Source: Treponema sp.
GTDB taxonomy: Bacteria; Spirochaetota; Spirochaetia; Treponematales; Treponemataceae
Assembly (NCBI GenBank): GCA_016290335.1
Contig: JAEETM010000014.1
Location: 1-60,146, forward strand
Direction of reading: 5' to 3'
DNA length: 60,146 nucleotides
Under the pieces are notes generated by a model, which made no database searches, was not told the origin of the DNA, and saw only the letters and a list, made by a program, of their open reading frames with translations. Shown piece after piece: positions 1 to 60,146 of this stretch. The position numbers were made by a program, and so were the translations under genes. Each line of letters starts with the position of its first letter. Positions within the stretch are counted from its first letter, which is position 1.

Positions 1-681
1 AAAGGCAAAATCATCATCACAGAAAACGGCATAAAGCTTTGTGTTGATATTATAAACGGACAGAAAACTGGTTACTTCCTGGACCAGAAGTTTAATAGAG
101 TTACAGCTGCACAATTCTGTAAAGGTAAACGTGTTTTAGATACTTTTACCCATACCGGTGCCTTTGGTCTAAATGCTGTAAAGGCTGGGGCTAGGGAAGT
201 AATTTCCGTAGATATTTCACCCGAAGCAGTTGAAATGGTAAAGGCTAATATTAAGCTTAACTCAGCCAATAAAAATAACCAAAACCTTAAGGGCTGCGAC
301 AAAAAAATGACTGCAATCTGTACCGATGTTTTTGATTTACTCAAGAAGTATGAAGCTGCTGGTGAAAAGTTTGATGTAATTATTCTTGATCCTCCAGCCT
401 TTACAAAATCTGCAAAAATGATAGAAAAGGCCTATGGCGGATACAAAGAAATAAACCTTCGTGCAATGCGTCTTTTAAATGAAGGCGGAATCCTTGTTAC
501 CTGTTCCTGCTCTTATTTTATGGAAACAAATATGTTTTGTGATATGATTATGCATGCCGCAATGGATAGTCACAAACGCATTCAGATTTTAGAAAAGAGG
601 GGTGCTGCTCCTGACCATCCAGTTTTATCAGGCTATCCAAAATCAGAATACTTAAAATGTGTGGTTTGCCGTGTCCTGTAA
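1..681 (+). CDS. RlmI-type 23S rRNA (cytosine-C5) methyltransferase, 5'-truncated
   Basis: The reading frame is open from the first base of the window, so the N-terminus (normally a PUA domain and linker) lies outside. The visible 226 residues are the SAM-dependent methyltransferase domain: GQKTGYFLDQ near residue 20 is the signature of the RlmI/RlmK family, LDTFTHTGAFG forms the SAM-binding loop, VDIS the acidic strand end, and DPPAF the catalytic motif IV. RlmI methylates 23S rRNA at C1962 in E. coli. The ATG at 235 is internal, not a start. The end overlaps the start of miaA. The assignment to the RlmI-like group is firm; the exact target base is inferred. Confidence 0.88.
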   Translation, partial: KGKIIITENGIKLCVDIINGQKTGYFLDQKFNRVTAAQFCKGKRVLDTFTHTGAFGLNAVKAGAREVISVDISPEAVEMVKANIKLNSANKNNQNLKGCDKKMTAICTDVFDLLKKYEAAGEKFDVIILDPPAFTKSAKMIEKAYGGYKEINLRAMRLLNEGGILVTCSCSYFMETNMFCDMIMHAAMDSHKRIQILEKRGAAPDHPVLSGYPKSEYLKCVVCRVL

Positions 682-1612
682 TTGCGTGATAGTTCTTGGC
701 CCTACGGCTGTAGGAAAAACTTCAATTGGTGTTGCTCTTGCCGCTGCTTTTAATGGAGAAATTATTTCTGCGGATTCCCGTCAGACTTACAGACATCTTG
801 ATATTGGGTCTGGTAAAGATTTGGATGAATATACTGTTGATGGAAGAAAAATCCCTTATCATCTTATTGATATAATTGATTTGCCTGCAGAATACAATGT
901 CTATAATTATCAGCAGGATTTTTACAAGGCTTTTAAGGATATTCAAACTCGAGCTAAGCTACCTGTTGTTGTTGGTGGAACAGGAATGTATCTTGATGCA
1001 ATTGTTCGCGACTACCAGCTTGTAAATATGCCTGTTAACGAAGAATTACATAAGGAATTAGAAAACACACCTCTAGAAGTTCTTTCAGCCCGCCTGTTAG
1101 AATTACAGCCAGATTTACACACCAAATGTGACCTTCTGGAAAAAGACCGCGTAATTAAAGCGCTGGAAATCATAGAAGCCAAAAAAGCAGGATACGATAC
1201 AACTTCTGCAGAAAGACCGGAAATAAATCCTTTTATAATAGGGACAAGTTTGCCGCGTCCTCAGCTTTGGGAAAACATTTCAATAAGATTAAAAGAACGT
1301 CTTGAAAACGGAATGCTCGAAGAAGTGCAGTGTATTCACGAAAGTGGAATCTCATGGGAGCGCCTTGAAAAATTAGGACTTGAGTACAGATACTGTTCGC
1401 TTTATTTACAGGGTAAAATTACTGATAAAGAAGATTTGTATAATCAGCTTTTTATTGCAATCCGTCAGTTTGCCAAAAGGCAGGAAACCTGGTTCAGAAT
1501 GATGGAAAAGAAAGGTGTAGAAATACATTGGCTTACTCCGGGCGATAAAGCCTCCAGAATAAGCCAGGCAATTGATATGGTGAATGGATTGCCGGATCTA
1601 GTCCGACAATGA
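659..1612 (+). CDS. miaA: tRNA dimethylallyltransferase MiaA
   Basis: Transfers a dimethylallyl group to N6 of A37 in tRNAs that read UNN codons. The P-loop GPTAVGKTS lies near residues 14-22, followed by the SADSRQTYRHLDIGSGK segment and the VVVGGTGMYLDA motif typical of MiaA. The length (317 aa) fits the family. The ATG at 659 overlaps the upstream methyltransferase gene by 23 bp and has no clear ribosome binding site; GTG at 671 or 686 are alternatives that would still keep the P-loop. The last residues and the stop codon lie in a short palindromic repeat (1588-1612), so the C-terminus may have been altered by repeat insertion. Confidence 0.95.
   Translation: MWFAVSCNCVIVLGPTAVGKTSIGVALAAAFNGEIISADSRQTYRHLDIGSGKDLDEYTVDGRKIPYHLIDIIDLPAEYNVYNYQQDFYKAFKDIQTRAKLPVVVGGTGMYLDAIVRDYQLVNMPVNEELHKELENTPLEVLSARLLELQPDLHTKCDLLEKDRVIKALEIIEAKKAGYDTTSAERPEINPFIIGTSLPRPQLWENISIRLKERLENGMLEEVQCIHESGISWERLEKLGLEYRYCSLYLQGKITDKEDLYNQLFIAIRQFAKRQETWFRMMEKKGVEIHWLTPGDKASRISQAIDMVNGLPDLVRQ
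1588..1612. repeat. REP-like 9-bp hairpin at the miaA stop
   Basis: ATTGCCGGA, loop TCTAG, then TCCGACAAT: nine stem positions with one mismatch, followed by GACAATCT. It has the same plan as the copies at 7534, 7566, 16158 and 47171. The stop codon of miaA overlaps its right edge. Confidence 0.6.
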
Positions 1613-1616
1613 CAAT

Positions 1617-1829
1617 CTATGCAGTAACAGCAACCTTTTCTTTTATTTCTGTCAAATATCCGGTGCGGATGCAGCTGTCAAAAAGCTCGCGGCTAATGTA
1701 GTCAGTTTTTACATCCTCGTAACCGTCTAAATCTCTTACAATTTTAACAACAAAACCATCTTCCATTTCGCGAACGATGGTCATATAATCAGTGTTTTTT
1801 CCAATACTTTTCAATGTGTAGCTTTTCAT
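1617..1829 (-). CDS. Small conserved-looking protein of unknown function (70 aa)
   Basis: I chose the internal ATG at 1829 because AAGGGG lies about ten bases upstream; the longer open frame back to 1892 would read through that ribosome binding site. The 70-residue product (MKSYTLKSIGKN...) has alternating charged and hydrophobic residues (EDGFVVKIVRDLDGYEDVKTDYIS) suggesting a small beta-rich soluble fold, with no signal peptide or membrane segment. It is convergent with miaA (4 bp apart) and divergent from the TatD-like gene. I do not recognise a family. Confidence 0.6.
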   Translation of the reverse strand: MKSYTLKSIGKNTDYMTIVREMEDGFVVKIVRDLDGYEDVKTDYISRELFDSCIRTGYLTEIKEKVAVTA

Positions 1830-1905
1830 TTTTTTATTCCCCTTCAAAAATGATAATCTTACGCGTGATATACATAAATAAATATCACACATTCATATTT
1901 TCGGT

Positions 1906-1911
1906 TATAAT
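1906..1911 (+). promoter_or_regulatory. TATAAT -10 box 7 nt before the TatD-like start codon
   Basis: A perfect TATAAT ends seven bases before the ATG at 1919, and no Shine-Dalgarno sequence lies between them. No good -35 is visible at 16-18 bp. If the box is used, the transcript would begin at or next to the start codon. Confidence 0.5.
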
Positions 1912-1918
1912 AAAAAAT

Positions 1919-2758
1919 ATGTTAGAAAAAAATGAAAAAAATATTGAAAAATATTATGATGCACATTTTCATTATTCCGTTTGCAAAAGCGATGGAGCGT
2001 TTAACATAAAAGATTTTGGAACTGGTGATGAATGGCACGGCCTTTCCTGCGCACATTCAATCACTGAATGGAAAACTCAATACGAGGATACACAAAAATA
2101 TAACCTTGGAATTGCACATTCATTCGGTCTTCATCCTCAAAGTGCCGGCTGGATAGATATAGAACAGAATACTGTATTTCTGGAACAGCTTATAAATGAA
2201 AAAAAAGTTTCTGCAATAGGTGAGGCCGGCTTTGATTATTTTTCTGATGAGTTCCGTGATAAAAAAGACATACAGGAAAAAATGTGGAATATTCAGCTGG
2301 AGCTTGCAATAAGCGCACAATTACCAATGGTAGTACATTGCCGCAAAGCAAACGAAAAGCTGTTTGAATATTCCAAAAAACTTAAGCTTGTTCCTGCCGT
2401 GCTATTTCATTCCTTTATGGGCACACCTGTAGAAGCTCTTTCTTTGTGCCGCCGCGGTATAAATGCCTATTTCAGCTTTGGTAAGCAGCTTATGAATTAC
2501 AATAAAAAAACAATCGCCTGTATGAGCGAGCTTCCTTTAGAAAAACTCCTTTGCGAAACAGACGCCCCCTTCCAATTCCTTAAAGGTGAAAACCGAACAA
2601 ATATAACAGACATAAAAACAATCTACCAGGAGGCATTTGCCCTGCGAAAAGATTGTGCAACCTTCGAGGATTTCCAGTTAAAATTGGAACAAAACTATAA
2701 TCACTTAGTGTGCAGTTTTGCTTCATGCAAAACTGCAAGCGAAAGCAGAATAAATTGA
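1919..2758 (+). CDS. TatD family metal-dependent hydrolase
   Basis: A TIM-barrel amidohydrolase-type protein (279 aa from this start). Metal-binding signatures are visible: DAHFHYS near the N-terminus, IGEAGFDYF in the middle, VVHCRKA, then FHSFMG, and CETDAPF near the C-terminus. TatD proteins are DNase-type phosphoesterases of cytosolic DNA repair. The first in-frame ATG at 1814 would lie before the promoter-like TATAAT; 1919 is preferred because the conserved barrel begins about 15 residues later. The last 16 or so residues (SFASCKTASESRIN) are encoded by a double-hairpin repeat, so the native C-terminus was probably replaced by repeat sequence. Confidence 0.85.
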   Translation: MLEKNEKNIEKYYDAHFHYSVCKSDGAFNIKDFGTGDEWHGLSCAHSITEWKTQYEDTQKYNLGIAHSFGLHPQSAGWIDIEQNTVFLEQLINEKKVSAIGEAGFDYFSDEFRDKKDIQEKMWNIQLELAISAQLPMVVHCRKANEKLFEYSKKLKLVPAVLFHSFMGTPVEALSLCRRGINAYFSFGKQLMNYNKKTIACMSELPLEKLLCETDAPFQFLKGENRTNITDIKTIYQEAFALRKDCATFEDFQLKLEQNYNHLVCSFASCKTASESRIN

Positions 2759-2786
2759 CGGAAACCAATTAGCAGAAGCTTTCGCT
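2711..2786 (+). repeat. Compound double-hairpin repeat, copy A
   Basis: Hairpin 1 is TGCAGTTTTGC (2711-2721), loop TTCAT, GCAAAACTGCA (2727-2737). Hairpin 2 follows at once: AGCGAAAGC (2738-2746) pairs with GCTTTCGCT (2778-2786), with an inner AATTG/CAATT stem. The TatD-like gene's stop lies inside hairpin 2. Copies B (10669-10742, inverted) and C (56583-56655) share the plan. Confidence 0.8.
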
Positions 2787-2792
2787 ATTTTG

Positions 2793-4589
2793 CTAATTTA
2801 ATTTCATCGGTCTATCCAGCGGCCAGAATCGGAACATTGGTTTACCAATAATCAGCTTTTTGTTGATGTACTGAGGCCCGATAATGGAATCATACTGAAC
2901 AGACATGGAATCAGAAGCTGACAATGGAGCAGGTTCATAATCATTTGCATGGCGCAAATCGTGAGAATTAAACCTGTTGTCGCCCATCATAAAATAGCAG
3001 TCCTTTGGAATATATTGAGGATTACCATTTTCATCATCAGCAGGGAAAACAGGCATGTTACGTTCATCAAGGTAACCACGAACATACCAGTCTATATTGA
3101 TAGCATTCTGCATGTTTTCCGTAAGAACTGAATCATCATTTACAGACATTTTAGAATCCTGGCTCATAAGCTCTGCATAGCGTACAACAAGATTTCCAAA
3201 ATACAGCTTGCACATAACGTTCAGTCTGAAGTTAGCTTCGGCATACATATCGCGGGTTTTGTTTTTTTCGGATATCCAGCTTGTCATAAAATCAGAAAAC
3301 CATTTTGTTCCGCCATTTTTGCTTAAAATATCTGATGAAATATTTATTGAATTATTGAATAAATCAAACTCGTTTAATGATGGTGCAGCAAAGGTTCCGT
3401 TTTTATTTGTATAGGCTGCTGCAAGCTCATTCATTTTTATACAGAGCTCTTTAACCTTAAACTCAGTTACGGTTAAATCAAGATTACGTCTTTCTTCTTC
3501 AAGTTCAAGAAGCTTTTTGTATTGTTCCTGAGCAGAAGGATATACCTGAGCTACATTTAAAAGCTGTCCTCTTTTATTATTTCTTGGAGCTACAGTTGAT
3601 AAAGGAAAATGCTGAACCTTTGGTAAAAGCTTTTTGTTTATGGAAGTTAAATCCCAGCAAGCATATTTATTGTCGGTTTCAACCGGTTCAAAAACATCAC
3701 TCTTTGCAGTTCGCCTGTATAAAGTTCCATCCTGCATTACAAGCTGTTCTCCAGGCTCACCACAAATGCGTTTTACAAGGGGGTCAGCCTTAGGATTACC
3801 GTTTTCATCCTTGTTCAAATCAACAGCCATAATCGTAAGCATATAAACAAGCTGGCTTGTTACAGTCTTAACCTCTGATTTTCTGTCCATCTTATAATGA
3901 GGATTACGAAGAACAACTATATCGCCACGTTTATACTTTGCAAAATCAGGAAGTCCAATTTCTGTAAGCGGAAACTTAGGACCACAGCTTAGTTTTGTAA
4001 CTGCAAGTCTGTCTTTTACTAAAAGATTTGGAACCATTGATTCAGAAGGAATTACATAAAGCTGAACAAGGAAAATCTGAAGCAGAAGCACCATAAATAC
4101 AGCCTGAACAAGAGCATCAATCCAGTCTATGATTTCAAAACGAAGTCGTGCCAGACCATGGAACGTTGTTTTCTTACCGCGAACACTCCAGTTTTCTGTA
4201 ATAATAGGAAAGATTTTATCGTTCATGTAATGAGAAACTGCAAGTGAACCGTAAAAAATTGCAATCCAGAGAATTACACAAATTACATCGTACCACATGG
4301 AAGTTCCTGTTTTTCCTGCACGTCTCAATACAAAAGAAAGAAAATCTACAATTGGAAGATATTGAAGGAACTTCAAAACACAGTATTTCTTAGAACCGTC
4401 AGTTTTTTTCAACATCTTAAAATATGTAAAATAAACTGTTGCTGCTGTAAAAAACACTGATAAAGGAAATGCTATAAGAGAAATATCACCATGAAAGCTG
4501 AGTGAAAAAAGCGAGAATAAAATGCCTGCAATAAGTTCAATATAAACATTTATTGTAAAAGCACGTAATTGTTTATTATTATCTTTCAT
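2793..4589 (-). CDS. lepB: Signal peptidase I, enlarged
   Basis: Membrane serine protease that removes Sec and Tat signal peptides. There are several hydrophobic segments in the first 175 residues, then the S26 motifs: PSESMVP with catalytic Ser184, RGDIVVLRNP (221-230), VKRICGEPGE with Lys273, and MGDNRFNSHD (535-544). At 598 residues it is nearly twice the E. coli length. The excess is an N-terminal multi-span region and an insertion of about 230 residues (roughly 295-530), largely charged and probably helical, between the lysine box and the GDNR box. The ATG at 4589 lies two bases after the secA stop with GGAAG inside the secA end as ribosome binding site, so it is translationally linked to secA. 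Confidence 0.92.
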   Translation of the reverse strand: MKDNNKQLRAFTINVYIELIAGILFSLFSLSFHGDISLIAFPLSVFFTAATVYFTYFKMLKKTDGSKKYCVLKFLQYLPIVDFLSFVLRRAGKTGTSMWYDVICVILWIAIFYGSLAVSHYMNDKIFPIITENWSVRGKKTTFHGLARLRFEIIDWIDALVQAVFMVLLLQIFLVQLYVIPSESMVPNLLVKDRLAVTKLSCGPKFPLTEIGLPDFAKYKRGDIVVLRNPHYKMDRKSEVKTVTSQLVYMLTIMAVDLNKDENGNPKADPLVKRICGEPGEQLVMQDGTLYRRTAKSDVFEPVETDNKYACWDLTSINKKLLPKVQHFPLSTVAPRNNKRGQLLNVAQVYPSAQEQYKKLLELEEERRNLDLTVTEFKVKELCIKMNELAAAYTNKNGTFAAPSLNEFDLFNNSINISSDILSKNGGTKWFSDFMTSWISEKNKTRDMYAEANFRLNVMCKLYFGNLVVRYAELMSQDSKMSVNDDSVLTENMQNAINIDWYVRGYLDERNMPVFPADDENGNPQYIPKDCYFMMGDNRFNSHDLRHANDYEPAPLSASDSMSVQYDSIIGPQYINKKLIIGKPMFRFWPLDRPMKLN

Positions 4590-4591
4590 AA

Positions 4592-7429
4592 TTATCTTCC
4601 ACAGCACATCTTGTACTTTTTGCCACTTCCACATGGACACGGATCGTTACGGCCAACTTTTGGCATAGTTCTGCGAACTGTAACATTTGCACCCTGAGAA
4701 TGTGTCTGCATAGCACCGCTTGCTGCCTGTCTTCTTGCAATATCTCCATTAAAGGTTGTTGTTGCATTTCTTGAAGTTACGTTGTCAACCTGTCCGGCAC
4801 CTGCTCCTGCAGCACCACCAAAGGCCTGCATATCAGAATGCTGTGCGTTCATCTGACGTGACTGAGCTTCGAGCATCTGTCGGCGGCGTTCTGCTGCTTC
4901 CGGTGAAAGCTGGATTCTTGCCTTGAATACACGTGTCATAACAATACCACGGATATCGTTGCACATCTTGTCAAAGATATTAAAGCCGTCAATCTTATAT
5001 TCTGTAAGTGGATTCTTTGAACCGTAAGAACGGAGACTAACTGCTTCTCGCAAGCCTTCAAGAGTTTCAAGCTGATCAAGCCACTTTCTGTCTATAATCT
5101 GAACATACTGGTAGCGGATGAACATATTAAGGTTTTCTTTACCGGCAAGGGCTTCTTTTTCTGTTATATCATTCTGAAGCTCTGCAATTACAGCCTCGCG
5201 GTTAAGTCGTTCTGGTGGCAGCTGAACACCAAAGGTTGTTCGAATCTTTTCGCAAAGCTCCTGCATAGCGCTGTTATCGCGCTTGTTGTGTTTAGCGTTG
5301 TAATCATATTCATCGAACATTGCCTCAACTTCCTCTTTAGCATTGTTCATAACGCGAGCAGAAAGATTTTCATCGGCAAGGATTTCGTCACGCTGCTGGT
5401 AAATCATAGAACGCTGTTCGTTTAAAACATCATCATAATCAAGCAAGTGTTTACGAATCTCAAAGTTTCTGTCTTCAACCTTTTCCTGTGCCTTCTGGAT
5501 TCCTTTGTTGAGCCAAGGATGGTCAATTGGTTCGCCCGGCTGCATACCGATTCGGCTCATCATAACCTTCATTCGCTCGCCACCGAACAGTCGCATCAAA
5601 TCATCATCCATAGAGATGTAGAACTTTGAACGTCCAGGGTCACCCTGCCGTCCAGATCGACCGCGCAACTGGTTATCAATTCGGCGTGATTCGTGTCGTT
5701 CAGTACCGATTACATACAAACCGCCGGCTGCACGAACCTCTTCGTAATCCTTTTTCCAGTTTTCTTTTTCAATTGCAAGAGCTGCCTTGTACTGTTCTTC
5801 TGTAGCATTTGTACCGGCACGTTTTCTTGCACGGAACTCAGGGTTACCGCCAAGCTTAATATCTGTACCACGACCAGCCATATTTGTTGCAATTGTGATG
5901 GCGCCTTTAGCACCAGCTTCTGCAATAATCAAAGCTTCGCGTGCATGATTCTTAGCATTCAAAACCTCGTGTCTCAAACCTTTTCGGGTAAGAAGGGCAG
6001 AAAGTCTTTCTGATTTTTCAACCGAAACTGTACCAACAAGAACTGGCTGACCTTTATCGTGGGCTTCCTTTATTTCTTTTGCAATTGCTTCCCATTTATC
6101 TGCTTCGTTTAGGTAAACTTCATCATTTTCATCAATACGGGCAACAGGAAGATTTGTTGGAATCGAAACTACGTCGAGTTTATAGATTTTATTGAACTCA
6201 ACTGCTTCTGTAGTGGCAGTACCAGTCATACCGGAAAGCTTGTTATACATACGGAAATAGTTCTGGTAAGTTACAGTAGCCATTGTTCGGTTGCGCTGTG
6301 CAATTCGGATATGCTCTTTTGCTTCAATTGCCTGGTGCAAACCATCTGAATAACGGCGGCCTTCAAGAACACGACCGGTAAACTCATCAATAATCATTAC
6401 TTGACCGTCTTTTACCATGTAGTCAACATCAATTTTGAATAAAAGATGAGCTTTTAAAGCCTGTGTAAAGTAGTGTGTATACTCAAAGTTTTCTTCATCC
6501 TCAAGTTCACCGCGAATAAGGTTATGTTTATGAAGGATTTCGTTGATGTGGCTCATACCCTTATCGGTAAAAGAAACACGTTTGCCTTTTTCATCAACAG
6601 TGTAGTCACCAGGGATTGCGGCACGCTCTTCAGGAGTCATAAAGGTTTCATCAGGATATTCGCCTGTTTTAGGGTCCTTTGGAACTTCCGTAAGCTCACC
6701 AACGTATTTATCAACCTCGTGATATTTGTAAGTATCATCTTCGCCTGCACCGGAAATAATAAGTGGAGTACGGGCTTCATCAATCAAGATAGAGTCAATT
6801 TCGTCGACAATACAATAATTAAAGCCGCGCTGAACCTTCTGTTTAAGGTCAACCTTCATGTTGTCACGAAGATAGTCAAAGCCGAACTCACTGTTTGTAC
6901 CATAGGTAATGTCGCAGTTATAAGCTGCACGGCGGGCATCATTATCCATATTGGAAAGGATTGCACCAACTGTCTGTCCAAGATAACCAAAAACAGGGCG
7001 CATTGTGTTTGCATCTCGTTCTGCAAGGTAATCGTTTACTGTTACAACGTGAACGCCTTTTCCGGTAAGGCTGTTTAAGTAGGCTGGGGCAACGGCAACA
7101 AGTGTTTTACCTTCACCAGTTTTCATTTCGGTGATTCTTCCTGAATGAAGTACGATTGCACCAAGAATCTGAACGTCAAAATATCGTTCACCACGGACTC
7201 GGGAAGCAGCTTCCCTTACAAGAGCAAAGGCTTCCGGCAGGATATCGTCAAGAGTTTTTCCGTTTGCAAGCTCTTCCTTAAAGCGTTTTGTCTGCTCCGG
7301 GAACTCTTCTGGTTTTAGGGATTTAGCCCATTCTTCCTTAGCGTTTACAGCTTCAAGAATTGGCTGGATGGCTTTTAGGTCTCTGTCGTTCTGAGAGCCG
7401 AAAAAGAAGGTTAAAACTTTATCTAACAT
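4592..7429 (-). CDS. secA: Preprotein translocase ATPase SecA
   Basis: The motor of the Sec translocon. The 945-residue protein has the usual order: Walker A MKTGEGKT (102-109), the DEAD-type IVDEID, helicase motifs including [13 protein letters not shown] and the [10 protein letters not shown] arginine-finger motif, and the C-terminal zinc-binding tail [15 protein letters not shown] that contacts SecB or the ribosome. AAGGAAA precedes the ATG. An Ala/Gly/Gln-rich linker ([18 protein letters not shown]...) lies before the zinc tail. It is followed directly by lepB, giving an export operon: translocation motor plus signal peptide removal. Confidence 0.98.
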
Positions 7430-7533
7430 TTTATTTTCCTTGATTATTTATTTCGTTTTTAGTCATACAATTATATAGAATATACATATAAAATACTAGA
7501 TTTAGTGGTGATAAGGCAATAAAAAAAAGTGTC

Positions 7534-7625
7534 ATTGTCGAACTTGATTCGACAATCTCTAAGAGATATTCGGGTCGAGCCCGAATATGACAACAAATGA
7601 TAATCCTGAATATGACAACAAATGA
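7534..7625. repeat. REP-like hairpins between secA and the 7667 lipoprotein
   Basis: Two full hairpins and a partial one. The first is ATTGTCGAA, loop CTTGA, TTCGACAAT (7534-7556). The second is ATATTCGGG, loop TCGAG, CCCGAATAT (7566-7588), followed by GACAACAAATGA. A third, half copy (CCTGAATATGACAACAAATG) starts near 7605. The two full stems differ in sequence but each is fully paired. Confidence 0.7.
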
Positions 7626-7630
7626 AAAGG

Positions 7631-7659
7631 TTGAGAATAAGCCTGTACTTCTGTATAAT
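7631..7659 (+). promoter_or_regulatory. Sigma70-type promoter of the 7667 lipoprotein gene
   Basis: TTGAGA (7631-7636), 17 bp, TATAAT (7654-7659), then seven bases to the ATG at 7667 with no ribosome binding site. Both boxes and spacer are near consensus, so a leaderless transcript is predicted. An in-frame ATG at 7622 lies upstream of the -35 box and is not expected to be transcribed from here. Confidence 0.75.
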
Positions 7660-7666
7660 GTATGTT

Positions 7667-8887
7667 ATGAAAAAACACTTAATCGTTCTTGCAATTTCGA
7701 CCTTAATTTTGCCGCTGCTTTTTATGGGGTGCGGCAGAAACTCGACTATTCAATCTATAAATGAAACTGAACTTTTTTCGCTTTCTTATGGTAATTTTGA
7801 AGAGCAGCTTAGTGTAGCGGATTTAAATGAAGTTGGTTCAGTAAGAACTGGAATTGCAATGAGGGATGGTTTTTTCTATATAATCGACGGTTATGCCAAA
7901 AAGACTATGGAGCTTAATTCCTATGGCGACCTTCTTACACTTTTTTATAACGAGGATGCAGAAATTAAAAGCCTGCTGGAAAAGTCAAAAAAAGCGGCAG
8001 AAAGTATTCACAGGGAGATTTCTTATCCTTTTGATTATCCCGGTTTGATTGCTATTGATTCAAACAAGTGTATTTATACGGCCTGTACAATTCCCAAAAA
8101 CAGGCGGGAGCAGGGAGAAGGCGGAATCCTTTATTCTCAGGCGGTGCTAAGGTTTGCGCGTGATGGTTCTTCTATGGATTATATAGGGCAGCAGGGACCG
8201 GGTGGAACTCCTTTTCCTTATATCAAAAATATTTATACAACCCAGAAGGATGAGCTTGTTGTAGTTTGCAGCTCTACAGAAGGTCCTGTTGTATACTGGT
8301 TTGGGGCCAATGGCTTTTTAAAATATATGGTGCCAATCAATACAAAAAATGCCCCTTTAATCAATGGAACAGATTCAGAATCTGAAGTTTTCCTTACAAT
8401 TGAAAATGTTATTCCGGACTTAGTTTCTTATAAATTGTACGTTAAGATTGATTATTATTCTTCTTTTGTTGATGAAGATTCAAAGGTTCAGTCGGGAATC
8501 AATTATCTTCAGACAATTCTTTATTCGCTGGATGTAGAAACTGGACTTTATTCAGATTCAACTTCAATCCCGCCTTACGAAGAATCTGTTGTTGTAGATT
8601 ACAGTAAGCTTACCTATAAGATTCCTTATGATTTTTTGGGAGTTACGGAAAGTGGCTGGAAGTTTTTTATTGTAAAAACTGATGACGGCTTTAATATAGA
8701 AATGATACAGAGTGAATCTCAAAAAATGTTGAGACGTCATTTTAATGTAAATCATAATGAAAATCTTTTTTATACAATGGCACTTACTCAGGATGGTATA
8801 ATCACTGCACTATATATGGATAAGGAAAAGCCGCGTGTTGTCTGGTACAGGACCGATAGTCTTATAGATTCAATTATAAAAGGCTGA
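7667..8887 (+). CDS. Lipoprotein, possible beta-propeller
   Basis: A 406-residue lipoprotein. The signal peptide MKKHLIVLAISTLILPLLFMG is followed by the lipobox cysteine (LFMGC). The mature part has repeated motifs of the type found in propeller proteins (GFFYIIDGYAKKTMELNSYG, IAIDSNKCIYTA, RFARDGSSMDYIGQQGPGG, DELVVVCS), consistent with 6-bladed NHL-like repeats, but I could not assign a family. It should be anchored in the inner or outer membrane. Two small membrane genes follow closely, which suggests a shared envelope role. The start at 7667 is set by the promoter and by the Lys-Lys n-region. Confidence 0.75.
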   Translation: MKKHLIVLAISTLILPLLFMGCGRNSTIQSINETELFSLSYGNFEEQLSVADLNEVGSVRTGIAMRDGFFYIIDGYAKKTMELNSYGDLLTLFYNEDAEIKSLLEKSKKAAESIHREISYPFDYPGLIAIDSNKCIYTACTIPKNRREQGEGGILYSQAVLRFARDGSSMDYIGQQGPGGTPFPYIKNIYTTQKDELVVVCSSTEGPVVYWFGANGFLKYMVPINTKNAPLINGTDSESEVFLTIENVIPDLVSYKLYVKIDYYSSFVDEDSKVQSGINYLQTILYSLDVETGLYSDSTSIPPYEESVVVDYSKLTYKIPYDFLGVTESGWKFFIVKTDDGFNIEMIQSESQKMLRRHFNVNHNENLFYTMALTQDGIITALYMDKEKPRVVWYRTDSLIDSIIKG

Positions 8888-8912
8888 TAAAGCACAAAGG
8901 TTGCCCGCAGAT

Positions 8913-9485
8913 ATGTTTGAAGATGTTGATGAAGCCCATGCTGATGGCGAAGAAAAGATTGTATTCCGCTATAACAGGGAAGAACGCATAGCAAAAGCAC
9001 CCAAAATTGTACAGGATTATTATGCGGGGGGAATGAGGCCTGTACGAGGCTTTAAAGTCCTTATTGCAAATAAATCTAATCGTTTTGTTTTACTGGCTCT
9101 TGTTTTTTTTGTAGCGGCCACCTGGATTTATACCGGCTTAAACAGAACCCGTGCTTATGCAAAGCTTGGGGATATTTCTCTTGAGCTTCAGGGCTTTGCA
9201 TTTGAAGAAGAAATATATGTTACTCTAAAACTGAATGATAAAGCTGGTAAAGCTTCTGGCTCTGAAAATGTCGCAGGTAATTCTGCTCCCAAAAAGGTGG
9301 ATGTTGATTTTTATTTTGTGGGACCGGAAAATCAGGTTATGAATAAAGAAGCTATGTCTATGATTTATAAAGGCGGAGAAGAGTATTTTAGGACAAAATT
9401 GACTGATTATGATATAATAAGAGTAGAAGCTGTAGTAGCCTGCGGAGAAGAAAAAAAGCAGCTTTCTGCAGATGTTAAGAGGTGA
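8913..9485 (+). CDS. Membrane-anchored hypothetical protein
   Basis: An acidic cytoplasmic N-terminus of about 50 residues precedes a single membrane span (RFVLLALVFFVAATWIYTGL) and an extracytoplasmic domain of about 110 residues that looks beta-rich (AKLGDISLELQGFAFEEEIYVTLKLNDK). It has no signal peptide cleavage site. The frame is open from TTG at 8901; ATG at 8913 is chosen because AAAGG lies 12 bases upstream, although TTG 8901 cannot be excluded. It lies 25 bp after the lipoprotein gene and 3 bp before the next gene, so the three are probably cotranscribed. No recognised family. Confidence 0.65.
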   Translation: MFEDVDEAHADGEEKIVFRYNREERIAKAPKIVQDYYAGGMRPVRGFKVLIANKSNRFVLLALVFFVAATWIYTGLNRTRAYAKLGDISLELQGFAFEEEIYVTLKLNDKAGKASGSENVAGNSAPKKVDVDFYFVGPENQVMNKEAMSMIYKGGEEYFRTKLTDYDIIRVEAVVACGEEKKQLSADVKR

Positions 9486-9488
9486 TTT

Positions 9489-9872
9489 ATGATGCAGTTT
9501 TATTTTTTGTCAGTTGTAACTAACCTTCTGATTGGTTTTATGCTTGGTTTTGAAAAAAAGGCTGAGGAAATCAAATATCTTACAGAAAAGAATATAAGAC
9601 TTGCTATTGGAATTACAGCCCTTGTAACCGGTATTTTAAAACTTTTCCTTGTTTCAAGTGTGCCGGTTTTTGGCGATTTTGTTCCTTTTATTGCAGGAGT
9701 TGCAGGCGGATTTACGCTTATTCTTGAATATTATATGAATAAAGAATCGGTAACAATGAAGGAAGATTCAGTTTTCAATAAAATCTTTATTGTGAACAAA
9801 AAAATAATCGGTTATGTCTGTCTTGTGGCAGGTGCCTTGCATTTCATGTTCCCAAAAGTTTTATTTTTGTAG
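9489..9872 (+). CDS. Small integral membrane protein, 3-4 spans
   Basis: The 127-residue product is almost all hydrophobic segments: FYFLSVVTNLLIGFMLGF, LAIGITALVTGILKLFLVS, FVPFIAGVAGGFTLILEYYM and IIGYVCLVAGALHFMFP. Charged residues between segments 1 and 2 (EKKAEEIKYLTEKN) mark a loop. GAGGTG, formed at the end of the preceding gene, serves as ribosome binding site. No family recognised. Gene position suggests a membrane partner of the single-span protein upstream. Confidence 0.65.
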   Translation: MMQFYFLSVVTNLLIGFMLGFEKKAEEIKYLTEKNIRLAIGITALVTGILKLFLVSSVPVFGDFVPFIAGVAGGFTLILEYYMNKESVTMKEDSVFNKIFIVNKKIIGYVCLVAGALHFMFPKVLFL

Positions 9873-9894
9873 AGAAAAAGAGGTTTTGTAAAAA

Positions 9895-10299
9895 ATGAGC
9901 AGTTCTATTGCCTGCATTGTTTATAAAGATAAAAAGCTTTTTATTGCCAAAAGAAAGCAAATCGGAGATATGGGCGGTAAGTGGGAGTTCCCGGGTGGTA
10001 AAATCGAAAATGATGAAGCTCCAGAAGTTGCCATTAAACGAGAAATGCAGGAAGAGTTTGGCGTTGAAGTTTCTGTTGGTGAAAAAATTGCAAGTGCTGA
10101 TTTTATCCACAGCGGAAAAGCCTGTCTTGTAGATGCCTACAAAGTTGATTTTGCCCATGATGGTATGACTAATCCTTTTGTATTGGCAGAACATACAGAA
10201 TATAAATGGGTTAATCCGCTGGAAATTAAAAAGCTTGATTTTGTAGATTCTGATTTAAAGCTTTATCCTTATGTGCTGGAATATTTGAAGATAAAATGA
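9895..10299 (+). CDS. Nudix hydrolase, MutT-like (8-oxo-dGTP diphosphatase type)
   Basis: A compact 134-residue Nudix protein. The Nudix box reads GGKIENDEAPEVAIKREMQE followed by EFGV, matching GX5EX7REUXEEXGU; the preceding KWEFPGG is typical of MutT/NudG enzymes. MutT removes oxidised dGTP from the nucleotide pool; NudG-type enzymes act on 5-hydroxy-CTP, and the sequence alone does not decide between them. AGAGG lies 10 bases upstream of the ATG. The stop overlaps the start of the next gene (ATGA). Confidence 0.88.
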   Translation: MSSSIACIVYKDKKLFIAKRKQIGDMGGKWEFPGGKIENDEAPEVAIKREMQEEFGVEVSVGEKIASADFIHSGKACLVDAYKVDFAHDGMTNPFVLAEHTEYKWVNPLEIKKLDFVDSDLKLYPYVLEYLKIK

Positions 10300-10667
10300 A
10301 AAATACGTTTTTAAGATTTTTGTTTGTTGGTTTTCTCTGTTTTTCTGTACTAACATCTTTTTCCTGTAAAAAGCAAAAGGAAGAAGTAATCGTTTTTGAT
10401 GATTCTTATCCGCTGGCTCTTTCGCCTAATGTTTCCTGGGCACTGGTAACAGACCCTTATGCGGCCTATAAAAAAGAACTGGGCTGGAACTCGGAAACTT
10501 CTGGACATTGCAGAAGAGGCGAAATCCTTCAGGTGCTTGGAAAAGCAGTAGATAAGGAATCGGGAAACTGGTACCGCTTTGAAGAAGGCTGGCTGCCGGA
10601 AAGCTGTCTTTCAATTTACAGTAACAGGTTTAAGGCACAGACAGCAGCGGGACAGCTTAAGGAATAG
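10296..10667 (+). CDS. SH3-like lipoprotein
   Basis: A 123-residue product with signal peptide (MKNTFLRFLFVGFLCFSVLTS) and lipobox TSFSC. The mature part contains a bacterial SH3-like pattern: VSWALVTDPYAAYKKE, then RRGEILQVLGKAVDKESGNWYRFEEGWLPESCLSIY, where the WYRFEEGWLPESCL stretch matches the end of SH3b repeats. Such domains usually bind peptidoglycan or peptides in the periplasm. It is translationally coupled to the Nudix gene by a 4-bp overlap. A double-hairpin repeat starts 2 bp after its stop codon. Confidence 0.75.
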   Translation: MKNTFLRFLFVGFLCFSVLTSFSCKKQKEEVIVFDDSYPLALSPNVSWALVTDPYAAYKKELGWNSETSGHCRRGEILQVLGKAVDKESGNWYRFEEGWLPESCLSIYSNRFKAQTAAGQLKE

Positions 10668-10668
10668 T

Positions 10669-10742
10669 AGCAAAGGCTGTTCACTAAATTATGATGAAAC
10701 AATTTAGCAGCCTTTGCTTGCAGTTTTGCAAGGTAAAACTGC
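10669..10742 (-). repeat. Compound double-hairpin repeat, copy B (inverted)
   Basis: Read on plus, the outer stem AGCAAAGGCTG (10669-10679) pairs with CAGCCTTTGCT (10708-10718), with inner CTAAATT/AATTTAG. Next comes GCAGTTTT (10720-10727) pairing with AAAACTGC (10735-10742). On the minus strand this gives the same order as copies A and C. It fills the gap between the SH3-like lipoprotein stop and the SpsE ribosome binding site. Confidence 0.8.
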
Positions 10743-10767
10743 TGTCACTAAAACAGGGGAGACTGAA

Positions 10768-11907
10768 ATGGCACTGATAATTGCTGAAATAGGTACATCG
10801 CATGAAGGGTCTGTAGAGAAGGCTAGGCAGCTTGTTGATGCGGCAGCTGGAGCAGGGGCTGATTGCATAAAGTTTCAGTGGGTGTATGCTGACGAGATTC
10901 TTCATCCTGATACAGGCTTTGTAGAACTGCCTACAGGGAAGATTCCCTTGTATGAAAGGTTCAAGCAACTGGAATGTGATAAATCCTTTTATAAGGAAAT
11001 GCTTGATTACGTTCATTCAAAAGAATGTACCTTCTGTTGTTCTCCTTTTGGTTTGCGGAGTCTGGAGGAGCTGCTGGAAATCAAGCCTGATTATGTAAAA
11101 ATCGCTTCGCCGGAGCTTAATCATTTTCCTATGCTGGAGAGGCTGGCGGAGTATAGAAGGCTGCAAAAAGAAGCTGAGCAAGACAATTGCGGTAAAACTG
11201 ATACTCTTCCGGTGCCTGTGATTGTTTCTACCGGTGTTTCAAAATTAAAGGATATAGAAAAAGCACTTGAGATTCTGGGAAGAGAAAATGTAAGCTTGTT
11301 GCACTGCATCACAAGTTATCCGGCACCAGAAGAAGAATACAATTTACGTTTAATCACAAACCTTAAAAATATTTTTTGTGTGGAATGTGGAGTCAGCGAC
11401 CATAGCCTTGACCCGATTCTTGTTCCAGCCTTATCTGTTGCCTGTGGAGGCACAATCATAGAAAAGCACATTACCTTGAGCCGCCAGACAATGGGCCTTG
11501 ATGATCCGGTTGCACTTGAGCCCGAGCAGTTTGCAATGATGGTTCATGTTGTGCATCAGTCAGAAGCAGTGCTCCGTCATTATGGCGAAGTTGAAGGAGT
11601 TGCTCGCATAAAAGAACAGATTGGTGAGCAGTTTGGCGATAAGGTTGAAAAGGTGCTTGGTAACGGAGTAAAAGTTCTTGCAGCCGCCGAAAAAGCAAAT
11701 TACGGCAGGACAAACCGCAGCCTTCACTTTATGCGCGATATGAAAAAAGGCCAAGTGATTCGTGCAGAAGATATTGGTGTACTGCGTACCGAAAAGGTTT
11801 TAACTCCAGGATTAAGTCCTGAGTTTTTGGAAACTGTAACAGGTGCTGAGCTTAATCAAAACGTAAAAAGCGGCGACGGAGTTGAGTGGAAACACATTCT
11901 GAAATAG
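10768..11907 (+). CDS. SpsE/NeuB-type sialic acid synthase family protein
   Basis: Condenses phosphoenolpyruvate with an amino- or deoxy-sugar to form a nonulosonic acid. NeuB-type motifs: IIAEIGTSHEGS at the N-terminus, CIKFQW, KIASPELNHFPM, SVSxxD-type HSLDP, and IIEKHITLSRQ. A C-terminal SAF antifreeze-like domain follows (RSLHFMRDMKKGQVIRAEDI ... PGLSPEFLE). The ATG at 10768 is preferred over one at 10714, which lies inside the repeat, because AGGGGAG sits 6-7 bases upstream. In treponemes SpsE and DUF115 proteins are associated with flagellin glycan synthesis; the DUF115 pair here lies 37 kb away. Substrate unknown. Confidence 0.88.
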   Translation: MALIIAEIGTSHEGSVEKARQLVDAAAGAGADCIKFQWVYADEILHPDTGFVELPTGKIPLYERFKQLECDKSFYKEMLDYVHSKECTFCCSPFGLRSLEELLEIKPDYVKIASPELNHFPMLERLAEYRRLQKEAEQDNCGKTDTLPVPVIVSTGVSKLKDIEKALEILGRENVSLLHCITSYPAPEEEYNLRLITNLKNIFCVECGVSDHSLDPILVPALSVACGGTIIEKHITLSRQTMGLDDPVALEPEQFAMMVHVVHQSEAVLRHYGEVEGVARIKEQIGEQFGDKVEKVLGNGVKVLAAAEKANYGRTNRSLHFMRDMKKGQVIRAEDIGVLRTEKVLTPGLSPEFLETVTGAELNQNVKSGDGVEWKHILK

Positions 11908-11909
11908 TC

Positions 11910-12704
11910 TTATTTCTTTAACAATTTACTGATTCTAACCATTCCGTTTATCGTAAGCTCTTTGTCCAGGAAATCGAAAACATCGGTGATTGGCTGGAGC
12001 ATACTGTTCAGGCCGCCGGTGGCAATTACTTTTATTTCGGTTGCTTTGGTGCCGGTTTCTTTTTCCATGTCAGATTTCATGTTTTTAATCAGAGATTCTA
12101 CAAGACCTTTGTAGCCGAGTACAATTCCAGACTGTACTGCAATCGTAGTGTTTTTACCAAGGCTAGTCGGCGGTATTTCGAGCGGAATGGCTGGAATCTG
12201 CGCAGTATTATTAAAAAGAGAATTAAAGGCAGTGCGAATACCAGGTGCAATTGCAACCCCGGCAATGTTTCCATTTTTATCAACTGCAGTAAAGGAAAGG
12301 GCAGTGCCAAAATCAGCAATAATACATGGAGATTTATATTTGCACCAGGCTTCAAGAGCGTCACACAAAAGATCAGTACCAATTTCGTGAACACCAGTTG
12401 CAGGAACCTTTACAGGCAGTCTGTCGTACATATCCGGTCCAATCACAAGCGGCTTTTTCCCTGTAAGCTTTTGCGAAACGTTTACAAAAGGACCAATCAA
12501 AGCTGGAACAACCGAACTCAAAACAATATCTTCAATTTTCTGGCAATCAATCTTAGCATCCCTGAAAAGCGGACTCAAAATAGAAAAATATTCATCCCCA
12601 GTCCTTCGAATATCTGTAGAAATCCGCCAGACATGCATCATTTTATCATCATCAAAAACCGCTGTTTTAATGTTTGTGTTACCTATATCAAAAACTAAAA
12701 CCAT
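11910..12704 (-). CDS. coaX: Type III pantothenate kinase
   Basis: First step of coenzyme A synthesis, of the CoaX type that is not feedback-inhibited by CoA. The 264-residue protein has the ASKHA-fold phosphate motif DIGNTNIK (6-13), GTDLLCDALEAW and ADFGTALSFTAVD for the second phosphate loop, GVAIAPGI, and a C-terminal IATGGL adenosine motif. AGGTGA precedes the ATG by five to six bases. It is convergent with spsE, 2 bp apart, with no visible terminator between them. Confidence 0.95.
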   Translation of the reverse strand: MVLVFDIGNTNIKTAVFDDDKMMHVWRISTDIRRTGDEYFSILSPLFRDAKIDCQKIEDIVLSSVVPALIGPFVNVSQKLTGKKPLVIGPDMYDRLPVKVPATGVHEIGTDLLCDALEAWCKYKSPCIIADFGTALSFTAVDKNGNIAGVAIAPGIRTAFNSLFNNTAQIPAIPLEIPPTSLGKNTTIAVQSGIVLGYKGLVESLIKNMKSDMEKETGTKATEIKVIATGGLNSMLQPITDVFDFLDKELTINGMVRISKLLKK

Positions 12705-12761
12705 GTATCACCTGCCAAAAAAATGTATAACATGTAATTCAATTTTATAAAAATGTTTCTT

Positions 12762-12912
12762 AAAAAATAGCGCAAGGGAGAGGGACGATTTTCAAAAACA
12801 CTCTGTTGTGCTGCCGCTTTAGCGGCAAACGTATATAGTTCCAAGGCACAACAGCGTGTAGCACGCTAGCGTGCGGTTTTGAAAACCGTAACTCGACCGG
12901 AAGCTATTTTTT
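12762..12912. repeat. AAAAAATAGC cruciform repeat, long copy
   Basis: A 151-bp nested palindrome in the 301-bp gap between coaX and hisS. Its ends are AAAAAATAGC and GCTATTTTTTT. Inside are GATTTTCAAAA/TTTTGAAAACC, CTGTTGTGC (12803-12811)/GCACAACAG (12846-12854), and the hairpins GCCGCTTTAGCGGC (12813-12826) and GCACGCTAGCGTGC (12861-12874). The right arm 12861-12912 recurs inverted at 18543-18595. The rest of the gap holds AT-rich DNA and the hisS leader (TATTAT at 12975, AAAGGAG at 12991). Confidence 0.75.
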
Positions 12913-13005
12913 TGTATAAGTTTATAAAAATAAATTACAGGTTTACTTTAATATACTAATCTTTATTTTTGTGATATTATACCCATTATTAAAGGAGTAA
13001 ACAAT

Positions 13006-14250
13006 ATGAAGATAAATGCATTGAAAGGAATGAAAGATATTTTACCGGCAGAGCAGCGTATGCGTGATTACGTTCAGGGAAAGATTTTGCAGACATACCG
13101 CGAAGCTGGATTTGAACGCATTTCTACTCCAATGCTTGAAGATGCCGAAAACCTTGATAAATCTGACGGCGGCGAAAACTTAAACCTCATTTTTAAGGTA
13201 CTGAAACGCGGCGATAAACTGGATTCAGCTCTTGCTGCAAATCCTGTAGAAGAAAAATCACTTTCTGATATGGGACTCCGCTACGACCTTACACTTCCTC
13301 TTACAAGGTTTTATGCAGCTAACAAAAATGAACTCCAGTATCCCTTTAAGGTAATTCAGACAGACCGTGTATTCCGTGCAGAGCGTCCACAAAAGGGAAG
13401 AAGCCGTGAGTTTGTTCAGTGCGACATTGATATTCTTGGTGATAATTCTCCTAATGCAGAAGTTGAACTTATTGATGTTACAGCACGCGCACTTTTGAGT
13501 ATTGGCTTCAGTGATTTTTATATAAACATTAACGACAGACGCATTTTGCGTAACATGCTTGAAAACATGGGATTTGCTCCTGATACTCTGGATTCTGTCT
13601 GTATCTCTTTTGATAAGATGGATAAAATTGGTGCCGATGGAGTTGCCGCTGAACTTACAGAAAAACAATTCCCGGAAAATGCTGTAAAAGCTTTGAAGGA
13701 TTTTATAACTGACGGCAGCGAAAACATTACTCTTGAAAGTGTTGCTGCAAAATGTTCTGATCCTTCTGTAGCTGATGATTTGAAATACATAATCCAGACT
13801 GCGGAGGCTGTTGCTGACGGAAAATATAAGATAAAATATTGTCCGAGTCTTGTACGTGGACAGGGCTACTACACAGGTGCTGTTTTTGAAATTGCAACTC
13901 CTGCATTCGGCGGTGCTGTTGGTGGCGGTGGCCGTTATGATAACTTAATAGGTAAGTTTACAGGACAGCCTGTTCCAGCCGTTGGATTCAGCATTGGTTT
14001 TGAACGAATCTGCAGCATTCTGTTAGATAAGAATTACAAAATCCCAGATGAGCGCGAAAAGTGTGCCTTCCTTTATGATGATGCAGTTCCGTTTGCCGAG
14101 ATTATGAAAAATGCAGAAGCTTTGCGAAAAGATTACAACGTAGCAATCATCAAAAAAGCAAAGAAGCCTGGTCCTCAGTATGATATGCTTGAAAAACAGG
14201 GATATACTAAGTTTGCAGTTATTAAGGATGGACAGCTGCAGTTAAAATAA
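13006..14250 (+). CDS. hisS: Histidyl-tRNA synthetase
   Basis: Class II synthetase of 414 residues. Motif 1 region KGMKDILPAE near the N-terminus; GLRYDLTLPLTRF binds ATP and histidine; motif 2 is RVFRAERPQKGRSREFVQCDIDI; the histidine-specific motif reads GQGYYTGAVFEI; motif 3 is VGFSIGFERI near residue 330. A C-terminal anticodon-binding domain follows. AAAGGAG sits eight bases before the ATG, so this gene has a normal leader. The next gene starts 15 bp downstream and is probably cotranscribed. Confidence 0.96.
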   Translation: MKINALKGMKDILPAEQRMRDYVQGKILQTYREAGFERISTPMLEDAENLDKSDGGENLNLIFKVLKRGDKLDSALAANPVEEKSLSDMGLRYDLTLPLTRFYAANKNELQYPFKVIQTDRVFRAERPQKGRSREFVQCDIDILGDNSPNAEVELIDVTARALLSIGFSDFYININDRRILRNMLENMGFAPDTLDSVCISFDKMDKIGADGVAAELTEKQFPENAVKALKDFITDGSENITLESVAAKCSDPSVADDLKYIIQTAEAVADGKYKIKYCPSLVRGQGYYTGAVFEIATPAFGGAVGGGGRYDNLIGKFTGQPVPAVGFSIGFERICSILLDKNYKIPDEREKCAFLYDDAVPFAEIMKNAEALRKDYNVAIIKKAKKPGPQYDMLEKQGYTKFAVIKDGQLQLK

Positions 14251-14265
14251 AAAAGAGGTTTTCCG

Positions 14266-16161
14266 ATGAAGAAGCAGAATTATAAAAGTTTTGAAATTAA
14301 CTATGACAGTAAAATACGTGATGTTTACAAAACTCCGGTTGGACATGATATTTTTTCAAAACTGCTGCTTCAATTGGGGAAATCCGAAAAGCTGATTATA
14401 AATCCTGTCGTTGGTAATTTAAAAATAAAGGGACTTTCACGACTTACTCAGAATATTGTTGGAAGCGGCTTTTTTGATGCCTTTATTAAGCTTGTTAATT
14501 CCGAACAGGATTTGCCAGCGCCAACAAATGGAAAAGTAGAAGAAAAGTGGTGGAAGGAAGCAGTTTTCTATCAGATTTATCCACGGACCTTCTGCGATTC
14601 TAACGGGGATGGAATAGGGGATTTGCAGGGAATAATTTCCAAGCTTGATTATTTACAGAATCTTGGTGTAAATGCATTGTGGCTTTCTCCTGTTTACGAT
14701 TCTCCTATGGACGACAACGGATATGATATCCGCGATTATCAGAAGATACTGAAAGATTTTGGTTCCATGGATGATTTTGACCAATTGCTGGAGCAGGTTC
14801 ATGCGCGTGGAATGCGGCTTATAATGGATTTAGTAGTAAATCATACTTCCGATGAGCACGAATGGTTCCAGAAAGCACTTAAAGATAAAAAATCAAAATA
14901 TCACGATTATTATATTTTCAGAAAAAACAAAAATAACTGGACTTCTTTTTTCAGTGGTTCTGCCTGGAATTATTATGAGCCGCAAAATGAATATGCCCTT
15001 CATCTTTTTTCTAAAAAACAGATGGATTTAAACTGGGAAAGTCCACAGCTGCGTTCCGAAGTTATTTCCATGATAAACTGGTGGCTTGATAAAGGCATTG
15101 ACGGTTTTAGAATGGATGTAATCAACTGTATTTCAAAGCAGAAAGGCCTGCCAGATGGAGATGAACTTATTGGTAAAATGATGGGGCTGACTGGTATTGA
15201 ACACTATTTTTATGGTCCTCATCTTCATGAATATTTACGCGAAATTAATAAAAAAGCTTTTGAACCTCATAATGCCTTTTCTGTTGGCGAAACTCCAGGA
15301 CTGGGCATGCAGATGTGCCGCCTGATTACAGGAGAAGAACGTCGCGAGCTTAATATGGTTTTCTCCTTTGATCATCTTGAAACCCCGGGACATACGCGAT
15401 TTGAAGATTATGAATATGATTTAAACTATCTTCGTGATTATATGATTGACTGGAGCCTTAATTACGGAAATAACTGCTGGATGTCTTTATTCTATAACAA
15501 TCACGATAATCCGCGAATGGTAAGCAAGATTACAAAAAATAAAACATATCATACTCAGATAAAAAAGCTTCTTGCCGTAATGCAGTTTACCTTACGCGGA
15601 ACACCATTTATTTTCCAGGGTGATGAGATGGGACTTGAAAATTATGAGTTTGATTCTATTGAACAGATAAATGATGTTGAGTCCAGAAACTTGTATGTTG
15701 AGCTTTGTAAAAAAATGAGCGAAAAACAGGCATTTGATATTATCAGGGCAGGAACAAGAGACCACGCAAGAATATTGCTGCCGTTTAAAGAAAATAAATG
15801 TGCGTTTGAAAATAAAACTGATTCATCAGACAATTCCATTTATTCGGTTTTTGCACAGCAGCAGGCAGATAAAGAAATATTCGAAGTTTATAAAACTCTT
15901 ATCCAGCTGAGAAAAAATAATAAAGAGCTGGTTTACGGTGATTTTGAATTATTAAATGGTAAAAAAGGCAGATTTGTTTATAAACGTGGAAATTATCTTA
16001 TAGACTGTAATCTTTCAAATAAAAAACAAAAGGCTTTTTCTGTGACTAGTGATTATGAGCTTGTTTTTGATACGCTGACTGCTGGTAAAGGTGATGGAGA
16101 AAAGACGTTAAATAAAAAACACGTGCTGGAACCATACCAGGCACGTGTTTATAAAAGATAA
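14266..16161 (+). CDS. GH13 alpha-glucosidase with N-terminal extension
   Basis: A cytoplasmic (no signal peptide) alpha-amylase family enzyme of oligo-1,6-glucosidase/alpha-glucosidase type. The barrel begins near residue 100 with FYQIYPRTFCDSNGDGIGDL. Conserved regions: DLVVNHTSDEH (I), GFRMDVIN with nucleophile Asp284 (II), VGETPG with acid/base Glu342 (III) and NNHDNPR with Asp414 (IV). The first 95 residues (SKLLLQLGKS...NPVVGNLKIKGL) are extra to the classical fold and may be an accessory domain. It probably cleaves imported malto- or isomalto-oligosaccharides. The stop codon lies inside a REP-like hairpin. Exact bond specificity cannot be read from sequence. Confidence 0.9.
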   Translation: MKKQNYKSFEINYDSKIRDVYKTPVGHDIFSKLLLQLGKSEKLIINPVVGNLKIKGLSRLTQNIVGSGFFDAFIKLVNSEQDLPAPTNGKVEEKWWKEAVFYQIYPRTFCDSNGDGIGDLQGIISKLDYLQNLGVNALWLSPVYDSPMDDNGYDIRDYQKILKDFGSMDDFDQLLEQVHARGMRLIMDLVVNHTSDEHEWFQKALKDKKSKYHDYYIFRKNKNNWTSFFSGSAWNYYEPQNEYALHLFSKKQMDLNWESPQLRSEVISMINWWLDKGIDGFRMDVINCISKQKGLPDGDELIGKMMGLTGIEHYFYGPHLHEYLREINKKAFEPHNAFSVGETPGLGMQMCRLITGEERRELNMVFSFDHLETPGHTRFEDYEYDLNYLRDYMIDWSLNYGNNCWMSLFYNNHDNPRMVSKITKNKTYHTQIKKLLAVMQFTLRGTPFIFQGDEMGLENYEFDSIEQINDVESRNLYVELCKKMSEKQAFDIIRAGTRDHARILLPFKENKCAFENKTDSSDNSIYSVFAQQQADKEIFEVYKTLIQLRKNNKELVYGDFELLNGKKGRFVYKRGNYLIDCNLSNKKQKAFSVTSDYELVFDTLTAGKGDGEKTLNKKHVLEPYQARVYKR

Positions 16162-16206
16162 TCGGGTCAAGCCCGATTATGACAAAAAGGTCAAGCCCGA
16201 TTATGA
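16158..16206. repeat. REP-like hairpin with partial second copy at the GH13 stop
   Basis: ATAATCGGG (16158-16166), loop TCAAG, CCCGATTAT (16172-16180), then GACAAAAA and a second, half copy GGTCAAGCCCGATTATGA. The GH13 stop codon (16159-16161) is part of the left arm. It could also serve as a 3'-end structure between the convergent GH13 and transporter genes. Confidence 0.7.
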
Positions 16207-16211
16207 GTTCG

Positions 16212-17522
16212 CTATTTGGCTTCGGCTGCTAACTTTTTTTTCATTGGTCGTACAAAGAAGCAAGACAAACACAAAGCAACAACATACAAAACTGTAGTTA
16301 CAATAAGAACTGTCTGATATCCTGTTGGGTTAGCCTTTACTCCATGAACATCAACAAACTCACCAACGTGGTTTACAATGTAAGAAGCCATCTGGTTTCC
16401 TGTAAGTCCTGCAAAAGCCCAGGCAGAAAGTGTAATTCCGTGGATTGCAGAAATGTTACCCATACCGTAGTGGTCAGAAAGAAGAGTAGGTACATTTGAG
16501 AAACCGCCACCGTATCCTGCATTTACAATGAAAATCAAAGCAAGTACAAAGATGATGAGGACAACGTTTCCAGCTCCGTTTGCAATTCCTTTTGTAAACA
16601 GAACAATCAGAGTAGAAATAATTGAAAGTGCAAAAATCATTTTGTAAACTGTATTGCGGTCTTTCATTTTATCAGCCCAGGCAGAGAAACCAAGACGTCC
16701 GCCTGCATTGAACAAAGCAGAAATTGTAGAAATAAGACCAGCGCTTCCTGCAAGACCAATACATTTTACAATCATCTTTTCCTGAGAAATAATTGCAAGA
16801 CCACAAGTGATATTGATATAGAACATAAGCCAGATTCCGACATAAGAAATAATCGGTTCTGTTTTAAGTGTTGCAATAATGCCTTCTTCCTTAGATTTTT
16901 TCTGTGGTTCAACCCATCCTTCCGGTTTTGCAAGGATAAAGTGGCCAATCATCATCATTACAAAATAAACAGCGGCAAGAATATAGAACATTTTGTAAAT
17001 ACCAGTGTCGCCCATTTTGTCAAGCATTCCCTGCATGATTGGAGAAGCAATTGCTTTAGCGGCACCAAAGCCTGCTACTGCAAGACCTGTTGCAAGACCT
17101 TTTTTGTCCTGGAACCAAAGCATTAAAGTTTTTACAGGAGAAAGATAACCGGTTCCAAGTCCAATTCCCATAATAAAACCATAGCTGATATAGATACCAA
17201 CAAGAGAAAGAACACTGTGCTGGTGTGCTCCACCGTACCAGATAAAGAAACCAGTTCCTGCCATACCACAAGCAAAGGTAATTGCAGCAATCAAAGAAGA
17301 TTTATGAATGTTCTTTTCTACAAGTCCGCCAAGGAATGCAGCAGACATACCTAAGAAAAAGATTGCAAAGCTGAATGCCCATTCTACAGCACCCTTTGAA
17401 AAGCCGATGTAGTTTGCAATTTCCTGGCTGAAGATTGACCAGCAGTATACAGTACCGATACTGCAGTGAAGAAGAAGTGCAGGTATAGCACCGCGAATCC
17501 ACTTGTTCTGAATGTTTTTCAT
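16212..17522 (-). CDS. MFS transporter, oxalate:formate antiporter (OFA) type
   Basis: A 436-residue protein with about 12 hydrophobic spans. The N-terminus (LLLHCSIGTVYCWSIFSQEI) and GIGLGTGYLSPVKTLMLWFQDKKGLATGLAVAGFG are typical of the OFA/L-lactate permease-like branch of the MFS, as is GYGGGFSNVPTLLSDHYG in the C-terminal half. These carriers exchange or take up small monocarboxylates such as oxalate, formate, lactate or pyruvate. AAGGAC lies upstream of the ATG. It is followed upstream on the same strand by an MscS channel gene. Substrate unknown. Confidence 0.88.
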   Translation of the reverse strand: MKNIQNKWIRGAIPALLLHCSIGTVYCWSIFSQEIANYIGFSKGAVEWAFSFAIFFLGMSAAFLGGLVEKNIHKSSLIAAITFACGMAGTGFFIWYGGAHQHSVLSLVGIYISYGFIMGIGLGTGYLSPVKTLMLWFQDKKGLATGLAVAGFGAAKAIASPIMQGMLDKMGDTGIYKMFYILAAVYFVMMMIGHFILAKPEGWVEPQKKSKEEGIIATLKTEPIISYVGIWLMFYINITCGLAIISQEKMIVKCIGLAGSAGLISTISALFNAGGRLGFSAWADKMKDRNTVYKMIFALSIISTLIVLFTKGIANGAGNVVLIIFVLALIFIVNAGYGGGFSNVPTLLSDHYGMGNISAIHGITLSAWAFAGLTGNQMASYIVNHVGEFVDVHGVKANPTGYQTVLIVTTVLYVVALCLSCFFVRPMKKKLAAEAK

Positions 17523-17586
17523 ATATTTTGTCCTTAAAGTAGATAAAGTTTTATAGAGGATATTTTAGTACTTATCAAAACCATTT

Positions 17587-18459
17587 TCAACCATTTACCA
17601 TAGATACATCCAGGCGGTTGAATGGAGTTTCAAGACCAACAGCAGCTTTTTCCCGCATTATGGCAATGTGTAAATCGCTCTTTGTCTGTAAAAAATCATT
17701 AGGATCAAACCATACGGCAACTGTAATGTCTATTCCGGAATCGCAGAATTGATTTACCCAAACAGCAGGTTCTGGATCTTTTAAAACTGTAGGACAAGAT
17801 TTTGCTGCTTTCATATAAGTTTCGAGTGCAAGCTGCAAATCATTTCCGTAAGCAACAGGGCAGGTTACAGTGAGCCTTCTTTTTGTGTGGAAGGATTTAT
17901 TCATAAGATTTGTATTGATGATTGTTGAGTTAGGGATTCGGACCATTTCGTTATCGAGTGTGTGGACTGTTACAGAAATAAGGTTGATTGAATCTACAAT
18001 ACCGGTAATGCCGTCAACAATAATTGTATCGCCGATTTTAATTGCGCCTTCTGTCAAAACAAAAAGTCCGCTTATAAGATTGCTTACACTTGTTTGTGCT
18101 GCAAAGCCGACTGCAACTCCGGCAATTCCTGCAGCTCCCCAGATTGCGCCAAGCTTTACACCAAAAAGGCTGAGCACATACATCACTACAACTACATAGA
18201 AGAGATATTTTAAAAACTTTAGAATTATCATTGAACGGGGTTTTGAAAGCTTTCTTTCCGGTACTTTTTTAATACCCCTGATAATCAGCCTGTAGATAAT
18301 CCAGAAGATAAAAAGAATGAGAAGGGCACCAAGAAGCTTGAAGAGGTTTTCCCAGGTCATAAAGCCTTTGAGCCAGTTTAAAAAAGAAGAGGTTTGTTCT
18401 TTAAAGGAGTTTCCGGCATTCATAAAGCCGTCGGCTACGCCTTGTAATGTGTCGTCCAT
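17587..18459 (-). CDS. Small-conductance mechanosensitive channel, MscS family
   Basis: Releases solutes during hypo-osmotic shock. The 290-residue protein has a periplasmic-side N-terminus, three spans (LFKLLGALLILFIFWIIYRL, LKYLFYVVVVMYVLSLFGV, and pore helix AAGIAGVAVGFAAQTSVSNLISGLFVL), and the cytoplasmic beta domain KIGDTIIVDGITGIVDSINLISV ... RIPNSTIINTNLMN, matching MscS. The length is that of MscS itself, without the large extensions of MscK. CAGGAA lies upstream of the ATG. Confidence 0.93.
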   Translation of the reverse strand: MDDTLQGVADGFMNAGNSFKEQTSSFLNWLKGFMTWENLFKLLGALLILFIFWIIYRLIIRGIKKVPERKLSKPRSMIILKFLKYLFYVVVVMYVLSLFGVKLGAIWGAAGIAGVAVGFAAQTSVSNLISGLFVLTEGAIKIGDTIIVDGITGIVDSINLISVTVHTLDNEMVRIPNSTIINTNLMNKSFHTKRRLTVTCPVAYGNDLQLALETYMKAAKSCPTVLKDPEPAVWVNQFCDSGIDITVAVWFDPNDFLQTKSDLHIAIMREKAAVGLETPFNRLDVSMVNG

Positions 18460-18542
18460 ATATTGTTCCTGAAAAATAAGATAATTTATTATATAAATAA
18501 AAGAATGGATTTTCTACTATAAAAACTGGATAAAACCTGATT

Positions 18543-18595
18543 TAAAAAATAGCTTCCGGTCGAGTTACGCCTTTCAAAACCGTACGCTAGCGTAC
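18543..18595. repeat. AAAAAATAGC cruciform repeat, short copy
   Basis: AAAAAATAGCTTCCGGTCGA, then GTTACG, CTTTCAAAACC and hairpin GTACGCTAGCGTAC (18582-18595). It is an inverted match to 12861-12912, where the hairpin reads GCACGCTAGCGTGC: the second pair changed from C-G to T-A on both sides. The GH3 gene's TAG stop lies in the hairpin centre. Confidence 0.78.
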
Positions 18596-19747
18596 TATAT
18601 TTAATTTGTATCTTATTATTCTTTCTACGCTTTCATTTAAGCGTTCTTCGGTGATGAGGCCGTGTTTGAGGGCCATGTAGATGGAGGAGAAGGCTTGTTC
18701 GTAGTCTTCGGGGAGGAGGAGAAAGTCGTTGCCGGCGAGGAAAGCCTGGACGGCGGCTTCTCCACTGGAATAGTTTGAGGTTATGGCTTTCATGGAAAGG
18801 GAGTCGGTGATGATTAAGCCGTCGTAGTGGAGCTCGGTGCGGAGTTTCTGGTCTATTAAGTAGGATGATAAGGATGCAGGAGTTTTATCGTTTGTTACGG
18901 CTGGGACAGAAATGTGGGCTGTCATTATCATTGTGACAGAATTGTTTATACCGAAGATAAAAGGAAGAAGCTCACAGTCAAGAAGCTGCTGCCAGGTTTT
19001 TGTTGTTTCGGCATAGCCAAGATGGGTGTCTGTTTTTGTGTCGCCGTGACCGGGATAATGTTTAAGACAGCCACCAACGTTTTGAGAAGCCAAACCGTCA
19101 TACATTGCAAAAGCAAGCTTGCCGGCAGTAATAGGATTTGAGCTGAAGGCTCGTTCTCCAATCACCGGATTTTCTGGATTTGTGTTTACATCTGCAACCG
19201 GGGCAAAATCAACATCAATATCATAAAGACTCAAATACTCACCGATGGACTGACCGATTTTAAATGCCTCAGACGAATCTTTTACTGTTAGCATATTGTT
19301 AAATACAGGCACATCAAAATTACTGTTGTTTGCAATTCTGGCAACTTTTCCGCCTTCTTCATCAACGAAAATAAGAGGCTTAGTTATTGGAGAAATATCA
19401 GGAGTAGTTATGTGGGCAGAGGTTAGGGAATGAAGCTGCTCGGTTAAATGTGCCAGCTGTTCGGGCTCAATTATATTTTTTGCAAAAATCACAAATCCGC
19501 CGGCCGGAAAACGCTTGTAATAGCTTTTTTCTGATTGAGTGAGTTCGGTGAGACCTATATTTTTTTTAAGGTCACGTTCTTTCTGGAGAAGCTCGGGATT
19601 CAGATATTCAGGGCTGATTACAAACAGCTGGCAGATTTTATCCCTGAGCGACATTTTTTGCATGATATAAGCAACTTCATCTGCTGAAAGTGAAAAAACA
19701 AGGCTCAGGGCAAAAAAGCAGACTGTGAACTTTTTAAAAAGGGTCAT
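18587..19747 (-). CDS. Secreted GH3 beta-N-acetylhexosaminidase, NagZ-like
   Basis: A 386-residue GH3 enzyme with a signal peptide (MTLFKKFTVCFFALSLVFSLSADE), so it should act outside the cytoplasm, unlike E. coli NagZ. Motifs: FVDEEGGKVARI, DFAPVADVNTNP, VIGERAFSSNP, CLKHYPGHGDTKTDTHLGYA (the NagZ Asp/His acid-base loop) and IITDSLSMKAI with the nucleophile Asp. It may cleave GlcNAc residues from peptidoglycan fragments or dietary glycans. The final residues and the stop codon fall in a cruciform repeat. No strong ribosome binding site is visible; it lies 27 bp after thrS and is probably cotranscribed. Confidence 0.9.
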   Translation of the reverse strand: MTLFKKFTVCFFALSLVFSLSADEVAYIMQKMSLRDKICQLFVISPEYLNPELLQKERDLKKNIGLTELTQSEKSYYKRFPAGGFVIFAKNIIEPEQLAHLTEQLHSLTSAHITTPDISPITKPLIFVDEEGGKVARIANNSNFDVPVFNNMLTVKDSSEAFKIGQSIGEYLSLYDIDVDFAPVADVNTNPENPVIGERAFSSNPITAGKLAFAMYDGLASQNVGGCLKHYPGHGDTKTDTHLGYAETTKTWQQLLDCELLPFIFGINNSVTMIMTAHISVPAVTNDKTPASLSSYLIDQKLRTELHYDGLIITDSLSMKAITSNYSSGEAAVQAFLAGNDFLLLPEDYEQAFSSIYMALKHGLITEERLNESVERIIRYKLNIVR

Positions 19748-19774
19748 GCTTCGGACTTGTGTGTGTCTGCAGAA

Positions 19775-21526
19775 TTAGATGCCGATGAAGTGTGAGGCAA
19801 CCTTATCTTCAACGTATTTGATAAAGTCGTCGAGCTTCATTGTTTCCTGCGGCTTCTTACTTGAGAAGCGGTAGCGTACACAAACAGTACCGTCGGCTTT
19901 TTCCTTTTCGCCAACAACAAGAATGTATGGTGTTTTATGCTCGGTAGAAATCTGCTTGATTTTAGCTTTCATGTTTTCTTCGCTGAGATATGCATTTGAG
20001 CGGATATCGTGAGCAAGCAGAGTTTCGTTTATCTGGCGGGCATAATCATCAAACTCATTTGTTACTGGAACAACTGCAACCTGTTCAAAAGCGAGCCAGG
20101 TTGGGAAAGCTCCGGCAAAGTTTTCTATAAGAATACCTAAGAATCGTTCAAAGCTTCCGAGTACTGCACGGTGGAGCATTACAGGGTGATGCTTCTGGTT
20201 GTCTGCACCGATGTATGTTGCATCAAGGCGTTCTGCGCTAGGGAGCTGGTAGTCAACCTGAATTGTACCGCACTGCCATTCGCGTCCTAAGCAGTCATAA
20301 AGCTTAAACTCAAGCTTTGGTCCGTAGAAGGCACCTTCACCAGGCTGGAGCTCATATTCAAGTCCGGCTTCGTGGCAGGCATCGGAAAGCTGTTTTTCGG
20401 CGCGTTCCCAGGTTGCAAGGTCGCCAACGTGGTCTTCTGGCATTGTTGAGAATTTAACTACAAGCTTGTCAAAACCAAAATCATGATAAACATTTTTGAG
20501 CAGTTTACAGAACTTTGCTACTTCGGAACCGAGCTGTTCTTCGGTACAGAAAATGTGGGCATCATCCTGAACAAAACCACGGATTCGCATTACACCATGA
20601 AGTGTTCCGCTTGGTTCGTTTCTTACATCATGACCAAACTCTGCAAGACGGAGCGGTAAATCTTTATATGAACGCTGGCGGCTCTTGAAAATCTCGATTG
20701 CACCAGGGCAGTTCATCGGTTTGATTGCGAACATGCGTTTTTCAGATTCTGTGATGAACATATTCTGCTGGTAGTGTCCCCAGTGACCTGAACGTTCCCA
20801 CAAAGATTTTGGCATGATTGCAGGAGTGTTAACTTCCTGGTAACCATCGCGCTGAATCTGTCTGCGCATATAATCCTGCATTATTGTATAAACCTTCCAG
20901 CCGTTTGCATGCCAGAAAATCTGACCAGGATCTTCCGGATCAAGGTGGAACAAATCCATTTCCTGCCCGATTTTGCGGTGGTCGCGTTTTTCGGCTTCTG
21001 CCAGCATTGTAAGGTAATCTTTAAGCTCATTAGGCTTTGCAAAGCAGACTGCATAAACTCGGGTAAGCATAGGGCGGTCTGAATCTCCGCGCCAGTAAGC
21101 ACCAGCAACCTTTGTAAGCTTAAAGGCCTGCCCGTTGATTTCTTTTGTATTAGCTACGTGAGGACCACGGCACAAATCAAGATAGCCGTCCTGTTCGTAA
21201 GTTGTAATTGTAGCATCTGCAGGAAGCTCGTTAATAAGTTCAACCTTGTATGGTTCATCAGCAAAAAGCTTGAGTGCTTCTTCTTTTGAAACTTCTTTGC
21301 GGATAAAGTCGTGATTTCCTGCGAGGATTTTCCTCATTTCTTTTTCTACTGCTGGAAAATCGGTTTCGGTGAATTTGGTGCCTGTGGTGAAATCAAAATC
21401 GTAATAGAATCCGTTGTCAATTGCAGGACCTATAGCGATTTTCGTTCCCGGATAAAGATTTTTGATTGCCTCAGCCATTACGTGTGCGCATGAGTGTCTG
21501 ATGATTTGTAATTTTTCGTCAGCCAT
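19775..21526 (-). CDS. thrS: Threonyl-tRNA synthetase lacking the TGS domain
   Basis: Class II synthetase of 583 residues. The protein begins almost directly with the editing domain: the HxxxH zinc-like motif in [13 protein letters not shown] starts at residue 9, and the partner CRGPHV is near 118. The catalytic domain follows (GPGAI-type [52 protein letters not shown]) and then the anticodon-binding domain. The TGS domain of about 60 residues found in E. coli ThrRS is absent; AAGGAGATC upstream of the ATG supports this start, so it is not a start-call error. Confidence 0.95.
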
Positions 21527-21663
21527 TTTTGATCTCCTTATGATTTAATTTATTACACCAAATTCCAGAAAGCATACGCCTTCCGATTTTTGAATAAATA
21601 TTATAGTAAATTGTTATGATAAAGTAAACTCGTGTATTTTTGTGTATATTTATTGTTCTATGC

Positions 21664-21691
21664 TTGACGGAACGCAAAAAATCTGTAATAA
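21664..21691 (+). promoter_or_regulatory. Promoter of the 29-residue ribosomal protein gene
   Basis: TTGACG (21664-21669) and TAATAA (21686-21691), 16 bp apart; AATAAT one base later gives 17. AGGAG at 21711 lies 11 bases before the ATG. Confidence 0.5.
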
Positions 21692-21726
21692 TCATATTAC
21701 TTTATAAAGTAGGAGTGGCACCTCAT

Positions 21727-21816
21727 ATGCCTTGTGGAAAGAAAAGAAAACGCCAGAAGATGGCAACACATAAGCGAAAGAAGATGCTTAGACGTAATCG
21801 ACATAAGAGCAAGTAG
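21727..21816 (+). CDS. 29-residue basic protein, AURKAIP1/COX24 (mS38/bS22-like) ribosomal protein
   Basis: A very small gene: MPCGKKRKRQKMATHKRKKM plus nine residues, with 16 Lys/Arg among 29. The pattern MATHKRKKMLRRNRHKSK resembles the AURKAIP1/COX24 C-terminal motif of mitochondrial mS38 and the mycobacterial small-subunit protein bS22, which bind 16S rRNA near the decoding region. It has its own promoter, a ribosome binding site and a strong terminator right after it, all signs of a real, highly expressed monocistronic gene. It is too short for most ORF cut-offs. The ribosomal role is inferred from family resemblance. Confidence 0.82.
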   Translation: MPCGKKRKRQKMATHKRKKMLRRNRHKSK

Positions 21817-21844
21817 TTTTTAGGTCGACCGCTTGTGTTCAGAT

Positions 21845-21875
21845 AGACCGCGATTTACTTCGCGGTCTTTTTTTT
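21845..21875 (+). terminator. Rho-independent terminator after the small ribosomal protein gene
   Basis: Stem AGACCGCGA (21845-21853), loop TTTACT, stem TCGCGGTCT (21860-21868), then a run of T. It is the clearest intrinsic terminator in the window. Confidence 0.92.
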
Positions 21876-21894
21876 ACGCCTTTGGGTTTTATAC

Positions 21895-21924
21895 TTGTGA
21901 GTTTGAGTTTGTCAGTGGTATAAT
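21895..21924 (+). promoter_or_regulatory. Putative dxs operon promoter
   Basis: TTGTGA (21895-21900), 18 bp, TATAAT (21919-21924). It would drive dxs-folP and possibly the genes beyond. The chosen ATG is 22 bases after the -10 box, with AGGA just upstream. Confidence 0.55.
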
Positions 21925-21946
21925 TATTTAATTGGCGCAGGATAGA

Positions 21947-23854
21947 ATGCTAGAAAACATTAATTCTCCGGATGACATAAAAAATCTTTCTCAAAAAGAA
22001 ATTAAGCAGCTTGCACAGGAAATGCGGACAGAAATCATTAATGTTGTCGGTACTAATGGTGGGCATCTTGCAAGTAATCTTGGAGTAGTGGAGCTTACAA
22101 TAGCGCTTCACAGAGTTTTTTCTTCGCCGCATGATGCAATCATTTGGGATGTAAGTCATCAATGCTATCCTCATAAGCTGCTTACAGGCCGTTACAAGGA
22201 TTTTTCAACCCTTCGTAAAAAAGACGGCATTTCAGGTTTTACAAACACAAAAGAAAGCCCTCACGATTTTTTTATAAACGGTCATTCATCAACCTCAATT
22301 TCTTCTGCGCTCGGTCTTCTTACAGCCTGGAATCTGAACAATAATGACGGAAAGGTTATTGCAGTAATAGGAGATGGTGCACTGACCGGTGGAATGGCAT
22401 TTGAAGGTTTATGTAATGCCGCCCAGCTTTCCAAAAATCTTATTGTAATTTTAAACGACAACCAGATGTCAATCGATCACAATCTGGGTGCAGTATCACG
22501 CTATTTAAGCCGCCTTACCATGTCTCACAGCTACCAGTCATTCAGATACGGCATAGACAAAGGTATAGACCGGATGGTAGAAAAAATACCGTATTTTGGC
22601 CGACGTGTAGAAAAGTTTGTATTCAGATTCAAGCGCGCACTTAAAGGTCTTATCCTTACAAATAATCTTTTTACAGATCTGGGCTTTGAATATACCGGAC
22701 CTTATGACGGTCACAATGAAGAAGAGCTTGAAAAGGTATTGCGCCGTATTTCCAAGCTGCACAGACCGGTAGTAGTTCACGTGGTAACAAAAAAAGGAAA
22801 GGGCTACAGTCCTGCAGAAAATAATCCGGAGCTTTTCCACGGAATCGGCCCGTTCCAGATTAGTGATGGAAAAGTTGAAAAATACGACCAGCTGAGCTTT
22901 ACGGAAGCATTCAGCAATATGATTGTGCGTGAAGCTGAAAAAAATGAAAAGATTGCAGCAATTACAGCGGCAATGGCAAAGGGAACAGGACTTGCATCTT
23001 TTTCGCACAAGTTCCCGGACCGTTTTTTTGATGTTGGAATTGCAGAAGAGCACGCAGTTACTTTTGCAGAAGGACTTGCAGCCGGTGGTATGATTCCTGT
23101 TGTCTGTATTTATTCAACATTCCTTCAGCGCGCAATAGATCAGATTATCCACGATATTTCGCTGCAAAAAGTTCATGCAGTTTTTATGGTAGACAGAGCT
23201 GGTGCAGTTCCAGATGATGGAGTAACACACCAGGGTATTTTTGACATTGCATTGCTCAGGCCGGTACCAGGCTTAAAGCTTCTTTCGCCGTCTACACATA
23301 GTGATTTAACAGCCTGCTTTGAGTATGCACTTAAAGACACTGGCGCAGTCATCATCAGATACCCTAAGCTTTCCTGTCCGCCGGATATTCCAAAGTTTGA
23401 ACAGACGGTAGAAGAAGGAATAGGCGTATTTGTTTCGCAGGAAGAACTTTTATTTACCCAGAAAAAATCAGTTCCGGTAGAAAGAAATGAAAGAATCCTC
23501 ATAGTTTCTACAGGCGGATTATATACGGAAGTTAAAGCCTCCGCAGAAAAATGTGCAGAAAAAAACATCATCACAGACCTTTATATGCTGAGGTTTATAA
23601 AACCGCTTGATGAAGAATACTTTATTTCACTTGCTAAAAATTATCGTGGTGTTCTGTTTACCGAAGATGGTGTAAAAACAGGCGGTGTAAGTGAATATCT
23701 TGAAGAGCTTTTGAATAAAAATAATTACGGTAATACAAAAATACTTGCATTTGGCGACAGATACTATGAGCATGGTACACGTGCCGAAATACTTGAAGCT
23801 GCCGGTATTTCAGTAGAGTGTATTGAAAAGGCTGTGCTGGAGCTGAAAAAATGA
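21947..23854 (+). CDS. dxs: 1-deoxy-D-xylulose-5-phosphate synthase
   Basis: First enzyme of the MEP isoprenoid pathway: joins pyruvate and glyceraldehyde 3-phosphate using thiamine diphosphate. Family features: INSPDDIKNLS start, GGHLASNLGVVELTIALH, ThDP-binding GDGALTGGMAFEGLCNAA, transketolase-type DVGIAEEHAVTFAEGLA with the catalytic Glu, and DDGVTHQGIFD. Length about 635 aa is normal. The ATG at 21947 is preferred over the TTG at 21932 because AGGA precedes it and homologues start with MLxxINSPxD. folP follows with a 4-bp overlap. Confidence 0.97.
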   Translation: MLENINSPDDIKNLSQKEIKQLAQEMRTEIINVVGTNGGHLASNLGVVELTIALHRVFSSPHDAIIWDVSHQCYPHKLLTGRYKDFSTLRKKDGISGFTNTKESPHDFFINGHSSTSISSALGLLTAWNLNNNDGKVIAVIGDGALTGGMAFEGLCNAAQLSKNLIVILNDNQMSIDHNLGAVSRYLSRLTMSHSYQSFRYGIDKGIDRMVEKIPYFGRRVEKFVFRFKRALKGLILTNNLFTDLGFEYTGPYDGHNEEELEKVLRRISKLHRPVVVHVVTKKGKGYSPAENNPELFHGIGPFQISDGKVEKYDQLSFTEAFSNMIVREAEKNEKIAAITAAMAKGTGLASFSHKFPDRFFDVGIAEEHAVTFAEGLAAGGMIPVVCIYSTFLQRAIDQIIHDISLQKVHAVFMVDRAGAVPDDGVTHQGIFDIALLRPVPGLKLLSPSTHSDLTACFEYALKDTGAVIIRYPKLSCPPDIPKFEQTVEEGIGVFVSQEELLFTQKKSVPVERNERILIVSTGGLYTEVKASAEKCAEKNIITDLYMLRFIKPLDEEYFISLAKNYRGVLFTEDGVKTGGVSEYLEELLNKNNYGNTKILAFGDRYYEHGTRAEILEAAGISVECIEKAVLELKK

Positions 23855-24696
23855 TTTCCGACAATAAAGTTAATGATAAGCTCCTTACAATGCAGTTTGG
23901 TTCACGGACAATAACAACTGAAAATAAAGCGTTTATAATGGGCATTGTAAACGTTACCCCCGATTCCTTTTACAGCGAAAGCCGTGGCGGTATAGAACGT
24001 GCAGAACAGCTTATCAGAGATGGAGCAGATATTCTTGATATTGGCGGCGAATCAACTCGTCCGGGCTACACAGCAGTAGATGATGATGAAGAAATAAAAC
24101 GCGTTGTTCCTGTAATCACTGAAATCCGTAAAAAATACACCCTTCCAATTTCAATTGATACCACAAAATACAGTGTGCTGAAAGCTGCTTACGAAGCCGG
24201 TGCCGATATTTTTAATGATATTTCTTCTTTTGATTATGATGACGGCGGAAAATGTGCTGATTTTGCTGCTCAAAAAGGAATGTCTGTAATTCTTATGCAT
24301 CGTTTTACAGAGCCCGAAGAAGACCGTACAACGAATCCGGAAATTGTAGAAGAAGTAAGTGGATATCTTGAAGATAAAGTTCAGTTTGCCTTAGCGCACG
24401 GAATCCCGCTTGAAAAAATAATAATAGACCCTGGAATTGGTTTTGGTAAAACCTTTGAAGAAAATGTCCTGCTGATGAAAAATACACAAAAGCTTTGCGG
24501 TGGAAAATATCCGATTCTTATGGCACTTTCCCGTAAGCGCTGTATTGGAACCATTACACGCCGCACTATAGAAGAACGGCTTGCAGGAACCCTTGCAGCA
24601 AATATCCTTTCAATACAGAAGGGTGCCGTAATGGTTAGAGTACACGATGTTGCCGAAACTAAAGATGCATTAAATATAATGAAATATCTTTCATAA
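23851..24696 (+). CDS. folP: Dihydropteroate synthase
   Basis: Folate pathway enzyme joining p-aminobenzoate and dihydropterin pyrophosphate; the target of sulfonamides. The 281-residue TIM barrel has MGIVNVTPDSFY, DILDIGGESTRPG, IDTTKYSVLKAA, FNDISSF, IIDPGIGFGKT and ALSRKRCIG, all family landmarks. It starts inside the dxs stop (ATGA), so the two are translationally coupled. The stop is 21 bp before cdaA. Confidence 0.96.
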   Translation: MISDNKVNDKLLTMQFGSRTITTENKAFIMGIVNVTPDSFYSESRGGIERAEQLIRDGADILDIGGESTRPGYTAVDDDEEIKRVVPVITEIRKKYTLPISIDTTKYSVLKAAYEAGADIFNDISSFDYDDGGKCADFAAQKGMSVILMHRFTEPEEDRTTNPEIVEEVSGYLEDKVQFALAHGIPLEKIIIDPGIGFGKTFEENVLLMKNTQKLCGGKYPILMALSRKRCIGTITRRTIEERLAGTLAANILSIQKGAVMVRVHDVAETKDALNIMKYLS

Positions 24697-24707
24697 TGTG
24701 ATATAAT
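24679..24707 (+). promoter_or_regulatory. Promoter-like element at the folP-cdaA junction
   Basis: ATGAAA (24679-24684), 17 bp, TATAAT (24702-24707), then ten bases to the cdaA ATG with no Shine-Dalgarno sequence. The -35 overlaps the folP end. It implies that cdaA can be expressed independently from a leader of only a few bases. Confidence 0.55.
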
Positions 24708-24717
24708 ATTTCTCAAA

Positions 24718-25533
24718 ATGGAAGTATTTAATAAGTTTTTATATCTTTATGATTATGTACGCCCCGTATTCGATATTCTGATTCTGACCTTTCTTTTGTA
24801 CAAGGCCTACGATTTTATGGCCAAAACAAACAGTATTCAGATTCTTAAATCAGTAATTATTGTTGTAATTGCGTGGGTTATTGCAATACTGTTCAAGCTT
24901 GATACAATCCTGTGGCTTTTAAGTGTTGTTGCACCTGGACTTGTAATTGCGTTTGCCGTTATCTTCCAGCCGGAAATCAGAAAACTCTTTTTAAGGATAG
25001 GGCAAAGCTCCTGGTTTGCATTCGGTAAACGTTCTAAGCACACTTATGTAGACTCTGTACTGCTTGCCGCCGAAATGCTTTCAAAGGAAAGACGTGGTAT
25101 GCTTGCAGTTTTCATGCGTCATACAAAACTCGATAACTACATGCAGGCCGGAACAAAGCTCAATGCCGATTTGTCTTCAAGTCTGCTTGTAACAATCTAT
25201 GGAAAAGACACACCGCTTCACGACGGCGCCTGCTTTATTCAGGGTGGCAAAATTATTGCTGCCGGCTGCTTTTTGCCGTTAAGCGAAGAATACTCAATTA
25301 AGAAAACATTCGGTTCACGTCATAGAGCGGCACTCGGACTTTCAGAAGTTTGCGATGCGGTAGTACTCGTTGTTTCTGAAGAAACTGGTGCAATCAGCCT
25401 TGCCTATGATTCAAAGCTAAACTACGACCTAAAAATCCCTGAAATAACAAAGATATTGGAAAACCTTTTGGAAATTACACCGGAGGATAAGAACTTGGAG
25501 GATACAATAGATGAAAGCAAACCAATTAGCTGA
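24718..25533 (+). CDS. cdaA: Diadenylate cyclase CdaA
   Basis: Makes cyclic di-AMP from two ATP at the membrane. Three N-terminal spans (VFDILILTFLLYKAY, VIIVVIAWVIAILF, ILWLLSVVAPGLVIAFAVIF), then the DAC domain with DGA (169-171) and RHR (201-203, in SRHRAALG), both needed for catalysis. At 271 residues it matches CdaA/DacA of Firmicutes. The following gene encodes a YbbR-domain protein, the usual CdaA regulator, overlapping by 23 bp. c-di-AMP controls potassium and osmolyte transport and wall integrity in other bacteria. Confidence 0.95.
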   Translation: MEVFNKFLYLYDYVRPVFDILILTFLLYKAYDFMAKTNSIQILKSVIIVVIAWVIAILFKLDTILWLLSVVAPGLVIAFAVIFQPEIRKLFLRIGQSSWFAFGKRSKHTYVDSVLLAAEMLSKERRGMLAVFMRHTKLDNYMQAGTKLNADLSSSLLVTIYGKDTPLHDGACFIQGGKIIAAGCFLPLSEEYSIKKTFGSRHRAALGLSEVCDAVVLVVSEETGAISLAYDSKLNYDLKIPEITKILENLLEITPEDKNLEDTIDESKPIS

Positions 25534-26491
25534 AAAAATCTTCAAGAACTGGCCGGTTAAGTTAATCTGTTTTGTACTCGCCATTCTTCTTTATGTTTTC
25601 CACCGTTCGGCAATGGTAGAAAAACGTTCGTTTGTTTTGCCACTGGAAGTAGTGCAGGACGGAATTGTAATGCCTGTCGGTAATTATCCAAAAACAGTAA
25701 CAGTAATAGTCAGGGCTAACACAGAAGAAATTACCTCCGTACATGCAAGCCAGATAACTGCATACGTTAATATAAACAATATTTCAAAAAGCGGCGAATA
25801 TACGCTTCCTGTAAATGTTTCTATTACAGATGAGCTTATGCGTTATGACCCGTTTGAAATAAAGGTAAAGCCTGAAACAATTAAGCTTGATGTAGAGAAA
25901 AAATCAAAGAAGTTTGTACAGATAAAGCCTTCAATTGTCGGCGAACCTGAGCATGGATATTTTGTTTCGGATATTTCAGTTGAACCTTCTTATATCACAA
26001 TGTCTGGTCCTGAATCTCTGCTTGCCGAAATTGAAGAGCTTAAAACCGATGCAATTGATATTGAGAAAATGACTTCGAACCTTGTACTCGAAACAGAATG
26101 TATGGCGCTTAATAAGGTTATACAGGTTGATAATGAAGGCCCTTACGAGGTAACTGTAAAAATTGAACCTAAGCTGATGGAAAAAACATTTGACAATCTG
26201 AGAATACAGGCAATTTCTTTACAGGAAGGCTTTGAACTTGTAAGTACGCTTCCAACAACCGGAATTATTCTTCAGGGTATAATGCCTATGCTGGAAAACT
26301 TTAATCTGAATGCCTATTCGGTACAGGTTGATTTAAGCTCTATAAAAGATGCTGGAACTTTTGAGCTCCCTGTAAGATATATTTATCCATCTTACTTCAA
26401 ACTTGTGCGAAAAAATGTCGATAAAGTAAAGGTAGAAGTCAGGAAAATAGAAAAGATAGAAAATACTGATGAGGAAACCCCACAGGAGTGA
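25511..26491 (+). CDS. YbbR-domain protein, CdaR-like regulator of CdaA
   Basis: A 326-residue single-span protein: a short cytoplasmic N-terminus, a membrane helix (VKLICFVLAILLYVFH), and about three YbbR-like repeats outside (VVQDGIVMPVGNYPKTVTVIVRA; KPSIVGEPEHGYFVSDISVEPSYITMSGPESLL; LRIQAISLQEGFELVSTLPTTGIILQGI). YbbR proteins encoded next to cdaA bind and modulate the cyclase. GGAGG lies inside the end of cdaA, so translation is coupled. The last 15 residues are charged and Glu-rich. Confidence 0.88.
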   Translation: MKANQLAEKIFKNWPVKLICFVLAILLYVFHRSAMVEKRSFVLPLEVVQDGIVMPVGNYPKTVTVIVRANTEEITSVHASQITAYVNINNISKSGEYTLPVNVSITDELMRYDPFEIKVKPETIKLDVEKKSKKFVQIKPSIVGEPEHGYFVSDISVEPSYITMSGPESLLAEIEELKTDAIDIEKMTSNLVLETECMALNKVIQVDNEGPYEVTVKIEPKLMEKTFDNLRIQAISLQEGFELVSTLPTTGIILQGIMPMLENFNLNAYSVQVDLSSIKDAGTFELPVRYIYPSYFKLVRKNVDKVKVEVRKIEKIENTDEETPQE

Positions 26492-26494
26492 TTT

Positions 26495-27379
26495 ATGGCA
26501 TATACATCGAAAAAAACAGCGGCACCGGAAAAAAAGGCTTCTCTGTCATACTGGTCAAAGGATAAATGTACATGTCCTGTATGTAAAAAGCCGTTTGACC
26601 GTGAAATTATGCGAAGCGGTAACGGACGAATGAACGCAGGAAATCTTTCTGATGAATTACACCGTGACTATATTCCTTCTGCACGTTTTGGTCGTGTGTA
26701 TCCGCTTATTTATGATGTAGGTGCCTGTCCTAACTGTTATGCGGCTTTTTTCTGGACAGATTTTGTTGAAATAAAAAAAGAAAACGTTGCCGACCGTATT
26801 TACGACAGTATGCAGAAACGTAAAGCTGCAACCGAAGCTATTTTCCCTTATTTTGACTTAAAGGAAGAACGAACTTTATTTTCAGGTGCAGCAATGTATT
26901 ATCTTGCCCTGCAGACTTATGATTTAATGGAAGCCGATGCATTGCCAACTCTAAAAAAAGCTATTATTTCCCTGCGTCTTGCCTGGCTTTGCAATGAAAT
27001 AAACGAGCGATGCAGCGGTCACAATTATGATTATATTTCACAGTGTTTTTATAGAAAGGCTTTATTCTTTTACCAGCAGGCTCTTGTAAACGAACAGGCA
27101 CGTACAGAAAAATGTTCAACCTTAAATAACTTTGGCCCGGATCAGGATAAAAACTACGGCTGGGATGGAGTTGTTTATCTTACAGGACTTTTGGAATACA
27201 AATACGGCCAGCAGGAAGACATTCAGATGAGGCTTAAAAAATTAAGCGAGTCCAAGACTGCAATTGCCCGTATTTTTGGTTTGGGTAAATCTTCTAAGAA
27301 TAAGCCTGGACCTTTGCTTGAACATGCACGAGATTTGTATGATAAGCTGACTAAAGAACTTAAGGATGATGATCTTTAA
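26495..27379 (+). CDS. DUF2225 family protein
   Basis: A 294-residue soluble protein with two CxxC pairs near the N-terminus (CTCPVCKKPFDREIMRSG and VGACPNCYAAFF), a likely zinc site, followed by a helical region with TPR-like character (YLALQTYDLMEADALPTLKKAIISLRLAWLCNEI). This layout is that of DUF2225, whose biochemical role is not known to me. It starts 3 bp after the YbbR gene with AGGAG as ribosome binding site and is in the same operon as truA. Confidence 0.85.
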   Translation: MAYTSKKTAAPEKKASLSYWSKDKCTCPVCKKPFDREIMRSGNGRMNAGNLSDELHRDYIPSARFGRVYPLIYDVGACPNCYAAFFWTDFVEIKKENVADRIYDSMQKRKAATEAIFPYFDLKEERTLFSGAAMYYLALQTYDLMEADALPTLKKAIISLRLAWLCNEINERCSGHNYDYISQCFYRKALFFYQQALVNEQARTEKCSTLNNFGPDQDKNYGWDGVVYLTGLLEYKYGQQEDIQMRLKKLSESKTAIARIFGLGKSSKNKPGPLLEHARDLYDKLTKELKDDDL

Positions 27380-27402
27380 GGCTTTTGCGGCGGTGAGCTT
27401 AT

Positions 27403-28197
27403 ATGCGTAATATTCTTCTTACAATTTCTTATGATGGAACTGATTACTGCGGCTGGCAGAGACAGGATGATGCTAAGGGTGGAGAAGCAGGACCTACCGT
27501 TCAGGGAGAAATTGAAAAAGCTCTTTTTAAGGTTCACAAGCAGCCGGTAACACTTTATGGTTCCGGTCGCACCGATAGTGGTGTTCATGCACTCGGTCAG
27601 GCTGCAAACTTTTATTCTCCAATTGATTCAATTCCCGCAGAAAATTATGTACTTGCTTTAAATGCTTTTCTTCCACACGACATAAGGATAATGAAAGCCT
27701 GTGAAGTAGCGGAAGAGTTCAGCGCTAGAAAATCTGCAACAAGCCGTGTATACCGTTATTTTATCTCTTATGCAGAAAATCAGGCAGCAAACAATTCACG
27801 CTACAGCTGGTATGTACCAAAATATAATCCGAATCTTGAACGGCTTAATCATTTCTGTAAATGCCTTCACGGAGAGCTTGATTGTTCTTCCTTTGCGGCA
27901 AGCGGAGACGACAGCCTTTCAAACAACAGGTATATTGATTCAGCATCATTTTTTCTGCAGAAAGATATATGGGGAAATGATTTACTCGTTTTCCAGATAG
28001 AAGCAAATGCATTTTTATGGAAGATGGTGCGTACTCTTACCGGAACTCTTGTCGGGTTAGATAAAACTAACTCAGCGCCTGATTCCATGGAAAAAATCCT
28101 TGTTTCACACGACCGAACAAAAGCCGGAGTTACTGCTCCTCCAAACGGGCTCTTCCTCTACGAAATAAAATTTGACGGTGTAAGAAGACATATTTGA
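27403..28197 (+). CDS. truA: tRNA pseudouridine(38-40) synthase
   Basis: Isomerises uridines 38-40 in the anticodon arm. The catalytic aspartate is Asp58 in YGSGRTDSGVHALGQAANF. Other family motifs are SYDGTDYCGWQRQ at the N-terminus, SRVYRYFI, and FLWKMVRTLTGTLVGL near the C-terminus. At 264 residues the length is normal. GGTGAG precedes the ATG. It ends 5 bp from the convergent priA gene with no obvious terminator. Confidence 0.96.
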   Translation: MRNILLTISYDGTDYCGWQRQDDAKGGEAGPTVQGEIEKALFKVHKQPVTLYGSGRTDSGVHALGQAANFYSPIDSIPAENYVLALNAFLPHDIRIMKACEVAEEFSARKSATSRVYRYFISYAENQAANNSRYSWYVPKYNPNLERLNHFCKCLHGELDCSSFAASGDDSLSNNRYIDSASFFLQKDIWGNDLLVFQIEANAFLWKMVRTLTGTLVGLDKTNSAPDSMEKILVSHDRTKAGVTAPPNGLFLYEIKFDGVRRHI

Positions 28198-28202
28198 TTC
28201 TG

Positions 28203-30254
28203 TTATAGTAAACTAACAGGATCCACGTCATATTCAATGTATACGGCTGGATTATGCTTGTATTCAAAAAGAAGTTTTCTTGCCATAGTCTGCAGTGGCG
28301 TAACAGAGGAGCATTTTAAAAGAATCTGAAATCTCCAGGAAGAATTGATTTTTTCTATAGGGCATTCAGCAGGACCAATAATCTGAATGCCTTTTTTTGT
28401 ACCAGTCGGAATATTTTCCTGTAAAATGCGGACTGCATCATTTGCAGTTTCTTCTGCTTTCTGTCTGTCAAAGCAGCGGAATACAAGCCTTACAAGACGG
28501 CTGAATGGCGGAAACTCAAGAAGTTCCCGCTGCTGAAGTTCTGAATTGTAAAAATCTTCAATCTGGTTTTTGCAGGCATATAAGACCGGTTCACGTCCCG
28601 GGCTGTAAGTCTGAACAATAACTTTTCCATCAGGGAAATAACGCCCTGCACGACCCGCTACCTGTGTGATAAGTGAAAAGGTTCTTTCCCCGGCGCGGAA
28701 ATCTGGAAGATGAAGGCCTGCATCTGCAAGAATTACACCAACAAGCTCAAGGTTGGGAAAGTTTAAGCCTTTTGCAACCATCTGTGTACCAAGCATTATA
28801 TCGTATTCGCCGCGCTTGAAGGCTTCAAGGGAAGTGAGCAGTTGTTCCTTGTTTTTTAAAACATCTGTATCAAGTCTGATAATTCTTGCATTTGGGAACT
28901 TAGCTTTTGTTTCTGCTTCAATGTATTCTGTACCAAAACCGGAAGAACCAATATCAAGTGAGCCGCACTGTGGGCAGCTTTCCGGTGGCACAACAGACCA
29001 GCCGCAATAATGACAGCGCAGTCGGTTTTCATTTTTATGATAGGTGAGTGGAACAGAACAATTTTTGCAGACTAACTCAAAATTGCAGGAATTGCAGCGG
29101 AAAAAGTGAGTAAAGCCGCGTCTGTTCAAAAATAAAATTGCCTGATGTTTTTTTGCAAGAGCTTTTTTTACTGCGTCTTCAAGCGGTTTTGAAATACACC
29201 CGTCATTCGGGTAATACGTTAAATCTATGCAGTAGATATGAGGCATTTCTCCGCCGGCAAGCCTTTTTGTTAAAGTGTGGCGGACTATAGTTCCTTTATT
29301 CATACCGTACCAGGCTTCTACAGAAGGTGTTGCACTTCCCATCAAAAGCGGGATTTTTAAGTTCATTGCACGGTACATTGCAACCTGTCTTGCATGATAG
29401 CGCGGATTATTGCCTGATTTATATGAACCATCATGTTCTTCGTCAATTATGATTAAGCCAAGGTCCGGAACAGGTGCAAAAACAGCGGAACGGGCGCCAA
29501 CTACAACACGTGCTTCTCTGTGGATTATTCTGTGCCATTCGTTGAGACGCTGAGATGGAGTGAGCCCTGAATGTAAAACCGCAGCAGTTTTTCCAAAGCG
29601 CTGTGTAACTGACTGAACAACCTGTCCTGTTAAGCCGATTTCCGGTACGAGATAAATTACACCTTTTCCCTGTGCAAGAATTTTTTCTGCAAGTGAAAGA
29701 AACACTTCTGTTTTACCGCTGCCTGTAGGTCCGTACAAATAGTGAAAAAGATTGCCGGAAGTTGTGGTAGTTGAAGTATTTGAATTAATCGAAGAAGTTC
29801 TGTTAGTTGTAGCTAATATTTCATCAACTGCCTTAGACTGTTCGGGAGAAAGAATGTTTACTGTTTTAGAACCGACTTCTTCTTCAAAAGCAAAGCCCCC
29901 TGCGCTGGAATCCCGCCTTCCGCTTGGAATCATTGAAAAAACAGCTTCGCCAAGTGTACATAAATAATAATGCGAAACCCACCTGGCAATTTCAATAAGC
30001 TCTTCGCCGAAAAGTGGTTCCTTATCAATTATCCTTTTTACAGGACGGATTTTGCTTGCTTCTACAGGACAGTTTTCCGGTATCTTATCTGAAATGCTGA
30101 TTATAAAACCTTCTGTTTTTTTATTCCCGAACATAATTTCTGCACGCTTGCCAATCTGTGGAACAAGCTCAGGCTTTTCTTTTTCGGGAGGAATGTAAGA
30201 ATAAGTAAAACCCTGGTTTACAGGAAGGTTTAAGATAATCTCAAGATACTGCAT
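28203..30254 (-). CDS. priA: Primosomal helicase PriA
   Basis: Restarts stalled replication forks. The 683-residue protein has an N-terminal DNA-binding domain, Walker A GPTGSGKTE, IIDEEHDGSYK, GSATPSVEAW, then the zinc-binding insertion with CNSC, CKNC, CHYC and CPQC pairs, and the C-terminal helicase motifs (GTQMVAKGLNFPNL, QVAGRAGR). A run rich in Ser, Thr and Asn (TTNRTSSINSNTSTTTTSG, about residues 154-172) just before the P-loop is unusual and probably a disordered loop. Confidence 0.96.
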   Translation of the reverse strand: MQYLEIILNLPVNQGFTYSYIPPEKEKPELVPQIGKRAEIMFGNKKTEGFIISISDKIPENCPVEASKIRPVKRIIDKEPLFGEELIEIARWVSHYYLCTLGEAVFSMIPSGRRDSSAGGFAFEEEVGSKTVNILSPEQSKAVDEILATTNRTSSINSNTSTTTTSGNLFHYLYGPTGSGKTEVFLSLAEKILAQGKGVIYLVPEIGLTGQVVQSVTQRFGKTAAVLHSGLTPSQRLNEWHRIIHREARVVVGARSAVFAPVPDLGLIIIDEEHDGSYKSGNNPRYHARQVAMYRAMNLKIPLLMGSATPSVEAWYGMNKGTIVRHTLTKRLAGGEMPHIYCIDLTYYPNDGCISKPLEDAVKKALAKKHQAILFLNRRGFTHFFRCNSCNFELVCKNCSVPLTYHKNENRLRCHYCGWSVVPPESCPQCGSLDIGSSGFGTEYIEAETKAKFPNARIIRLDTDVLKNKEQLLTSLEAFKRGEYDIMLGTQMVAKGLNFPNLELVGVILADAGLHLPDFRAGERTFSLITQVAGRAGRYFPDGKVIVQTYSPGREPVLYACKNQIEDFYNSELQQRELLEFPPFSRLVRLVFRCFDRQKAEETANDAVRILQENIPTGTKKGIQIIGPAECPIEKINSSWRFQILLKCSSVTPLQTMARKLLFEYKHNPAVYIEYDVDPVSLL

Positions 30255-30257
30255 ATT

Positions 30258-31115
30258 TTAATTTGTTATAGCTGTTATCTGGTCAAGTTTTCTCTTGAAT
30301 AGTTTTAAGTCTTCCCAGGCCGGACGTTTAAGGCTTTCGTTGCGGAGAAGGGCACTCGGGTGGTAAGTTACAAGCAGAGGAATACCGTTATAATCGTGGA
30401 AGCTTCCGCGGAGCTGACCAACAGGTGTATCTGTATTCAAAAGCTTTTGTCCGGAGATTCTTCCCATACAGAGAATCATTTTTGGTTTGAGTATGTGAAT
30501 CTGTGCTTCTAGGAAAGAAATGCAGGCAGCCTGTTCTTCCGGCAATGGGTCGCGGTTGTTAGGTGGACGGCATTTTACAATATTTGCAATATAGCAGTTT
30601 TGGTTGCGGTCAAGCTGGATTGCGGCAAGCATTTTATCAAGAAGCTTTCCTGCTTTTCCTACAAACGGCATTCCCTGAATATCCTCATCGTAGCCCGGAC
30701 CTTCGCCCACAACAAGTACAAGCGGATTTTCAACTCCCTGACCGGGTACAACATTGTTTCTGGTGCGTGCAAGCTGGCAGCGGGTACAGCGTAAGATTTT
30801 AGCATTAAGCTCAGAGATAGACATTCCGTGTGAGACAGGTTCTGTAGTTTGAGAGGAACCTGTTTCTGTCAGTTGTGACGGAACTGTTTCTGCGGTATCA
30901 GGAGAAGCTGGTTCTACAGCTTGTGCGACAGTTTGAGTTTCCGTGATTTCTGTTTGCGCAGCTGATTCTGAAACTTTCTGTGGCTGTTCAGTTTCAGTCA
31001 TAACATCATCACTAAAAACAGGCGTATTCTGAAACGGTTTTCTAACATATCCGCTGGCATACGAATCAGCTGTTTTGAGAAGATTAAAAATAACTTCTTT
31101 TTCTTCTTTTTTCAT
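30258..31115 (-). CDS. Uracil-DNA glycosylase, family 4 (iron-sulfur type)
   Basis: Removes uracil from DNA. Four cysteines expected for a 4Fe-4S cluster are present: CTRC before ARTRNNVVPGQG, and KCRPPNNRDPLPEEQAAC (C-X15-C). The active-site segment is GEGPGYDEDIQGMPFVG, and VTYHPSALLRN carries the conserved His. The ATG at 31115 shares a base with the thiI stop (TAATG) and has AGGAGG five bases upstream, so it is preferred over ATG 31139. An N-terminal extension of about 90 residues rich in Glu, Thr, Pro and Ser precedes the fold and is probably disordered. Confidence 0.92.
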   Translation of the reverse strand: MKKEEKEVIFNLLKTADSYASGYVRKPFQNTPVFSDDVMTETEQPQKVSESAAQTEITETQTVAQAVEPASPDTAETVPSQLTETGSSQTTEPVSHGMSISELNAKILRCTRCQLARTRNNVVPGQGVENPLVLVVGEGPGYDEDIQGMPFVGKAGKLLDKMLAAIQLDRNQNCYIANIVKCRPPNNRDPLPEEQAACISFLEAQIHILKPKMILCMGRISGQKLLNTDTPVGQLRGSFHDYNGIPLLVTYHPSALLRNESLKRPAWEDLKLFKRKLDQITAITN

Positions 31116-32299
31116 TATCCCTCCTGTCCTGTTTTCCATTCGGGTTCGTCGTCAAAGGTAAGCTTTACAATTTCCCTGGCATCATAAGCCTTTTTAATCA
31201 GCTCATCTACGTCAAGCTCTGCATAGATTTTTTCCGCTTCTTCAACGGTTCCGCGTAAAACAGGATGGCGGGGGCTGAAAAGAACACAGCAGTCTTCGTA
31301 AGGAAGAATTGAAGTTTCGTAAGTATCGATGAACTGTGAGGTTTGAATAATTTCTTCTTTATCGAGTCCGCAGCATGGGCGCATCATAGGGAACGCAGAA
31401 AAATGTTCAGTAACAGTCATGTTTTCTATAGTCTGGCTTGCAACCTGTCCAAGGCTTTCACCTGTGATAATACATTTTGCCTTACAGCGTTTTGCAAGCA
31501 TATTGGCTGCCTTCATCATACAAACACGGAGCATAAGTGTAGACCACGCTTCAGGTGCTTTTTCCTTAATCTTCATCTGAACATCGGTAAAAGGAATTAT
31601 GTTGAGGTAAGTCTTAATTCCGTAATAAGCAAGCTTTTGTGCAAGCGTAACAACCTTCTGCTTTGCTTCATCGGAAGTGTAAGGGTATGAATGGAAATAA
31701 CAGCATTCAATCTTCATACCGCGGCGTAGCATTCTGTAACCTGCAACCGGAGAATCAAGTCCTCCACTAAGAAGCAAAAGGCCCTTTGAAGAAGAACCGA
31801 CAGGTAATCCACGGCAACCGGTTTCTGAATCTGTATAAACAAAAACACGTTCACGTACTTCAACATAAATTGTACAGTCTGGCTTATGAACATCAACCTT
31901 CATCAGCTGTTCAACTCTGCCTGCACTTTCGCAGCAAATCTGGTAAGAGGTGAGCGGAAAGCCTTTATCTGAACGGCGCGCATCAATCTTAAAGGTTTTG
32001 CACCCTTTATCTGCCTGAATCTTTGCATTTTCATAAACCGCATCATTTATAGCTTCTATTGTTTTTTCGCAGACAGTTGCCTTTGCCCAGCCGGTAATTC
32101 CAAGAAGATGATTAAGTGTAAACTCAACCTTTTCGGCCGCAGAATCATCACAATCTATATAAAGTCGGCCCGCCATAAGGGAGATTTTACAGCCAAGCCC
32201 TGAAAGACATGCTGCTGCATTATGTTTTAAAAGATTTTCAAACTCCTGAAGATTGGAGCCTTTTAATGTAAGTTCGCCAAGTTTTGCTAAATAGGTCAT
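31115..32299 (-). CDS. thiI: tRNA 4-thiouridine synthetase ThiI
   Basis: Adenylates U8 of tRNA for sulfur transfer (and feeds sulfur to thiazole synthesis in some bacteria). The N-terminal ferredoxin-like and THUMP domains (KLGELTLKGSNLQEFE ... GLPVGSSSKG) precede the PP-loop SGGLDSPVAGYRMLRRG. There is no C-terminal rhodanese domain, as in many non-enteric forms. Start ATG 32299 is chosen because MTYLAKLGELTLKG is the conserved N-terminus; TATACT ends six bases before it and no ribosome binding site is visible. Confidence 0.93.
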   Translation of the reverse strand: MTYLAKLGELTLKGSNLQEFENLLKHNAAACLSGLGCKISLMAGRLYIDCDDSAAEKVEFTLNHLLGITGWAKATVCEKTIEAINDAVYENAKIQADKGCKTFKIDARRSDKGFPLTSYQICCESAGRVEQLMKVDVHKPDCTIYVEVRERVFVYTDSETGCRGLPVGSSSKGLLLLSGGLDSPVAGYRMLRRGMKIECCYFHSYPYTSDEAKQKVVTLAQKLAYYGIKTYLNIIPFTDVQMKIKEKAPEAWSTLMLRVCMMKAANMLAKRCKAKCIITGESLGQVASQTIENMTVTEHFSAFPMMRPCCGLDKEEIIQTSQFIDTYETSILPYEDCCVLFSPRHPVLRGTVEEAEKIYAELDVDELIKKAYDAREIVKLTFDDEPEWKTGQEG

Positions 32300-32319
32300 A
32301 CCTGTAGTATAAAGTTTTA

Positions 32320-32349
32320 TTGAAAAAGTTGCTAGCAAATGCCGATAAT
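32320..32349 (+). promoter_or_regulatory. Promoter of the secreted protein gene at 32359
   Basis: TTGAAA (32320-32325), 18 bp, GATAAT (32344-32349), nine bases to the ATG and no Shine-Dalgarno sequence. It faces the thiI promoter region (TATACT, minus strand, 32311-32306); the two overlap in about 60 bp. Confidence 0.6.
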
Positions 32350-32358
32350 CTAAGATAT

Positions 32359-33408
32359 ATGAAAAAAGGATTTTCAGTTTTACTGGCTTTATTTTTTCTT
32401 TTTCCTGTGTTTTCCAGTGATTTACCTGAGCCTTTGCTTGGGATTTGGGAAGGCAAGGATAGATTTGTTTTCTTTGAACAGCAGCCGGAAAATGAAAATC
32501 CTGAACTTGTGATAATTCTTAAGGAATATTACGGCTGGTATTTTGACAGAGCCGCAGAACCTGAGTCTTTTGCAGAAAGGGAAACCCGTACACGAAATGC
32601 CGCAACTCATAAAACAGCTGAATATATTCCTTATAAAATAGACGATTTTACTTCTGATGATGACAGCTGCTCCTTTGAAATGATTACAACTTATTCAAAA
32701 CATGAAAAAAACTATATCCCGGCGGCCATCATAAAAGGAAGATTATTCATCGATTTTTATAAAAAAGACCCGCAATACAATCAAAATAATCAGAAGTTAT
32801 ATGATGAAAAAGGAAATCTTACAATAACAGAAAACGGTTACTGGATTGGCAACATTGATACACGTGGTTTTACATTAAACTCACAGGTTATTGATACAAA
32901 CATCGGGCTGCTCGTAGTTGACGGTGCAAAAATGTATGATATTCGTTACTGGCTCAGTGATGTCGAAATGCGCGATGAACGTGATAAATCCGTTATTTTT
33001 GAATATGAAAATGATGAATACATTGTTCCAAAATATCTTTTTTATGCGAATAATCAGTATACAAATGTCCATGGAAGAAGTAAAAAAATAAGAAATACGC
33101 AGGGTCCTGTTAATTTTGAACCTGCAGAATACTATTTTAATGCAAACAAAACCTTAATGGCTAAAAAAGATAAAGAATATCTGATTAAGATTGTTGATAA
33201 AAATGATTTTGAAGCCTTAATGAATATTGTAAAAGCCGCAAACTCAAGGCGTAAGCCTGATCCGCCTCCATTATTCCCGCCAAAGGAATTAGACTGGCAC
33301 TGGGACTTAATTGATTATCTGGAAAAAGACAATATTCTTGTACAGCAGGTTAGGGAAAGACAGAGAGCGTTTGGTGTGCGTGGAAAAGAGCTTAATCCTC
33401 CACGTTAG
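32359..33408 (+). CDS. Secreted protein of unknown function
   Basis: A 349-residue protein with a signal peptide (MKKGFSVLLALFFLFPVFSS, cleavage probably near DLPEP) and no lipobox, so periplasmic or outer-surface. The N-terminal third resembles a lipocalin-like or "GIWEGKDRFVFFEQQP" type beta sheet; the C-terminus is Pro-rich (KPDPPPLFPPKELDWHWDL) and basic. I do not recognise a family. The in-frame ATG at 32320 overlaps the -35 box and is not used. It precedes the two-component genes but with its own 65-bp gap. Confidence 0.7.
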   Translation: MKKGFSVLLALFFLFPVFSSDLPEPLLGIWEGKDRFVFFEQQPENENPELVIILKEYYGWYFDRAAEPESFAERETRTRNAATHKTAEYIPYKIDDFTSDDDSCSFEMITTYSKHEKNYIPAAIIKGRLFIDFYKKDPQYNQNNQKLYDEKGNLTITENGYWIGNIDTRGFTLNSQVIDTNIGLLVVDGAKMYDIRYWLSDVEMRDERDKSVIFEYENDEYIVPKYLFYANNQYTNVHGRSKKIRNTQGPVNFEPAEYYFNANKTLMAKKDKEYLIKIVDKNDFEALMNIVKAANSRRKPDPPPLFPPKELDWHWDLIDYLEKDNILVQQVRERQRAFGVRGKELNPPR

Positions 33409-33460
33409 TTGCCTGCTTCCCGTAGATTAAATACAAATTACAATTTTCCATTCTTTATGA

Positions 33461-33471
33461 TATAATATAAT
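33461..33471 (+). promoter_or_regulatory. Overlapping TATAAT boxes before the sensor kinase gene
   Basis: TATAATATAAT gives two overlapping perfect -10 boxes (33461-33466 and 33466-33471), ending nine and four bases before the ATG. TTACAA lies 17 bp upstream of the first. No ribosome binding site separates them from the start codon. Confidence 0.55.
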
Positions 33472-33475
33472 CCTG

Positions 33476-35284
33476 ATGAAAGGAAAGCATTCACATTTTT
33501 TTTACAAATTAAATGATATTCCTATTAGAAAAAGTATCCGCGTTTTATTCCTTCTGTTTTTCCTTGTTCCGGTAATTACAGTTTCTGCTATATGCTGTTT
33601 TTTCCTTTTTGATGAAATGCTCAAAAAAGAAATGAGCGACATTCAGAAAAACCTTGAACAGACAGAACTTGTTTTTGACAATACACTGCGCCAGATAAAG
33701 AAGCTTTCAGACAGGATTTATGTAAACAGGCAGCTTCAGACTGTAATGCTCAAAGAGTATAAAAACATTCAGGATGTATATTCTGATTATGCTGCAATGA
33801 CATTTTTTGAAAATTATCTGCAGACCTACAATGAAGTTGCCAGCTACAGAATATATACGGAAAATCAGACGCTTCTTGATAATCAGTTTATAATCAAGGC
33901 TGATAAAAACATAATGGCAGAAGAATGGTACCAGAATGCAAAGCTATACAGCGGACAGGCTTACTGGGTTTATAAAACAGACAGCATTTCTAAAAAGAAA
34001 TATCTTTCGCTGATACGTTCAATCTGGAGTACTTCTACAGGGCAATTCTGCGGTGTTCTTGTAATAAACATTGCCCCTGATGTAATTGAAAAAAATCTTT
34101 CAAATCTTTTTTATAAAACTGTAATAACTTACGACAATACAATTTTGTATACTTCAATTGAAGATCTGGCAGAAGAAGATGAAAAAACTCTGATTGAATA
34201 TACAATGAATCCTGTAAACAAAAGCAAAATACAAACCATAAAATTGAACAATGAAAAGGTAGGACTTTTTCACGAAAAGTTTGTTCCAAAAAATACAATT
34301 TCAATTTATTTTTCAATCATTTATATTATTCCGATTTTCGAACTTACAAAGGTTACGCTCAAAATACTTGCAATTCTTGTTGTTGTAATTATTCTTTTAA
34401 TCAGCTTTTCTTTCCTTGTACTTACAATCTTTTCTAACTATATAGACAGGCGTGTAAGTAAGGTTCAGATTGGAATTACGAAAGTTGTAGAAAACAATCT
34501 TGAAATTGAACCTACAATTGGCGGTAAAGATGAGTTTGAACAGATTTATGAATCTATTTACGAAATGTCTGCAAACCTTAAGGAATTAATAAACAAGCTT
34601 TATGTTCAGAATCTGGAAAAGGAACAGCTTGCATCACGCCAGAATGAAATAAGCCTAAAAATGCTTTCTACTCAAATAAATCCTCACTTTCTTTTTAATA
34701 CGCTTGAAACTATACGAATGAAGGTAATTGCTTCGGGAGAGAAGGATGTTGCACTTATGTTGAAGCTTCTGGCTTCTTTATTGCGGTACAACCTTTCTGT
34801 AAAAGGTCAACCAGGGCCGCTCATAGATGAATTAAATGCGGTTCAGAATTATCTTACAATTCAGCACATGCGTTTTGGGGAGCGTGTTTCTTATGATGTT
34901 ATGACTATGTGTGATATAACTAACATAAAGGTGCTTCCGTTTTTAATTCAGCCGATTGTAGAAAACTCATTCAGTCACGGACTTGAAGATAAAGTATCCG
35001 GCGGTTTTATTTACATAATTATCAATATGGAAAATAATGATGTAAATGCGCAGAATATTTTGAGCATTGAAGTAAAGGATAATGGCTGTGGCATACCGGA
35101 AGATAAGCTGGCAGATTTAAACGAAAAGCTAACCTGCAGCAAGCCTGAGGATTATTCATCTTCCATAGGATTAATAAATGTTCAGTCCAGAATAAAATTA
35201 TTCTACGGGCAGGAATACGGTATTTCAATTGAAAGTCAGCTTGGAGAAGGTACTTCGGTTAAGATAAAGATTCCAGTAATCTAA
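33476..35284 (+). CDS. YesM/LytS-type sensor histidine kinase
   Basis: A 602-residue membrane kinase. Span 1 is near residues 20-43 (IRVLFLLFFLVPVITVSAICCFFLF), followed by a periplasmic sensor region of about 230 residues (EMLKKEMSDIQKNLEQTELVFD...), a second span near 292-320, and a HAMP linker. The kinase core is of the His_kinase/YesM type: TQINPHFLFNTLETIR with His404, then an ATPase domain with VENSFSHGLEDK, VKDNGCGIPEDKL and SSIGLINVQSRI. YesM kinases typically control carbohydrate-uptake genes. The partner regulator follows 28 bp downstream. Confidence 0.93.
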   Translation: MKGKHSHFFYKLNDIPIRKSIRVLFLLFFLVPVITVSAICCFFLFDEMLKKEMSDIQKNLEQTELVFDNTLRQIKKLSDRIYVNRQLQTVMLKEYKNIQDVYSDYAAMTFFENYLQTYNEVASYRIYTENQTLLDNQFIIKADKNIMAEEWYQNAKLYSGQAYWVYKTDSISKKKYLSLIRSIWSTSTGQFCGVLVINIAPDVIEKNLSNLFYKTVITYDNTILYTSIEDLAEEDEKTLIEYTMNPVNKSKIQTIKLNNEKVGLFHEKFVPKNTISIYFSIIYIIPIFELTKVTLKILAILVVVIILLISFSFLVLTIFSNYIDRRVSKVQIGITKVVENNLEIEPTIGGKDEFEQIYESIYEMSANLKELINKLYVQNLEKEQLASRQNEISLKMLSTQINPHFLFNTLETIRMKVIASGEKDVALMLKLLASLLRYNLSVKGQPGPLIDELNAVQNYLTIQHMRFGERVSYDVMTMCDITNIKVLPFLIQPIVENSFSHGLEDKVSGGFIYIIINMENNDVNAQNILSIEVKDNGCGIPEDKLADLNEKLTCSKPEDYSSSIGLINVQSRIKLFYGQEYGISIESQLGEGTSVKIKIPVI

Positions 35285-35311
35285 GCAGGGATATAAAAAA
35301 GGGGGCGGCAG

Positions 35312-38300
35312 ATGCTTAATTATTTTATTGCAGATGATGAAGAGATTATTCGCAACGGATTAAAATGCATTATTGACTGGAAAGATTGTGGCTTTATGCT
35401 TTGCGGAGAAGCTTCCAACGGAAAAGATGCCGTCAGCCAGATTATTGATTTACGCCCGCATCTTGTTATGCTTGATATAAAAATGCCTGGAATGACTGGT
35501 ATTGATGTAATAAAACAGGTGACTGAATATTTTACAAAAAATAATCTTACACTTCCTGCTTTTATTATTCTTACAGGCTTTTCCGAGTTTGAGTTTGCAA
35601 AGGATGCTTTAAATTATGGTGCAAAAGCATATCTTTTAAAACCAGTAGATGAAGATGAACTGGAAAAAAATGTACGCAATATTGCAAAAGAAATAAACGA
35701 ACAGAAAAATCTTAAGGAAAACTCAAAGAACGCAAAAGAGCTTGAAACTAAAGATTATCTTTTAAAACTGATTAAAACAGAAGCTTCGCAGGAAATGAAA
35801 AATCCTACAGATTCTGTTTTTTTTGATGATTCAGAAAACTCGTTCTATCGGGCTGTAATCTTTAATCTTGATTATTATCCTGCAGAGTATAAAAAAGAGC
35901 TTAGTAAAGCAATAAATAATTATTTTTCATTTTTTACAAAAGTATTAATGAATCAAAACGAAGATATTCTTTTAATTATAAAAACCTCTAACGCAAAAGG
36001 GGTGAAGAATTGCATAGAAAGAGTTGCCTCGCTCCATGAAACAAGAACATTTATAACAAGTGGAGAAAACTGTAAAGGACTGGATGGTCTTGTAAAGTCT
36101 TACAATCAGGCAACGGAAAACAAAAAGTTCCTGTTTTACTTTGATAAAGAAAAATGCATAAGCCCGGAATTATCGGTTTCAAATCAGAATCTCAAAGAAA
36201 ACAGCCAGTCAGAAGAAAAAGAACAAAGTGAGTTTACACTAACAGTAAATAAACATATAGAAACTTTGATTTTCTGCATTGAAACTTATGATAAGAAAAA
36301 GCTGGAAAGTACAAAAAAAGAATTGTATGAATGTTTTTTCAAGCCGGTACTTTCTGAATCGGTAACAAAGAAAAACATTATCTACTGTCTTCTTGAGCTC
36401 AGGAACAGAATTACTTCAAAGTATCCTCAGCGAGATATTACGGATGGTTCGACGTTTGATGTAGTTCCTAATATCCTTGAAAAGAAAACCTTTGAACAGG
36501 TGTTTGAATATTTTACAAACGTTCTTGATGCTTTTATTGAAAACTTTAATTTTAATACTGCTGATTCTGTAATTGTAAAAGTGATTGCGTATGTAAAGGC
36601 AAATTACACGCAGGACTTAAAGCTTGAAGCTCTGGGTGATATGTTCAACTGTAACAGTGCGTATCTTGGAAAAAGGTTTAAAAAATATACAGGCCAGCAG
36701 TTTAACACTTATCTTGATAACCTGAGGATTGAAGATGCAAAGGATAAGCTGTTAAACACTGACTTAAAGATTTATCAGATTTCAAAACTTGTAGGTTATG
36801 CAAATACCGATTACTTTTTTATGAAGTTTAAAAAGAGTACGGGAATGACTCCTAAGGAGTTTAAAAACGGAAGCTCTGAAAATACAGATTCTACGGACAG
36901 TACCGGTAAGGGCAGCGGAAAAAAATCACTTATCCTTATGCTGTTTATGATTGCCTGTGTTTTTATTTCATGTAATAAAAAGCCAAAGGAAATTGTAGAA
37001 GAACCAGTAACCTTTACTTTTTTCTCATCAGATTTATCAAAGCCGCAGTATTTCAATGACCTGATTGCAAAAGAAATTACAAAGCGTACAGGCGTAACAC
37101 TCAAGTTTGAATATTCCACAGAAACTCCGGACGATGCAATAAATCTTATGATTGCAAATGCAAATTATCAGGATTTTATTTACGCAAAAGGAAATCTTTC
37201 AAAGCTTATTGAACAGAATGCAGTAATAAAGCTTGATGAATATATAGAAAAATACGGCCAGAATATGAAAAAGCTTTACGGCGACCAGCTTTCGCGCCTG
37301 AGGTATACTCTGGATAATCCGTACATTTATTCTGTTGGAACTTACGAAATAAAAAATAAAGTTATGGAAGTTTCAGGTAACATGCCGATTCAAAATGCCG
37401 TGCTTAAAGAGTTTGGTTATCCGCGTATTAAAACTCTTGAAGATTACGAAAACATTCTGCTGGCATATATGAAAAAATATCCGGAAATAAACGGACATAA
37501 GACAATAGGTATTTCGCTTGTTACAGACAGCTGGTACTGGTATCTTGGGCTTTCAAATCCCGGAAACTATGTAATAGGGTATCCTGATGATGGGCAGTGG
37601 ATTGTAAACCAGGAAACAATGGAAGCTACCTATAAGTTTTTGTATCCGGAAATGAAGCTGTTTTACAAATGGCTTAATAAGATTTATCACGAAGGACTTC
37701 TAGACCCGGAAAGCTTTACTCAGGATATAGATGTGTGGAACTCAAAGCTGAAAGACGGATATGTACTTGGAACAAGCTATCCATATTGGGGCTTAAAGGA
37801 TATAAACAGGTATCTTGTTCAAAATGATCTGGACCAGAGAACGTTTGCTTTTCTTCCGGTAACATATAATGAAAATTACAAGGACCCGGCCTTAAAAGAT
37901 TACGGTTATTCAGGCGGTTGGGGAATTGCAATTTCAAAAGATTGTAAGAACCCTGTAAGGGCATTTAAGTTTCTTGACTGGATGTGTTCGGAAGAAGCAC
38001 AGATTCTTGTAAACTGGGGAATTGAAGGCAAACATTATTATTATGATAAAAATGGACGTAGAGTTGCTTATCCGAATATTGATGAAAATGATGGGGTAGG
38101 AAGATACATTTATCCTTTCCCGGAAGCGGGTGGCGGTTATATAGATTCTACCGGAAACCCAATGGCAAAGCTTTATAAAGAAAACATAATTGAAAATTAT
38201 TCTTCTGCAGAAAAAGAAACACTTTCTGCTTACGGTGCCGAGCTTTGGGCAGATCTTTTTCCAACATCTCAGGAGCTTGGTGTTTCAAAGCATGGTCAGG

Positions 38301-38518
38301 TCTGGCAGTATCCGCTTTCTTCACAGATGACAAAAGTAATAAGCGAAGTTGATGATTATGTAAAAGAAAGCCTCATAAAAATGATTCTTGCGCCTGAAAA
38401 AGATTTTGATGCAAACTGGGAAGAAATGCGTGAAAATATCATAAAAATGGGGATGATTGAAATAAACAATCAGTGTACAGAGTTAATTAAAATGAAGATG
38501 AAGCTCTGGGAAAAATAA
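35312..38518 (+). CDS. Response regulator (REC + AraC HTH) fused to a lipoprotein-type solute-binding protein
   Basis: One uninterrupted 1068-residue frame. Residues 1-125: receiver domain with acidic DDEE (8-11), phospho-acceptor Asp55 in LVMLDIKMPG, and conserved Lys in AYLLKPVDE. About 125-410: YesN-type middle region. About 413-520: two AraC-type helix-turn-helix motifs (LEALGDMFNCNSAYLGKRFK; IYQISKLVGYANTDYFFMKF). About 521-538: Gly/Ser/Thr/Asp linker ending in KK. About 539-553: hydrophobic helix leading to a lipobox-like FISC, Cys554. About 560-1068: family-1 extracellular solute-binding protein (VTFTFFSSDLSKPQYF, DQLSRLRYTLDNPYIYSVG, GYSGGWGIAISKDCKNPVRAFKFLDWMCSEEA). AAGGGGG precedes the ATG. 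Both halves have the full length of their separate families. No good internal start or ribosome binding site exists near the junction. Confidence 0.9.
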   Translation: MLNYFIADDEEIIRNGLKCIIDWKDCGFMLCGEASNGKDAVSQIIDLRPHLVMLDIKMPGMTGIDVIKQVTEYFTKNNLTLPAFIILTGFSEFEFAKDALNYGAKAYLLKPVDEDELEKNVRNIAKEINEQKNLKENSKNAKELETKDYLLKLIKTEASQEMKNPTDSVFFDDSENSFYRAVIFNLDYYPAEYKKELSKAINNYFSFFTKVLMNQNEDILLIIKTSNAKGVKNCIERVASLHETRTFITSGENCKGLDGLVKSYNQATENKKFLFYFDKEKCISPELSVSNQNLKENSQSEEKEQSEFTLTVNKHIETLIFCIETYDKKKLESTKKELYECFFKPVLSESVTKKNIIYCLLELRNRITSKYPQRDITDGSTFDVVPNILEKKTFEQVFEYFTNVLDAFIENFNFNTADSVIVKVIAYVKANYTQDLKLEALGDMFNCNSAYLGKRFKKYTGQQFNTYLDNLRIEDAKDKLLNTDLKIYQISKLVGYANTDYFFMKFKKSTGMTPKEFKNGSSENTDSTDSTGKGSGKKSLILMLFMIACVFISCNKKPKEIVEEPVTFTFFSSDLSKPQYFNDLIAKEITKRTGVTLKFEYSTETPDDAINLMIANANYQDFIYAKGNLSKLIEQNAVIKLDEYIEKYGQNMKKLYGDQLSRLRYTLDNPYIYSVGTYEIKNKVMEVSGNMPIQNAVLKEFGYPRIKTLEDYENILLAYMKKYPEINGHKTIGISLVTDSWYWYLGLSNPGNYVIGYPDDGQWIVNQETMEATYKFLYPEMKLFYKWLNKIYHEGLLDPESFTQDIDVWNSKLKDGYVLGTSYPYWGLKDINRYLVQNDLDQRTFAFLPVTYNENYKDPALKDYGYSGGWGIAISKDCKNPVRAFKFLDWMCSEEAQILVNWGIEGKHYYYDKNGRRVAYPNIDENDGVGRYIYPFPEAGGGYIDSTGNPMAKLYKENIIENYSSAEKETLSAYGAELWADLFPTSQELGVSKHGQVWQYPLSSQMTKVISEVDDYVKESLIKMILAPEKDFDANWEEMRENIIKMGMIEINNQCTELIKMKMKLWEK

Positions 38519-38527
38519 GGCTGTAAA

Positions 38528-39148
38528 TTATTCTTCAGTTTCTGTTTCTGCTTGAGCTTTTGCTTTTTCGCGTTCTTCTTTCTTTTCCAAAAGATTTCTT
38601 GCTCTCTGTAAGCGTGGTACATTATAGCGAAGAATCATATAAGGCAGCATACTGAGAATAAAGTTTATAATGCAGGCTGGAAAAGGAATAATTAACCAGT
38701 ATTTAAGCGGATAACACAGAATCAGAAGAAAACCAAGAATTGCATTTGCCAGATGAATTACAGCGCCGTAATTACATTCAAGAATAAATCTTTCCATGTA
38801 TTCACGGCTGTGTGGATCTGCAATTGTTTTTTTACTGAAGCTTGTAAAAACACCAAGTTCCAGTACCTTGTCTTTCCAATGCTTTATGCCAAGCTTTTCG
38901 TAAAACTTACATTCTGCTTTAGAAACATTATGAAGCTTTACATTATAACTGAACCATTTTTCCGGCAGGCAGCGTCTTATAAAGGTTGCGAGTACACCAT
39001 CAATTGCAATAACAACAATTGCTGCAAGAATGGACGCAATGATGATGTAGGGTACTGTAAGTTCAGGAAAATAATTTCTGCTGAACAAAAGATTAAACAA
39101 AATTATAAGGGCATCGCCGCCAATGATTGAAATTAAATATAAAGCCAT
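38528..39148 (-). CDS. Membrane protein resembling CrtO-type glycosyl-lipid acyltransferases
   Basis: A 206-residue protein with four predicted spans: LYLISIIGGDALIILFNLLF, IIIASILAAIVVIAIDGVL, GAVIHLANAILGFLLILCYPL and IIPFPACIINFILSMLPYMIL. The cytoplasmic stretch KFYEKLGIKHWKDKVLELG followed by SREYMERFILECNYGAVIH resembles the glycosyl-4,4'-diaponeurosporenoate acyltransferase family. The C-terminus is a charged tail (KKEEREKAKAQAETETEE). AGGAA precedes the ATG. It lies 18 bp downstream of a GT8 glycosyltransferase gene, so a role in a modified glycolipid is plausible. Family assignment is moderate. Confidence 0.65.
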   Translation of the reverse strand: MALYLISIIGGDALIILFNLLFSRNYFPELTVPYIIIASILAAIVVIAIDGVLATFIRRCLPEKWFSYNVKLHNVSKAECKFYEKLGIKHWKDKVLELGVFTSFSKKTIADPHSREYMERFILECNYGAVIHLANAILGFLLILCYPLKYWLIIPFPACIINFILSMLPYMILRYNVPRLQRARNLLEKKEEREKAKAQAETETEE

Positions 39149-39166
39149 AATAGTTCCTGCTGAATA

Positions 39167-40249
39167 CTACGAAGCGTTTCTTACTCTGTTTCTGAACGCA
39201 GATATAAAGTTTAACAATCTGTAACTCTGAGTTCCAATAAAGCGTGAAATAAAGCGGATTCCAGGTATATTGATGATTGTCTTTAAACCTCGTGAAATAT
39301 ACTTTCTTCGCTGTTCACGTTCCATTGTATTTTTGTAGTTATAATAATCAAGAGTATCAGCAATCGCCATATTCCTGAGATTTTCATAAGATTCCATATC
39401 TTTCTGCTTTTTGTCTTCACCATAAGTTTTAAGCTGATTCTGAAGAAGCTCGTAATACTCTGTCTGTGAAGCATACTGCCAGAAATATTCTTCGTAGCGT
39501 ACATTTTCATAATGCCATGGCTTCCAGCCGAGAGTGTAGTGGATAATCTTAAGGTCAACATCATCAAAGCCTGTTTCTTCAAATGGCATTTTATTCCAGC
39601 CAAGGTCAAGGTACTTAACTTTATCCTTACAGATTACGTTCAAATAATCTTCATCCTGAGTAACACGGAACTTGAATCTGCTCATAAGCTTAAAGAACTT
39701 AGACTGAATGTTGTAAAGGCGGAAAAGCTTTGAGTTCATAAGCAGGATTCCGGCGTTGAAATAGTTCTTGCATTTTACACCGAGTGCTTTTTCTACATAA
39801 TCAGAAAAGCATTCATTGTGAGCCATTACCTGTTCCTGTACAACACCAAGCAGGTAGTTTGAAATGTTGTAGAAATAAAGGTCAGAAATATCACCAAGAA
39901 CGATTATATCGCTGTCAAGATAAATTACCTTGTCATACTCTGGGAATAAGTCTGCAATAAAGAAACGGTAATAAGTATCGATTGAATAGTAGTCCCTGAG
40001 GTGGAACTTGTCTTTAATTGCTTCTGTTTCTTTAGAAAGATTTATAAACTCAATTGAAGAATTGAATGTAAGTTCACGTAAAAGTACAAGCTTGTTGTCA
40101 TCAGACATGTTTGAAGTAAGTACGTGGATTTTATAAAAATATTCTTTTGAAGCGTTTGCTAAAAGTGATTTGAGTGCTACAACAAGATAAGGTGCGTAGT
40201 TATTGTCCGATGCAAAAAAGATTGGTATTTCTTTGTATTTTTTATTCAT
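39167..40249 (-). CDS. GT8 family glycosyltransferase
   Basis: A 360-residue retaining glycosyltransferase of the LgtC/RfaI kind, which adds hexose units to lipooligosaccharide or similar acceptors. Landmarks: IPIFFASDNNYAPYLVVALKSL at the N-terminus, LDSDIIVLGDISDLY with the metal-binding DxD, YFNAGILLMN, QDEDYLNVICKDKVKYLDLGWN, and the histidine motif IIHYTLGWKPWHY. The C-terminal 90 residues are basic and may associate with the membrane. A promoter lies in the end of the PlsC-like gene upstream, and TACTAT ends only six bases before the ATG. Confidence 0.93.
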   Translation of the reverse strand: MNKKYKEIPIFFASDNNYAPYLVVALKSLLANASKEYFYKIHVLTSNMSDDNKLVLLRELTFNSSIEFINLSKETEAIKDKFHLRDYYSIDTYYRFFIADLFPEYDKVIYLDSDIIVLGDISDLYFYNISNYLLGVVQEQVMAHNECFSDYVEKALGVKCKNYFNAGILLMNSKLFRLYNIQSKFFKLMSRFKFRVTQDEDYLNVICKDKVKYLDLGWNKMPFEETGFDDVDLKIIHYTLGWKPWHYENVRYEEYFWQYASQTEYYELLQNQLKTYGEDKKQKDMESYENLRNMAIADTLDYYNYKNTMEREQRRKYISRGLKTIINIPGIRFISRFIGTQSYRLLNFISAFRNRVRNAS

Positions 40250-40255
40250 AATTTA

Positions 40256-40284
40256 ATAGTATCATTTATCAGATGTGGTATCAA
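40256..40284 (-). promoter_or_regulatory. Promoter inside the plsC-like gene end, driving the GT8 gene
   Basis: On the minus strand TTGATA (40284-40279), 17 bp, TACTAT (40261-40256), then six bases to the GT8 ATG. No ribosome binding site is visible, so a leaderless transcript is predicted. Confidence 0.55.
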
Positions 40285-41158
40285 GCGCATCATTTTTTTG
40301 ATACACAAGTGGAATGCCGTAGAAATCTTCATAGACTTTCTTCCACATCTGGTAATTTTTCTCCTTCATAAAATTAATGTTTTCCTTTCTGGATTTGTTT
40401 GGATCCGGAAATAGTGGTTCAAGAATATGAAGTGTATATTCCTGAATCGGAAAACCGTCATCTCCGATTATGTCAGAATCCTCCATGGTAATAAACATTG
40501 GCAGTACAGGAACGTTGCTTGTTACGGCAAAACTGAATGCTCCGCTTGTTAGAGGTCTGGGTTTCCTATAATTCCACCACATTCCCTGTTCTGCATAAAC
40601 AAGAACCTTTTCTCCGCGCTTCAATAAAACGTCCATTGCTTCCATAAACTTTTTCATTGTAGAAAAGTTACTGCTTAAAGGAAGTGTGTGACAGTGACGG
40701 AAGAAAAGTCCGTACAGACCGGGAAAATTGGTGTAATTTCCTTCTCTGATTACTTTGTAAAGCTCCCTGTGCTCTTTGTGTAGGTAGGGCAGTACAACAT
40801 GATGAATCGCAAAATTGTCAAAGGCATTGAAGTGGTTGCAGGTGATGACGGTGCCTTGATTGGCCAGCGAAGTGAAGTTTTCAAGTCCGCGCACATCTTT
40901 AATGATGAGCTTTTTTGAGGCAATAAGGTCGTCAATGAATTTTTCTGCTTTACGGGTAATGATTTTGCTTAGAATCTTATTTATAAGTTTTTTATTCAGA
41001 TAATCAACTTTGTCTGGGGTAAGTGGAATAGTTGGCGGGTCGTCTTCTACATCTTTTGACCACCAGCCGTTTTTTTCGTATTCTTCAATACGTTCAAGTA
41101 CTTTAAGACGGTCTGGTGCTTTTTCTATTTTCTGCACGCTATTATCTTCTTTAACCAC
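40262..41158 (-). CDS. PlsC-like lysophospholipid acyltransferase
   Basis: A 298-residue glycerolipid acyltransferase of the AGPAT family. The HX4D catalytic motif appears as CNHFNAFDN; the acceptor-binding block is VYAEQGMWWNYRKPRPLTSGAF (EGTR-like position), followed by VPVLPMFITMED. There is no clear membrane span, so peripheral attachment is likely. It starts with GTG (41158), with AGGGG seven bases upstream. Canonical PlsC makes phosphatidic acid; location next to GT8 and CrtO-like genes suggests acylation of a glycolipid instead. Confidence 0.88.
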   Translation of the reverse strand: MVKEDNSVQKIEKAPDRLKVLERIEEYEKNGWWSKDVEDDPPTIPLTPDKVDYLNKKLINKILSKIITRKAEKFIDDLIASKKLIIKDVRGLENFTSLANQGTVITCNHFNAFDNFAIHHVVLPYLHKEHRELYKVIREGNYTNFPGLYGLFFRHCHTLPLSSNFSTMKKFMEAMDVLLKRGEKVLVYAEQGMWWNYRKPRPLTSGAFSFAVTSNVPVLPMFITMEDSDIIGDDGFPIQEYTLHILEPLFPDPNKSRKENINFMKEKNYQMWKKVYEDFYGIPLVYQKNDALDTTSDK

Positions 41159-41298
41159 TAAAAAGCCCCTCTTCTTTTTAATTTATATTAATTATAGTAA
41201 GAAAATAAAATAATTACAATAACCTGATTATTTATAGAATAAAATCCTGTTTTATGATAATATATTTTGATTCAAAATATGCATAAAAGGGTAAATAA

Positions 41299-44200
41299 AT
41301 GAGTTTTAAACCGGTTGATCCAAAAGTTAATTTTCCTGAGAAGGAAGAAGAAGTTCTTAAGTTTTGGGAAAATAATGGTATTTTTAAGAAATCTTTGAGC
41401 CAGAGAGAAGGGGCCGAAGAGTTTGTTTTTTACGATGGACCTCCATTTGCTACAGGTCTTCCACATTTTGGTCATTTCATTCCATCTACAATTAAAGATA
41501 TTATTCCACGCTACCAGACAATGAAGGGAAAACATGTAGAACGCCGCTTTGGCTGGGACTGTCATGGACTTCCTATTGAAAACTTAATTGAAAAAGAATT
41601 AAACATAAACTCAAAACACGAAATTGAAGCAATGGGTATTGATAAGTTTAACGAGGCTTGCCGTGCTTCTGTTTTGCGTTATACATCTGAATGGCGCCAG
41701 ACTATTACAAGAATGGGCCGCTGGGTAGATTTTGATAACGACTACAAGACAATGAATCCTGAATATATGGAATCAATCTGGTGGGTTGCAAAATCACTCT
41801 GGGATAAAGGCCTTATTTACGAAGGAAAATACATTCTTCCATACTGTCCGCGCTGTTCTACAGTACTTTCTACACACGAGCTTGCCCAGGGCTACAAGGA
41901 TGTTCAGGATCCTACTGTTACAGTACGTTTTAAGGTAACAAAAGCTCCTGCAGGTGTAAAAGACCCAGATATGGCAAACGGAAAAACATACTTCCTTGCC
42001 TGGACAACAACTCCATGGACATTGCCAAGCAATCTTGGTCTTTGTATGGGACCTGATATTGATTATGTAAAAATCCTGGATAAAGAATCCGGTGATTATT
42101 ATATTTTTGCAGAAGCCCGTCTTTCTGCTTACTACAAGAGCGAAGAAGGCTACGAAATCATTTACCGTGCAAAAGGTAAGGATTTTGTTGATGCTGAATA
42201 CGAGCCACTTTTCCCTTATTTTGAGAACCTTAAAGATCCTGCTGTATGTACTGCAGAAACAAATCAGAAATGCGAAAAAGGTGCATTCCGTATGTTCAAT
42301 GCAGCTTATGTTTCTACAGAAGATGGTACAGGTATTGTTCATATTGCTCCTGCTTTTGGTGAAGAAGACAATAAGGTATTCAGAGGAAGCGGTGTACCAA
42401 ATGTAGAACCAATTGATGCAGAATGCAAGTTTACAAAAGAAGTTTATGATTATGAAGGACGTTTTGTAAAAGAATGTGATAAGGATATTATCGCCCGACT
42501 TAAGAATGAAGGCAAGCTTGTAAAACGTGATACAGTAGTTCACTCATATCCTCACTGCTGGCGATGTGGTTCTCCACTTATTTACCGGGGAATCGGTTCC
42601 TGGTTTGTAAAGGTTGCAGATTACCACGATAAGTTACTCAATGCAAACTCAAAAATTAACTGGCAGCCTAACCACATTAAGGAAGGCCGCTTTGGAAAAT
42701 GGCTTGCCGGTTCAAGAGACTGGGCTGTAAGCCGCAACCGCTACTGGGGAAATCCTATGCCAATCTGGCGCTGTGACGACCCTGACTGTAAAAATGCAGT
42801 TTGTGTAGGAAGCCGCCAGGAGCTTAAAGACTTGAGCGGAACTTATCCTGAAGATTTGCACAAACAGTTTGTAGATAAGATTACATTTACCTGTCCAAAG
42901 TGTAAAAAAGGTACAATGCGCCGAATCCCGGAAGTTTTTGACTGCTGGTTTGAATCGGGTTCTATGCCTTATGCCCAGGTTCATTATCCTTTTGAAAATA
43001 AAGAAAAGTTTGAAGCTAATTTCCCTGCAAACTTTATTTCCGAAGGTCTTGACCAGACACGAGGATGGTTCTATACACTTACTGTTCTTGCAGCACAGCT
43101 TTTTGACAAGCCTGCTTTTGAAAACTGTATTGTAAACGGAATTGTACTTGCAAATGACGGCCGCAAGATGAGTAAATCTCTGCACAACTATACAGACCCG
43201 GTTGATGCAATAAATATGTTTGGTGCAGATGCAATCCGTCTGTTCTTAATGCACTCTGCTGTAGTTAAGGCTGATGAAATCCGCTACTCAGATGATGGTG
43301 TACGAGATATCTTAAAATCAATCATAATTCCTTGGTGGAACTCTTATTCATTCTTTGTAACTTATGCAAATATTGATAAGGTCAGCCCTACAGGTCATCT
43401 TTTTGATGAAAAAACACCATCTAATCCTCTTGATGCATGGCTTCTGTCTATTACACAGAATCTTGTAAAGGAAGTTGGTGCAGCACTTGATGCTTATGAT
43501 TTGTCTGCAGCTATTGACCCGATTGTTAAGTTTATTGATGAATTAAATAACTGGTATATCCGCAGAAGCCGCCGCCGTTTCTGGAAATCTGAAAACGACA
43601 ACGACAAAACAGAAGCTTACGAAGCACTTTACATTGCATTAAAGACTCTTGCAAAAACAGCTGCTCCATTTGTACCGTTCATTACAGAAGAAATGTATCA
43701 GAACCTTAAGAATCCTGAAGACAAAGAATCTGTACATCTTTGTGATTATCCGGAGCCAAATAAGGACTGGATAAATGAAGCTCTTGAGTTCAAGATGGCA
43801 ACAGTACAGAAAGCAGTTTCTATGGGTCACAGCCTTAGAAATACATTCAACCTAAAGAACCGTCAGCCACTTGCAAACGTTGCACTTGTAACACGCAATG
43901 CAGAAGAGAAAAAGGTTCTTGCAGAAATGGAAGATTGTATCCGCGAAGAGCTTAATGTTAAGGAAGTAATTTTCCACGAAAGAGAAGATGAGCTTGTTGA
44001 ATATAAGGCAAAAGCTAACTTTAAGGTTCTTGGAAAAGAGCTTGGTCCTAAGATGAAGGCTGCAGCAGGAATAATTGCAACTCTTACAAGCGAACAGATT
44101 CAGTCAATCCTTGACGGAACAAAGCTTACAATTGATGTTGAAGGAACTTCTGTTGAGCTTGACAGCGAAAAGGTTTTGGTTGAACGCTTCGAAAAAGATG

Positions 44201-44520
44201 ACCTCAAGGTTCTTAATGATGGAACACTTACAGTTGGTCTTGATACAAAGGTTACCGACGAGCTGAAAAAAGAAGGCTATGTCCGCGACTTAATCAGAGG
44301 TATTCAGAATCAGCGTAAGGAAAACGGCTATAATGTTACCGACAGAATTAAGATTGTTCTTTCCGGTGATGAAAAACTCAAGGATGCTTATTCAATGTTC
44401 TCTGAGTTTATTTCAAGCGAAACACTGGCCGTTGATATAAGCTGGAAAGATTCAATTGCAGACGGAATCGCTATTGAAGCTGATGATAAAACATGGAGCA
44501 TTTTGATTGAAAAAGCTTAA
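41299..44520 (+). CDS. ileS: Isoleucyl-tRNA synthetase, eukaryotic-like type
   Basis: A 1073-residue class I synthetase. The HIGH motif is PHFGH (55-59) and the KMSKS motif is exact (623-627). The opening (KVNFPEKEEEVLKFWENNGIF, FYDGPPFATGLPHFGH) and the long C-terminal region without the zinc knuckle of the E. coli enzyme mark the type-2, eukaryotic-like IleRS, a form associated in other bacteria with mupirocin resistance. The editing domain TTPWTLPSN is intact. AAAAGGG precedes the ATG. A lipoprotein gene overlaps its stop. Confidence 0.97.
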   Translation: MSFKPVDPKVNFPEKEEEVLKFWENNGIFKKSLSQREGAEEFVFYDGPPFATGLPHFGHFIPSTIKDIIPRYQTMKGKHVERRFGWDCHGLPIENLIEKELNINSKHEIEAMGIDKFNEACRASVLRYTSEWRQTITRMGRWVDFDNDYKTMNPEYMESIWWVAKSLWDKGLIYEGKYILPYCPRCSTVLSTHELAQGYKDVQDPTVTVRFKVTKAPAGVKDPDMANGKTYFLAWTTTPWTLPSNLGLCMGPDIDYVKILDKESGDYYIFAEARLSAYYKSEEGYEIIYRAKGKDFVDAEYEPLFPYFENLKDPAVCTAETNQKCEKGAFRMFNAAYVSTEDGTGIVHIAPAFGEEDNKVFRGSGVPNVEPIDAECKFTKEVYDYEGRFVKECDKDIIARLKNEGKLVKRDTVVHSYPHCWRCGSPLIYRGIGSWFVKVADYHDKLLNANSKINWQPNHIKEGRFGKWLAGSRDWAVSRNRYWGNPMPIWRCDDPDCKNAVCVGSRQELKDLSGTYPEDLHKQFVDKITFTCPKCKKGTMRRIPEVFDCWFESGSMPYAQVHYPFENKEKFEANFPANFISEGLDQTRGWFYTLTVLAAQLFDKPAFENCIVNGIVLANDGRKMSKSLHNYTDPVDAINMFGADAIRLFLMHSAVVKADEIRYSDDGVRDILKSIIIPWWNSYSFFVTYANIDKVSPTGHLFDEKTPSNPLDAWLLSITQNLVKEVGAALDAYDLSAAIDPIVKFIDELNNWYIRRSRRRFWKSENDNDKTEAYEALYIALKTLAKTAAPFVPFITEEMYQNLKNPEDKESVHLCDYPEPNKDWINEALEFKMATVQKAVSMGHSLRNTFNLKNRQPLANVALVTRNAEEKKVLAEMEDCIREELNVKEVIFHEREDELVEYKAKANFKVLGKELGPKMKAAAGIIATLTSEQIQSILDGTKLTIDVEGTSVELDSEKVLVERFEKDDLKVLNDGTLTVGLDTKVTDELKKEGYVRDLIRGIQNQRKENGYNVTDRIKIVLSGDEKLKDAYSMFSEFISSETLAVDISWKDSIADGIAIEADDKTWSILIEKA

Positions 44521-45454
44521 TCACTGTAACCGATGGTCTAAATTATTTGGGCTGTCGGTTATTTTTTGTACAGTTGCATTTTTGTTTTCTTCCTGTATGA
44601 CAATGCCAAAGGGCAGGAAAGTAGAAGCATTATCTCTGCTTGATAATCAGAGCAATCTTTATTTTGCAGTACCGAATAATGTTGATAATGAACTTATTGA
44701 AAAAATAATAAGTGATAACGTTTCGGGTCTTGCAAAGCACGAAATTGAAAGAATTATCGCCAGAATTAATACCGCTTATATTGGAGTTAATACTACAAAA
44801 AAAGCATTTTCTTCAGATGCTGTACAGGTTGCAATAGACGGTAATTTTCCAAAAAAGATGATTCCAAAGTTTCTTAATAAAAAGAACGGTTGGGATGTAA
44901 TAATGTGTTCTTCATGCGAAGCAAAAAAGCACCCGATTTACACTAAGGCTGTTATTCCAGGTTCAGAGGATTATATCAGCATGTCGTTCCCTGCTAACAA
45001 TGTTGCCTGTATGGGAAGAAGCATTGAACAGATGCTTGGCCGTTACGATACACTTTCTTTACCGGATTTTGCAGATCAGGTAAATAGTGCAGAAGACAGT
45101 ATAATGCACTCGGATGAATACTTTTACAATTATCTTCTGGAAGCAAAGGATGAAATCCGGTTTTTTGCAAATAATCCGAAATCTTTTTTATCTACAATTA
45201 CAGGTGTTAATCTTGATTTGAAAATCATAACTGTAGCCGGTGCAATTGTAAAGGATGATGAAGACGCTGGAAAATATAAAGTAAAGTTTATATTTAAGTT
45301 CTCAAGCAATAAATACTTAAAGGCGGGAAGGGCATTGTTAAAGCTTGCTTTGGGAATGAGCAACTCGGAAGTTGAGGACGGAGATGATTCTGAGCTTATT
45401 GTACAGAATGTACATATAAATAAAGAACAGATATTGAAATTATTAAATTTTTAA
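44507..45454 (+). CDS. Lipoprotein of unknown function with TTG start
   Basis: A 315-residue lipoprotein whose start codon is TTG, overlapping the end of ileS by 14 bp, with GGAG eight bases upstream. The n-region is long and polar ([12 protein letters not shown]), followed by the hydrophobic core [13 protein letters not shown] and lipobox SSC. The mature part is mixed alpha/beta ([48 protein letters not shown]). I do not recognise a family. It is translationally coupled to ileS, an unusual partner for a surface lipoprotein. Confidence 0.75.
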
Positions 45455-45473
45455 AAATACAGGAGACTTACGT

Positions 45474-46508
45474 ATGGCAAGTGACAAAATTATTCTTAAG
45501 GCAGAAGATTTGGATGGTTATCTTACAAGACAGGATTTGCTTGACTTGGAAAGACTTGACAAAATGTTCAAGGAAACAATGAAATCTTTTGATCCGGTTG
45601 ATGAGCAGAAAATTATTGAAGGCTACGACAAGATGGGACATGCAATGCAGGAAATATGTGCTTCTCATCCGAATGTAAGGGTATATTCTTTTGTTACTGA
45701 AGAAGGAGCTCATGCAGAAGCTTCACGTGTAATTTCAAAGCTCCGTGACGAACGCACAGACCATCAGGAGTTTATGTATTACAGCCAGCGTGCTTACGAA
45801 ATGCTTTTCAGAATGGCTTATACCGACCAGCATTCAGATAAAAAAGGTTATATTGTTGTAAGAACTCCTGTAACATTCCCTGTTCAGAACTATGCTGTTC
45901 ATAAGATTCCTGCAATTGATCACAAGCTTGAAAACTCAGTTATGTGTGTAATGCTTCGTGGTGCTCTTCTTCCAAGTATGATTATGTCAAAGGAAATACA
46001 GGAATATTCATCAAACGGATACATTACTCCTTTTGCCTTATTCAAAATCAGCCGTAACGATTCAAAGAACGAAAATGATATGGAATACATTATGGATTTG
46101 AATAAATCCTTCTTTAATCTTGAACAGCTTGATGGTAAAGATTTGATTTTTGCTGACCCTATGAATGCAACAGGCGGTTCTCTTGTAACAGTTGTAAAAT
46201 ATCTTCAGAGCCAGGGAGTTCATCCAAAATCAATTAAGTTCTTTAATACAATTTCTACTTTGAAGGGAAGTATCCGCGTAACACGTGCTTTGGAAAACTG
46301 TACATGCTATACGTTGTGGCTTGACCCTGTAATGAACGAAAAAGCTTACATTATGCCTGGTCTTGGTGATGCAGGTGACCGCTTGAACGGCTGTGATACA
46401 AAAGATTCTCCAAGAAACATCATTCAGCTTATTGCAGATTACGGAAGCAACATTTCCGGCCTGTATAGAAGTCAGCTTTACGAAATTGAAAAGGTTGTAC
46501 TTGGCTAA
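45474..46508 (+). CDS. UPRT-like phosphoribosyltransferase with N-terminal extension
   Basis: A 344-residue protein whose C-terminal two thirds resemble uracil phosphoribosyltransferase. The PRPP motif reads [20 protein letters not shown] (E. coli: DPMLATGGS), and [14 protein letters not shown] matches the uracil-binding [21 protein letters not shown] corresponds to VDERLNEHGYI. Canonical UPRTs are about 208 residues; the first 110 here ([32 protein letters not shown]...) are an extra helical region. It may salvage uracil, or be a paralogue with changed activity. AGGAG precedes the ATG; it sits between two lipoprotein genes. Confidence 0.82.
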
Positions 46509-46534
46509 GAGTCTTGAATACACGGGGAAATAGA

Positions 46535-47170
46535 ATGAAAAAAACTACTTTTACTGCAATTTTACTGGCCGCTTTTTTTTGTTTTGTTTTTCCGTGTAAT
46601 TTAGTGAGCTGTGCTTCTACCGGTGTACCGATTCCAGGTAAAACTAATGCAGAAGCAAAAAAGCTTTCAAATGAATATCTTGCAATTGCAGATTTGTACT
46701 TTGGAATGGAAAAGTATGATAAAGCAATTGAATATTATAAGCTTGCCTTAAACAATAAAGATAATTACTGGAACGTTTATTATAAGCTTGCCAGAACGTA
46801 CACGCTTCAATCTAAATGGAATGATGCGCTTCCAATGTACGAAAATCTTTTGAAAAGAGATCCTGACAATAATTCCTTAAAGGTTTCCATAGCATATATT
46901 TATGCAATGAGCGGCGATACTGATAAAGCCGTAAAAATATATACAGAGCTTGTAGAAAAGAATCTTGAAAATGATGAATATATGCAGAACTTAATTGCAG
47001 TGTATATTGCAAAAAAGGATTATGAAACAAGCGTAAAATATTTTGAAACTTTCCAGCAGACTTTCCCTGATAATAAAAATGGTGAGAAAATCCAGCAGGA
47101 ACTGGAAAAACTAAGGAAAGAATTGTATCCGGAAGAAGAAGCTACTGAAGAAGGAACTGAAGAAAAATAG
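46535..47170 (+). CDS. TPR-repeat lipoprotein
   Basis: A 211-residue protein with signal peptide (MKKTTFTAILLAAFFCFVFP) and lipobox NLVSC. Mature part: at least four tetratricopeptide repeats (LAIADLYFGMEKYDKAIEYYKLAL, VYYKLARTYTLQSKWNDALPMYENLL, VSIAYIYAMSGDTDKAVKIYTELV, NLIAVYIAKKDYETSVKYFETFQ) followed by a Glu-rich tail. TPR lipoproteins often act in outer-membrane assembly or export. The ATG at 46535 is chosen over 46514 because GGGGA lies just upstream and the n-region KK starts there. A REP-like hairpin abuts the stop. Confidence 0.88.
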   Translation: MKKTTFTAILLAAFFCFVFPCNLVSCASTGVPIPGKTNAEAKKLSNEYLAIADLYFGMEKYDKAIEYYKLALNNKDNYWNVYYKLARTYTLQSKWNDALPMYENLLKRDPDNNSLKVSIAYIYAMSGDTDKAVKIYTELVEKNLENDEYMQNLIAVYIAKKDYETSVKYFETFQQTFPDNKNGEKIQQELEKLRKELYPEEEATEEGTEEK

Positions 47171-47193
47171 ATTGTCGGGACAAGCCCGACAAT
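47171..47193. repeat. REP-like hairpin after the TPR lipoprotein
   Basis: ATTGTCGGG, loop ACAAG, CCCGACAAT, then GACAC. It is perfectly paired and begins at the stop codon of the TPR lipoprotein gene, between it and the convergent GGDEF-like gene, and could act as a bidirectional 3' structure. Confidence 0.72.
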
Positions 47194-47197
47194 GACA

Positions 47198-48541
47198 CTA
47201 ATTGTTTTCCATAAATTGACGGTATTTTATTGCATCAGCACGGAAAGCTATAATTTGACAATCATCATCTTCCTGAGCGTGAATGAGCGCTTCATCAGTT
47301 TCTTTAAGAAGTCTTTCGGCAGACATCATTCTTACTGTTCTTGTAGAAATACCAATGTAACACTTTGAAGGATAATCTTTAAGCATTTCGTTTATGTCGG
47401 CCTGAAGCTTTTCTGAAAAGGTAAGAGCTTCATCAACATCAGTATTGATTTTAATTGCTGCAATCGAATCTTCTTTATATTCAAAAAGCAAATCCTTAAA
47501 CTGGAATTGAATGGTTAGGTATTCGCAGATTTCTTTGAATACTGCTGATGATTTTTCAATGCAAGGTATTTTAATAAGGAATAAAGCTAAATCAACTTCT
47601 GAACTTATAGCTCTGTTTAATTCATTTTCAAGACGTGGTTTAAGATACTGTTCCCAGCCGAGTCCTGTTTCTGAAGAAAAAAGTCCTTCCGGTGTTTTGT
47701 TTTCGTTTTCCTTAATTACCATAGGTTTAACTTCTTCAACAGGGTAGGCTACAGGTTTTACCGGTTTAGCTGGTTCTGCAGGTTTTTCTGGTTCTGGTTT
47801 TGGTTCAATCTTAGGTTCTGTTCTAACTTCCGGTATTTCTTCCTGAACTGGAGCAGTTAAGGTTTCAACCGGTTCTACTGGTTTAACTTCAACAGGTGTT
47901 TCTTCAAATTGTTTAGATGCTGTAATGTTAGTTGTGTCTAATACTGGCTTTGAATAATTCATATCTGCAATAATTTCATCAGCTGTTTTACCAGAATCTG
48001 GCTGCTGCTCATCTTCTTCAGTTGCATAAGTTGCTTCATATTTTCTGCTGTTATGATTTAATATGATTATAAGAATGATTGTAATAATCGTAGTTATTAA
48101 AATCATTAAGAAAGAGATTTTTGCAAAGCGTGCAATTTCAGAAGGGCGGATAAGATACATTGCAGCAATAATGCTTACAGTTCCATCATTAGTAGAAAAC
48201 GAAAAAGCTTTATTGTAAATGTATTTAGAATTAAGGGCATCGTATTCATTTTCTGTTGCACAGAATGTAAGATAATCTTCGGAATTATATTTAATATGAA
48301 GTACTGCAAAATCTTCAAGAGGTAAAACAATTTCACTTAAACGGTCATCAAATTGTTTTGTAAAAAAAGCATTCCTGTTTGTGAGCTGTTTAATGCTTAA
48401 TGAAAGCTGCTCGAATCTTGAATCACAGCGGTTTTCTCCCTGTGTGTATTCAGAAAAAACGCTGAAGCCAAAAGTAAAAATGGAAACGAGAAACATTAAA
48501 ACAACAAAAAAACAATAAAAGCCGGTAAGTTTACTTTTCAT
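47198..48541 (-). CDS. Membrane protein with degenerate GGDEF-like domain
   Basis: A 447-residue protein: two spans (FYCFFVVLMFLVSIFTFGFSVF near 8-30 and FAKISFLMILITTIITIILIIIL near 140-165) bracketing an extracytoplasmic region, a Pro/Glu/Lys-rich linker (EPVETLTAPVQEEIPEVRTEP), and a C-terminal domain of about 160 residues. That domain has the GGDEF order: LFEYKEDSIAAIK at the signature position, CYIGIST, and LLKETDEALIHAQ, but GGDEF itself is absent, so it should not make c-di-GMP. It starts inside the end of the DUF115 gene (11-bp overlap), with AGGATT as ribosome binding site. Confidence 0.7.
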   Translation of the reverse strand: MKSKLTGFYCFFVVLMFLVSIFTFGFSVFSEYTQGENRCDSRFEQLSLSIKQLTNRNAFFTKQFDDRLSEIVLPLEDFAVLHIKYNSEDYLTFCATENEYDALNSKYIYNKAFSFSTNDGTVSIIAAMYLIRPSEIARFAKISFLMILITTIITIILIIILNHNSRKYEATYATEEDEQQPDSGKTADEIIADMNYSKPVLDTTNITASKQFEETPVEVKPVEPVETLTAPVQEEIPEVRTEPKIEPKPEPEKPAEPAKPVKPVAYPVEEVKPMVIKENENKTPEGLFSSETGLGWEQYLKPRLENELNRAISSEVDLALFLIKIPCIEKSSAVFKEICEYLTIQFQFKDLLFEYKEDSIAAIKINTDVDEALTFSEKLQADINEMLKDYPSKCYIGISTRTVRMMSAERLLKETDEALIHAQEDDDCQIIAFRADAIKYRQFMENN

Positions 48542-50111
48542 ATTGATTAAGAATCCTTGACAATATTTGATAAGCCTTTTTCAAAAAAGTTTGAAAACTG
48601 CTGTTATTATTATCGTAAAATCTTAACCAGGAGATTAATGGTAAAAGTGAAATATCAAGGTTATTAAGGTCAAAAAGTGTTGTTTTTTTGTTAAAATCCT
48701 GTGTTTTTGAGGCTGAATCAGATATTCTTTGAATGATTTGTTTATAGTTGCTGAGCCCTACCGGAAAAGTCGGTTGATTTGGATTTTCTTTTATGGAAAT
48801 AATATATTTGTTTTCCTGTTTTGAAAATGCGTAATTATTAGACTGTAAATACTGTTCAAATGAAAGTCTGTAGGAATCTAAAACAGTTGTTGTAAAAGAA
48901 TTATTGTTGGAAAGCTTTATAAGTTCTGTACGGTATAAAAGCTTTGAGAATTGTTTTTCTGTAGTTTCAAGATTTGTGCTTTTTGTTGAATATAATTTAT
49001 CAAGATATGTACCTTTAGTGTATGCTTTGCAGTTTGAATAAGAAAAATCTGCACCAAAAACTTCAAGCTTTGAAAAGCCGCATTTTACTGCAAAATCAAG
49101 GGCGGCAATTGTAACTGTGCCGGAACCTGAATAAAGCTTTATAAAAGAATCATTTGAATAAGAATAAACAAGCTCGCTGAAAGGATGGCCTGAAACTGAA
49201 AATAAAATATTATTTGTTAGATTAGAAATATGTCTTACGGCAGATGAATCTGAGCATAAATCAAAAACAAAAAGTGTAGATTCAAGCGATAGATTCTTTT
49301 CGAAAAAGTGTGAATGAGAAATATTCTGCCCGTCAATTGAAACAACTGCATCCGGAATAATTTGATTCTGCAATAAAGATGAATAAGCTGTATCTGTTGC
49401 AATGATATAATAATCATTACGGGAGCTTAGAAGAGCAGGTAATGTTTTTTCAAGTGATGGACCGGCAGCAATGATTGCGGCTGTTTTTGTTTTATAATCT
49501 GCAGGTAATTTTTTTTGCGGCGGCTTGATAGTTGAATAAGTATTAAGATTTGCAAGAATGTTTTTCTGCCAGATTTTTCCAAAATGTGATTGTGCTGAAA
49601 AATCAGCGGAAACTGTGTTCAGTGAAGATTTAATAATCTGCTGAATTAAAGGATAAAGATTCTGGTTTTCCTGAATCCAGCTGAGTTGTTCTACAACATA
49701 AAGGCCGCCGTATACAGATGGAATGTACAGGGATTGAAGCAGACTTGAAAGATTTTCGATAGAGGCAAACTTAATATGTAAGTTTCCCTGAAGCTTTTTT
49801 ACAAGAGGTATCTGTAATAAAAAGTTTATATCATTTTGAGATTTTTCAAGACAGAGAAAAAATGCCTGCGGATATTTATTTAATAAAGCTTCTATGGCAA
49901 TTCCGCTGCCAATTCCAAGAATAATGTAAAAAGATGAAAAAGGAATTGTTTCTATAAAACGGGTGGCATCATTCTGGGGATTATAACGCGATTCCATTGT
50001 TTTACCGTCTGCAAAAACAGGAATTACAGAACCGTTTTTGGCTGTAAGAAGGGAAACATACAATTGAGGCGAATTATTAAGTAAAGCTGAAATATCAACA
50101 TTATTTGCCAT
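48531..50111 (-). CDS. DUF115/MptE-like protein (motility accessory factor family), second copy
   Basis: A 526-residue protein in the family of Maf motility proteins and archaeal MptE. The core motif is TAAIIAAGPSLEKTLPALLSSRNDYYIIATDTAYSSLLQNQIIPDAVVSIDGQ, a nucleotide-sugar-binding Rossmann-like block, followed by SGSGTVTIAALDFAVKCGFSKLEVFGADFSY. In Campylobacter, Helicobacter and treponemes these proteins transfer nonulosonic or related sugars to flagellin. It is a distant paralogue of the next gene upstream in the operon. GGAG precedes the ATG. Confidence 0.85.
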   Translation of the reverse strand: MANNVDISALLNNSPQLYVSLLTAKNGSVIPVFADGKTMESRYNPQNDATRFIETIPFSSFYIILGIGSGIAIEALLNKYPQAFFLCLEKSQNDINFLLQIPLVKKLQGNLHIKFASIENLSSLLQSLYIPSVYGGLYVVEQLSWIQENQNLYPLIQQIIKSSLNTVSADFSAQSHFGKIWQKNILANLNTYSTIKPPQKKLPADYKTKTAAIIAAGPSLEKTLPALLSSRNDYYIIATDTAYSSLLQNQIIPDAVVSIDGQNISHSHFFEKNLSLESTLFVFDLCSDSSAVRHISNLTNNILFSVSGHPFSELVYSYSNDSFIKLYSGSGTVTIAALDFAVKCGFSKLEVFGADFSYSNCKAYTKGTYLDKLYSTKSTNLETTEKQFSKLLYRTELIKLSNNNSFTTTVLDSYRLSFEQYLQSNNYAFSKQENKYIISIKENPNQPTFPVGLSNYKQIIQRISDSASKTQDFNKKTTLFDLNNLDISLLPLISWLRFYDNNNSSFQTFLKKAYQILSRILNQYEK

Positions 50112-50123
50112 AATTACTCCAAA

Positions 50124-51611
50124 CTAATTGAGAAGCTTCCCTATTTTATTTAAAAGCTTTTGATTCTTTTCTTCAAGATTCTTTAAAAGTAATTCTTTTT
50201 CTTCCTGATTTTTTGCATGCTTTATTGAAATAAAATCTACCGGAAAGATTTGTTTTTTCCATTCTTCTGTGGAATTGTTTTTTTCAATAAATGATTTCAG
50301 TAATTTAATTCTCTGAGATCTTTCGTTATATGAATATTCTTTCTGCTTCTGGAATATGGATTTTTCCTGCGAAGATTTTTTTGCAGAAATCATTCTGTTT
50401 ATAAAATCTGAATAATTTATGTTTTTTATTTCTCCAAGATTTTCCTGATCTTCTATTACGCGGAAAACTTTATTTTTCAAACCGGTCAGGTTTTCAAACC
50501 AGTTTCTGTAAATTGCAAGTGAACCTGAATTGAATCTTGATTTTGTCTGACGGGTTTCTTTATTAGATAAACGGAAATCCTTTATGGAATTATTTATTTC
50601 AAGTTCATTTGGTTCTGTATGCTGAGTTGCCTTGCCTGGAGCTAAATCCATACCAAGACAGTAAATGTAATTGTCAGTGAGCTGTAAGGCAAACATTAAG
50701 GCTGTTCCGCTTACTGTTCCATTACGTTCAAGTGTTATGGCATTTATGCTGCACGCCTGCAGCATTTTATTTGAAATGCCATCTGAATAAGTACAGGGAA
50801 CTAAGTTCAGCTTTTCAAAAAGCTGCTTTTGAATAAAAGCTTCGCAGGGAGCGGAGGAAATAAGGTTTTCATAATTAAACAGCTGCTTTAAGTGCTGGCC
50901 TGCATAATAACCGCCGTCTGTTGTAAGAATTAAATCAGGTTCAATGTTGTTGGAAAGTAAAACTCTGATTGCAGAAGAAAGACAGATTATAAAACAATTG
51001 TTCCTGAATTGTGAAAGCTGTTTAATAACTTTATTAAGGCTGGGGCCTGAAGAGACAATTAATATTGGTTTTGAAGTTTTCCGGATTATGGAATAATTGT
51101 TTTTAAGATATTTAATATAATTACACGTATTGATTATCCATTTTTTTTCAAAATACTGGCGTGTTATAAGTATTGTACGGCAATGTTCGAGTACATTTTT
51201 ATACGTCTGCCAGATTTGTGTACTTTCTGATTGAAAAAGATTTTTAGTCGGCGTCCAGTCAAAAAGCTGGGAACATAAAAGCTGTTCTTCTGTAAATGAA
51301 GATAATAAATAATTTTCAAGGGTTTGTGCATCTTTATAATCAAAAACAAAATCCCAGTCTGAATTACAGGCATTAAAATCTTTTATAAGTCGGATTATAC
51401 CGATTTTTGCATCCGGGTATTTTTTTCTTAAAAAAGGCAGCGTATAAGGCAAACCAGGTTCAATCAGAATAATTATGTCACATTCTGTGGCAGGCAAAAG
51501 AGAAACAAAACGTTCTGCTTCTTTAATCGGGGAGTAGGGAGAATGAATGTAATGATTGTCTGCTGAAACAGTCTGATTGTTATCTTTTGATGAACCAAAC
51601 AGGAGATTCAA
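50124..51611 (-). CDS. DUF115/MptE-like protein (motility accessory factor family), first copy
   Basis: A 495-residue protein with the same core: KPILIVSSGPSLNKVIKQLSQFRNNCFIICLSSAIRVLLSNNIEPDLILTTDGGYYAGQHL and NGTVSGTALMFALQLTDNYIYCLGMDLAPG. It starts with TTG two bases after the preceding stop. Its C-terminus is a charged coiled coil (FISIKHAKNQEEKELLLKNLEEKNQKLLNKIGKLL). Two paralogues in tandem suggest two steps or two acceptor proteins in flagellar glycosylation; the SpsE gene at 10768 would provide a matching sugar acid, though not linked here. Confidence 0.82.
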   Translation of the reverse strand: MNLLFGSSKDNNQTVSADNHYIHSPYSPIKEAERFVSLLPATECDIIILIEPGLPYTLPFLRKKYPDAKIGIIRLIKDFNACNSDWDFVFDYKDAQTLENYLLSSFTEEQLLCSQLFDWTPTKNLFQSESTQIWQTYKNVLEHCRTILITRQYFEKKWIINTCNYIKYLKNNYSIIRKTSKPILIVSSGPSLNKVIKQLSQFRNNCFIICLSSAIRVLLSNNIEPDLILTTDGGYYAGQHLKQLFNYENLISSAPCEAFIQKQLFEKLNLVPCTYSDGISNKMLQACSINAITLERNGTVSGTALMFALQLTDNYIYCLGMDLAPGKATQHTEPNELEINNSIKDFRLSNKETRQTKSRFNSGSLAIYRNWFENLTGLKNKVFRVIEDQENLGEIKNINYSDFINRMISAKKSSQEKSIFQKQKEYSYNERSQRIKLLKSFIEKNNSTEEWKKQIFPVDFISIKHAKNQEEKELLLKNLEEKNQKLLNKIGKLLN

Positions 51612-51613
51612 TT

Positions 51614-52513
51614 TTAGTTTGCCGCCTGATTATTTTTTTTATTATATAATGGTTCAAGAATAATTTTCAGTTTAGAACTGCTGTCTCCAAGAATGTCTTT
51701 AAGTGTAAGAATCAGATGCTGTTCGAGCATTCGTTTTGGGATGCTGTTTCTTGCCTGAATGTAAAGATTTATTGAATAATCTGCTTCTTCAATAGGATTC
51801 TTTGGAAAGCATTTTCTTAAGGAATAAAAAATATTATAAAAAATAACCTGTTCAAAATGGAGTTTCTGGTTATCTGAAATATTCTGTTTATCAATAAAAT
51901 CTTTGATGGAATCATAAAGATTTATAATGTAAGTGTTTGCTTTAGCTGCTGCAGGATTATCAGTAAAATATGCTTCATCATTTGAAAATGCAAACTCAAA
52001 ATCAAACTTATCAAGAGAACTGAATTGATCAAAAAAGTCTTTGTCTTCAACAAGTGTTTCGATGGAAGATGAAGAACAGAAAAGAATTACATCATCCTGT
52101 GAACGGTAAAGAACGATTGAATCTATTGCATCTATGAGTTTATCTGAAAAAAACTGATAAAGCGGTTGAATAGAATTATCTTTTTTTGAAAAGAGCAGTG
52201 GAGTGTTCTTTTGAGGAATAAGTCCATCCCAGAAATCTAAAGTTGAAACTGATTTTAAAATCGAATTGCAGTCAAAACCATAGCAGGTATTTATTTGGAA
52301 TATTCCGTTGTTTAATCTGAAAACAGCACATTGAGAAAGATTATACTTGTTTACATAATCAAAAAAATCCAATCTGTTTTTTTCATTCATGCGAATGATT
52401 CTTTTAAGAAGACCAACAGTATTGGATTTTTCTGAATTATTTTGAACGGTATTTGAAGCTTCCTGCTGTTTAGCATTTTCTTCAAATACCGCTACCTGTT
52501 GTAAAAATCCCAT
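51614..52513 (-). CDS. Hypothetical protein in the DUF115 operon
   Basis: A 299-residue soluble protein, rich in Phe, Asn and Ser, without signal peptide or spans. The N-terminus is Gln/Asn-rich (FEENAKQQEASNTVQNNSEKSN). The rest may be a GAF- or roadblock-like fold (FLFDYVNKYNLSQCAVFRLNNGIFQINTCYGFDCNSI). It overlaps the upstream acidic gene by one base (TAATG) and is followed by the first DUF115 gene, so translation is coupled on both sides. No recognised family; a role with the DUF115 enzymes is inferred from operon position only. Confidence 0.7.
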   Translation of the reverse strand: MGFLQQVAVFEENAKQQEASNTVQNNSEKSNTVGLLKRIIRMNEKNRLDFFDYVNKYNLSQCAVFRLNNGIFQINTCYGFDCNSILKSVSTLDFWDGLIPQKNTPLLFSKKDNSIQPLYQFFSDKLIDAIDSIVLYRSQDDVILFCSSSSIETLVEDKDFFDQFSSLDKFDFEFAFSNDEAYFTDNPAAAKANTYIINLYDSIKDFIDKQNISDNQKLHFEQVIFYNIFYSLRKCFPKNPIEEADYSINLYIQARNSIPKRMLEQHLILTLKDILGDSSSKLKIILEPLYNKKNNQAAN

Positions 52514-55221
52514 TAAGACAATCCTAATTCGGAGAATAATTTCTTATATGTAGTAAACTCGTCAGATTTAGCAAACTCAATAATTTTGTCTTCAGGAAGA
52601 TTTTCAAGAAGCTGATCCATGTAGAGGAGAACAGATTTAATATCTTTCTTAAGCTCTGCATTTTCATCATCATCAACAGAAGGTTCATCTTTTTCTGTAA
52701 GATAATCAATGTGGTCTTCAGTCAATGTATTGTCGCTCTTCATTGCAACAAGGTCATCTGAAGCAAAGTCATCTTCGATTGAATCAACAGTTGGAACTTC
52801 TTCTGATTCTGCAATTTCTTCTACAGGTTCTGCTGCTTCAGGTTCTGCAGGAAGCTCTTCGGTTGTATCTTCATCAACTGTTTCGAAGCTGAAGTCTTCA
52901 TCAGCTGGTTCTTCAACGAAGGTTTCCTCAATGAGTGGCTCTTCGTTTTCGATTATTTCTTCTTCAACTATATCTTCAATAAGAGGTTCTTCTGTTATTG
53001 TTTCTTCAGCAGGTAATTCTTCTTCTGCGATTATTTCGTCAGCTGTATCGAAGAGGTCTTCAAACGATTCATCAGCAACTGCGTCTTCGGCAGCTTCTTC
53101 TACAGATGGAACTTCTTCTGTTTCGAATGAATCAACATCAGCGAATGCATCGTCAAAGCTTTCTTCTGTAACATCTTCTGTTGTTTCTTCTTCAGGCTCT
53201 TCATCCTGGTTCTTAGAAACTGCTGTAGCAATTGCTGCTGCTCCAAGAACTGCAGCACCTGTAACAGCGGCTGCTTTAAGAAGGTCATTGTTATCTTCTT
53301 CTATTACTTCAGGTTCTTCTTCGTTTGGAATTGCAATTTCTTCAGGAAGATCTTCATCAACAGGAGTTTCAGAAATGTCTTCTGTAAAGTATTCAGAAAC
53401 TGTTTCTTCTTCAACTTCTGGTGCAACTTCTTCTGTTGAACTTGAGAAATCTTCGAACTCAATTGTTTCTGGAAGTTCATCTGAGCTTTCTTCAACGATT
53501 GTTTCTTCAATTACTGGTTCTTCTGTGATTGTTTCTTCTACTGGAACTTCGTCGAATGTTACTTCTTCTACCGGTGTTTCCTCTGCAGGAACTTCATCAA
53601 ATGTAACTTCTTCTACAGGTGCTTCTTCGAAAGTAATTTCTTCTGCCGGAGCTTCAGGAGCTTCTTCAACAGGAGTTTCATCGAATGTTACTTCTTCTAC
53701 CGGTGTTTCTTCTACAGGAACTTCATCAAAAGTAACTTCTTCAGCAGGAGTTTCTTCAACTGGAGTTTCTTCAACTGGAGTTTCTTCAACTGGAGTTTCT
53801 TCAACTGGAGTTTCTTCAACTGGAGTTTCTTCAACTGGAGTTTCTGGAGTCTCTTCAAAAGGAGCTTCTACAGTTTCTTCAACTGTTTCCGGATATTCTT
53901 CAGGAGCAGTTACAAAATCAGATGTATTCATGATTTTGTTCAAATCATCTGTTGAAAGGGCAAGAGTGTCATCATCATCGTCACTTGAACCAAAGAAACC
54001 ACCCTGATCTGCAGGTTCTTCAATACCTTCGAAAATATCATCAGTTGTTTCGTCTGCAACAGGTTCTTCAACCGGCTCTTCTACAATGCCAGAGCTTTCT
54101 TTTGCTTTAATTTCTGCAAGATTTGTTTTAAGAGAGTTGATTTCTTCCTTAAGATTAGACAAATCTGCAACAATCTGCTGGAGAAGTGAAGAACTTGCTT
54201 CGTCTAATGTAACTGTATTGGCAGGAGCAGCGGCTGCAACACCTGAACTTTCTGTAACAGGCTGTTCTGGAACAGGAGCGGCTTCTGATTTAATTTCGTT
54301 TACGATTGGAGCTGAAGACATGTTGTCGTTATCTACCGAAAGATCATAATCAACAATCTGTTCTTTAATCTTTGAGCCTTCAACATCCTGGGTAACAGGT
54401 GTTTCTTCTGCATCAGAATCGATTCCAAAGTCTGAAAGGTCGATTTCTTCTGTTTCAATGTTTTCACCTGTAGAAGCTTTTGATTCAATGTCATCAAAAG
54501 AAACTTCTTCGAATGATTCAGAAGAAAGAGCGGTTTCTTCTTCATCTTCTTCTATATTATCTACAGCTTCTGTGTTTTCTACTGTCTGAACTGCATCTGC
54601 AGAGGAATCAAAACTAATATCCATATCAAGAGGCTTTTCGTCAACAATTTCTTCCTCTTTTGGTGCAGCTGGAGCGGATTCAACACCAAACTCGCTCAAG
54701 TCTACAAAATCATCGAGGGAAACTTCTTCTTCACCGCCTGCTGAAGGGGCAGGGCTGTCTGACATAAAGTCATCAAGAGAGATTTCTGTTTCGCTGTCAT
54801 CAGAAGATTCGGCTGTCGGAGCTTCATCAGTTGAAAAATCATCAAAAGAAACTTCTTCAAACTCATCGAGTGAAACTTCTTCTGTTTCTTCTGTTGGTGC
54901 TGTAGGAATGTCATCTGATGGAAGATCGTCAAAATCAACAGAGGCTTCTTCAACCGGAACATCTTCCATTCCGCTTGTAAGGTTCAAAAGCTCATCTGAA
55001 GTAAGCGTTGTATCTCCTTCTGTATTTTCTGCGCCGAATTGATTATCATCCTTGAACATATCAGAGAAATCTGTATCTTCAAAAGAATCCTGCTCCTCAA
55101 AATCTGGTAAATCCAGGGAGTCAGTAATTTCAAAATTATCATCAGTATTTTCTGAAGGTGATTTTTTTACCCATACTCCATAACTGTCAAGTTCGTTTGT
55201 GTTGTCTGTTGAATCGCTCAT
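52513..55221 (-). CDS. Very acidic repeat protein (902 aa)
   Basis: A strongly Glu/Asp-rich protein. The N-terminal half has DEVSLDDF-type motifs (EEVSLDEFEEVSFDDFS); a short coiled coil (SLLQQIVADLSNLKEEINSL) lies about residues 341-373; five or more VEETP repeats about 455-490; a hydrophobic Ala/Gly/Val segment (LLKAAAVTGAAVLGAAAIAT) about 650-672 could span the membrane; and a conserved-looking C-terminal domain (EDHIDYLTEKDE ... LYMDQLLENLPEDKIIEFAK) occupies the last 65 residues. There is no signal peptide. First gene of the operon, with its own ribosome binding site (GAGGGA). It may be a scaffold for the downstream proteins; function unknown. Confidence 0.85.
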   Translation of the reverse strand: MSDSTDNTNELDSYGVWVKKSPSENTDDNFEITDSLDLPDFEEQDSFEDTDFSDMFKDDNQFGAENTEGDTTLTSDELLNLTSGMEDVPVEEASVDFDDLPSDDIPTAPTEETEEVSLDEFEEVSFDDFSTDEAPTAESSDDSETEISLDDFMSDSPAPSAGGEEEVSLDDFVDLSEFGVESAPAAPKEEEIVDEKPLDMDISFDSSADAVQTVENTEAVDNIEEDEEETALSSESFEEVSFDDIESKASTGENIETEEIDLSDFGIDSDAEETPVTQDVEGSKIKEQIVDYDLSVDNDNMSSAPIVNEIKSEAAPVPEQPVTESSGVAAAAPANTVTLDEASSSLLQQIVADLSNLKEEINSLKTNLAEIKAKESSGIVEEPVEEPVADETTDDIFEGIEEPADQGGFFGSSDDDDDTLALSTDDLNKIMNTSDFVTAPEEYPETVEETVEAPFEETPETPVEETPVEETPVEETPVEETPVEETPVEETPAEEVTFDEVPVEETPVEEVTFDETPVEEAPEAPAEEITFEEAPVEEVTFDEVPAEETPVEEVTFDEVPVEETITEEPVIEETIVEESSDELPETIEFEDFSSSTEEVAPEVEEETVSEYFTEDISETPVDEDLPEEIAIPNEEEPEVIEEDNNDLLKAAAVTGAAVLGAAAIATAVSKNQDEEPEEETTEDVTEESFDDAFADVDSFETEEVPSVEEAAEDAVADESFEDLFDTADEIIAEEELPAEETITEEPLIEDIVEEEIIENEEPLIEETFVEEPADEDFSFETVDEDTTEELPAEPEAAEPVEEIAESEEVPTVDSIEDDFASDDLVAMKSDNTLTEDHIDYLTEKDEPSVDDDENAELKKDIKSVLLYMDQLLENLPEDKIIEFAKSDEFTTYKKLFSELGLS
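53746..53845. repeat. Tandem 15-bp repeats in the acidic protein gene
   Basis: Unit TGGAGTTTCTTCAAC, five perfect copies (53761-53835) with partial copies on both sides, encoding VEETP on the minus strand. Perfect identity suggests recent expansion and likely length variation between strains. Confidence 0.9.
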
Positions 55222-55366
55222 TTAATCCCTCTTGTTAAGATATTAGTTTTCTATCTTTATATATCGGCAGAAATGTCTAAAATAAACAGTACTTTTCAAT
55301 ATAATTTAAAATAATTATAGCACACATTTTTAAAACGGAAAACAAGAAAAATATAACTGTTTGTAT

Positions 55367-55455
55367 AAAAAAATACTCTCGCAAAGAACCGTATTTTACT
55401 CCGCTAGGAGTTTATGACGCTCCGTAAAATACAAACCTTTGCTACGTATTTTTTA
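55367..55455. repeat. Long imperfect palindrome upstream of the acidic-protein operon
   Basis: Outer arms TATAAAAAAATAC and GTATTTTTTATA; next GCAAAG (55381-55386)/CTTTGC (55437-55442); then GTATTTTAC (55391-55399)/GTAAAATAC (55424-55432); centre with CTCCGCTAGGAG. It has the AAAAAATA-bounded plan of the 12762 cruciform but a different sequence. It lies between divergent genes; the rest of the 55222-55512 gap is AT-rich with no other feature seen. Confidence 0.65.
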
Positions 55456-55512
55456 TAAACTTTTATTTTTACAGTAGTGAAAATGTGCTCCCTTGCCGAT
55501 AATTTAGTAATT

Positions 55513-56010
55513 ATGAATCGTGCAAAATATTTAAGTGTTATATTCATAGGAACATTAGTTTACGTGCTTCTTTCGGGAACGATAGGGCAGAACAGTCTGA
55601 AATGTTATAACAAAATGGAAGAGCAGAAAAGGATTGTCAGCAAGCGCACAACCGATATTCAGAATATAAATAATGAATTAAAACTTGAATTAACTTCTCT
55701 GGAAAGTGACAAAACGGTTATTGCAGCCTATGCCAGAAAGCTTGATTATGTAGCTGATGGTGAAAAGCTTGTTAAAATTACAGGTCTTAAGCCGGCTCAG
55801 ACCACTTTGTACGATACAGGCTCTGTTTTAAGGCACGAAGACCCGGACTATATTTCTGAACGATTCTGTAAAATGGTGGCATTGATACTTGCAAGTCTTT
55901 GGTTTATTATATTATTCCTTTATGATTTGAATAAAGGTAATATTTCGTTCAAACGCGAAAAGAAACCAATGGTAACAGGTGTGCCAATTTATGATTTGCC
56001 GCAAATCTGA
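55513..56010 (+). CDS. DivIC/FtsL-like bitopic protein with second membrane span
   Basis: A 165-residue protein. A short N-terminus and one span (YLSVIFIGTLVYVLLSGTIG) precede a coiled-coil region (CYNKMEEQKRIVSKRTTDIQNINNELKLELTSLESDKTVIAAYARKLDYV), the DivIC/FtsL/FtsB plan of septum formation proteins. A second span (MVALILASLWFIILFLYDL) near the end is not typical of that family. The long frame starts at 55477, but 55513 is nearer the conserved part. GATAAT ends nine bases upstream and no ribosome binding site is visible. The family call is moderate. Confidence 0.65.
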   Translation: MNRAKYLSVIFIGTLVYVLLSGTIGQNSLKCYNKMEEQKRIVSKRTTDIQNINNELKLELTSLESDKTVIAAYARKLDYVADGEKLVKITGLKPAQTTLYDTGSVLRHEDPDYISERFCKMVALILASLWFIILFLYDLNKGNISFKREKKPMVTGVPIYDLPQI

Positions 56011-56563
56011 TGACGATTCAATCAAAAAATGTATTTCTTCTCTTAAAAATGGCGGAGTTGTGATTATTCCGACAGATACCGTGTATGGTTTTTCGGGTAT
56101 TGTAGATGGAAAAACCGACTCCATCATCAGGAAAATAAAGGGAAGGGAAGAATATAAGCCTTTTATCCAGCTGATTTCGACTCCACAGGAGATTTTTAAA
56201 TATACAGATGAGGTAATTCCACAAAAGCTGCTTGACTGCTGGCCGGGTCCACTGACGATAATTGTAAATACGAAGGAACAGAATGGTTTGGGGATTCAAA
56301 CTGTTGCCTTGCGCTGCCCCGGGGATGAATGGCTTAGAAAAGTGATTGCCGGATGTGGTGCTTCTATTTATTCTACAAGTGTGAACAGGAGCGGTCAGCC
56401 GGTTTTAGATACGGAAGCTGCTATTATAAGTGAGTTTGCAGGTGAAGTTGACTTAATTGTAGCTGACGGCGACCGGAAAAGCTCTGTTCCATCAACAATT
56501 GTAAAGGTAGAAACCGGATCTTACAAAATTATCCGCCAAGGTGCAATAAAACTGCAAGCTTAA
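55991..56563 (+). CDS. Sua5/YciO/YrdC family threonylcarbamoyl-AMP synthase
   Basis: Forms threonylcarbamoyl-AMP for the t6A37 modification of tRNAs reading ANN codons. The 190-residue protein has GGVVIIPTDTVYGFSG, KGREEYKPFIQLIS, CWPGPLTIIV, STSVNRSGQPVL and PSTIVKVE, the usual YrdC-domain landmarks. ATG 55991 has AGGTG nine bases upstream; the frame is also open from GTG 55979. It overlaps the DivIC-like gene by 20 bp. The last residues (KLQA) are encoded by AAAACTGCAAGC, which matches part of the double-hairpin repeat that follows. Confidence 0.9.
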   Translation: MICRKSDDDSIKKCISSLKNGGVVIIPTDTVYGFSGIVDGKTDSIIRKIKGREEYKPFIQLISTPQEIFKYTDEVIPQKLLDCWPGPLTIIVNTKEQNGLGIQTVALRCPGDEWLRKVIAGCGASIYSTSVNRSGQPVLDTEAAIISEFAGEVDLIVADGDRKSSVPSTIVKVETGSYKIIRQGAIKLQA

Positions 56564-56582
56564 ACAAAAGTGTAATGGAATG

Positions 56583-56655
56583 TGCAGTTTTGCTTTGCAA
56601 AACTGCAGACAAACGCAGAAAAAATGATTGTTACCATACAGTGATAGCGTTTGTC
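56583..56655 (+). repeat. Compound double-hairpin repeat, copy C
   Basis: TGCAGTTTTGC (56583-56593), loop TTT, GCAAAACTGCA (56597-56607), then GACAAACGC (56608-56616) pairing with GCGTTTGTC (56647-56655). The stem sequences of hairpin 2 differ from copies A and B yet stay paired. The stop codon of the minus-strand gene at 56654 lies at its right edge. Confidence 0.8.
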
Positions 56656-57511
56656 ATTTGCGTTTCCAGGTTACATTTATGTCACTTCGGATTGCGGCGC
56701 CGTTGCTTTCAATAAGGGTGTTTTTTGTTCCGGTAAGGGTATTATCGTTAGTTACGCTGAAAGACCAGGTGATTGGAGCGGCGTTTACGGCTTCTGTAAG
56801 GGCAACATTTCTTGAAAGCTCAGGGAAGAAGGAAGCATTTGCACGTCCGCTCTGTTTAATCAATATTTTTTTCTGACCGTCTTCTGATTTAAGTTCAACA
56901 GTTATGTTCATGGAAGCTCCGTTTGTAAAAATTACAAAGCCGCGGCCACCACGCATAATTACAATCTTATCAATTGAATCTTCGCCAGCCCATGTGCCTG
57001 ATAAAAACTCGGTAGATTCAATACCAGTTGTAGATTTAGGCTCCGGCATGGCAAAATTGTCATTGCTTTTAGTAGTTTTGTGTTCAAGAAGATTCAAAAT
57101 TGATTCGTGAAGAACAGATTTTGGCTCCATCAATATCTTATAGAAAGAATCGTACTCTTTTGTTTCGGATTCAGTTTCGTTTGTTACAGGATTTATGAGT
57201 TTTAGGGTAGAAATCCACTTTGAGCTGTTTTCTTTTTTTGAAATTATTGTATAAAAAGAAAGGTGATCGGTTGAAAGTGAAGATTCTTCAGGAACGCTTT
57301 GCATTGAAGATTCTACGCGTTTGTCGTTTATAACAAAATTATTGATTTCGCAGAGCTGGGTGTAGTAGAGGTCACTCGTCATTTTGGACATATTTGCATC
57401 TATTTCCGTAGCGACAATACCGTAGTAGTCAATGCTGTAGCGTTCTTCTGCAAAAAGGCCCGAAATAAAAAGAGATAATATAATTGAAACAATAAAATAC
57501 TTCTTAATCAA
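56654..57511 (-). CDS. Secreted protein of unknown function
   Basis: A 285-residue protein with a signal peptide (MIKKYFIVSIILSLFISGLFAEE) and no lipobox. A central beta-rich stretch (STEFLSGTWAGEDSIDKIVIMRGGRGFVIFTNGASMNITVELK) looks like a lipocalin-like or stress-type fold. No family recognised. It starts 4 bp after smpB, so both genes share the smpB promoter, an odd pairing. Its stop codon is set by the edge of repeat copy C. Confidence 0.72.
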   Translation of the reverse strand: MIKKYFIVSIILSLFISGLFAEERYSIDYYGIVATEIDANMSKMTSDLYYTQLCEINNFVINDKRVESSMQSVPEESSLSTDHLSFYTIISKKENSSKWISTLKLINPVTNETESETKEYDSFYKILMEPKSVLHESILNLLEHKTTKSNDNFAMPEPKSTTGIESTEFLSGTWAGEDSIDKIVIMRGGRGFVIFTNGASMNITVELKSEDGQKKILIKQSGRANASFFPELSRNVALTEAVNAAPITWSFSVTNDNTLTGTKNTLIESNGAAIRSDINVTWKRK

Positions 57512-57515
57512 AGCT

Positions 57516-57980
57516 TTATCCTTTCAGTTTGTTTGAAAACTCCCTTTGAAGCTCCCTGTTCAAATCCCTATCCTTAATTGTTGCACGCTTATCGTACTGT
57601 TTTTTACCTTTACAGACTCCGAGCGCAACTTTAACTCTTCCGTTCTTTAAATAAAACTCAATAGGAATCAAAGTGTAACCTTTTTCTTCAACTTTTCTAT
57701 TTAATCGCTTAATTTCTTCTTTATGCAGCAATAATTTTTTAGGACGGTCGGGATTATGATTAAAAATTGAGGAATAGGCATACTCCGAAATGTGAAAGTT
57801 TTTAACCCAAACTTCGCCATCTTTTATTTCTGCAAAGCTGTCTGGAAAAGAAATATTACCATTTTTAACAGACTTTACTTCGGTACCTTCAAGTGCAATT
57901 CCGCACTCATAAGTTTCTTCAATAAAGTAATCAAAGCGAGCCTTTCTGTTTTCTGCAATAATCTTTTTTCCTTCTGTCAT
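57516..57980 (-). CDS. smpB: SsrA-binding protein SmpB
   Basis: Partner of tmRNA in rescue of stalled ribosomes. The 154-residue beta-barrel protein has the family landmarks IAENRKARFDYFIEETYECGIALEGTEVKSVK (core binding region), GEVWVKNFHISEYAY, LLLHKEEIKRL and the basic C-terminal tail KKQYDKRATIKDRDLNRELQR. No ribosome binding site is seen; a near-consensus promoter ends eight bases before the ATG. The tmRNA gene is not visible in this window. Confidence 0.96.
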   Translation of the reverse strand: MTEGKKIIAENRKARFDYFIEETYECGIALEGTEVKSVKNGNISFPDSFAEIKDGEVWVKNFHISEYAYSSIFNHNPDRPKKLLLHKEEIKRLNRKVEEKGYTLIPIEFYLKNGRVKVALGVCKGKKQYDKRATIKDRDLNRELQREFSNKLKG

Positions 57981-57988
57981 AAGTTTAT

Positions 57989-58017
57989 ATTATAGATGAT
58001 AGTGAAGAGGGTTTCAA
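57989..58017 (-). promoter_or_regulatory. Near-consensus promoter of smpB
   Basis: On the minus strand TTGAAA (58017-58012), 17 bp, TATAAT (57994-57989), then eight bases to the smpB ATG. With the usual 6-8 nt from -10 to start of transcription, the mRNA would begin at or within two bases of the start codon. Confidence 0.75.
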
Positions 58018-58069
58018 CTGCTAGGGAAATATGGTGGGGAAATATGGATTTTTATAACGATTAGAGAGG

Positions 58070-58099
58070 TTGATAAATTATGTGAAAAAATGATATAAA
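58070..58099 (+). promoter_or_regulatory. Promoter of the lipoprotein gene at 58130
   Basis: TTGATA (58070-58075), 18 bp, TATAAA (58094-58099). The transcript would have a leader of about 25 bases that includes GGAG, unlike the leaderless genes. Confidence 0.55.
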
Positions 58100-58129
58100 A
58101 AATATAAAAAAGAATATGGAGAATTAATT

Positions 58130-60146
58130 ATGAAGAATAGACTTTTTAAATTAAGTTTTATTTTTGTGTTATTGGCATTTTTTTTAACAGGATGTCCAAA
58201 AATAGCTGATTCAGGTTATTCAGATAGTGTAGAAGAGGGACAGAAAACATCACAAGAAAAAGAATCTGAAAAAGAAAAAGACCAGGATAAAGATAAAGAA
58301 ACAGATAAAGATAAAGAATCAGAAAAAGATAAAGAATCAGAAAAAGATAAAGAATCAGAAAAAGATAAAGAATCAGAAAAAGAACCTGAAAATCCAAATG
58401 AACCAGGCAAAACAGAATTAACAGAAAAAATTGCTGCTGCAAAAGACAGCATTGATTTTGAAAATACAGCAATTGGTGAAGATGCAGTGGTTTCAAAGTC
58501 ACTACTTATAAAAAATCTTAATTTGAACGGAAAACAGCTTACACTTGAAGCAAGTGGCATTGAATTAGAGAATGTTCAGAATGCAGTGATTGTAGTAGAC
58601 GAAAAGGTTGGAGAAGGTGATGTAACTCTTACAAATTGTTCTATTGCAAAACTTGAGATTTACGGTGGTGGTTCTAACAGTATTCACATTAATAAATCAA
58701 ATATCGCTTCTGTAGAAGTAAAGAAAGATAATGTTCGAGTTGCACTTGAAGATGCTTCAAAAATTGAAGCTGTAGTTGTAGAAGCTGCAAATACAAAAAT
58801 TGAATCTGCAGAAACTATTGTAATTAACGAAATAAAAGTAAGCGAAGTTGTAGACAAAATTACAATCAAAGGCGGAACTGTAGAAAAAGTTCAGGTAGTG
58901 CCTGTTGAAGAAGGCCAGGCATCTGCCGGTCAGAGTGGGGCTGCGCCTGAAAAGACTAAAATCCTTATTGATGGAAAAACAGAAGTAAAGAGTGTTGAAG
59001 GAACAAATGATGTTCAATTGACAAAAGAAGCTATTCAAAGCGGTTCAAACGTAGTTGTAAAAGCCCCTGTTCCTGTTGTTACTTATTATGATGATACCAT
59101 TGTATTTTTATCAAACGGCGATACTACAGGTACTGAGTTTGAAGGTCAGGATGTTTATTATGAATATATTTTTGATGTTGAGACAAAGGCTGAAGAAGAA
59201 ATTGGAATTGATTATAAGGTTAATATATATAAACTTCCTGATGATATAAAAGTTTTCATAACTGAAAAGAATAATGGAAAAATTATGTATATGGAAATGA
59301 CCGATGATACTAAAATAGATTCAAATACTCTCTCTATTAAAACATGGTATGATGCATCTCTAGTTCTTGAATCTGCAGGTCTTGTAAAAGGTTCTTTTAA
59401 AGAAGATAGAGTAGAACTTGAATTTCCTGTATATGATCAGAAATTTGATATAAAAGACTGTGGAATTCCTGAAAAAATTATCCTTCCAGAGTCTCCATAT
59501 AAGCCTGAATTTACGGTAACTCCTTCTGCAGATGGAAATGTAATCAATATTACATTTAATGATAGTGACGATGAACAGAAACCGAATAAATATATTTCCA
59601 GCTCAATAAGCATATATCAGGGTGTAAAAGAAGAAGATAAATGGCTCTGGAAACAGGTTTTTAGTTTAGATGAAAATACAGATAAATCTGTAACTTTTAC
59701 AGACTGTTTTGTAGACCCAGGAAAAGAATATACATATCTATTTGAGGTAAATAATAGATATAGAACTACAGAAGACGATTCTGTACTTGTAACAGCAACT
59801 GGAGGAGCCGGCGAAATTGTATTATCAGCTGAAAACTCTACAGCAGACAATGGCATAAAGCTTACAATTTCTGATGTTTCTTATTCCTCTGATTATAATG
59901 CAAGCCGCACAATCTTCAGATATTATGAAAATGATACTGATAAAAAGCCATGTTATGTAAAAATTGAACATTACAAAACTGATGAAGGAATGCTTCCGAT
60001 TGTAGATTATTATACAGATAAGGGCATAAGTTATACTTATAAAGCTCAATACGCATTCTGGAATACTGATTCACATCAAAGATATACACCAATTGTAAAA
60101 CCTTGCAGCATAGAAGCAAGTGTAGGTCTTGGAGAACCAAAAATTA
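58130..60146 (+). CDS. Large lipoprotein with EK-rich linker, 3'-truncated
   Basis: The frame is open to the window edge: 672 codons visible and no stop. Signal peptide MKNRLFKLSFIFVLLAFFL, lipobox LTGC. A linker of about 60 residues rich in Glu, Lys and Asp (ESEKDK repeated) follows, then a beta-rich region in which repeated strands (ITIKGGTVEKVQVV; SIHINKSNIASVEVKK; VALEDASKIEAVVVEAA) suggest a right-handed parallel beta helix, and later FN3/Ig-like modules (YKPEFTVTPSADGNVINITFNDSD...). Treponemal surface lipoproteins often look like this. GGAG lies upstream of the ATG. Confidence 0.85.
   Translation, partial: MKNRLFKLSFIFVLLAFFLTGCPKIADSGYSDSVEEGQKTSQEKESEKEKDQDKDKETDKDKESEKDKESEKDKESEKDKESEKEPENPNEPGKTELTEKIAAAKDSIDFENTAIGEDAVVSKSLLIKNLNLNGKQLTLEASGIELENVQNAVIVVDEKVGEGDVTLTNCSIAKLEIYGGGSNSIHINKSNIASVEVKKDNVRVALEDASKIEAVVVEAANTKIESAETIVINEIKVSEVVDKITIKGGTVEKVQVVPVEEGQASAGQSGAAPEKTKILIDGKTEVKSVEGTNDVQLTKEAIQSGSNVVVKAPVPVVTYYDDTIVFLSNGDTTGTEFEGQDVYYEYIFDVETKAEEEIGIDYKVNIYKLPDDIKVFITEKNNGKIMYMEMTDDTKIDSNTLSIKTWYDASLVLESAGLVKGSFKEDRVELEFPVYDQKFDIKDCGIPEKIILPESPYKPEFTVTPSADGNVINITFNDSDDEQKPNKYISSSISIYQGVKEEDKWLWKQVFSLDENTDKSVTFTDCFVDPGKEYTYLFEVNNRYRTTEDDSVLVTATGGAGEIVLSAENSTADNGIKLTISDVSYSSDYNASRTIFRYYENDTDKKPCYVKIEHYKTDEGMLPIVDYYTDKGISYTYKAQYAFWNTDSHQRYTPIVKPCSIEASVGLGEPKI
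58310..58381 (+). repeat. Four tandem 18-bp repeats in the lipoprotein linker
   Basis: Unit GATAAAGAATCAGAAAAA, four identical copies, encoding DKESEK. Probable site of strand-slippage length variation that keeps the frame (18 = 6 codons). Confidence 0.92.

Follow-up and report, generated by a model that had tools for sequence, protein, structure and literature searches.

How can a cytoplasmic response regulator and an extracytoplasmic solute-binding protein (SBP) work as products of one gene? The question is raised by a Treponema locus in which, as its sequence predicts, a membrane would run between sensor and switch for as long as the chain is not cut by the cell.

One frame for a response regulator and a solute-binding protein

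Translation of the window, the whole 60,146-nt stretch of DNA that was analysed, yields a single uninterrupted frame of exactly 1068 residues at 35312-38518 on the forward strand. An earlier sequence-only reading had described it as a complete REC-AraC regulator and a complete SBP joined by a polar linker and a segment ending in Cys554, and the frame, the Pfam matches and the junction codons bear this out. The order is REC and AraC regulator, a 17-residue polar linker, two lysines, a 15-residue hydrophobic stretch, Cys554 and SBP, with the following features:

33476..35284, + strand: YesM/LytS-type sensor kinase (transmembrane helix, extracytoplasmic sensor domain, transmembrane helix, His_kinase, HATPase_c), phospho-acceptor His404 at 34685-34687 (Pfam, alignment, AF2)
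35312..38518, + strand: fused regulator-SBP gene, 1068 aa (ORF, Pfam, fused homologues P0002, P0003, L001)
35312..35686, + strand: REC receiver domain, residues 1-125, phospho-acceptor Asp55 at 35474-35476 (Pfam; omega 0.025 against L001)
35687..36601, + strand: middle region of the YesN-type regulator, residues 126-430 (omega 0.104 against L001)
36638..36868, + strand: AraC-type HTH_18 DNA-binding domain, residues 443-519 (Pfam; omega 0.035 for region 431-519)
36869..36919, + strand: polar linker, residues 520-536, of differing length between fused alleles, in frame (allele comparison)
36920..36973, + strand: internal lipoprotein-type signal, Lys537-Lys538, hydrophobic 539-553, Cys554 at 36971-36973 (sequence, relatives' signals)
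36971..38515, + strand: solute-binding protein, 515 aa counted from Cys554 (Pfam, sequence and fold relatives)

Pfam matches have been found for Response_reg (5-121), HTH_18 (443-519), SBP_bac_8 (585-897) and SBP_bac_1 (576-897). The N-terminal REC domain with its phospho-acceptor Asp and the AraC helix-turn-helix are those of a YesN-type regulator, except that the AraC domain is here not the C-terminus of the chain. D8, D9, D55, T88 and K110, which we take to be the REC active-site set, are all present. A GGDEF_2 match below the curated cut-off has been observed in the regulator middle region of L001 and P0003. The C-terminal half belongs to the family-1/8 SBPs by its SBP_bac_1/8 matches over the Pfam cut-off and by its fold; its closest sequence relatives are 9pmy_A (E 1.1e-116), AlgQ2 and 5gub, and Foldseek has matched it to 5gx8, 5gub, FusA and AlgQ2. 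Oligosaccharides are the ligands of these sequence and fold relatives, and sugar sensing is the most likely role of the system that includes the fusion.

No kinase domain has been detected by Pfam within the fusion, which is thus not a single-chain hybrid two-component system (HTCS); the kinase is a separate ORF. The YesM-type kinase previously placed in front of the fusion has been recovered at 33476-35284, with Pfam matches to His_kinase and HATPase_c. Its H404 is invariant in all 26 aligned kinases. In the AF2 model (mean pLDDT 79.5, pTM 0.49), whose long helices together with the sequence gave the transmembrane assignment, the kinase part has GanS of G. stearothermophilus as its best single-domain match (6swj, TMt 0.81), and the sensor part matches 8w7p (TMt 0.69) and domains of Tlp3 (TMt 0.55-0.60), a dCache-domain protein. 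The retained phospho-residues of kinase and REC so far favor the earlier proposal that REC would be phosphorylated by this kinase.

The fusion is conserved in a small group of gut Treponema

The same junction, which had been suggested as the thing to look for in homologues, has been found in P0002 (a 99% cluster of 25 sequences), P0003 (a 91% homologue) and L001 (Treponema sp. RGIG8034). Window and L001 are separated by a dS of 0.68-1.11; both halves are under purifying selection, and the gap at the joint preserves the frame. A sequencing or assembly artefact, in which two ordinary genes had only seemingly lost the stop or frameshift between them, could be imagined, as L001 is a metagenome-assembled record and separate homologues exist (P0066 and P0186); because P0002, P0003 and L001 all share the open junction while differing in their linkers, an assembly error has been rejected on three diverged alleles and is extremely improbable. 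A stop or frameshift at 36870-36940, which would have spoken against the fusion, is for the same reason unsupported. The other observation named in advance as contrary, that all close homologues have separate genes, is false for the closest relatives and true only further out, where P0066 (81% identical to the SBP) and P0186 (74% to the regulator) are separate proteins. The fusion is real and conserved, and occurs in a small group of gut Treponema.

A cassette without permease

From the genome scan, 80 of 266 stretches have been retained, corresponding to 78 loci. At seven other Treponema loci (L002-L006, L009, L125) the same thiI...ileS locus contains kinase, regulator and SBP as separate genes. 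Adjacent regulator and SBP genes occur at 21 loci, with overlapping ORFs in 15 and gaps of 5-107 nt in 6, and the overlapping genes are probably translationally coupled; one of the two scans of junction geometry covered loci up to L060. In a tree of 76 rows, which omits L041 (a 349-aa piece), L061-L078 and a further group of loci, the fused rows are monophyletic (support 100/99). Since they form one clade and the same locus elsewhere has separate genes, the fusion is derived. The cassette also sits elsewhere, as complete thiI...ileS flanks are not seen around 14 of the 21 separate cassettes: L008 has only an ileS piece, and none have been found at L007, L010, L011, L013-L015, L025, L026, L028, L029, L032-L034 and L060.

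In agreement with the first description, no ABC permease has been found in the 60-kb window by tblastn with 12 permease queries from related loci, nor any ABC permease family by Pfam in 30 further ORFs, a part of those in the window. The same queries, whose results cover the window, L001-L061 and L125-L127, have detected permease pairs in L012, L017-L020 and others, and no permease around any of the 21 cassettes in the DNA examined around each locus. Permease-free kinase-regulator-SBP cassettes of the same gene order are found in other Treponema, e.g., L002-L011 and L013-L015. The SBP gene is thus placed as in a three-component system, beside genes for a LytS/YesM-type kinase and a YesN regulator and, in the window and the 21 cassette loci, outside any transporter operon; it departs from three separate polypeptides in that regulator and SBP share one frame, although processing could still part them.

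A continued role of the SBP half in transport via permeases encoded elsewhere, with the fusion only coupling expression, has some basis in relatives, as the SBP adjoins permease pairs in L012, L017 and most Firmicutes loci, and a transporter encoded elsewhere could still use it, given 28 PF00528 matches in the fused genome G001. The tree half holding the fusion, however, contains no permease-linked row, and the window has yielded no permease by tblastn or in the Pfam scans of 30 further ORFs, so that we regard this role as very unlikely. L025 and L060 are permease-free and regulator-linked, yet fall in the permease half of the tree. Given the permease-free cassettes, the sensor function earlier assigned to the SBP is more likely than that of a transport subunit.

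A tie between SBP and kinase is suggested by G126 (L127), where the corresponding locus has neither a kinase sensor domain nor an SBP, and by L016 and L040, in which kinase and SBP persist and 17.5 kb of sequence yields no match to the regulator; this evidence is indirect, as the joint loss is a single case and L016 and L040 form one clade of two. A paralogous kinase-regulator group (L128-L134), with no SBP match in the surrounding 4-14 kb and sensors 24-34% identical, has been set aside. In L128 an AAA-ATPase_like ORF precedes the kinase, as do ORFs with the same N-terminus in L129-L133.

The junction

Codons 520-553 are free of stops, and Cys554 is encoded by TGT (36971-36973). Between KEFK and KK, the polar linker measures 18 residues in the window, 14 in L001 and 24 in P0003. 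The hydrophobic stretch of 15 residues is as long as the median among the family's 45 separate signal peptides of lipoprotein type (P0066-P0111 minus the truncated P0097), and the Cys is invariant in all 29 chosen aligned rows of fused and SBP sequences. With KK, 15 residues and Cys554, the SBP half carries the sequence marks of a lipoprotein like these relatives, the signal being internal instead of N-terminal. There is one hydrophobic segment, whose best 19-residue hydropathy mean is 1.87 at residue 536, with an uncharged run of only 15 residues. Because the joint has the length and the Cys of the relatives' signal peptides, its sequence favors cutting at Cys554; the products would be an SBP in lipoprotein form and a regulator carrying a short hydrophobic tail.

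The alternative of a stable membrane-tethered transcription factor is close to the model first proposed: the chain would be uncut or cut only on signal, with REC-AraC at the membrane next to the kinase and the SBP across it, DNA would be bound at the membrane, and the ligand would reach the regulator via the kinase and via its own tether. The fusion has been kept over a dS of 0.68-1.11 with in-frame length changes, where an incidental fusion need not persist, the linkers are flexible and polar, and the AF2 model shows residues 536-553 as a helix that follows a linker of low confidence. This last support is weak, as only three of the 29 rows of the underlying alignment (A4) cover the regulator half. 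Since A4 consists of fused and SBP sequences, that half is mostly unreliable (long stretches of pLDDT <50) and has been left unused; another alignment of regulators, SBPs and fusion (A3) has been dropped, because its 20 regulator rows were aligned mostly to the SBP half (350-392 residues there, 30 on the regulator half). Fifteen hydrophobic residues are short for a lasting membrane span, and the stretch matches the family signal-peptide median with an invariant Cys, so that cutting is no less likely than a stable tether; we give the tether the lower, though still appreciable, probability. Of the signal-anchor originally proposed, the hydrophobic segment with Cys554 stands, and a lasting anchor is one possible reading of it.

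Separate synthesis of the SBP from an internal start at Met543 or Met546, with the long product as a by-product, would fit the in-frame ATGs at 543/546 in the window and 534/537 in L001, and the lower number of synonymous changes in the signal segment. These changes, 2 at 11.2 sites against 154 at 307.7 in the SBP (window versus L001), are too few to build on. A Shine-Dalgarno-like 4-mer is missing at either ATG in window and L001 and present at 10 of 15 separate SBP starts; as the other 5 also go without and the starts were hand-chosen, this control is weak and has been discarded as proof against an internal start. A signal beginning at Met543 would contain no Lys/Arg, against a median of 2 in the 45 separate signals (P0086 also has 0), and the linker codons of window and L001 contain no ATG, GTG or TTG. 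Altogether, an internal start appears unlikely.

Proposed mechanism

The best explanation, in our view about as probable as its negation, is a permease-free three-component oligosaccharide sensor whose regulator and SBP genes have been fused and whose product is cut at Cys554 into two. The exported SBP half would bind the ligand as partner of the kinase whose gene directly precedes the fusion; the ligand would alter kinase activity, REC would be phosphorylated at Asp55, and the AraC domain would control target genes elsewhere. When two genes became one frame, the old signal peptide has, in this reading, been kept as the internal signal of KK, 15 hydrophobic residues and Cys554. The chain would most likely insert N-in/C-out, Cys554 would be lipidated, and signal peptidase II would cut before it. 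One product would be a lipoprotein SBP, the other a regulator ending in a hydrophobic tail at its C-terminus, and this tail may be trimmed by a site-2 protease. Such a two-product precursor would fix the SBP:regulator ratio. Both enzymes occur in G001; the site-2 protease, at first found in one of four genomes, is not special to the fused genome but ordinary, as 174 of 196 genomes of the genus contain it according to a wider search. Against cutting counts that the regulator precedes the signal by more than 500 residues, and if the parts are simply cut apart, stoichiometry would be the one reason for keeping the fusion. The sequences themselves establish that the fusion exists, is conserved and is derived, that the cassette is permease-free, and that the catalytic residues, the Cys and the signal length have been kept.

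For an uncut or conditionally cut chain, the regulator would carry its own extracytoplasmic sugar receptor, and kinase, receptor and transcription factor would form one membrane complex. Here signal peptidase II would cut at Cys554 in response to ligand, and the site-2 protease would then free the regulator. We consider this rather doubtful; if true, lipoprotein maturation would be a signalling switch.

The natural fusion links an SBP to the regulator of its own cassette, which supports a dedicated sensor function for permease-free SBPs encoded beside YesM/YesN pairs; SBPs of this class are present in many of the gut Treponema genomes examined. It also asks whether a lipoprotein signal in mid-chain, behind a cytoplasmic part of 536 residues, is processed: if cut, the protein would be a bacterial two-product precursor spanning two compartments, and if uncut, a response regulator that stays attached to its receptor for good.

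Comparison with known systems

Among the matches listed from CC-licensed PMC literature, titles and abstract openings have contained no system of the same form, in line with the initial impression that none had been described, and a search of CC-licensed PMC literature for membrane-bound response regulators has given no match. The nearest relative in design is CuaD-CuaS-CuaR of Ruminiclostridium cellulolyticum, a separate SBP, kinase and YesN-type regulator sensing sugar, for which SBP-kinase binding has been reported; its Discussion cites similar three-component systems of Clostridium beijerinckii and Geobacillus stearothermophilus (PMC10384115). Both systems encode together a lipoprotein-type SBP set apart from transport, a sensor kinase and a YesN/AraC regulator, and CuaR has the same plan of REC, 318 aa and AraC; unlike the three separate Cua proteins, SBP and regulator are here one chain, and their SBP-kinase contact has a predicted counterpart here. 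By this analogy, the SBP is more likely the kinase's partner than the second, independent input of a two-input regulator that had been suggested (PMC10384115), and the most likely origin of the fusion is a three-component SBP-kinase-regulator sugar sensor like CuaDSR with its last two genes fused. The other permease-free Treponema cassettes have homologous genes in the same order, with regulator and SBP as two genes instead of one.

Hybrid two-component systems of Bacteroides, e.g., BT1754, hold an N-terminal carbohydrate sensor, kinase and AraC-type output in one membrane-spanning chain. The fusion likewise places carbohydrate sensor and AraC-type output on one chain, with a predicted span, but its kinase is separate and its sensor C-terminal. 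Membrane-bound one-component regulators of the CadC/ToxR kind consist of a cytoplasmic N-terminal DNA-binding half, one hydrophobic segment and an extracytoplasmic C-terminal half, and share this layout with the one predicted for the fusion, whose cytoplasmic half is, unlike theirs, a REC-AraC response regulator and whose segment looks like a lipoprotein signal. FbcH, the bacterial cytochrome b/c1 precursor, is cut at an internal signal and is to our knowledge not a lipoprotein precursor; here, too, two functional proteins are joined via an internal signal sequence, with cutting predicted, and the lipobox-type Cys, unlike in FbcH, points to signal peptidase II.

The Fused Protein and Its Kinase

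A single frame joining a REC-AraC regulator to a solute-binding protein (SBP), with a sensor kinase ahead of it, had been proposed from the sequence-only reading, and both proposals are borne out by the ORF reading and by Pfam. The features are as follows.

33476–35284: sensor kinase with His_kinase/HATPase_c (Pfam), the ORF directly upstream of the fusion
35312–38518, + strand: fused regulator-SBP ORF, single frame, 1068 codons plus stop
Fusion residues 5–121: receiver domain, REC (Pfam)
Fusion residues 443–519: AraC HTH (Pfam)
Fusion residues 520–536: polar linker between regulator and SBP
After the linker: internal signal-like segment of two lysines, then 15 mostly hydrophobic residues without charge, then Cys554
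Fusion residues about 576–897: SBP (Pfam)

D8, D9, D55, T88 and K110 are all kept in the REC domain, as is His404 of the kinase, which is present in every one of 26 aligned kinases. In structural models, the kinase sensor domain is similar to Tlp3 chemoreceptor domains and to an extracellular kinase domain, and the core of the kinase to GanS; in the predicted structure of the fusion, the regulator half is unreliable. The SBP matches 9pmy_A (1.1e-116); its more distant matches are 5xs8, 5gub and AlgQ2, which binds alginate. Foldseek additionally found FusA and named 5gub as a chondroitin-disaccharide complex. Given these relatives by sequence and Foldseek, the ligand is probably an oligosaccharide.

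Conservation and Origin of the Fusion

Homologues carrying the same fusion exist, as was found by two routes. A search of about 5.8 billion protein sequences, limited to candidates 0.55–1.75 times as long as the query that share short words with it, yielded 64 proteins. Two of them cover the whole query (the next one 48%): P0002 (99% identity, 25 member sequences) and P0003 (91% identity, 1075 aa, 3 members), both compared as proteins, apart from their gene surroundings. A genome scan queried with an SBP alignment, from which 78 loci were kept, gave as its best locus L001 of Treponema sp. RGIG8034 from buffalo rumen, which has the same fusion (1059 aa). Between the window and L001, dS amounts to 0.68 for REC, 1.11 for the middle region, 1.07 for AraC and 0.83 for the SBP, at dN/dS of 0.025, 0.104, 0.035 and 0.038, respectively. 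The linker is looser (0.29 over 14 codons) and carries an in-frame gap of four codons, and a five-codon gap lies in the regulator middle region. Thus, despite considerable divergence, both halves and the frame that joins them have been retained. The flanking proteins ThiI, GT8, AGPAT, IleRS and u206 are 88–93% identical and u362 67%, so that the two organisms likely belong to different species.

The order ThiI, u362, kinase, regulator, SBP, GT8/AGPAT, IleRS recurs in whole or large part at L002-L006, L009 and L125, where regulator and SBP have separate ORFs. At L125 (6721–7866), the regulator has only 381 aa, with REC and AraC recognized by Pfam and a shortened middle region. L127 shares the flanks of the fused locus; L137 has their left part, and at L008/L138 the IleRS side is seen. 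No such flank appears in the available sequence around the other cassettes, L007, L010, L011, L013-L015, L025, L026, L028, L029, L032-L034 and L060. Among 200 genus genomes, 37 match the fusion with E values of 1e-100 or lower: just one, the L001 genome (G001), by a single match over 1–1068, 24 by two matches (regulator and SBP) and the other 12 by one partial match. By our count, regulator and SBP are adjoining separate genes in 18 of the 24; a permease-type ORF precedes the SBP in four (G019, G021, G139, G168), and in the last two the SBP start lies at a contig end (G174) or the genes are on different contigs (G046). At 21 loci where the two genes adjoin, the earliest possible start of the SBP falls between 44 nt before and 107 nt after the regulator stop, with overlap in 15, six of them by 4 nt.

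In a midpoint-rooted SBP tree of 76 rows, the three fused rows form a single clade (support 100/99), the sister of which is P0066, a 536-aa SBP without regulator. The half containing the fusion comprises 19 regulator-adjacent, 3 fused and 16 rows without read context, and no permease-linked row was found among these 38; of the rows in the other half, 26 are linked to a permease, 2 to a regulator and 2 to a kinase, with 8 others. Judged from the sequences, the fusion is derived from separate regulator and SBP genes.

Further ORFs of the window were recorded as well. The protein directly upstream of the kinase (32320–33408) has no Pfam family over the cut-off and a match, 38–67% identical, in all 10 relatives showing the thiI side of the locus. 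A small protein at 38528–39148 (- strand; Pfam CrtO, glycosyl-4,4'-diaponeurosporenoate acyltransferase, PF18927) adjoins glycosyltransferase-like and acyltransferase-like ORFs. Directly after ileS lies a lipoprotein-like ORF (44507–45454; Pfam TP0453, outer membrane-associated lipoprotein, PF20740), and within 2793–7429 (- strand) the secA ORF is overlapped by a 615-aa ORF that carries two stretches of Peptidase_S26 (signal peptidase).

A Probable Signal Peptide Inside the Chain

Among 45 separate SBPs of this family, a median of 15 residues lies between the last charged residue and the Cys (range 3–21, the minimum being a signal with an internal Glu), and a median of 2 Lys/Arg (minimum 0) precedes the hydrophobic stretch. 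In the window and in P0003, KK is followed by 15 residues, in L001 by the same length according to the alignment, and all 29 chosen rows share the Cys. As the linker before KK holds no ATG, GTG or TTG codon in the window or L001, a separate SBP start at Met543 would drop its lysines. From this signal length, the invariant Cys and the lack of a linker start codon, the former signal peptide most likely still operates, now from within the chain. Across it (36920–36970), synonymous changes against L001 are fewer than elsewhere in the gene (2 at 11.2 sites), which could, in this very small sample, hint at RNA constraint.

That the fused chain stays joined through the membrane as a stable tether would fit the retention of a fusion at all; we consider it the less likely reading, a 15-residue hydrophobic stretch being short for a lasting membrane span. 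In the simplest reading, the fusion would instead be an Lgt/LspA substrate; signal peptidase II is present in four of four genomes tested, including G001, the sole fused genome searched whole. The tail left on the regulator could then be taken off by a site-2 protease, which G001 encodes, as do 174 of 196 genomes of the genus; in E. coli, RseP is reported to clear remnant signal peptides (PMC8144685).

Permeases and the Sensor Reading

The suggested lack of an ABC permease near the fusion held in the window, by tblastn with 12 permease sequences and by Pfam scans of 30 further ORFs. Likewise, tblastn found no permease in L001-L011, L013-L015, L025, L026, L028, L029, L032-L034, L060 and L125-L127, nor in L021, L035 and L041, whose contigs start at the SBP or near it; since some contigs are short, the absence holds locally. 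Permease pairs were found in L012, L017-L020, L022-L024, L027, L030, L031, L036-L039, L042-L047, L049-L059 and L061; L048 has a single permease, and in L016 and L040 the pairs lie on the opposite strand. In L128-L133, a second Treponema YesM/YesN group with an AAA-ATPase_like gene (Pfam identity from L128) just before the kinase, no SBP match was found in the available surrounding sequence.

At the same locus in G126 (L127, 5741–8071), the kinase is reduced to 245 aa without membrane and sensor part, and the SBP gene is missing as well; the regulator remains, and SBP and kinase sensor part are lost jointly. Conversely, kinase and SBP stand together in L016 (5923–9548) and L040 (6112–9590) with no regulator match beside the pair, which is oriented divergently to a permease-SBP operon on the opposite strand. 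Both losses suggest the kinase as the partner of the SBP, and we infer that the SBP half would act as the sensor of a permease-free cassette. A precedent is reported from R. cellulolyticum, in which the SBP CuaD, CuaS and the YesN/AraC regulator CuaR (538 aa) constitute a three-component system of this kind and CuaD binds the extracellular part of CuaS (PMC10384115).
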